From positions 1-25,929 of IMG/VR virus record IMGVR_UViG_3300031774_000133: a stretch of DNA of 25,929 bases. The stretch is one strand, 5' to 3'. Made by a program: the position numbers and the translations under genes. Source of the stretch: a virus. The notes under the pieces are model-generated. The model saw nothing but the letters and a program-made list of their open reading frames with translations. It did not search any database and was not told the origin of the DNA. How positions within the stretch are numbered: position 1 is the stretch's first letter; the number at the start of each line of letters is the position of its first letter. Positions 1-25,929 of the stretch are shown here, piece by piece.

Positions 1-160
1 CTTCACGAGCAGCATCTAATGTTCCTTCATCTAAATCTAAATTTCTATCTCCTAATCCACTCATATAACGTAAAAAAAGATTTGCTCTATCAGGTAACTG
101 ATTAGAAGCTCCTGCTCCTAAATCTGCGACTCTTTCTTTTAAAAAATCTAAAGGGTTCAT
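1..160 (-). CDS. Truncated probable virion-associated protein, N-terminal part
   Basis: The gene starts at ATG 160 and runs off the left edge, so only 53 residues are visible. It begins MNPLDFLKERVADLG and continues with RANLFLRYMSGLGDRNLDLD. I do not recognise a family. The start resembles that of the 300-residue protein at 23606-24508 (MNPNEFLLRYFTDLGKLDIPL): both have MNP near a phenylalanine and an FLLRY/LFLRY-x-x-x-LG stretch followed by LD-x-x-L. This suggests two members of one phage-specific family, probably virion or internal proteins. It lies 13 bases downstream of the 106-residue gene on the same strand, so the two are probably co-transcribed. There is only a weak AAG-type ribosome binding site. 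Function is inferred from company only. Confidence 0.6.
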   Translation of the reverse strand, partial: MNPLDFLKERVADLGAGASNQLPDRANLFLRYMSGLGDRNLDLDEGTLDAARE

Positions 161-173
161 CTTAATTAATGAT

Positions 174-494
174 TTATCTTCCGTAGCTAGAAGTAGGTAA
201 ACCACTAAAGTTTAAATTATCCCTGATAGCACTGAAAGATTCTCCTATAGGCATCTGTAAATTTTTCTTGACTGCATCAGCATTAATTGCATCAACAATA
301 CTATCCTGCCCAAAACGCATATTAGGCGAAATAAAAGGACTAATCCCTACTGCTGAATTACGAGCTGCTTCTAACTCAGCCATAGACTCAGAGACCTCTT
401 GTTCTTGACCCAGAGTACGAAGATACTCAATTAAAAAAGGTAAGCCTTCTCCTAAGGCGGCTCCTGCTGCTATTGGTGCTATTGGTATTGCCAT
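174..494 (-). CDS. Hypothetical protein, possible small virion component
   Basis: This 106-residue protein starts MAIPIAPIAAGAALGEGLPF, an Ala/Gly/Pro-rich hydrophobic segment that could insert in a membrane. A soluble charged part (LGQEQEVSESMAELEAARN) and a C-terminal half without recognisable motifs follow. A GAGAG stretch lies upstream of the ATG at 494 and may serve as ribosome binding site. The gene sits between the psbA terminator and a truncated gene that resembles the virion-like protein at 23606-24508, all on the minus strand. I therefore suspect a structural or internal virion protein, but no family is recognised. Confidence 0.6.
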   Translation of the reverse strand: MAIPIAPIAAGAALGEGLPFLIEYLRTLGQEQEVSESMAELEAARNSAVGISPFISPNMRFGQDSIVDAINADAVKKNLQMPIGESFSAIRDNLNFSGLPTSSYGR

Positions 495-534
495 CTTAAA
501 TAATAATATTTCTCTCTATTTTAAAGCTAGTAAG

Positions 535-571
535 TATAAAAAAAAGACCCAAGGCACCACCCTTGAGTCTT
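535..571 (-). terminator. Rho-independent terminator of psbA
   Basis: Read on the minus strand, AAGACTCAAGG (571-561), a six-base loop and CCTTGGGTCTT (554-544) form an 11-bp stem with one U-G pair. It is followed by a run of eight Ts and then ATA. The hairpin lies about 70 bases beyond the psbA stop. The U-tract and the wobble pair fit termination on the minus strand only, so psbA can be a self-contained transcription unit, separated from the two minus-strand genes further left. Confidence 0.85.
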
Positions 572-638
572 ACATAACACACACGCACATGGTCTAATCA
601 TGTACCGTTTCTAATTTACCTTGATAGATATGGTCAGG

Positions 639-1724
639 TCAACCAATAGATGGTGCTATCAAAGCAACTTCAGATGTCTCAGCGGCTGCTAAGTCAAGTG
701 GAAAATTATGAGCATTACGCTCGTGCATGACTTCCATACCGAGGTTTGCTCTATTCAGAACATCACCCCATGTTGGCACCACCTTTCCACTGGAATCAAC
801 TACCGATTGGTTAAAATTGAATCCATTCAAGTTGAAGGCCATGGTGCATATACCCATTGAGGTAAGCCAGATGCAAACAACAGGCCAAGAAGCAAGAAAG
901 AAATGAAGACTACGAGAGTTATTAAAGGAGGCGTATTGGAAGATAAGACGTCCGAAGTAACCATGGGCTGCGACGATGTTGTACGTCTCTTCTTCTTGTC
1001 CGAATTTGTAGCCATAGTTTTGTGAGTCTAATCCTGTAGTTTCACGAATAAGTGAAGATGTAACCAGTGAGCCGTGCATAGCACTAAACAAAGCGCCGCC
1101 AAACATACCCGCCACGCCTGCCATGTGGAATGGATGCATGAGGATATTATGTTCCGCCTGAAAGACAAACATAAAGTTGAACGTGCCTGAAATACCGAGA
1201 GGCATACCGTCACTGAATGATCCCTGTCCGAAAGGATAGACGAGGAATACAGCAAAAGCGGCTGAGACTGGTGCGGAGTAAGCAACACAGATCCAAGGGC
1301 GCATACCTAATCGGTAACTAAGCTCCCACTGGCGTCCCATGTAAGAAGAGATACCAATGAGGAAGTGGAAGATAACGAGTTGGTAGGGTCCACCGTTGTA
1401 AAGCCATTCATCGAGATTGGCTGCTTCCCAGATTGGGTAGAAGTGTAAGCCGATTGCGTTTGAGCTGGGAACAACCGCCCCTGAGATGATGTTGTTTCCA
1501 TATAAAAAAGAACCAGCTACTGGCTCACGAATACCGTCGATATCAACGGGTGGGGCTGCAATAAATGCAATGATAAAACAAGTTGCTGCTGCAAGTAGAC
1601 AAGGAATCATAATGACTCCGAACCAACCGACGTAAATACGATTGTTGGTTGATGTTACCCATTCACATAACTCGTCCCATCCTTGCAATAAGCTGCCACT
1701 TCTTTTTAAAGAAGATGAAGTCAT
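639..1724 (-). CDS. psbA: Photosystem II reaction centre protein D1 (viral PsbA)
   Basis: This is a full-length D1 of 361 residues. D1 spans the thylakoid membrane five times and with D2 binds P680, pheophytin, the QB plastoquinone and the Mn4CaO5 cluster. In standard numbering (two less than here) the sequence shows Tyr161 and Asp170 ([11 protein letters not shown]), Glu189, His190 and His198 ([12 protein letters not shown]), Ser264 and His272 ([13 protein letters not shown]), His332/Glu333 ([15 protein letters not shown]), and the Ala344 processing site followed by a 15-residue tail. Residue 130 is Gln (YMGRQWELS). The N-terminus [19 protein letters not shown] resembles Prochlorococcus D1 as I recall it. 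No residue needed for function is missing, so the product should be active. In cyanophages, viral D1 replaces the fast-turning-over host D1 to maintain photosynthesis during infection. There is no clear Shine-Dalgarno before the ATG; the start overlaps the stop of a 17-codon upstream reading frame (ATGA). Confidence 0.99.
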
Positions 1725-1774
1725 TTTAAGTAAAAGTACGGTTTGAACTTGTAAGATGAGAGACTTCTCCCCAT
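1721..1774 (-). other. Short upstream reading frame overlapping the psbA start
   Basis: A 17-codon frame ([17 protein letters not shown]) starts at ATG 1774 and ends in TGA at 1723-1721. This stop overlaps the psbA start in the sequence ATGA. Because psbA has no evident Shine-Dalgarno, reinitiation from this frame is possible. Frames this short arise by chance, and the only direct support is the overlap. Confidence 0.25.
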
Positions 1775-1847
1775 GGTCTCGGTTTGGGGCATATAAAAGC
1801 CTTAGATGGCTTAATATAATTATACAGAGGTTGGATCGACGGACCTC
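1725..1847. promoter_or_regulatory. Divergent regulatory region between psbA and a small secreted-protein gene
   Basis: These 123 bases separate two outward-reading genes. The near-palindrome TAATATAATTATA (1811-1823) offers a TATAAT-like -10 element on both strands, but I see no good -35 for either. An AAGCC/GGCTT stem (1797-1812) and a GAGAC/GTCTC stem (1760-1780) would lie in the psbA leader. The location implies promoters for both genes; the exact boxes are uncertain. Confidence 0.4.
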
Positions 1848-2072
1848 ATGGAAATAAAGTATTTATTGAGCGCAACAATAGTTCTGTCTAGTCTCTGTTT
1901 ACCAAGTATTAAAAGTGAAGCAATGACTGACGAAAATCGTCAGGAAGTTATAAAGATTATCTACAAAGACCCTTTCTTTAGCCTTCCTAAAAACAGACAT
2001 TATCGTGATGAATTAATTAAAAAGATTCATGATAGACAATTAGAAATAGAACAAATTATCAATCATCCATAA
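1848..2072 (+). CDS. Small secreted protein of unknown function
   Basis: This 74-residue protein has a classical signal peptide: a short charged start (MEIK), a hydrophobic core ([16 protein letters not shown]) and a likely cleavage site after SEA at about residue 25. The mature part of about 49 residues is charged and helical ([19 protein letters not shown], then [19 protein letters not shown]) and has no cysteines. Export to the periplasm or thylakoid lumen is predicted. The gene is divergent from psbA and followed by a hairpin that serves the opposite strand. No strong ribosome binding site is seen; a distant AGAGG lies 17 bases upstream. I do not recognise a family, and the signal peptide is the main support that the gene is real. 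Confidence 0.65.
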
Positions 2073-2096
2073 AAAAAGCCCCACCGAAGTGAGGCT
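2071..2096 (-). terminator. Terminator of the DUF4278 gene
   Basis: On the minus strand AGCCTCAC, the loop TTCG and GTGGGGCT make an 8-bp stem with one U-G pair and a stable UUCG tetraloop, followed by seven Ts. It lies 15 bases beyond the stop of the minus-strand gene at 2111-2266. The complementary A-run covers the stop codon of the plus-strand gene at 1848-2072. On the plus strand the stem has a C-A mismatch and no U-tract, so it acts mainly on the minus strand. Confidence 0.8.
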
Positions 2097-2110
2097 CTAA
2101 AATGATTGAA

Positions 2111-2266
2111 TTAAACTAATTCTTTTTTTAAATCCGATTCTTCATAATGATAAATCGATCCTCGATATGTATGTTGCAAACCTGGTACTCGTTTTAGGAC
2201 CTCACGTTCCTTAGACGAAGAACTGGTTTTGCTATAAGTAACTCCTCTGTAGGTAAGAGCTTTCAT
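2111..2266 (-). CDS. DUF4278-like small protein with two TYRG motifs
   Basis: I place the start at ATG 2266 because GGAGGA lies four bases upstream (2276-2271), the best ribosome binding site in this part of the window. An ATG 69 bases further upstream is in frame but has none. The 51-residue product begins MKALTYRGVTYSK and contains a second copy, HTYRGSIYHY. The MK-x-L-TYRG-V-x-Y start with a repeated YRG motif is the hallmark of DUF4278, a small-protein family of cyanobacteria with no established function, so the gene is probably of host origin. It has its own terminator and runs against the neighbouring plus-strand genes. High expression is plausible from the strong ribosome binding site. 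Confidence 0.75.
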   Translation of the reverse strand: MKALTYRGVTYSKTSSSSKEREVLKRVPGLQHTYRGSIYHYEESDLKKELV

Positions 2267-2365
2267 AGGGTCCTCCGTTTGGTTACTATAACTATACTCA
2301 TTCCGTAGCAATTTATACCGTTTGCGCGGATACATTAACTGTTAAGAAAATATTAAGATTATTAG

Positions 2366-2483
2366 AGGGGAGAAGCCCCACCGCTATCTCTCGGTAAGGC
2401 TCTCTTTACTAGGTACAAGAAACAGTAAAAATTGCACCTCCCTCTAGGGCTGACACTGTTCTTCTAAGCCCTATAGGTATAAT
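2366..2483 (+). promoter_or_regulatory. Hairpin cluster and -10 element before the plus-strand module
   Basis: Three inverted repeats follow each other. AGCC..ACCG/CGGT..GGCT lies at 2374-2401 and becomes a continuous 10-bp stem with two U-G pairs on the minus strand. TTTACT/AGTAAA lies at about 2404-2429. TAGGGCT/AGCCCTA spans about 2444-2472. A perfect TATAAT follows at 2478-2483 without a convincing -35. The first stem shares AAGCCCCACCG with the terminator at 2071-2096. It may be a terminator for minus-strand transcripts, an operator cluster, or both. Nothing here looks like a tRNA. Confidence 0.4.
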
Positions 2484-2512
2484 AGGAGTGATGCACTTCC
2501 TATCTTCTTGTC

Positions 2513-2743
2513 GTGGTAACTAATGCAAAACCAAAATTAATTGGTCGAGTATCCAGTGACTCTGGTGTGATATCAGTTCTCGACCATACGCATCTATATG
2601 TAAACGATTGTGGACGAGTCAACCTACCAAGGTACAATCTGTATACAGCTATAGATACCGAAATTGGAGACGGAGAGTTCAAAATCTACGAACTACGAGA
2701 CTCTGAAGGGAAATTACGCAGAATCGTTATTACCATCGACTAA
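2513..2743 (+). CDS. Hypothetical early phage protein
   Basis: This 76-residue protein starts at GTG 2513, 29 bases after a TATAAT, and has no Shine-Dalgarno. It is predicted to be rich in beta strands (KLIGRVSSDSGVISVLDHTH, LYVNDCGRVNLPRYNLY, FKIYELRDSEGKLRRIVIT). No family is recognised. The last 80 bases overlap the next reading frame, which is shifted by +1. It is the first gene of the plus-strand module, so an early or regulatory role is plausible but not shown. Confidence 0.55.
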   Translation: MVTNAKPKLIGRVSSDSGVISVLDHTHLYVNDCGRVNLPRYNLYTAIDTEIGDGEFKIYELRDSEGKLRRIVITID

Positions 2744-2969
2744 ATATTTAGATCCAAGAGGTGAGCCTTGTAAATGGCTAGGAGCAGTATTAATAGATCT
2801 ATTAGAACAAGATACCGAAGAATCCAGAGCAGCCCTTAAGTGGGCTTTTCCACGAATGGCGCAGTGGCTAGAACCGGGGATAGTAGATCAGTTATTTGCT
2901 CCATGGATAGAGGATTATCTCGAACTTTTGGCTGAACAAGAAAACAATCGTAATAAGAAGACCCCATAG
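2664..2969 (+). CDS. Hypothetical protein with uncertain start
   Basis: The open frame starts at TTG 2664, which gives 101 residues. No ATG or GTG occurs in frame before the convincing part, which starts near KYLDPRGEPCKWLGAVLIDL. The frame overlaps the preceding gene by 80 bases in the +1 phase, so the true start may be a rare codon or a +1 frameshift near the upstream stop (GACTAAATATTTAG). The protein is acidic and helical, with KWAFPRMAQWLEPG and LFAPWIEDYLELLAEQ. The last 134 bases are antisense to the end of the minus-strand gene at 2836-3459. No family is recognised. Confidence 0.5.
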   Translation: METESSKSTNYETLKGNYAESLLPSTKYLDPRGEPCKWLGAVLIDLLEQDTEESRAALKWAFPRMAQWLEPGIVDQLFAPWIEDYLELLAEQENNRNKKTP

Positions 2970-3459
2970 TACTTATCAATTTATCGGGAGGAACAACAGG
3001 AATAATCTTGAACTGTTTCCTTACAGGATCACGAGGAAAAGGAGGACGATACCAAATAAATTCTCTATTTGCATAGTTAATACCTACTTCTGGATGTCTT
3101 TTAATCCATCGACGAAATGCCCAAAATTGTTTTTCTGAATCCTTCGATGTGCAAACAGCAGATAAAGCATCACCTGGCTCTATTCGCCATCTCATTTTCA
3201 ATATTTCCTCATAACCTTTACGTAAAGCTTTTAATCCAATTCGACCCGTTAATTTACCTTTTAGCGAACGAGCACGTTTGTTTTTTCTCATGCGATACCA
3301 ATCATTTAGTTGCCTATTTGTCTTACCAATAGCAAAAGCAATATTCCATATATAGAAACCACAATCGTATTCTTCTACTGGTTCCAAGAAAACTTTGCAT
3401 AAATAATCATCAACACAAAATTTAGAGCTTGTAAACTTGCGGCGTACTCGATGCGTCAT
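2836..3459 (-). CDS. Unrecognised basic, Trp-rich protein on the opposite strand
   Basis: This 207-residue protein is basic and rich in Trp and Arg: FYIWNIAFAIGKTNRQLNDW, YRMRKNKRARSLKGK, QFWAFRRWIKRHPEVG and EFIWYRPPFPRDPVRKQF. Such composition suggests nucleic-acid binding, but no catalytic motif or family is recognised. It is a lone minus-strand gene inside the plus-strand replication module. Its last 44 codons lie antisense to the end of the gene at 2664-2969, and its ATG at 3459 almost abuts the GTG at 3461 of the next plus-strand gene. There is no Shine-Dalgarno. This gives it no private promoter space on the upstream side. It may be a later insertion. Coding confidence is high for residues 1-160 and lower for the antisense tail. 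Confidence 0.7.
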   Translation of the reverse strand: MTHRVRRKFTSSKFCVDDYLCKVFLEPVEEYDCGFYIWNIAFAIGKTNRQLNDWYRMRKNKRARSLKGKLTGRIGLKALRKGYEEILKMRWRIEPGDALSAVCTSKDSEKQFWAFRRWIKRHPEVGINYANREFIWYRPPFPRDPVRKQFKIIPVVPPDKLISTMGSSYYDCFLVQPKVRDNPLSMEQITDLLSPVLATAPFVEKPT

Positions 3460-3460
3460 T

Positions 3461-3745
3461 GTGGAAGAACTTTTAAAACTGATTCAGACAGATCAGCAAC
3501 TATGGGAAATAGTTGAACAACTAAAACATCAAGATGAAGAGCCGATGGACTTCTTTTTGAATGTTGCAAACATGCTAGCTGTGGAATTTGAAGATCTACA
3601 CAGAACTGATCTAAGTGATAAGTTAGCAGCCCTATTTGGTGGACTTCCAGAACCTGCATTTAAAATGGTTCCTCTCCTTCTACATGTTGCATTAGATATC
3701 TTTCTCATGAGAGCTATTCCTAATCATGACGCAATTAAGGACTAG
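3461..3745 (+). CDS. Hypothetical helical protein
   Basis: I prefer the start GTG 3461 (94 residues, MEELLKLIQTDQQLWEIVEQ) to the TTG at 3437, which would extend into the start of the divergent minus-strand gene. The N-terminal part is acidic and helical; the C-terminal part PAFKMVPLLLHVALDIFLMR could form a membrane or amphipathic helix. No family is recognised. It ends three bases before the next gene in a tight run leading to the DNA polymerase. Confidence 0.6.
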   Translation: MEELLKLIQTDQQLWEIVEQLKHQDEEPMDFFLNVANMLAVEFEDLHRTDLSDKLAALFGGLPEPAFKMVPLLLHVALDIFLMRAIPNHDAIKD

Positions 3746-3748
3746 GCC

Positions 3749-3982
3749 ATGCAAATTGGATATGTCCTCTACGATCCCGACACTTTGAAGGTGTTGTGCC
3801 TATCAAAAGGAAAACGAGCAATTGAGCTTGTTGACATTAAAGAATCTAATAGTTTAGAGAGAGCACTCTGTCTAAAAGATCTAACCTCCATCAAAAATCT
3901 TTACGAACGTTTCAAAAAGAATGACTTAACTAGTAATCTTGATATAGTGAATATCGCTAAGCTGCTTAAGCACTGCAAGTAA
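3749..3982 (+). CDS. Hypothetical protein upstream of the DNA polymerase
   Basis: This 77-residue protein starts at ATG 3749 with AAGGA and AGG stretches upstream. It begins MQIGYVLYDPDTLKVLCLSK and is otherwise rich in Lys and Leu, with mixed alpha/beta prediction. The stop is three bases before the polymerase ATG, so the genes are probably translationally coupled. I do not recognise a family. The position suggests a role in replication, which is inference only. Confidence 0.7.
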   Translation: MQIGYVLYDPDTLKVLCLSKGKRAIELVDIKESNSLERALCLKDLTSIKNLYERFKKNDLTSNLDIVNIAKLLKHCK

Positions 3983-3985
3983 AGC

Positions 3986-5818
3986 ATGCTCCGATACGTA
4001 CTTGACTGTGAAACAAATGGTCTGCTCCATGAATTGGACAGAGTTCATAGTCTGGTGCTGAGAGATATTGATACTGGAGATGTTATTAGTTGTGCAGATC
4101 AAGAAGGATATGAACCTATTGAAAATGGGTTACATCTAATCAGTCAAGCAGATCTACTTGTCTTCCATAATGGAATCAATTTTGATCTAAGAGCATTAAA
4201 AGCTGTATATCCAACTCTGACTAGGAAAAAAAAATGCATCCTCTGTGACACGCTAATTATGAGTCGTGTCCTCTGGCCAGAGATGGAACCAGTTGATGAA
4301 CAAAAATTTTCTCATATAGATCCAAAATATAAAGGTAAACATTCTCTAGGAGCATGGGGAGCAAGATTAAATGTTAATAAATCGGATTTCCCAGTAGAAG
4401 ATGGGGCCGATAAATGGGATAAATGGACACCCGAAATGCAAAAGTACTGTGAAAATGACACCTTAGTATCGCTGGAACTGTATAACTACTTTCAAACACA
4501 GGAATTAGAACCTACTTGCTATGAATTGGAACATAGTTTTGCAATTATCATGGCATTACAGGAAAATTTTGGTTTTCCTTTTAATGAAAAGGCAGCATTC
4601 GCTTTAGTTAATACACTGAAAACAAGAAGGGCAGAAATCGATGATCAGCTTCAAGAAACTTTTCCACCAATTACAGAGGAAAGAATTTCAGAGAAGACAG
4701 GAAAAAAACTTAAGAGCAAAGTTACAGTATTTAACCCTGCTTCGAGAAAACAGACTGCCGAGCGACTACTTGGGAGATACCCAGAAATCGTATTCGGTAC
4801 CACGGAAAAAGGTAATACAAAACTTGATGATGACGTATTGGAAATCCTCGGTAAAAAATATTCGGAAGCTGCTCTTCTAGCTGAATACCAACTATTAAAT
4901 AAAAGACTTGGACAAATATCTGAAGGTAAAGAAGCGTGGGTAAAACATAGTCAAAAATTTAAAGATGGAAGGATACATGGCTCAGTTATCACCAACGCCT
5001 GTGTGTCGGGCCGATGTTCCCACCGGGGTCCCAATGTGGCTCAAATTCCGCGAGTTGGTCAACCTTACGGTGCAGAGTGCCGTGCTCTGTTCTATGCGCC
5101 CTTTGGATGGGTTCAAGTTGGTGCTGATGCTAGTGGATTAGAACTACGTGCATTAGGTGCTCAGCTCGCTTACTTCGATGGTGGAGAGTATGCCAAATTA
5201 GTTAGTACCGATGACTTCGATATACATACACATAATGCAAAATTATTTGGAATATTTGACGGAAAAGGTGATATAGATAAAAAGACCAGAGAGCTTGCAA
5301 AGACTATGATTTATGCAGTACTTTATGGGGCTGGAGCGAAAAAGTTAGGTACTATTTTAGATTTCTCTCTAAGTGAACATGAACAGCAGCAATTAGGCAG
5401 AGATACTATTGATACTTTCTATAAAAATTTACCTGCAATTAAAAAATTAAAAGATAAAGTTGACGAAAGAGTAGTTCAACGTGGTTACTTAACTGGAATA
5501 GATGGTAGACATTTACAGATAAGATCTCGCCATAGTGCATTGAATCAGTTACTACAATCAACTGGTGCAATTGCAGTAAAAAAAGCTACCTGCATTCTCT
5601 ATAGAGACTTACATCTAGCAGGTCTCAAGTGGGGCTGTCATTTTGCCTTTGTTGCTCACATCCACGATGAAATTCAAGCACTAGTTAAACCTCAACACGT
5701 TTCCGTGTATAAAGACCTAGCTATTAAATCTTTCCAAAAGGCTGGAGAATTTTTTGATTTAAAATGTCCGTTAACAGGTGAGGCCAAAGAAGGTAAAAAT
5801 TGGATGGAAACTCACTAA
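3986..5818 (+). CDS. T7-like family A DNA polymerase with 3'-5' exonuclease
   Basis: This 610-residue enzyme replicates the phage genome. The proofreading domain (1-170) has Asp7 and Glu9 (LDCETNGL), Asp67 (HNGINFDLRAL) and Tyr154/Asp158 (YCEND). The polymerase domain has motif A DASGLELR (381-388), motif B RELAKTMIYAVLYGAG (435-450) with Lys439 and Tyr443, and motif C HDE (560-562). Tyr443 matches the T7 Tyr526 position, and LNQLLQSTGAIAVKK (519-533) and NWMETH at the end also match the T7 gp5 type. The protein is about 95 residues shorter than T7 gp5. Between LQETFPP and VFNPASR there are only about 20 residues, where T7 carries its roughly 75-residue thioredoxin-binding insertion. It should therefore not use thioredoxin as clamp in the T7 manner. 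The next gene starts directly after the stop codon. Confidence 0.97.
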   Translation: MLRYVLDCETNGLLHELDRVHSLVLRDIDTGDVISCADQEGYEPIENGLHLISQADLLVFHNGINFDLRALKAVYPTLTRKKKCILCDTLIMSRVLWPEMEPVDEQKFSHIDPKYKGKHSLGAWGARLNVNKSDFPVEDGADKWDKWTPEMQKYCENDTLVSLELYNYFQTQELEPTCYELEHSFAIIMALQENFGFPFNEKAAFALVNTLKTRRAEIDDQLQETFPPITEERISEKTGKKLKSKVTVFNPASRKQTAERLLGRYPEIVFGTTEKGNTKLDDDVLEILGKKYSEAALLAEYQLLNKRLGQISEGKEAWVKHSQKFKDGRIHGSVITNACVSGRCSHRGPNVAQIPRVGQPYGAECRALFYAPFGWVQVGADASGLELRALGAQLAYFDGGEYAKLVSTDDFDIHTHNAKLFGIFDGKGDIDKKTRELAKTMIYAVLYGAGAKKLGTILDFSLSEHEQQQLGRDTIDTFYKNLPAIKKLKDKVDERVVQRGYLTGIDGRHLQIRSRHSALNQLLQSTGAIAVKKATCILYRDLHLAGLKWGCHFAFVAHIHDEIQALVKPQHVSVYKDLAIKSFQKAGEFFDLKCPLTGEAKEGKNWMETH

Positions 5819-5998
5819 ATGAAAAACAGAATGCATCAAATCAAATCTTCTTGGTACTACATTTTCTGGGGTTTAATGTCAGCGTCTGTAGTCGCCGGTC
5901 AAATTTATGTCGGGACTGGTTATAGAGAAATGTCAGAATCATTTAAGCAGAGTGTGATCCAAATTGATCCTCTTTCAACCTCTCCACGCATACGTTGA
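5819..5998 (+). CDS. Small single-span membrane protein
   Basis: The ATG directly follows the polymerase stop (TAAATG), and the frame gives 59 residues. It begins MKNRMHQIKSSWYY, continues with a hydrophobic segment (about residues 12-32, IFWGLMSASVVAGQIYV) and ends in a soluble tail. A single inner-membrane span with a positively charged N-terminus inside is predicted. I have an impression of similar small proteins next to polymerase genes in marine cyanophages but cannot name a family. The immediate coupling to the polymerase gene argues that it is real. Confidence 0.75.
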   Translation: MKNRMHQIKSSWYYIFWGLMSASVVAGQIYVGTGYREMSESFKQSVIQIDPLSTSPRIR

Positions 5999-6012
5999 GG
6001 CATGTTTCTTCA

Positions 6013-6036
6013 TTCTCATCTAAGTAGCAATGAGAA
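6013..6036 (+). other. Hairpin in the gap downstream of the polymerase operon
   Basis: TTCTCAT and ATGAGAA form a perfect 7-bp stem with a 10-base loop, 14 bases after the stop of the small membrane protein. No U-tract follows, so it may slow or stabilise the transcript end rather than terminate it. The rest of the gap 5999-6140 shows only short stems and a TATAAA just before the next ATG. Confidence 0.35.
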
Positions 6037-6140
6037 ACGCATTCAAAATAATTCTCGACTGAGTCATGTGTGTTCATTTCAAAACTTTAACTCATCTTGT
6101 ACTAAAAACTCCTTGAGTAAAAATCCTCAAAAATATAAAT

Positions 6141-6455
6141 ATGGATAAACACGATATACCTTTCTTAGGTGATTTTTATACTAAAACTGAAGTAGATGCC
6201 ATGGTTGCAGCTGCTGTTGAAGAAGCTAGAGCAATAGACGAAGCTTCAATGGCAGAGCACAATTTCAAGGCAACAATTATTAGTATGATTCTTGGATTTA
6301 TCTGCTTAGCATTATTCCTAGATGGCACATTAAGACTGCTTGGAATTATCCCGCCTTTCCTAGATATTGATATAAGTATTATCGATAAAATTGCAGATAA
6401 AGTAGAAACAGAAGTTCTACCTTTAATCCACCAAGCTAAACAAAACCTCTTTTAG
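6141..6455 (+). CDS. Small membrane protein of unknown function
   Basis: This 104-residue protein has a soluble N-terminal helix (YTKTEVDAMVAAAVEEARAI), a membrane span at about residues 45-70 (IISMILGFICLALFLDG), and an amphipathic C-terminal helix (IDKIADKVETEVLPLIHQAK). No ribosome binding site is visible before the ATG. The final 20 bases overlap the end of the convergent minus-strand gene. Topology is compatible with a spanin or holin accessory, but nothing specific supports lysis, and no family is recognised. Confidence 0.65.
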   Translation: MDKHDIPFLGDFYTKTEVDAMVAAAVEEARAIDEASMAEHNFKATIISMILGFICLALFLDGTLRLLGIIPPFLDIDISIIDKIADKVETEVLPLIHQAKQNLF

Positions 6456-7080
6456 GTCTGACATTTGCTGGATATGTTCCTCCCATATGTGGCATATATC
6501 CCCCCTGTCCTTGATTTAAATCAGGATAATATTTTACTGGAGTACTAGGACCTTGATTCAAAGCTGTTTTAACTCCTCCTAGAAGACCTCTTTCTTTCAA
6601 TCTTCTAATATTTTCTAAATATTTTTCAATTTGATACTGTTTATCCGCATAAGGAGTTGAAAAACCTGATCTTCCTGCTGCAAGGTCTATCGGAGGAGAA
6701 AAAGGATCTAAACCTTTAGGGTCCGTATAATCATCATATTCTCTTTGATACTGTTTTTGTAAATTGTCATAATCCTCTTTCCTTACATCACCAGTACTAG
6801 CAATATCAAATAAAGAACTGAAAATATCATCTAAGCCAGCTTTCTTAATACCTCCATAAGGTCGTGAAAAATTGTTTCTATCCGAACCTTGCACACCTCT
6901 AATAACACCTCTTACTTCACCTGGAAAATCCTTTTTTATAGGAAATAATGCTGGCCCTCCTGCAATATCTCCCTCATAAGGTAGTGGTACTACCGTCGCT
7001 CCTCCTCGATATATATCTATAGGTTCCATAACTGATCCTCCTCTGTAAGTACCTATTGGACCGAATCCACCAAATGTCAT
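6436..7080 (-). CDS. Virion-like low-complexity protein inside the replication module
   Basis: This 214-residue protein is rich in Gly, Pro, Tyr and Asp. It begins MTFGGFGPIGTYRGGSVMEP and has a second YRGG motif (IDIYRGGATVVP), a tyrosine- and aspartate-rich helix (YDNLQKQYQREYDDYTDPKG) and a Gly/Pro/Tyr-rich end (DLNQGQGGYMPHMGGTYPAN). The composition resembles the small virion-like proteins at 23122-23570 more than the replication proteins around it. It is encoded alone on the minus strand, converges with the membrane protein gene (20-base overlap) and diverges from the SSB operon. It could be a virion protein expressed late, but no family is recognised. Confidence 0.65.
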   Translation of the reverse strand: MTFGGFGPIGTYRGGSVMEPIDIYRGGATVVPLPYEGDIAGGPALFPIKKDFPGEVRGVIRGVQGSDRNNFSRPYGGIKKAGLDDIFSSLFDIASTGDVRKEDYDNLQKQYQREYDDYTDPKGLDPFSPPIDLAAGRSGFSTPYADKQYQIEKYLENIRRLKERGLLGGVKTALNQGPSTPVKYYPDLNQGQGGYMPHMGGTYPANVRPKRGFV

Positions 7081-7106
7081 ATCTGCTATCTCTAAGTAAA
7101 GATCTC

Positions 7107-7134
7107 TTGCTATTTTAAGTTACCCTAGTACACT
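7107..7134 (+). promoter_or_regulatory. Putative sigma70-type promoter of the SSB operon
   Basis: TTGCTA (7107-7112), a 16-base spacer and TACACT (7129-7134) resemble a bacterial sigma70 promoter with two mismatches in each box. The start of transcription would lie about 15 bases before ATG 7156. It sits in the short gap between divergent genes, where a promoter is needed. Confidence 0.35.
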
Positions 7135-7155
7135 AATCCTGCTGTTATAACTGCC

Positions 7156-7317
7156 ATGCCACCTCACGCTGAAAAACCTGATGAAATTTCCACCACAGAA
7201 CTCATCGATCTAGAACGAGGTTATAACGACCTCAGAAATCTTGCTGACGAACAGTTAGATAAGATTCACACGATACTTAAATCTCGTCTATCGAAGTCTC
7301 TTAAAACTGAATTATGA
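7156..7317 (+). CDS. Small charged protein coupled to SSB
   Basis: This 53-residue protein (MPPHAEKPDEISTTELIDLE...) is mostly one charged helix, likely a coiled coil (ERGYNDLRNLADEQLDKIHT). Its stop overlaps the SSB start (ATGA), a typical sign of translational coupling. The tight coupling suggests a partner of SSB or a replication accessory. No family is recognised. Confidence 0.7.
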   Translation: MPPHAEKPDEISTTELIDLERGYNDLRNLADEQLDKIHTILKSRLSKSLKTEL

Positions 7318-8072
7318 ATTTAATTACAGCGGCAGCAGTTTACACAGGAGACGACACCACTGCGAGTGGTCTTCGGACTATGCGCCTTGCAATAGAAGGT
7401 ACTGGTAAAAAACCGATTCCTATTCCTCTATTTGTATTACCTAGTTTTGCAGCTGGTGATACCTGTGCAGCTGGTGTCTTTGAACCTAATACAACTCTGC
7501 TAGTTAATGGTCGCCTATACCCCCATGAAGATGGGAAAATGTATCTGGTACCTACACAACCAATACAAGCGGTACCTACAAGTACAGCAATTAATCAAGT
7601 CTACTTAGCAGGAGGCGTTGGTTTCATTGGTGAACAATATAGAGAAGATGCATTTAACTTCGGTTTAATGTGTCAAGCTCCACCACAAAAGACTCTTGGC
7701 CACACTTGGCAAGACAGCCTTGGTTTCAGGATCGAGAGTTGGAGGGATGATGCAGAGAGGATGAAAAAATTCCTTTTCGTAGGTCGTCAAGTGGCTATGG
7801 GCGGTACTCTTAAATTTGAATGCTGGACTGGCAAAGATAATGTCACAAGGCACAATTATAAAATTAGAGTTAGAGCCTCTCAATACTCCTTCTTTGGTAA
7901 AAATAAAAAGACCGAAGATCTAGAGGCAAAAGTTAATGAGGCTTTAAAAGACTATGAGGCAACTAAAAAGGAACCTCAACACTTTGCTGATTCTCCCCAT
8001 CAACAAGCAATTGCTAAACCCAATCCTGCTCCTAAGAAAACAAAAGAGGTTGATGACGGGATTCCCTTTTGA
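7314..8072 (+). CDS. ssb: Single-stranded DNA-binding protein
   Basis: This 252-residue protein ends in KEVDDGIPF, the acidic D-D-x-I-P-F tail by which bacterial SSBs recruit partner proteins. The core from about residue 93 (NQVYLAGGVGFIGEQYREDA) to 196 fits one OB fold, with a strand pair KKFLFVGRQVAMGGTLKFEC and final strand NYKIRVRASQYSFFG. Residues 15-90 (LLVNGRLYPHEDGKMYLVPT) also look OB-like, so the protein may carry two OB folds in tandem rather than one. A proline-rich linker (KPNPAPKKTKE) precedes the tail. The protein is larger than E. coli SSB (178 residues). It would coat single-stranded DNA at the phage fork and lies between the polymerase and primase-helicase genes. Confidence 0.85.
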   Translation: MNLITAAAVYTGDDTTASGLRTMRLAIEGTGKKPIPIPLFVLPSFAAGDTCAAGVFEPNTTLLVNGRLYPHEDGKMYLVPTQPIQAVPTSTAINQVYLAGGVGFIGEQYREDAFNFGLMCQAPPQKTLGHTWQDSLGFRIESWRDDAERMKKFLFVGRQVAMGGTLKFECWTGKDNVTRHNYKIRVRASQYSFFGKNKKTEDLEAKVNEALKDYEATKKEPQHFADSPHQQAIAKPNPAPKKTKEVDDGIPF

Positions 8073-8128
8073 TAACCTTGTAACGCTGGTAGATCCAGCC
8101 CAACCTAACTGAACACTCTGAACTACTT

Positions 8129-9040
8129 ATGTCTGTATTAGACCGTTTTAAGGACACTGAAAAATACCCACGTCAAATGCGTGAACTTGGTATGCTTCTA
8201 ATCCTTAACAGAAGAAAAGATCCTGGGATATTCCTGAAGGACACACATGCTGATCGTTGTGGATGGTTTGGAAAACCGTCACAATTCCCTGATGCTGAAC
8301 ACACCGAAGAAGAATTTGGTGGTGGCGCAATAGAGGAAGGTATTTTATTCCGCACCCCTCGAATAATTATTTTACGTGGTGGTTATAAAGATGATCCTAC
8401 CTTCGTTGAAAACAGCGAAGAAAAAGGTGCTATTGAAGGTCTCTACGGAGACATGAATCACCTCTGGGATACATGGAAAGAAAGAAACCCAGATAAGCCA
8501 GTTCCATATAGAAGAAGACGCCTAGTTCTCTGCTATCTAGTAGATGCAAAAGGTGCTCCTGTTCATAAGAAGCCTTTAATCCTCTCTATCCATGGTGGAG
8601 CTGCAAGACTTCTATGCCAAAAGTATTCACAGTTCCTAGAACAACTGGAAACTGCCTACGCTAATCACACTGGGGACAAAGCAGCACAAGGCTTTGGTGA
8701 AAAAATGTGCTCCTCTGTCATATGGACACCTACCTTTGGTAGTGAAAAATATGGTGACAAGAGAAAATCTGATATTGCTGTCCCAGAGTCATGGGAAATT
8801 CCAGATGAGGATAATATCCTAAACTTCTGGCCTAAAAAAGCAGCCGATATTGATCATCTTGAAGAAGTATGGGAAAGTTGCCCACCAGAGGTATACGCCA
8901 ACAAATACTTCAAGCAGTGTGAGAAGGAGATCGGTTTCCATGCTCTCAAACCAGGGGTAGATATTACTAACCCTGTACTTCCTGCAACTACTCTTGGAGA
9001 AAGAGATGAGGCAGGTGCGCTTGCTGGTGGACTGACCTAA
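8129..9040 (+). CDS. DUF5895-like protein
   Basis: This 303-residue protein matches what I remember of DUF5895, a family of cyanobacteria and their phages. It has an early PGIFLKDTHADRCGWF segment, then GAIEEGILFRTPRIIIL, then PYRRRRLVLCYLVDAKGAPV with HKKPLILSIHGGAARL. The function of the family is not established to my knowledge. Its place directly after SSB within the replication module hints at a role in DNA metabolism or takeover; this is inference. A 5-bp hairpin (GCTGG/CCAGC, 8085-8099) lies in the gap after SSB. The stop shares four bases with the stop of a small minus-strand frame, and a strong terminator follows 24 bases later. Confidence 0.75.
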   Translation: MSVLDRFKDTEKYPRQMRELGMLLILNRRKDPGIFLKDTHADRCGWFGKPSQFPDAEHTEEEFGGGAIEEGILFRTPRIIILRGGYKDDPTFVENSEEKGAIEGLYGDMNHLWDTWKERNPDKPVPYRRRRLVLCYLVDAKGAPVHKKPLILSIHGGAARLLCQKYSQFLEQLETAYANHTGDKAAQGFGEKMCSSVIWTPTFGSEKYGDKRKSDIAVPESWEIPDEDNILNFWPKKAADIDHLEEVWESCPPEVYANKYFKQCEKEIGFHALKPGVDITNPVLPATTLGERDEAGALAGGLT

Positions 9041-9189
9041 GTCTTTTTTAAATCTAAATAATTAGCGGAGAGCTTTAACTGAGTCTTCTCCGCTTTTTTT
9101 ATGATCTCTTTTGCTTGTTTTCTAGAAGTACATCTTTCTGCTTTAGTTGCAAGCTTTACCAATTTTCTATGCTGTTTAGCTGGATTCAA
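9037..9189 (-). CDS. Small basic protein, convergent with the DUF5895 gene
   Basis: The frame starts at TTG 9189 and encodes 50 residues, MNPAKQHRKLVKLATKAERC then TSRKQAKEIIKKAEKTQLK. It is lysine-rich and predicted fully helical. It begins three bases beyond the stop of the minus-strand gene at 9193-9441 and could be coupled to it. It ends in CTAA shared with the stop of the plus-strand DUF5895 gene. The plus-strand terminator at 9064-9100 lies inside it. There is no Shine-Dalgarno and the start codon is TTG, so I am only moderately confident. The clean helix and exact junctions are the support. Confidence 0.45.
   Translation of the reverse strand: MNPAKQHRKLVKLATKAERCTSRKQAKEIIKKAEKTQLKLSANYLDLKKT
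9064..9100 (+). terminator. Rho-independent terminator after the DUF5895 gene
   Basis: AGCGGAGA and TCTCCGCT form a perfect 8-bp, GC-rich stem with a 15-base loop, followed by a run of Ts. It ends the SSB-DUF5895 transcription unit. It also lies within the convergent minus-strand frame 9037-9189; there the stem is not followed by a U-tract. Confidence 0.88.
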
Positions 9190-9192
9190 TAG

Positions 9193-9441
9193 TTAATTAC
9201 TGTGAGATTTCGTGACCATACCAGACGTCTCACCCTTTGCTAATTGCTTACACAATCCACGTATTATTGCTTGACGTTGCATAGTAATCATTAATAAGTT
9301 TATTGCAGCCATTCTTAACTTTTCTGGATCTCTAATTGATAGTAATTCACGTGAAATAGATTCCATTGTGAATTCATCTTCCAGTGTGGGAGCTGTATCA
9401 GAAGCATCAAAAGCTATTTCTGTAATCCGAAATTCTTTCAT
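9193..9441 (-). CDS. Hypothetical protein, minus-strand island
   Basis: I choose ATG 9441 (82 residues, MKEFRITEIAFDASDTAPTL) because AGGTG lies five bases upstream. A GTG two codons earlier is possible. The protein has an acidic N-terminal half and a C-terminal helical part (PEKLRMAAINLLMITMQRQA, IIRGLCKQLAKGE) that recalls small cyanophage proteins of unknown role. With the following 50-residue frame it forms a two-gene minus-strand island between two plus-strand operons. No family is recognised. Confidence 0.65.
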   Translation of the reverse strand: MKEFRITEIAFDASDTAPTLEDEFTMESISRELLSIRDPEKLRMAAINLLMITMQRQAIIRGLCKQLAKGETSGMVTKSHSN

Positions 9442-9479
9442 AAGCACCTATCTTATATAAACCAGTCTACCTAGCCTGA

Positions 9480-9507
9480 TTGACAGAAACGGTATAAACA
9501 CTACAAT
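9480..9507 (+). promoter_or_regulatory. Strong sigma70-like promoter
   Basis: A perfect TTGACA (9480-9485), a 16-base spacer and TACAAT (9502-9507) make the best bacterial-type promoter in the window. Transcription would start near 9514, about 17 bases before ATG 9531. It would drive the gene cluster that leads to the nuclease and primase-helicase, using the host RNA polymerase. Confidence 0.65.
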
Positions 9508-9530
9508 TTACGCAGGAAGAATAAGACTTA

Positions 9531-9668
9531 ATGGCAAAATCTAGATGGAATGATGGTCAACGAACAATAGAAGCATATCCTAAAAAGACTTCAATAGGTA
9601 ATGGGAGACGTAAAAATGGCTCTTACAAATGGAAAAGAAAGAAAAAATATAGAGGTCAAGGAAGATAA
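9531..9668 (+). CDS. Small very basic protein
   Basis: This 45-residue protein (MAKSRWNDGQRTIEAYPKKT...) is about one third Lys and Arg and ends SYKWKRKKKYRGQGR. It lies directly behind a strong promoter, with AGGAAG about ten bases before the ATG. Its stop overlaps the next start (TAATG). The charge suggests nucleic-acid binding. No family is recognised. Confidence 0.7.
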   Translation: MAKSRWNDGQRTIEAYPKKTSIGNGRRKNGSYKWKRKKKYRGQGR

Positions 9669-10270
9669 TGGCCGATAAAGCAACCTATTTACAGTTGTTG
9701 GAACATGGTCAACAAATAGATTTTCTTCTTAATTCTCCAGAAGTTGAAGAGGATGAAAAAAAAGAATTAATCTATATATGGGACTCTCTTAAAACCAGAG
9801 AAGAATCAAAATTCGATGCAATAATCGGAGTTATTAAAGAGTGTGATAAACAGGTTGATAATTTAGAACAGGAGATTTCAGAGCTAAAAACAAATCAAGA
9901 ACACTGGAAAAAGAAGAGAGAAAACATTATTAACATAATTAAATTGGCATATGAGAAAAGGTTAATAAGCTCAAAACCAACTGGTAATAAGTATCAAGCC
10001 ACAATTAAAGCAGTACGCTCCAAATTAATCTCTAACTTTGATTTATGGAATGATAAAGAAAAACGAACATTTGGACTGAAGAAAAGCACAATAATTAAAC
10101 GAATTTTTAATAATAAAATTATTCAAGAGGAGATTGAAGATTTACCAGATAAAGAAAGGATGAGAGAAATTATGGAAGATTTTCCAGAAAATGGCCCCTC
10201 CCCAGCTAAATTAGTAAAAAGAGTCTCATTAGCTTATAGATTGAGAAAGAGAATTAAGAAAGGCATATAG
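9668..10270 (+). CDS. Gp157-like coiled-coil protein
   Basis: This 200-residue protein fits the Siphovirus Gp157 family. It has an N-terminal LLEHGQQIDFLLNS segment and the typical EESKFDAIIGVIKECDKQVD stretch. A coiled coil follows (LEQEISELKTNQEHWKKKRE), then a switch to a basic beta/helix part (NKYQATIKAVRSKLI). The second half (about 120-200) is helical and basic. Gp157-like proteins commonly lie in phage replication modules near SSB or recombination genes; their biochemical role is not settled. The context here, upstream of a RecB-like nuclease, is the usual one. The start overlaps the previous stop by one base. Confidence 0.8.
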   Translation: MADKATYLQLLEHGQQIDFLLNSPEVEEDEKKELIYIWDSLKTREESKFDAIIGVIKECDKQVDNLEQEISELKTNQEHWKKKRENIINIIKLAYEKRLISSKPTGNKYQATIKAVRSKLISNFDLWNDKEKRTFGLKKSTIIKRIFNNKIIQEEIEDLPDKERMREIMEDFPENGPSPAKLVKRVSLAYRLRKRIKKGI

Positions 10271-10307
10271 AGCCAAGCTAAGATTAACTGCCATCGAAAA
10301 TCTAAAA

Positions 10308-10430
10308 ATGACTGAAGAAAATACGACTACAAAAATAATTTGCCCTGATTGCAACAGAGTTCATAAAAAAACTGAACCATGTGTTTGCAAAAAAGTTGAC
10401 TACATTGATCCAAATCCATTTGATAGATAA
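10308..10430 (+). CDS. Mini zinc-ribbon protein
   Basis: This 40-residue protein carries two cysteine pairs, CPDC at residues 12-15 and CVC at 25-27, spaced like a zinc ribbon (IICPDCNRVHKKTEPCVCKK). It ends VDYIDPNPFDR, where the NPF-acidic end resembles a short partner-binding tail. It would bind zinc and may contact nucleic acid or a protein. No named family is recognised; the cysteine arrangement is what supports it. Confidence 0.6.
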   Translation: MTEENTTTKIICPDCNRVHKKTEPCVCKKVDYIDPNPFDR

Positions 10431-10483
10431 GTCTTGATCTTGGTTTAGAGGGGATAATCTATTCTTGTTGTCGCCCTTTAATA

Positions 10484-10723
10484 GTGAGAACTCAAAAGAA
10501 ACTGAAATACCGTGGTGGTCCTTCTGAAATACTGGAGTCCCTAATGTTTGCTGGCTATGAAATTAAAGCCCTAAAACATGGTAATACTGGTCATGTACTC
10601 TACAAATTCCCTAGTAAAATTCACGATTGGGAGCCTTGCTGGACAATGGATCTACAGACAGCAAAAAATGGAGTTGAAAAATATAATCAACAATTAGGAA
10701 AAAAAGGAAAAGAAACGGAGTGA
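10484..10723 (+). CDS. Small GHV-motif protein 1
   Basis: This 79-residue protein starts at GTG 10484 (MRTQKKLKYRGGPSEILESL). It has a compact segment NTGHVLYKFPSKIHDW followed by EPCWTMDLQTAKNGVEKYNQ. The pattern G-H/T-V-x-aromatic/basic, then Cys, then eight or nine residues to an Ala in a terminal helix, recurs in the tiny proteins at 11372-11554 and 24572-24736. It may be a small beta-hairpin plus helix fold. The start lacks a Shine-Dalgarno. Function is unknown. Confidence 0.6.
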   Translation: MRTQKKLKYRGGPSEILESLMFAGYEIKALKHGNTGHVLYKFPSKIHDWEPCWTMDLQTAKNGVEKYNQQLGKKGKETE

Positions 10724-10767
10724 GATAACCGTAGAATCTAACCTGTACTAAATTTGGAAAGCAAATA

Positions 10768-11022
10768 ATGGTAAGGCCATTAATGACAAACCTTATGGAT
10801 GACCTTGCAAAAGACATTCATAACTACCTACTCGAAATCTCTACAGAGTTCGAGGGGAAACATCTTGTACTTATACCAATTACTGAAGTCGTTAAAAAAT
10901 TTGGACGCAATCATAGAACTATTCAACGCCGTATACATGCATTGAAAGATGAGGGGCTATTGGACCCTGTAATAAAAAGGAATACTATAGCTTTATATCA
11001 CATTCACAATTTTGATGACTAA
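10768..11022 (+). CDS. Winged-helix/HTH DNA-binding protein
   Basis: This 84-residue protein contains a clear helix-turn-helix, ITEVVKKFGRNHRTIQRRIH, followed by ALKDEGLLDPVIKRNTIALY, which fits the last helix and beta wing of a winged-helix domain. The N-terminal helix (MDDLAKDIHNYLLEISTEFE) could mediate dimers. It is likely a small phage transcription regulator or a DNA-binding replication accessory. GGAAAG seven bases before ATG 10768 supports the start; ATG 10783 with AAGG is an alternative. The next gene begins two bases after its stop. Confidence 0.75.
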   Translation: MVRPLMTNLMDDLAKDIHNYLLEISTEFEGKHLVLIPITEVVKKFGRNHRTIQRRIHALKDEGLLDPVIKRNTIALYHIHNFDD

Positions 11023-11024
11023 TT

Positions 11025-11342
11025 ATGCCCGAAAGCTCCACTCCCGATCCAAATCTTGATCATCTAGATTTTCTGATTTCATCTTTCACAGATAATGGAA
11101 AATCACTTAGAGGTTTTGTTAATAACCCACAGGAACTCTCTATTTGTATTTTGACCGCAGGTCTACTTGCTAACTCAAAGTTAATGATTGGTCCTGAAGA
11201 TGCAATTAAATCTGCTTTTGATATCCATGCACGAATTCAAGCACATGTAGGTAAGTTCCAAAACATGCAGTTTGCGCAAAGAATCGACAATTGTTTCAAT
11301 ACAAATCCTGAAGAACGTCCTCCAGAAATAGAACACGATTAG
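11025..11342 (+). CDS. Hypothetical protein coupled to the HTH gene
   Basis: This 105-residue protein starts two bases after the HTH gene. It has an acidic N-terminus (MPESSTPDPNLDHLDFLISS), a hydrophobic centre (ELSICILTAGLLANSK) and a helical part (AIKSAFDIHARIQAHVGKFQ). It is alpha-helical and not clearly membrane-bound. No family is recognised. Coupling suggests it may act with the HTH protein. Confidence 0.65.
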   Translation: MPESSTPDPNLDHLDFLISSFTDNGKSLRGFVNNPQELSICILTAGLLANSKLMIGPEDAIKSAFDIHARIQAHVGKFQNMQFAQRIDNCFNTNPEERPPEIEHD

Positions 11343-11371
11343 AGATAGAATAGAAAAACACCAACATCCTG

Positions 11372-11554
11372 ATGATGAAAAAACCAGAGTTAGTTCTAAC
11401 AACTCCTCAAGGAGGTACTGTCCATAAATACCCATTAACTGGAGGAAAAAGTACCTTTGAACGTTACTTAAGTTGCTATACAGGGAGCTGTAAATTCTTT
11501 AACGATATGGATGAGGCTAAAAAACACTTAGTTACCGTAGAACCTACGAGTTGA
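11372..11554 (+). CDS. Small GHV-motif protein 2
   Basis: This 60-residue protein (MMKKPELVLTTPQGGTVHKY...) has the segment GGTVHKYPLTGG, then SCKFFNDMDEAKKHL. The spacing from Cys to the helix Ala is close to that in the proteins at 10484-10723 and 24572-24736. A beta hairpin followed by an amphipathic helix is predicted. No family is recognised. It lies between the HTH pair and the nuclease gene. Confidence 0.6.
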   Translation: MMKKPELVLTTPQGGTVHKYPLTGGKSTFERYLSCYTGSCKFFNDMDEAKKHLVTVEPTS

Positions 11555-11601
11555 GCAAGATTAAGTAAGGTTATTCTCCTTAGAGCTGATATAAAGACTT
11601 C

Positions 11602-12426
11602 TTGGATTATCGCTCTGAAGGTGACACACGTCTCACTATTGATGGATCTCGACATTATAAAACTCCATATGGCGCATTACCTTCAGTAACTACTATTCTT
11701 TCAGCTACTTCAGGTAGTAAAGCTGCTTTAGAACGTTGGGCAAAAAAGAATCCAGGAGGAAGAGAAGCCGCCGCTGCTAGAGGAACAAAAGTACACTCTC
11801 TAATGGAAGAATTTCTATTAGGAAAAGATACAGATCCTCAAATTAATGATCCTGAAATTGCAGATTTTTGGAATGGTTTACCTCAAAATTTAGAAAAATT
11901 AGAAAAAATTGTATGGGCAGAAAATCCTGCTAATCCTGATGATTTCTCATGGGTAGTTGGAGGGGATGGTGTCTCTCGCGTATGGCATCCCGGAAGAAAT
12001 AAAGAAAAAAACTGGGGATGGGCAGGTACTCCAGATATCGTTGCTGAATATAAAGGTAAAGTTGTACTGGGAGACCTAAAAACAAGTAATGGTCCCTACT
12101 TTGCTCGTTGGCCTGGCTCAGATACCCCTAAAAATTTGTATGGGATGAAGAGAGCAGGTTTCATGAAATATTCAAAATGTCAAATGCAGATGGCAGCCTA
12201 TGCCCTAGCTCTGGAACACACAGTAAATATAAAACCAGAATTGATTATGACCTTTGTGGCAACACGGGAAACCGTTCAAGTCTTTGTTATACAAAGTTCA
12301 ACAATCGAAAAATATAAAGAGAAATGGCTTGATGCTGTCGAGAAATATTACACAGAAATACTCCCTGCTCAAGAAGCTGAAAAATTAGAAATGGATGCCG
12401 TAAACGAGGATAAAAAGACAGATTAA
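11602..12426 (+). CDS. PD-(D/E)XK nuclease, RecB/Cas4-like
   Basis: This 274-residue protein shows the RecB/Cas4-type nuclease core. His65 lies in RGTKVHSLMEEFL, Asp145 in GTPDIVAEYKG, and the Asp158-x-Lys160 pair in VVLGDLKTS. The Gln-helix is KCQMQMAAYALALE with Gln196 and Tyr200. It lacks the cysteine cluster of iron-sulphur Cas4 enzymes. Such phage exonucleases process ends for recombination or recycle host DNA. The start is TTG 11602 because no other start occurs before the conserved N-terminal part (PSVTTILSAT, the usual lead of this family). No ribosome binding site is seen. It lies just upstream of the primase-helicase in the same operon. Function class is firm; the exact substrate is inferred. 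Confidence 0.88.
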   Translation: MDYRSEGDTRLTIDGSRHYKTPYGALPSVTTILSATSGSKAALERWAKKNPGGREAAAARGTKVHSLMEEFLLGKDTDPQINDPEIADFWNGLPQNLEKLEKIVWAENPANPDDFSWVVGGDGVSRVWHPGRNKEKNWGWAGTPDIVAEYKGKVVLGDLKTSNGPYFARWPGSDTPKNLYGMKRAGFMKYSKCQMQMAAYALALEHTVNIKPELIMTFVATRETVQVFVIQSSTIEKYKEKWLDAVEKYYTEILPAQEAEKLEMDAVNEDKKTD

Positions 12427-12540
12427 TTCCTTATAAATTAGAGATACAGAAAAAGTTTAGGATAAAAAACTGGCTAAATAGGTAAAAACCGCTAACCTCA
12501 ATCTGGTATCAACATCTTATTACGCGAACGAGACAAAACT

Positions 12541-15117
12541 GTGCCTACTGCTCCACAAGAAAAACAACCTAACTACCAAACCACGGCTGGCGAGATTAAC
12601 CTCGACCTGATACCTAAAGATTGGGCTCTTACGCCATTACGTGAGAAAAGGGCTTATCTTGCTGGCTGGACGTCCCAACCATATACGATTGATCAAATTA
12701 AAGATGAATTAGAAGAAGGAAAAGCAACTGGCATAGGTTTAATTACAGGTCAATGGTCCAACGCAGGTGGTCTTTTATGGGTTGATATTGATGGACCAGA
12801 AGGAATTCCAGAACTCGAAAAGCTAGCTGGAGCACCACTTTCAGCGATTTTTCCTCCTACTTTAACTATCTCATCGGGAAAAGAAGGAAGACAACGAATG
12901 CTTTATAGTATTCCCGCTTCAAAATTATCCTTATTACCAGATAAAGCAACAATAAAAATAGGTATACCTGCCTTTGAAATCCTGTTTAGGTCTAGGCAAG
13001 GTGCCATTATGGGCAGTCACCCAGAGACTGAAGGATATTTCACAACTTCTCATGGTGGTTTTGAGTATGCGAAAAATCCTCCTGAATTACCTGAGTGGTT
13101 ATATAAAGCAATTGCAAAGGCACATCCCACTACAAAATTTAGAAAAACACCTAAACAAGGGGTAGTAACTCAACAGATAAATCTCAGTTATGAAGAAGGC
13201 TCTGAATACCAACAGGAAGAACTTCTAAACGAAGCAAAGCTTTATTTAGATCATCTAAGCGAAGACCGTTGTGTCGATTATGAAGAATGGATAACTGTAG
13301 GAGCAGCCTTACATCAAATAGATGAAAGTCTTTTAAAGGAATGGATTGGCTGGTCAGCACAGGCTGATAACTTCCAAGAAGGTGTCTGCGAACAGAAATG
13401 GGGTACTTTTGAACGCCAAGAAGGTGGTCCGGCTCCTGAAAATGGTGCAGGTATCCATACTCTTAGGGCTAAGGCAAAGGAAGATGGATATGTAGAACTA
13501 GGTGGTTTTGTAGTTGAAGCCGCCGATGTATTAGCTGAAAAAGCTAGAAAACTATTTAAAAATGATAGTCCTGAGTTTGCCGAGAAAACTATGAATAGTG
13601 CTATAAAAGCAATTATGGGAACCCCTTCTAAAAAAGAAGAGGAAGAAATAAAAGAGAAAGTAAAAGGAAGAAGCAGACCTAAAACTCCTCCTGCTTCAGA
13701 ACTTGCAGAGTTCGTTACTCAAATGGTAATCGAATGTGGATGGAGATACGATCCTAAATTTGATACCTTTATGTTCTATCAAAGCAGTAAAGGTACATGG
13801 AGAAGAGAAGAATATAAACATGAATATAGACACTTCGTACAAGACCTATTTTTAAGGGAAAATATTCCTACGCCAGGTGGCTTTACATCTCATCTGATCG
13901 GTGACGTAGTTAACCTAACTCAGGCGTATATCACTCACACCTATTGGGATGATGATCCTGACAGACTTGCTTTCCATAATGGTGTCCTAGAAATGAGTAC
14001 AGGAGAATTCCTAGATCATGATCCCGAACACTTTCTAACATGGGGACTTGATTTTGATTATGACCCTCATGCAAATCCAGGACCAATAATTCAATGGCTA
14101 AAAAGAACTCAGTATGGAGATGAGGATAGAGTTCAAGTTCTTAGAGCATGGTTGAAAGCTTGCTTAGTAGGTCAGGGACACGAACTACAGAGATTCCTTG
14201 AAGTCATTGGGCCAGGAGGACGTGGTAAATCTACTTTCGCAAATCTATGTTGCTCTTTAGTTGGTAATGGGAATTATGCAAGTACTACCCTCAATCAGCT
14301 CGAACAAAGCCGTTTTGAGATCGCATCGATAAAAGGTAAGCGACTAACCCTTATCAACGACTCAGAGCGTTACGGAGGCTCTGCACAGATCTTTAAAGCA
14401 CTTACTGGAGGGGATAATCTTCGCTTTGAAGAAAAAAATAAAAATGTAGGTGAGCCATTCGTATATACCGGCATGGTCATGGTTTGCGCCAATGAACCAA
14501 TCCAAACAACTGATAACACCTCTGGCTTAACTAGACGCCGTTTAACCGTGGAGTTTAATCGCTCGTTATGGGATAAAAATTCTGAGGCAAAAGAGATGAT
14601 AAAAATGGAGAATGGAGTGGTAAAGGGCTTATGGAAGAATTATTTACCTGGGTTAGTTAACTGGGTTTTACAAATGAGTACTGAAGAAATGAGAGAATAT
14701 CTTCTTGATACTTACGAAAAAGTACCTTCATTGAAGAAGGTTAGGAATGAAATTCTATTGAATAGTAACAACCTAGTTGAATGGCTCCAGTCCGAAGTTG
14801 TTCATGATCCTGACGCCGTTTCATCTGTAGGTAAGAAAATCCCTGCAGCAAAAGATGCAAAAGAAAGATATTGTAATAGCAGCTTCCATCTCTATGCGAG
14901 CTACTGTTCCTTCTGTGAAGATACGGGGTCAAAACCTGTAGGCCAGAAACGATTTATATCTCTACTTCTTGATTGCTGTAAAAACCAGTTATCGCTCAAA
15001 AACATCTATCATTTCACCAAGAAAGGAAGACCATTTATTAAAGGTTTAGTGGTTCGGAGTTCCGATCAAAAGCACACTTCTTCCCCTACAATACTGCCAG
15101 AAAATAAATTGGCATAG
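12541..15117 (+). CDS. Primase-helicase: PrimPol, PriCT-2 and D5-type SF3 helicase
   Basis: This 858-residue protein begins at GTG 12541 and combines primer synthesis and unwinding. Residues 30-190 form a bifunctional primase-polymerase domain with the metal-binding VDID (81-84), then PTLTISSGKEGRQRM and GAIMGSHPETEGYF. Residues 235-320 form a PriCT-2 region (VDYEEWITVGAALHQI, SAQADNFQEGVCEQKWGTFE). A D5_N-like part (about 385-540) leads to the SF3 helicase: Walker A GPGGRGKST (557-565), Walker B LTLINDSE (602-609), sensor NEPIQ (651-655) and the arginine finger in SGLTRRRLTVEF (661-672). It resembles phage P4/D5 primase-helicases, not the T7 gp4 or DnaB type. The 114-base gap upstream holds no gene. 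Replication would start from an origin that this enzyme recognises or is loaded on. Confidence 0.95.
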   Translation: MPTAPQEKQPNYQTTAGEINLDLIPKDWALTPLREKRAYLAGWTSQPYTIDQIKDELEEGKATGIGLITGQWSNAGGLLWVDIDGPEGIPELEKLAGAPLSAIFPPTLTISSGKEGRQRMLYSIPASKLSLLPDKATIKIGIPAFEILFRSRQGAIMGSHPETEGYFTTSHGGFEYAKNPPELPEWLYKAIAKAHPTTKFRKTPKQGVVTQQINLSYEEGSEYQQEELLNEAKLYLDHLSEDRCVDYEEWITVGAALHQIDESLLKEWIGWSAQADNFQEGVCEQKWGTFERQEGGPAPENGAGIHTLRAKAKEDGYVELGGFVVEAADVLAEKARKLFKNDSPEFAEKTMNSAIKAIMGTPSKKEEEEIKEKVKGRSRPKTPPASELAEFVTQMVIECGWRYDPKFDTFMFYQSSKGTWRREEYKHEYRHFVQDLFLRENIPTPGGFTSHLIGDVVNLTQAYITHTYWDDDPDRLAFHNGVLEMSTGEFLDHDPEHFLTWGLDFDYDPHANPGPIIQWLKRTQYGDEDRVQVLRAWLKACLVGQGHELQRFLEVIGPGGRGKSTFANLCCSLVGNGNYASTTLNQLEQSRFEIASIKGKRLTLINDSERYGGSAQIFKALTGGDNLRFEEKNKNVGEPFVYTGMVMVCANEPIQTTDNTSGLTRRRLTVEFNRSLWDKNSEAKEMIKMENGVVKGLWKNYLPGLVNWVLQMSTEEMREYLLDTYEKVPSLKKVRNEILLNSNNLVEWLQSEVVHDPDAVSSVGKKIPAAKDAKERYCNSSFHLYASYCSFCEDTGSKPVGQKRFISLLLDCCKNQLSLKNIYHFTKKGRPFIKGLVVRSSDQKHTSSPTILPENKLA

Positions 15118-15118
15118 G

Positions 15119-15145
15119 CAAAACCCTTGCAGTGTCTAGGTTTTG
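15119..15145 (+). other. Hairpin after the primase-helicase gene
   Basis: CAAAACC and GGTTTTG form a perfect 7-bp stem with a 13-base loop one base after the stop codon. It lacks a U-tract, so it is a weak terminator candidate or a transcript-stabilising end. The remaining gap to ATG 15198 contains a possible -10 (TTATAT, about 15180) for the next gene. Confidence 0.4.
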
Positions 15146-15197
15146 GGATGTTAGCCTTACTAGGTAATTACTCTCATTCCTTATATAGGGACTAAAC

Positions 15198-15560
15198 ATG
15201 ATTAAAACTTTTATTGCTATTGCAGCAACAACTGCATCTGTAGCTACTCCAGCTGCATTCGCAGGCACATATGTAAATGTTGAAGCTAACTCTGGTTTCA
15301 CAGGTACTGACTATGAAGGATCTGTAACTGATATCCATATTGGTTATGAAGGCGGCAACGAAACTTATGGTTTCTATGTACAAGGTGGTCCAGCAGTTAT
15401 CGCTCCTGAAGGTGGCGACGGTGAAACACGTCTATCTGGAAAGCTTGGCGGTGACATTGCTGCATCAGAAAGACTTGGAATTTATGGTGAAATCTCACTA
15501 TTAACACAAGAAGATGACAACCTTTATGGAACAAAAATCGGAGCTAAGTACAAGTTTTGA
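15198..15560 (+). CDS. Secreted outer-membrane beta-barrel-like protein
   Basis: This 120-residue protein has a clear signal peptide (MIKTFIAIAATTASVATPAA, cleavage after AFA at residue 22). Short amphipathic beta strands separated by Gly/Asp turns follow: TYVNVEANSGFTG, VTDIHIGYEGG, TYGFYVQGGPAV, RLSGKLGGDIA, RLGIYGEISLL, GTKIGAKYKF. The final Phe is typical of outer membrane proteins. About 98 mature residues are too few for a full eight-strand barrel, so it may form a six-strand sheet or an oligomer. I recall similar small porin-like proteins in T4-like cyanophages and marine cyanobacteria. It may alter the host surface or hinder superinfection; this role is inference. The gene has its own leader and promoter-like sequence and may be expressed separately. 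Confidence 0.75.
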   Translation: MIKTFIAIAATTASVATPAAFAGTYVNVEANSGFTGTDYEGSVTDIHIGYEGGNETYGFYVQGGPAVIAPEGGDGETRLSGKLGGDIAASERLGIYGEISLLTQEDDNLYGTKIGAKYKF

Positions 15561-15565
15561 TTTAG

Positions 15566-15784
15566 ATGACCTTTAGTCTTATAAATTTTGTAGAGGCATG
15601 GAATGCTATTAGCTGGTCTGATGCCATTCCATTCTGCCTCTTTCTTTATGTATCCTATTGGTTAAAAGTCAGGATTGACTCCAGTGTTGGTTTAGGTAAG
15701 AAAAAGCGTAATGAACTAAAAAGAACGATAGTAGAAGCGTTACAGGAACACTATGAAGCTCGTACATACGGAGAAAAAGATTAA
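15566..15784 (+). CDS. Small membrane protein
   Basis: This 72-residue protein has one membrane span (about 10-33, SWSDAIPFCLFLYVSYWLK) and a basic cytoplasmic tail (LGKKKRNELKRTIVEALQEH). It starts five bases after the beta-barrel gene and probably belongs to the same transcript. The one-span-plus-basic-tail layout is compatible with a holin-like or accessory membrane protein, without specific evidence. Its stop shares TTAA with the stop of the convergent minus-strand gene. Confidence 0.65.
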   Translation: MTFSLINFVEAWNAISWSDAIPFCLFLYVSYWLKVRIDSSVGLGKKKRNELKRTIVEALQEHYEARTYGEKD

Positions 15785-15963
15785 TCTTCTAATATCTTTT
15801 CAAGAATATCTGAGACATCCATCAGAGCATCTAGACGTAAGGACATATCAGCAATATGCTTACTGACATAAGGTTTCTCTGCTCTTGCTGAGAAAGCTAG
15901 AGCACTTCTTAAATCATCTTGAGCATCTAATAATGCTTGTTCAACTTGCTTAGTTAATGCCAC
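15781..15963 (-). CDS. Small helical protein
   Basis: This 60-residue protein starts at GTG 15963. It is one long helix or helical hairpin (MALTKQVEQALLDAQDDLRS, ALAFSARAEKPYVSKHIADM, LDALMDVSDILEKILED). It is the promoter-distal gene of the minus-strand tail module and ends in TTAA shared with the plus-strand gene. Directly upstream is a strong dyad (15973-16004) that could control its expression. No family is recognised. Confidence 0.6.
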   Translation of the reverse strand: MALTKQVEQALLDAQDDLRSALAFSARAEKPYVSKHIADMSLRLDALMDVSDILEKILED

Positions 15964-15972
15964 GACTATTTA

Positions 15973-16004
15973 TTATCGACGTATATCTTATTTATACTCG
16001 ATAA
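15973..16004. promoter_or_regulatory. Long dyad between two small minus-strand genes
   Basis: TTATCGACGTATA and TATACTCGATAA are inverted copies over 12 bp with a single bulged C, separated by TCTTATT. The dyad starts right after the stop codon of the gene at 16005-16232 and ends nine bases before the start of the gene at 15781-15963. No U-tract follows on either strand. It may be a protein-binding operator or an RNA hairpin that stabilises or isolates the upstream message. Confidence 0.6.
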
Positions 16005-16232
16005 TTAACTAGTTGTCATTGAACTTTTTAAATACTTCTGAATAACCGATATCTGATCCTCCCATTTAGCCACCTGATCTAACTCTTCCTGTATTGCTCC
16101 CGTTATATCAGAATGTTCTCCAATACCTGCGGGATTATTTAAATAAATTTCAACATTTGCAAGATGTATCTGTATCTCTCCATTGGCATGAGCTAGGAGA
16201 GATTTAATAATTTTATCTCTAAGGTTGATCAT
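16005..16232 (-). CDS. Conserved small phage protein (MINLRDKI type)
   Basis: This 75-residue protein begins MINLRDKIIKSLLAHANGEI and continues HLANVEIYLNNPAGIGEHSD, then AIQEELDQVAKWEDQISVIQ. I recognise this pattern as a small protein that is widespread in marine cyanomyoviruses and other phages, often near structural genes. To my knowledge it has no assigned function. It is helical and acidic and lies 21 bases downstream of the first tail-fibre gene. Confidence 0.75.
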   Translation of the reverse strand: MINLRDKIIKSLLAHANGEIQIHLANVEIYLNNPAGIGEHSDITGAIQEELDQVAKWEDQISVIQKYLKSSMTTS

Positions 16233-16253
16233 TTATATGAATGGGATTTCCAT

Positions 16254-18830
16254 TTACTGATATGCTTTTATTATCATCTTAGAGGAACTAATAGCTACAC
16301 CAGCCATTGTATCTGGTGATTGAGATGCTCCTACAGTCCCATCATTTCTAACATAATATCTAGTACCAGGAGTTAAACCTGATAAAGTATCAACAGTATT
16401 GCCAAATGTTTTGATTGTTGCAGTTTGACCGTTTGTATAAGCTTGATCTGCAAATCCTACATATTGATAAGCATTAGCTAAGTTAGTTGAAGTTGCAGTT
16501 ATTTTATATAACCAACCTGTAGTGCCTCCAACATTTGATGACCCAGAATTTTTCCTGTACGATAATATCCAATAATGGTCATTAAATTTAGTAAAATTCT
16601 GAGAGAAATTAGTAGGCGTAGCAACAGTATTTAGAGTGGTTCGTGTTGGAACAGTTAGTGAATTACCTGATGAAGGTATTGTTATATAGTTATGATAGAT
16701 TTGTCCAGAGCCTTCACCAGGACTTCTCCATACCCAATGGAACTTATCTATAAAATCATCATAAATAATCTGAAGCCAAGCTTCTGTGGTTGATGTATTT
16801 GTATTATTTATTTGTGTATGATTTGTATCTCCACCTTGAATAGAGATGACACCAGACGAATTACAAGATCCAAAATTTGCACATAGCCTTTCATTTGATG
16901 AACCACTACCTGCTCTATATCCATATAAGAATTTATTTAGATTAGGATCGTAATCTATTGATGGCGTTCTAGAACTCATATCATTTGCCGCAACGAACGA
17001 ACCAAATGTAGGAGCATTGTTGCCGTTAATAGTTAGAGAAGCTATATAAGCCTTATGACCATAACCAGTATGTGTAAAAATACAAAGTACCTTGTTATTC
17101 GTAGTGTCATAACATGTATCAACGAATTGGCAGGCATCAGTTAGAGCACTTGATAGAGTACCTACAGTTATTGTTGTTCCAGAAATAGATAAAGCTACTG
17201 CTTTTAGATTGTAGACACTACTCTCATCCTTTACGAAGGTAACAACTACTCTCTCTTCATCGGGGTCATATAATATAGATGTTCTACCAGCTTCATTTAC
17301 TCTACAGAGAGCAGATACTATAACAGCAGTACCCCAAGTAATAGTTGTACCACTTACCGTAGCAACTCTTGCCCAGATAGGACTGTTATTACCACTAATT
17401 GTTCCTGATTGTCCCCAGACAAGGCAGAATTTATTATCAGCAACTTTACACAGACGTGTAAAACCATTACTAGATCCAGTGCTAGCAGTAACTTCTGACA
17501 CTGTTGATACGTTGCCTATTGCACTTCCACCTGATGATAAGGTCCAAACACCTACTTTAATATCATTACCTACTTGCCTGGAGAAAATAATTTTGTCATC
17601 AGCCACACTAACAGTAGACTGCCACTGACCAGTAGGACCGTGGTGTGTACTAAAATCACTAGCACCAGCACTAGTCATTGCTGAAGTTACTGCTTCTGTT
17701 ATCTCACTAACTTTGCCATCTGTATCAACCTTAACTGCTTTATTATTAGCAATCGATCCGTTAGCTACTGCGCTAAAGGTGTTGCCTCCAGGGGGAAGAG
17801 CAGCCCAGCTAGGAGCCGCACCACTACCACCAGATGTAAGAACTTGTCCAGATGTACCATAATTAGCTCCCCCAACTCCTAATTTTTTACCAGAAGCAAT
17901 ATTTATATGCTCAGAAAAAGTCCAAGCGTCTGTAGAATTAATCCAATTTATTGTCTTATCTGAGGCACCTTTAAGCGTGATGCCCCCTCCGTCGGCAGTC
18001 GTATCTGATGGGCTACTAACAACACCCATCTCGATATTTTTGTCCTTCACGCTAAGGGTGACAGAATCCACCGTGGTGGTAGTCCCCGAAACTGTGAGGT
18101 TTCCTGAAATCGTGGCATTCGTAGAAACAGTTAATGCGCCTGTTACTCCAAACCCTGTAGACGATACAGTTGCTTTAGTCGAACCACCTACTTGTAGTAA
18201 TAAGTCTCCAGTACCAGCGTCATTAATAACACTATTAGAGGCATTATGAAATATCTCTAGATCATTTCCAGTTCCCCAACGAGCCTTGACGTTGTCGTTA
18301 AAATCAATTCCTGTTGCACCACCTATTGATACTGTTGACCAAGCTAAAACTCCACTACCGTTTGTCTGTAAATATTGCGAAGCACTTCCATCAGCCGCAG
18401 GGAGAGTCCATACCTTATTAGCAGCTACAGTCGTTGGGCTTGCAAAACCTACATAATGTGAACCGTCACCATCCTTTAACCTAATGTCCCCTGTAAATGC
18501 GAAATTACTGCCAGAAATTTTGCTAGGAGTTACTGACGCATCTGGAATAGCAGCCTGATCAATTGTGTCACCCTGCATCATGATCCAGCAGGAAAGACCC
18601 GCTGCCGGAGCTGTAGTAAAGGTTATCTGATTACCTGCAACCGTATAGTCTGTATTGGGCTTCTGCATCACCCCACCAAGACTCACAAAGAGTTGGTATG
18701 GAGTGGCAGCCGCTGTAGCAACCGTCGAGATAGTTAAGTTGAAAGCTGTAGTACTTCCGTTAAAACTACTAGATATATCATCGAAGAGTCTATTCTCTCC
18801 TCGTGCCAGCTGTCTTCCAATGTAGGCCAT
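16254..18830 (-). CDS. Tail fibre/adhesin with beta-propeller-like C-terminal half
   Basis: This 858-residue protein has a cyanophage fibre layout. The N-terminal domain (1-95, FNGSTTAFNLTIS, YQLFVSLGGVMQKPNTDYTV) is a common phage fibre module. A second module at 114-165 (GDIRLKDGDGSHYVG, WTLPAADGSASQYLQ) is also found in the 338-residue protein at 22049-23065. A beta-rich shaft follows, with FNDNVKARWGTGNDLEIFH. From about 400 to 780, repeated units such as RTPSIDYDPNLNKFLYGYRA suggest a beta propeller, likely the receptor-binding part. The end (YVGFADQAYTNGQTATIKTF, LTPGTRYYVRNDGTVG) is a widespread C-terminal fibre domain. It should bind the cyanobacterial surface at adsorption. Sequence of this region would vary with host range. 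Confidence 0.85.
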   Translation of the reverse strand: MAYIGRQLARGENRLFDDISSSFNGSTTAFNLTISTVATAAATPYQLFVSLGGVMQKPNTDYTVAGNQITFTTAPAAGLSCWIMMQGDTIDQAAIPDASVTPSKISGSNFAFTGDIRLKDGDGSHYVGFASPTTVAANKVWTLPAADGSASQYLQTNGSGVLAWSTVSIGGATGIDFNDNVKARWGTGNDLEIFHNASNSVINDAGTGDLLLQVGGSTKATVSSTGFGVTGALTVSTNATISGNLTVSGTTTTVDSVTLSVKDKNIEMGVVSSPSDTTADGGGITLKGASDKTINWINSTDAWTFSEHINIASGKKLGVGGANYGTSGQVLTSGGSGAAPSWAALPPGGNTFSAVANGSIANNKAVKVDTDGKVSEITEAVTSAMTSAGASDFSTHHGPTGQWQSTVSVADDKIIFSRQVGNDIKVGVWTLSSGGSAIGNVSTVSEVTASTGSSNGFTRLCKVADNKFCLVWGQSGTISGNNSPIWARVATVSGTTITWGTAVIVSALCRVNEAGRTSILYDPDEERVVVTFVKDESSVYNLKAVALSISGTTITVGTLSSALTDACQFVDTCYDTTNNKVLCIFTHTGYGHKAYIASLTINGNNAPTFGSFVAANDMSSRTPSIDYDPNLNKFLYGYRAGSGSSNERLCANFGSCNSSGVISIQGGDTNHTQINNTNTSTTEAWLQIIYDDFIDKFHWVWRSPGEGSGQIYHNYITIPSSGNSLTVPTRTTLNTVATPTNFSQNFTKFNDHYWILSYRKNSGSSNVGGTTGWLYKITATSTNLANAYQYVGFADQAYTNGQTATIKTFGNTVDTLSGLTPGTRYYVRNDGTVGASQSPDTMAGVAISSSKMIIKAYQ

Positions 18831-18887
18831 TTAGTTATACAACTACGAATTATTTTTTCTATTCTAAAGTGGCTAATCTATAGAGCC

Positions 18888-19406
18888 TTAACTTGGCTTC
18901 GTTGGAAGGGTATGTGTGTGAGGCCAACCACTAGCAGTAGGTAAATCACGAAGGCTTTTACGATAAGTAACCCACTCTGTAACTTTGGAATCAGCTAATC
19001 CACCTTTATCAGCCAATTGTGTCCAATCACTATCTTTTAATAATCGATCACGCTCTGATCTCTTTCCTATAGCTATATCACTGTCAACACGAGCTTTATA
19101 AGCAGTTTCATTTTGAGCTGCTGTAGAAGTTACATTTCCAGAATCATCTTTAGTATCTATAAAAGTAGGTCCTTTTTTATATTTTGTTTGCCATCTACCA
19201 GAAACTTGTTCTACTCCTTCTCTAACTACACTCTCGTAAGGAGGTGTTGTAGATGGTTGAGCACCGTCATAAACCCAATCATAACCAAAACTATTAACTA
19301 AAGCTTCATCGAGTACTTTTGGAAAACTTGTATTAGGAAATAAATTTTTAAAAGCAGAAGCACCAACTACTAATGTTCCGTCGGATTTCTTACGATATTC
19401 AGTCAT
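18888..19406 (-). CDS. Tail assembly chaperone-like protein
   Basis: This 172-residue protein ends with the typical phage tail assembly chaperone pattern: RSERDRLLKDSDWTQLAD (117-133), EWVTYRKSLRDLP (144-156) and GWPHTHTLPTKPS. The N-terminal part (YRKKSDGTLVVGASAFKNLF) is variable. Such proteins lie next to fibre genes and help fold or attach fibres. Its position between two fibre genes fits this role. The family assignment rests on the R-RD-LL-x-SDW and W-x-x-YR-x-x-LRD motifs. Confidence 0.75.
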   Translation of the reverse strand: MTEYRKKSDGTLVVGASAFKNLFPNTSFPKVLDEALVNSFGYDWVYDGAQPSTTPPYESVVREGVEQVSGRWQTKYKKGPTFIDTKDDSGNVTSTAAQNETAYKARVDSDIAIGKRSERDRLLKDSDWTQLADKGGLADSKVTEWVTYRKSLRDLPTASGWPHTHTLPTKPS

Positions 19407-19460
19407 GTTTTCAAATTAGATACATATAATTCTAAAGGAGTTAATTATTCAAGTACATAA

Positions 19461-22046
19461 TTAGGCGTGGGCATAATATATATATGTTTGTCCAGCGTCA
19501 TTAGTACCACCTTTATTACCTACTAAATCAAAACCTGTTGAAGTAGGAGCACCATAATCAGTTGAAGTTAATTGAGCAGCATTATCATCAAGCATAAGAG
19601 CTTTATCAGCACCTGAACCCCATCCTCTTGTCGTGTCAAAAACATACCAATTATAGCCTTCACCACCAGTAGTAATATTTTTCAAAATAAGAAATCTAGG
19701 CTGGAAACCAACGTCTGTTATATTTTTAGTAGAGTCAGACCCAGAATATGAACCAACCTTGCTGATGCCGTCAACGCTGGCGAAGAGTATGGCTATATAT
19801 TCATCACCTGACGTACCACCAACATTAGACGAACTACCAGTTCTAAAGGATGTTGCACCAGGAACTACACCATCCCAAAATGTTCCTACTTCTTCAAATT
19901 CTGCACCATCTGAACTAAGAGTTAATCCATACGTCCAAGGATTTGTGCCGCCGTTCAATCCTTTATGACCTGCCCTCCAATTAGTTGTACTGTTCCTATT
20001 CTTTATCCAAATCATTTCTGGAGCCTTCGCCAATCCATGCATATGTGTCTCTGCACCACCTCCAGATTTCCAAGCCACCACATCAAAACCAGCGTGGCGT
20101 TTAAAGTTCCAACTAAGATAAGACGTTATTGCACTTCCATCACGCCAACCGTTATTGTGATCAAATAGATAATTACTTGCACTAGCTTCAGCATCAGTAT
20201 CATTTAGATGTAAATACTTACCTTGAATTAATCTTGCTGCTGTATACCAAGCTTCGCTTGTTGCAGGTTGTCTAGTAAAAGCAAAATCAACAGGGAAATT
20301 AGAAACGAATGATGGATTTGTACCGCCTGAGTTTCCATAAGCCATAGCGAATACATCCGTAGCCAATTGAGGCTTTTGTACCAACGGATCTGAACGGCGG
20401 ATTGCCATGTAGATGTAGGTATGACCATCTCCATTAAATTTATCATCACCATGTGTCAATTTAAAACCAGTTGGAGTTAGATTTAGGAAAGTTCCGCCAG
20501 TATCTTCTACCACGTTTCTATTGACTTCTTGGTATACAACATTTCCGCCAGTAGGAATCCCCCTCATACTATCTAAAATCATCCAAGGTTCATGAGTGAG
20601 ATCAGTATTTCTTATTAATATCCACTGTGGCTCCCAACCTAAATCAATCACTGGACCTGTAGTCGATCCATTTCCTGTCCAGCCACCGCACTTGATTACG
20701 TTTTGATCCCCTGCATCTCCAAAGGTAAATGCAGCAGGGCCATCGAAGGGGCTATCTGTTGATGCTGTTGGTGTACCCCAAGTAGCAGTAATCGTGTTAG
20801 GAGTAACTGTTGCTCCTGTTACTGAACTATTGTTGCAACATAAAAGTACAGTTCCCGATATGTTTGTTAATGGCTCTGTTGGTGGTCTAAACGCTGTTGT
20901 ATAAACTGCTGTTCCTTTGACTATTCTTACATTTGATAGTGCTGCATTAATATAGTAAGAGCTATTATCACCCCATCCACCTATTATTAAATTACCAGAA
21001 TATCCATCTCCTGTTATTCCTGTATGAGGTGCACCACTTGCAATTCCATTTACATACCACTGACCTGTTCCACTATTTGCAACAAAAGCACAGTGCGTCC
21101 ATTGACCTCTTTGAACAGCTCCATTTGCTGAATCACAATTTTTATTATCATCTGTAGTCCACTGTAACTTTCCATTTTGATCAACTTGGATATAGTAATA
21201 ATCACCACCATCTCTTCTAAAAGGTATACGCCAATTAGCATTGGCTTCATCTTGTCTTATCCAAAACTCCCATGTAAAAGTATTACCAAGATCAAAATCT
21301 GAACTACTAGCAATAGTCAATTCATCATTACCATCAAAAACAACAGACCGTGCAGTAGCGGCTGTGGACTCACCTCCTGCGAAAATGTACGCAATATATT
21401 CACCACCTGAAGCATTAACATCACTACTTGTGCCTATTGCAAAGTTAGTAGCAGTTGGAGCACCCTGGTCGAATCTATTGTTCCCAGATGCTGCCGCACC
21501 AACATCGTTAAGTTTAAGATAATCACCAGCCGTTAACGCACTATGATAAACCGCCCAGTCATAAGTAGCTGCATCAAGACGTTTTATCATTATGCAACCT
21601 GGAACACTACCCAAATCATGGGTCAAAGTCTGAGCACTACCTGTCCCTGAATACTCTTTTATGGTGAAAAACCCAGGTGCCTTGCGGAATGACCATGAGG
21701 ACCATTGATAACTGGAATCATTTACAGCCGCTTCAGTTCCTAAACTAAATCCATTGTTATTAAAAGCAGAAAGCCTGCCTGCGTCATTAGCTTCTGCTGA
21801 TGTTGAATTAGTCTTTATATACTTACCAGCTCCCCTTACTGTGTCAAATATCATATGACCAGCCGCATTATCTCTGTTTTTTATCCATGTCAACCCACCT
21901 TCACCAGACAAGTCAAGACCATTATTTATTGATCTAACCGATCCATTTCCTTTATATAAAAACGTGCTAAATAGATCATCGACGTAGACCTTATCCCCAC
22001 CTGCTCCAGCTGCTCCTTGTATCAAGCGTTGTGTTTGTAAATCCAT
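19461..22046 (-). CDS. Repeat-built fibre protein with LamG-like domain
   Basis: This 861-residue protein is made of repeated beta units. About six copies carry a strand of the type P-x-x-I-x-I-K-N followed by a Trp-rich segment, for example GLTWIKNRDN (51), PGCIMIKRLD (149), PQWILIRNTD (473), DFAFTRQPATSEAW (587), PEMIWIKNRN (676) and PRFLILKNIT (783). Between copies two and three lies a concanavalin A/LamG-like domain (about 233-405, FTWEFWIRQDEANANW, GQWTHCAFVANSGTGQWYVN), a fold that commonly binds sugars. The repeats resemble DUF7483-type units of marine phages as far as I recall. It probably is a host-binding fibre or spike. It starts two bases after the stop of the 338-residue fibre gene, so the two are likely co-expressed. 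Confidence 0.82.
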   Translation of the reverse strand: MDLQTQRLIQGAAGAGGDKVYVDDLFSTFLYKGNGSVRSINNGLDLSGEGGLTWIKNRDNAAGHMIFDTVRGAGKYIKTNSTSAEANDAGRLSAFNNNGFSLGTEAAVNDSSYQWSSWSFRKAPGFFTIKEYSGTGSAQTLTHDLGSVPGCIMIKRLDAATYDWAVYHSALTAGDYLKLNDVGAAASGNNRFDQGAPTATNFAIGTSSDVNASGGEYIAYIFAGGESTAATARSVVFDGNDELTIASSSDFDLGNTFTWEFWIRQDEANANWRIPFRRDGGDYYYIQVDQNGKLQWTTDDNKNCDSANGAVQRGQWTHCAFVANSGTGQWYVNGIASGAPHTGITGDGYSGNLIIGGWGDNSSYYINAALSNVRIVKGTAVYTTAFRPPTEPLTNISGTVLLCCNNSSVTGATVTPNTITATWGTPTASTDSPFDGPAAFTFGDAGDQNVIKCGGWTGNGSTTGPVIDLGWEPQWILIRNTDLTHEPWMILDSMRGIPTGGNVVYQEVNRNVVEDTGGTFLNLTPTGFKLTHGDDKFNGDGHTYIYMAIRRSDPLVQKPQLATDVFAMAYGNSGGTNPSFVSNFPVDFAFTRQPATSEAWYTAARLIQGKYLHLNDTDAEASASNYLFDHNNGWRDGSAITSYLSWNFKRHAGFDVVAWKSGGGAETHMHGLAKAPEMIWIKNRNSTTNWRAGHKGLNGGTNPWTYGLTLSSDGAEFEEVGTFWDGVVPGATSFRTGSSSNVGGTSGDEYIAILFASVDGISKVGSYSGSDSTKNITDVGFQPRFLILKNITTGGEGYNWYVFDTTRGWGSGADKALMLDDNAAQLTSTDYGAPTSTGFDLVGNKGGTNDAGQTYIYYAHA

Positions 22047-22048
22047 GT

Positions 22049-23065
22049 CTAGTTCACATAGTCAACAAGAGCAGAACCTCTATATCTTGTACCACCATCA
22101 TCCGTAACAAACATAAATAAATGAGTCTTACCGGCGGTCAATGTCGGAGCTGTATCTGCATTCCATTTTACACTTGCTGGCCATGTAATGGTACCACTTG
22201 AGTGTGTTAATTCCAAAGTGAAGGATGTCACCGAACCTGAAGCAGCTGGATTAGCAAAGGTAAATGTACTGTTGCCTGATATCGTCTTTGTGAAGTAATT
22301 CCCAGTAGAACAATCAATCTCTAACGCTCCTACTGCTTCCGCTACTTGTTCATAAGCACCATCAATTGTTATCCCATCAACAACTGCTGTACCTGTAACG
22401 TCAACGCCAGTTGACGTGGTTTCTATTTTTTTGACGTTATCGCAATAGAGTTCTACGGCTCCATCATCCAACGCAACAATACTGTTCTCACCATATTTAG
22501 GTTGTATCCGAATATCTCCTCCATCATCGTCATCATAATTAGATCCTATAAATAAAGTACCTGTCTTGTTTTGTATATAAGAACCAGATCCCGTATGGTA
22601 GATCTCAAGATCTGATCCAGTACCAAATATTGCTTTTGCATTATCATTAAAAATCAAATCATCTGTTGACTTATCCCAAGTTACATTTGCGGCATCCCCA
22701 GTGAACACCACGTCTCCAGTGAAACTTCCTCCGGCGAGAGGCATTTTTGTTGCATCAACTGCTAATTGCCAAGAACATGTATTATCTCCGTCTACTCTTA
22801 AATATTTAGTTGTACCAGTTTCACCTGTAGATAAAACAGCGGTTCCTTCAGGTGCATTAGCATCAGAAGCCCACCCTAAAGCCCCTGATCCATCTGTCTT
22901 AAGAACTTGATTAGCAGATCCATCGGCAGCAGGTAAACTCCAAACAAGATTACTAGCTACAGTAGCTGGAGCCTTTAATCCTACGTAGTGCGTCGAATCA
23001 GCGTCACCGAGTCGTATATCACCCTGATGTCGTGTTTGTAATAATTCAGCTTTAGTCTGTGTCAT
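22049..23065 (-). CDS. Short tail-fibre-like protein
   Basis: This 338-residue protein starts with a short helix (MTQTKAELLQTRHQ). It then carries the module GDIRLGDADSTHYVG, WSLPAADGSANQVLKT (15-66), about two thirds identical to residues 114-165 of the fibre at 16254-18830. A beta shaft with FNDNAKAIFGTGSDLEIYH is likewise shared. The C-terminal part (NYFTKTISGNSTFTFANPAA, then WNADTAPTLTAGKTHLFMFV) is a domain often seen at the end of cyanophage fibres. It may be a second receptor-binding or connector fibre. Confidence 0.82.
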   Translation of the reverse strand: MTQTKAELLQTRHQGDIRLGDADSTHYVGLKAPATVASNLVWSLPAADGSANQVLKTDGSGALGWASDANAPEGTAVLSTGETGTTKYLRVDGDNTCSWQLAVDATKMPLAGGSFTGDVVFTGDAANVTWDKSTDDLIFNDNAKAIFGTGSDLEIYHTGSGSYIQNKTGTLFIGSNYDDDDGGDIRIQPKYGENSIVALDDGAVELYCDNVKKIETTSTGVDVTGTAVVDGITIDGAYEQVAEAVGALEIDCSTGNYFTKTISGNSTFTFANPAASGSVTSFTLELTHSSGTITWPASVKWNADTAPTLTAGKTHLFMFVTDDGGTRYRGSALVDYVN

Positions 23066-23121
23066 CTACTCTATTAAACTCTGCGCTTTATATATAATTT
23101 TACGCTCTAAAAACCTACTAA

Positions 23122-23337
23122 CTAAAAGACTCTTCTCTCTTCTGTAAACCAAGGATCTTCATCAGAACCGTCTCCAGACTCATATGAAGCTTGTTCGCCA
23201 GTTGTTGGCAATCCTAAACCACTACTAAATGAAGCAGAACTACCACTAGAACGGCGCTTCCATTGGGAAGCTAAACCATAAGCGTTTTCCCAACTCCCAC
23301 CATTTGCCATTACAGTTGGAAAGTCATTGTCTCCCAT
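23122..23337 (-). CDS. Small virion-like protein
   Basis: This 71-residue protein is rich in Ser and Gly (KRRSSGSSASFSSGLGLPTT) with an acidic end (SGDGSDEDPWFTEERRVF). It is predicted disordered. It starts two bases beyond the stop of the gene at 23340-23570 and belongs to the minus-strand structural operon. No family is recognised; a virion or connector peptide is a guess from context. Confidence 0.6.
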   Translation of the reverse strand: MGDNDFPTVMANGGSWENAYGLASQWKRRSSGSSASFSSGLGLPTTGEQASYESGDGSDEDPWFTEERRVF

Positions 23338-23339
23338 TC

Positions 23340-23570
23340 TTAAGCTCCAATACTAGCTAAAAAGTGATCGACTCTATCTGTAATACCTGGCTCCTGTGAA
23401 GCAGCATTCATAGGATTAGTTTTTTCTGCAGCTCTTATATTTGCTTCCGCATATGGCGCACTTACAGCTTGACCTTGTGTTGCATAGCCACCAGGTAGCC
23501 CTTCTTGACGACGTGGATCACCTAAATCTGCCATGTCTAATCCTGCTGGATCGAATCCTGCGCCGTTCAT
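23340..23570 (-). CDS. Small virion-like protein
   Basis: This 76-residue protein (MNGAGFDPAGLDMADLGDPR...) is Gly/Ala/Pro/Asp-rich with a short C-terminal helix (GITDRVDHFLASIGA). A TATAAT-like element and AGG lie upstream. It forms a tight pair with the gene at 23122-23337 and is of the same low-complexity type. No family is recognised. Confidence 0.6.
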   Translation of the reverse strand: MNGAGFDPAGLDMADLGDPRRQEGLPGGYATQGQAVSAPYAEANIRAAEKTNPMNAASQEPGITDRVDHFLASIGA

Positions 23571-23605
23571 TAATCTTTACCTATTTCTCTTAATTATAAC
23601 TATTC

Positions 23606-24508
23606 CTAATAGTCACTTATATTTTCACCAAGGTCAGGACCGACTACCTCTCCTTTTTCATTTACTCTTGGAGCTATAACAATACCATTTCTATCAACCC
23701 AAGTAGAATTTTTTCCGACCCACCTTGTTTTACCTTTCCCTACCTCTTTATCTTCTAAGAACTTATCGACTTCTTCAGATAAATGCTTAGGACCTTCTCC
23801 TGTTTCAAGATGCTTAGGACCTTCTCCTGTTTCAAGATGCTTAGGACCTTCTCCTGTCTCTAAATGACGTGATGGTGTTCGATAATCATTCGGAAATTCT
23901 TCTTCATTTCTAATTTGATATTTATAAAGTGGGGAATAACCACCATGTGTCATAGCATGTTCTAAACTTCCTGGACCTTTCCCATATAATTCTGGATTGC
24001 TTGGATCACCATAAGGATTATATTCAGAAAGCTCAGCAATCGCTAATTGGGCAGGTAAACTCAATAGTTTTGAACCTACTCCTAAAGTACCTTTAACTAC
24101 AGGATTGCTTGCTACCTGACCTACAATTGGACTCTTTGTACCTAATAATATATTACGAACCACAGGGTTACCCGCAAACCTATTACTAATACCACTAGGT
24201 AAACCCCTTACCTTACTTAAGAAAGACCTAGGCGTAGATGCAGCGACATCTACAACTTCTCCACCTAACGTATTAATAATTGGTCTACTAGTTAATGTCC
24301 TACCCCAAGGATCTGGAATTGTCTCTGATGCCGTTGATAATAAGTTAGGAATTGAAGCTTTTTGATTTAAAAGTCTTTTTAAAGGGGTACCAAAACGTTG
24401 ACCCAATCGAGATAACCTACCGCCAAAACTATTGTCTTTGATATTTAAAGGTATATCAAGTTTACCTAAATCAGTAAAATAACGTAATAAAAACTCATTA
24501 GGATTCAT
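23606..24508 (-). CDS. Probable virion protein with nonapeptide repeats
   Basis: This 300-residue protein starts MNPNEFLLRYFTDLGKLDIP, similar to the truncated protein at 1-160. The middle (LPAQLAIAELSEYNPYG and the Gly/Pro/Val-rich stretch before it, with NPVVRN and NPVVKG) is basic and hydrophobic. Residues 214-240 hold three copies of HLETGEGPK, followed by an acidic helix (LSEEVDKFLEDKEVG) and a C-terminal beta part (TRWVGKNSTWVDRNGIVIAP). The basic, low-complexity nature fits an internal or connector virion protein. It is the first gene of the minus-strand structural operon and is divergent from the 54-residue gene at 24572-24736. No named family is recognised. Confidence 0.7.
   Translation of the reverse strand: MNPNEFLLRYFTDLGKLDIPLNIKDNSFGGRLSRLGQRFGTPLKRLLNQKASIPNLLSTASETIPDPWGRTLTSRPIINTLGGEVVDVAASTPRSFLSKVRGLPSGISNRFAGNPVVRNILLGTKSPIVGQVASNPVVKGTLGVGSKLLSLPAQLAIAELSEYNPYGDPSNPELYGKGPGSLEHAMTHGGYSPLYKYQIRNEEEFPNDYRTPSRHLETGEGPKHLETGEGPKHLETGEGPKHLSEEVDKFLEDKEVGKGKTRWVGKNSTWVDRNGIVIAPRVNEKGEVVGPDLGENISDY
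23783..23863 (-). repeat. Three tandem 27-bp coding repeats
   Basis: Three head-to-tail units of 27 bp encode HLETGEGPK three times. The first two are identical at the DNA level and the third differs near its end, which indicates recent duplication by slippage. The unit length is a multiple of three, so the reading frame is kept. Confidence 0.95.
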
Positions 24509-24571
24509 GATTCTTGACTTTATTTTTAATAACCTTTTTATAATATTATCATCGGAAAGCTAATTAACAGG

Positions 24572-24736
24572 GTGACTACACTTTCTCACGGCACAACAAT
24601 TGAAACAATAAACAACCACGGTCATGTTTTTCATCGTGTTTGTGTACCGGGAGGAGGTATGTGCCGCTATGCCGAAACAGAAGATACAGCACAAGGCTTT
24701 GCTTCAACTTTTGAAGAACTATATAAGCATAGGTAG
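24572..24736 (+). CDS. Small GHV-motif protein 3
   Basis: The frame starts at GTG 24572 and encodes 54 residues (MTTLSHGTTIETINNHGHVF...). The segment HGHVFHRVCVPGGGMCRYAE with TAQGFASTFEELYKHR follows the pattern of the small proteins at 10484-10723 and 11372-11554 (G-H/T-V, then Cys, then a helix starting with Ala). The stop codon lies inside the repeat TAGGTAGGGATAGGTA. There is no clear ribosome binding site. The pattern shared with two other tiny genes supports it. Confidence 0.55.
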   Translation: MTTLSHGTTIETINNHGHVFHRVCVPGGGMCRYAETEDTAQGFASTFEELYKHR

Positions 24737-24739
24737 GGA

Positions 24740-24783
24740 TAGGTATATGAGTGTTCAACAACAATTAAACAGTCACATACCTA
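24740..24783. repeat. 44-bp dyad, copy A
   Basis: TAGGTATATGAGTGT, a 14-base AT-rich centre and ACAGTCACATACCTA form a dyad in which 13 of 15 positions pair. Copy B has the same length and nearly the same arms but a different centre. Conservation of arms and spacing rather than of the centre suggests binding of a dimeric protein or a conserved hairpin. Confidence 0.8.
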
Positions 24784-24967
24784 ATCTCATTAGAAAATAA
24801 CTTTATATATAGTTAAAAAATAGCAAAATAAGCCGAAAAATAGGTAGGGAGAAAGGATTATTTTCGGAAAAATACCTTCAAAAAGGTTGTAGCACAGTGT
24901 TTTTAATATAGACACCCAAAAACTTAAAAAAAATGGCCTTTCTACTCAGGTACGTAAGCGTTATGGA

Positions 24968-25011
24968 TAGGTACATGAGTGTATATAAGTAAAAATACAG
25001 TCACATACCTA
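24968..25011. repeat. 44-bp dyad, copy B
   Basis: TAGGTACATGAGTGT, a 14-base AT-rich centre and ACAGTCACATACCTA. The arms differ from copy A at one base, and the 15-14-15 layout is identical. It begins 228 bp after copy A, in the same orientation. Confidence 0.8.
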
Positions 25012-25100
25012 ACCCCTTCTTCCTTAGAAGTAAATAAAAGAAGGAAAAATTTTCGGATTTTGGGTGTTCAATGATTGCCATTGCGCCAGAAGAGGTTTAA

Positions 25101-25120
25101 GGTGTAGAACACTCTGCACC
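25101..25120 (+). promoter_or_regulatory. Hairpin in the leader of the HNH/HTH gene
   Basis: GGTGTAGA, the loop ACAC and TCTGCACC make an 8-bp stem with one U-G pair, 18 bases before ATG 25139. It is followed by CTAACTGTTTTC, a poor U-tract. It could be a weak terminator of incoming transcripts or a leader structure that controls the gene. Confidence 0.5.
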
Positions 25121-25138
25121 CTAACTGTTTTCGTCTAA

Positions 25139-25929
25139 ATGGATGCTTTCTTAGCCACATCACTTACACCAACAGACCAAATTACCTTTGTAAAAGCCTT
25201 TCAAATAGCAATTCAACTACGAGGAAAGGATAAATGCTGGTGTTTAAAGCGGCGTGATCAATGTAATCACACGATTTTTCAGGGCTTTACTACCAGCAAG
25301 AAGGTCTGTTTGTCCTATAGAGGGCGAGACGCACGTCCTCTTCTTTTAGCCATGGCTGGAGAGCCTTCTAACCCTCTTAAAACAATTATTGTTCGTCGGG
25401 CTGTTTGTGAATCTCAGTATTGTTTGAATCCTTCGCATTATTACTGGGGAACGAGGGCAGATGTTGCAAAGGAGAGTATTCAAAAACGTAAGAAAGGTAT
25501 TAATAATGCTTTAATAACTAGATTACGACAGGATAGTGAGTCAGGTATAAGTAGTCTGAAATTATCGAAAACTTACCGGCTTCCTTATCAAACTGTTAGA
25601 AGAATCTGTAACTATGAAACTTATATTCCTGAAGAAACGACTGAAAATAGAGATAATCAACAAATATGGAAAAATATTGCAACGTTATACGAAAAGCTAA
25701 CTACAGAGTATTCTACTGAAGCAGATGAATTTAATTTAAATTATCACATGAAAAATGATTATGAATGTCCTTGGCATGCAAAAGGTTCTTCAACTCATAA
25801 AGGTAATTTTGGTTTAATGGGAGAATGTTTGGACTGCATGAAGGAAATCAAGAAAAATAGATGTGAAGTAGATGTACGTAATTTTGATTTTCGCTGGCAC
25901 TGGCAAATAAAAAGATTCTGGGATCGGGT
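25139..25929 (+). CDS. HNH-like, helix-turn-helix and zinc-finger protein, truncated by the window
   Basis: The frame is open from ATG 25139 to the right edge (263 residues visible). Residues 33-44 hold a Cys/His cluster (CWCLKRRDQCNH). CESQYCLNPSHYYWGTRADV (90-109) matches the zinc-binding loop of His-Me finger/HNH homing endonucleases (C-x4-C-x-NP-x-H). Residues 133-160 are a resolvase- or AP2-type helix-turn-helix (SLKLSKTYRLPYQTVRRICN). Residues 210-242 hold another metal site (CPWH, then CLDC and a further Cys). The combination fits a site-specific DNA-binding nuclease or a regulator derived from one. In phages, HNH genes often stand beside terminase genes, but the neighbour is not visible. 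The adjacent dyads are candidate binding sites. No Shine-Dalgarno is seen. Confidence 0.75.
   Translation, partial: MDAFLATSLTPTDQITFVKAFQIAIQLRGKDKCWCLKRRDQCNHTIFQGFTTSKKVCLSYRGRDARPLLLAMAGEPSNPLKTIIVRRAVCESQYCLNPSHYYWGTRADVAKESIQKRKKGINNALITRLRQDSESGISSLKLSKTYRLPYQTVRRICNYETYIPEETTENRDNQQIWKNIATLYEKLTTEYSTEADEFNLNYHMKNDYECPWHAKGSSTHKGNFGLMGECLDCMKEIKKNRCEVDVRNFDFRWHWQIKRFWDR

Follow-up and report, generated by a model that had tools for sequence, protein, structure and literature searches.

In phage T7, the origin is primed by a transcript of the RNA polymerase (RNAP), and priming of the lagging strand falls to gp4. The polymerase of T7 and of the related autographiviruses HTVC019P, CRP-125, LUZ100, and P-SSP7 belongs to family A (PolA) and has Tyr at position 762, and it is accompanied by gp4 (DnaB_C plus Toprim domains), a single-subunit RNAP, and gp2.5. 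The association of Tyr762 PolA of marine viruses with ring-shaped SF4 helicases and DnaG/gp4 was described by Nasko et al. (PMC6302109).

A different set of replication genes, PolA and a D5/SF3 helicase with no DnaB, is carried by the siphophages Vash, Crewmate, Mysterium, Salete, and Scapp and by Casjensviridae, e.g., pEp_SNUABM_08; both genes are annotated in these phages, and the domain calls confirm SF3. In the Erwinia phage pEp_SNUABM_08, a primase-SF3 gene, a "Cas4-like" nuclease, an SSB-type gene, and PolA occur together, and the actinophage members of this set have a Toprim or DUF3854 primase half. SF3 helicases are also encoded by cyanobacterial plasmids, as in the P4-family primases of Gloeothece (pP742401) and Rippkaea (pP880101). 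Finally, the freshwater isolate S-EIV1 was reportedly described by Chenard et al. in the ISME Journal (9:2046) in 2015. This Synechococcus phage (KJ410740), whose complete genome is 79 kb long, corresponds to gOTU G238 (PMC5332604).

Here we analyze a stretch of 25,929 b (the window), which is a whole IMG/VR record and a fragment, its relatives being larger. It contains the replication module of a marine cyanophage of the S-EIV1 lineage. The lineage was already known and an annotated isolate genome has been published; what is new is the marine member, and T7-type PolA without gp4 as a lineage-wide exception to the Tyr762-SF4 rule. No discussion of this exception was found in the accessible literature, which comprised neither the S-EIV1 isolate paper nor Kazlauskas 2016.

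The Window and Its Lineage

Searches with PolA and the primase retrieved S-EIV1 and dozens of IMG/VR contigs of up to 87 kb. The window PolA falls into one clade with the S-EIV1 PolA (support 100/100), and the primase-helicase has a full-length PrimPol-PriCT_2-D5_N-SF3 homolog in S-EIV1 (34–36% identity; 34% over 97%). The gene order is the same in both, comprising T7-type PolA, SSB, a DUF5895-like protein, the phrog_298 exonuclease, and the primase-helicase, and both lack gp4 and RNAP. The order PolA-SSB-DUF5895-orf-exonuclease-PrimPol/SF3 (Table 1) is repeated in more than 20 contigs, with the main genes also found in S-EIV1, and the pair of PolA and SF3 together with the order of the module is kept in S-EIV1 and in contigs of 60–87 kb. 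In contrast to the window, S-EIV1 is a freshwater phage, its PolA and primase genes are separated by about 18 kb rather than 7 kb, and psbA is not annotated in it. The S-EIV1 lineage spans both marine and freshwater cyanophages.

The window is assigned to a cyanophage by its psbA gene. The closest DNA match of this psbA comes from the single-cell-derived marine virus AG-345-E15 (82.5%), and psbA is located upstream of PolA in several relatives too. Tail-fiber genes are the only virion genes carried by the window, and a search of the window for RNA families and tRNAs revealed none. The DUF5895 protein sits in the module throughout the lineage, and it is strongly diverged in L006, L117, and L118.

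Table 1. Positions of the module genes, their domains, and flanking genes in the window
Feature	Position	Strand	Evidence and remarks
psbA	639–1724	−	
Family A DNA polymerase, T7-type, 610 aa	3986–5818	+	DNA_pol_A (Pfam), 141.8 bits; phrog_17, 398 bits
Small conserved ORF	6141–6455	+	phrog_7360, function unknown; kept by many marine lineage members
SSB	7314–8072	+	phrog_44; PF00436 slightly below cut-off
DUF5895 protein	8129–9040	+	PF19247, 52 bits; function unknown; syntenic across the lineage, including S-EIV1
Conserved ORF, function unknown	9668–10270	+	Weak sub-threshold similarity to Sipho_Gp157; syntenic across the lineage
PD-(D/E)XK exonuclease	11602–12426	+	phrog_298, 117 bits; conserved in S-EIV1
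PrimPol-PriCT_2-D5_N-SF3 primase-helicase, 858 aa	12541–15117	+	Prim-Pol, PriCT_2, D5_N, and DUF5906 above Pfam cut-offs
Prim-Pol (AEP) domain	12604–13098	+	Within the primase-helicase; motifs I and III present
D5_N and SF3 ATPase half	13735–15117	+	Walker A GPGGRGKS at 14209–14232
Cyanophage outer-membrane-protein-like beta barrel gene	15198–15560	+	PF24653; directly 3' of the primase-helicase gene

Components of the Module

The polymerase had been called T7-type in the first-pass annotation, which was made from the sequence alone, and this is borne out by its DNA_pol_A domain, by Tyr at the 762-equivalent site, and by its position in the clade of the gp4-bearing phages CRP-125 and LUZ100. 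It is 46–48% identical to the PolA of these two phages and about 38–40% identical to that of S-EIV1, and the acidic residues of both the 3'-5' exonuclease and the polymerase are all intact. The thioredoxin-binding insertion is absent (22 residues versus 72 in T7); its loss was rejected as a mark of SF3 pairing, since the gp4-bearing HTVC019P has an equally short loop. A useful intermediate for rooting the PolA tree is the 47.9-kb contig L122, whose T7-type PolA branches close to the SF3 clade's base although the contig carries gp4 and RNAP.

The D5_N domain and the SF3 ATPase with its Walker A motif identify the second enzyme as a primase-helicase of the D5/P4 type. In its AEP domain, the acidic residues of motif I (VDID; W[VI]DID across the lineage) and motif III (FEIL) are present. 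The His of motif II (sxH) is absent, and almost every lineage member that was read has Arg or Lys in its place (SGKEGRQRMLY); the same substitution was reported for the DR0530-like AEP family (PMC5862659). Because of this replacement, primase activity is not assured. Comparison of the AlphaFold model of the PrimPol half, which is of moderate quality (pLDDT 78), with solved structures using Foldseek gave the NrS-1 primase-polymerase (PDB 6a9w) as the closest one, at low TM-scores; NrS-1 resembles this half only and differs from it in motif II.

The SF3 half is 37–40% identical to the Gloeothece and Rippkaea plasmid proteins and 42% identical to S-EIV1. In the SF3 tree, the lineage adjoins cyanobacterial plasmid and genome proteins, apart from the SF3s of PolA-bearing siphophages, which belong to other branches; since the branches leading to the other phage rows are very long, the tree is used here only to show that the lineage lies near the cyanobacterial plasmid sequences. 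By these sequence comparisons, the helicase half is nearest to the cyanobacterial plasmid P4-family primases and not to another phage lineage. The plasmid counterparts begin with DnaG_N/Toprim, whereas the phage proteins begin with AEP, so that different primase halves sit on a common helicase half. SF3 genes of four contigs fall inside the cyanophage lineage despite the cellular labels of these contigs, namely L213, L214, L215, and L235, labeled as Bacteroidetes, Gammaproteobacteria, Heimdallarchaeota, and Flavobacteriales; the Heimdallarchaeota-labeled gene lies in a 4.9-Mb "chromosome" (CP070695). These are probably mis-binned or mis-joined viral DNA.

The SSB, first noted as unusually long, is indeed present, and its length is explained by the AlphaFold model, where a pair of OB-like halves (about 1–94 and 94–194) is followed by a disordered tail that ends in DDGIPF. 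Its best solved matches are the Thermus and Deinococcus SSBs, and it is thus modeled as a double-OB protein of this bacterial type, in contrast to gp2.5 of the autographiviruses. The tail end D-x-[ILV]-P-F is found in nearly all aligned lineage members; in bacteria, the SSB tail of the DDxIPF type recruits host enzymes. The nuclease fared less well: the enzyme is present as proposed and is of the PD-(D/E)XK type, but its suggested Cas4 identity was rejected, the Cas_Cas4 profile giving 15.4 bits against a cut-off of 22.7 and the protein matching the phrog_298 exonuclease instead.

Distribution of the Pairing

PolA together with SF3 is ordinary among phages at large. In a sample of 15 SF3-bearing phages, PolA was matched in nine (in seven of them above the cut-off) and DnaB in none; KLEA5 was rejected as a PolA phage, as its polymerase is not PolA by Pfam. 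Thus the idea that the pair sets this virus apart from well-described phages falls in its broad form. It stands in the narrow one, limited to T7-type Tyr762 PolA, since the PolAs of the other SF3 phages are distant and have Phe, His, or Leu at 762.

T7-like polymerases were expected to work usually with gp4, and among the T7-type PolA loci, gp4 adjoins the polymerase gene in 75, a strong SF3 in 13, and both in none; the SF3 match of L022 (23 bits) is weak and was left out of the strong-SF3 count. In five more contigs (48–83 kb) with T7-type PolA, D5 is located elsewhere in the contig. The SF3-paired PolAs, both marine and freshwater, form a single clade (support 99 in one tree and 100/100 in another). 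Among the close kin of this polymerase, pairing with SF3 is confined to the S-EIV1 lineage, which is a clear monophyletic exception to the association of Tyr762 PolA with SF4 helicases. The pairing is therefore an old lineage-wide state and not a peculiarity of the window genome, and a lifestyle or replisome type read off polA by itself will be mistaken in the S-EIV1 lineage.

Origin of the Pairing

The proposal that the replisome was assembled from different phage lineages survives in part. The separate ancestries of the two genes, and with them the mosaic reading, are supported by their trees; the kin of the SF3 half, however, are cyanobacterial plasmid proteins, and the combination is lineage-wide rather than genome-specific. 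Among Caudoviricetes, the exchange of polymerases is a well-documented process (PMC11348598). In contrast to those swaps, here it is the helicase-primase that differs, whereas the type of polymerase is common with the autographiviruses.

Alternatively, nothing may be mosaic, and PolA with SF3 may be ancestral to the polymerase clade, the autographiviruses having gained gp4 later. In its favor, a PolA topology that keeps all gp4-paired polymerases together, beside the SF3 clade, withstands the AU test (p = 0.55), and the combination of PolA and SF3 is, as described above, common in other phages. However, the PolAs of those phages are the distant ones with other residues at 762, the grouping of the SF3 half with cyanobacterial plasmids indicates a cyanobacteria-specific source, and the best PolA trees place the SF3 clade among the gp4 rows, if with modest support (91–92). 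An ancestral PolA-SF3 pair thus seems rather unlikely. Under the replacement that we prefer, one PrimPol-helicase would have taken the place of gp4, and probably also of origin priming by RNAP, once in the lineage ancestor; its SF3 half would have been drawn from the cyanobacterial plasmid replicon pool and fused to AEP, not to a Toprim primase.

Inside the lineage, the two genes have not always traveled together. In the freshwater members (S-EIV1 and G030–G038), the PolA and PrimPol-SF3 trees strongly conflict, S-EIV1 grouping with G032 in PolA and with G034/G038 in the primase. The topology of each gene forced on the other was rejected (AU p = 1.7e-8 and 1.4e-59) in post hoc tests, with the groups taken from the tree of the other gene. 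Judging from these trees, PolA and PrimPol-SF3 reassort inside the lineage.

Helicase and Priming Functions

As the window is a 25.9-kb fragment, the absence of gp4 had to be judged from its relatives. The DnaB_C profile, which detected gp4 in the positive controls HTVC019P, CRP-125, and LUZ100, had no match in the window, in 26 relatives (including contigs of 73–87 kb), in the complete S-EIV1 genome, or in seven further D5-carrying lineage contigs. Neither S-EIV1 nor any of four large contigs was matched in phmmer searches that used the gp4 and RNAP proteins from P-SSP7 and HTVC019P as queries; as a control, the queries from each of these two phages recovered the proteins of the other. T7-type RNAP was not found in the relatives; the search with PF00940, done without a control, was repeated with phage positive controls. 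From these relatives, we infer that gp4 is absent from the window's own genome as well. The claim that the PrimPol-SF3 protein is the only recognized replicative helicase holds for the entire S-EIV1 lineage.

One could argue that the virus is replicated by a host helicase or by an undetected second one, and that the part of PrimPol-SF3 is limited to opening the origin or to recombination restart. Among the genes of S-EIV1 and the window, many have no assignment and could hide a helicase or a primase, and both the altered motif II of PrimPol and the bacterial-type tail of the SSB would fit such a scheme. On the other hand, neither DnaB_C nor SF2 Helicase_C occurs in any near-full-length lineage member, and PrimPol-SF3 is kept, with Walker A intact, wherever contigs cover the module, so we regard this reading as unlikely. 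The joining of two genomes in one contig has practically no likelihood. Although the window comes from just one metagenomic contig fragment, numerous independent contigs show its gene order, and the complete S-EIV1 genome has both genes, which rules out an assembly chimera.

It is likely, from the gene content and phylogeny, that PrimPol-SF3 supplies both helicase and primase for Tyr762 PolA, acting with the double-OB SSB and the exonuclease, and that this pairing arose once. PrimPol-SF3 would open the origin, make primers, and unwind DNA ahead of PolA, which would extend the primers; the SSB would coat single-stranded DNA and recruit via its tail, and the exonuclease would process DNA ends. 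Three T7 functions would then be replaced by one protein, namely origin priming by the RNAP transcript, the gp4 primase, and the gp4 helicase. The joint absence of gp4 and RNAP would be understandable, because a PrimPol-helicase could do both priming jobs.

Polymerase-Helicase Contact

SF3 enzymes generally translocate 3'-5', as established for E1, T-antigen, and pRN1 ORF904. By analogy, the helicase and the polymerase would move on one template strand, unlike gp4 and gp5, and the T7 contact geometry would not be simply kept. The gp4 proteins of T7, CRP-125, LUZ100, and HTVC019P have an acidic tail ending in Phe or Tyr, whereas the SF3 C-terminus (PTILPENKLA) is non-acidic and has no such tail. 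Since PolA and PrimPol-SF3 reassort, their contact is probably generic and not allele-specific.

A fuller scenario is possible, and we advance it tentatively: PolA may have been freed from gp4 and RNAP in one step, with a plasmid-type SF3-AEP protein taking over opening, priming, and unwinding on the same strand, the SSB acting as a hub, and the contact being generic. The lineage provides a natural experiment in which nearly the same polymerase works with two unrelated helicases, so that the essential share of the polymerase-helicase contact becomes directly testable. Most marine lineage SF3 proteins keep a C-terminal motif, SDQK....PTILPE (15061–15102 in the window), which is a possible docking peptide, or merely the last structural element.
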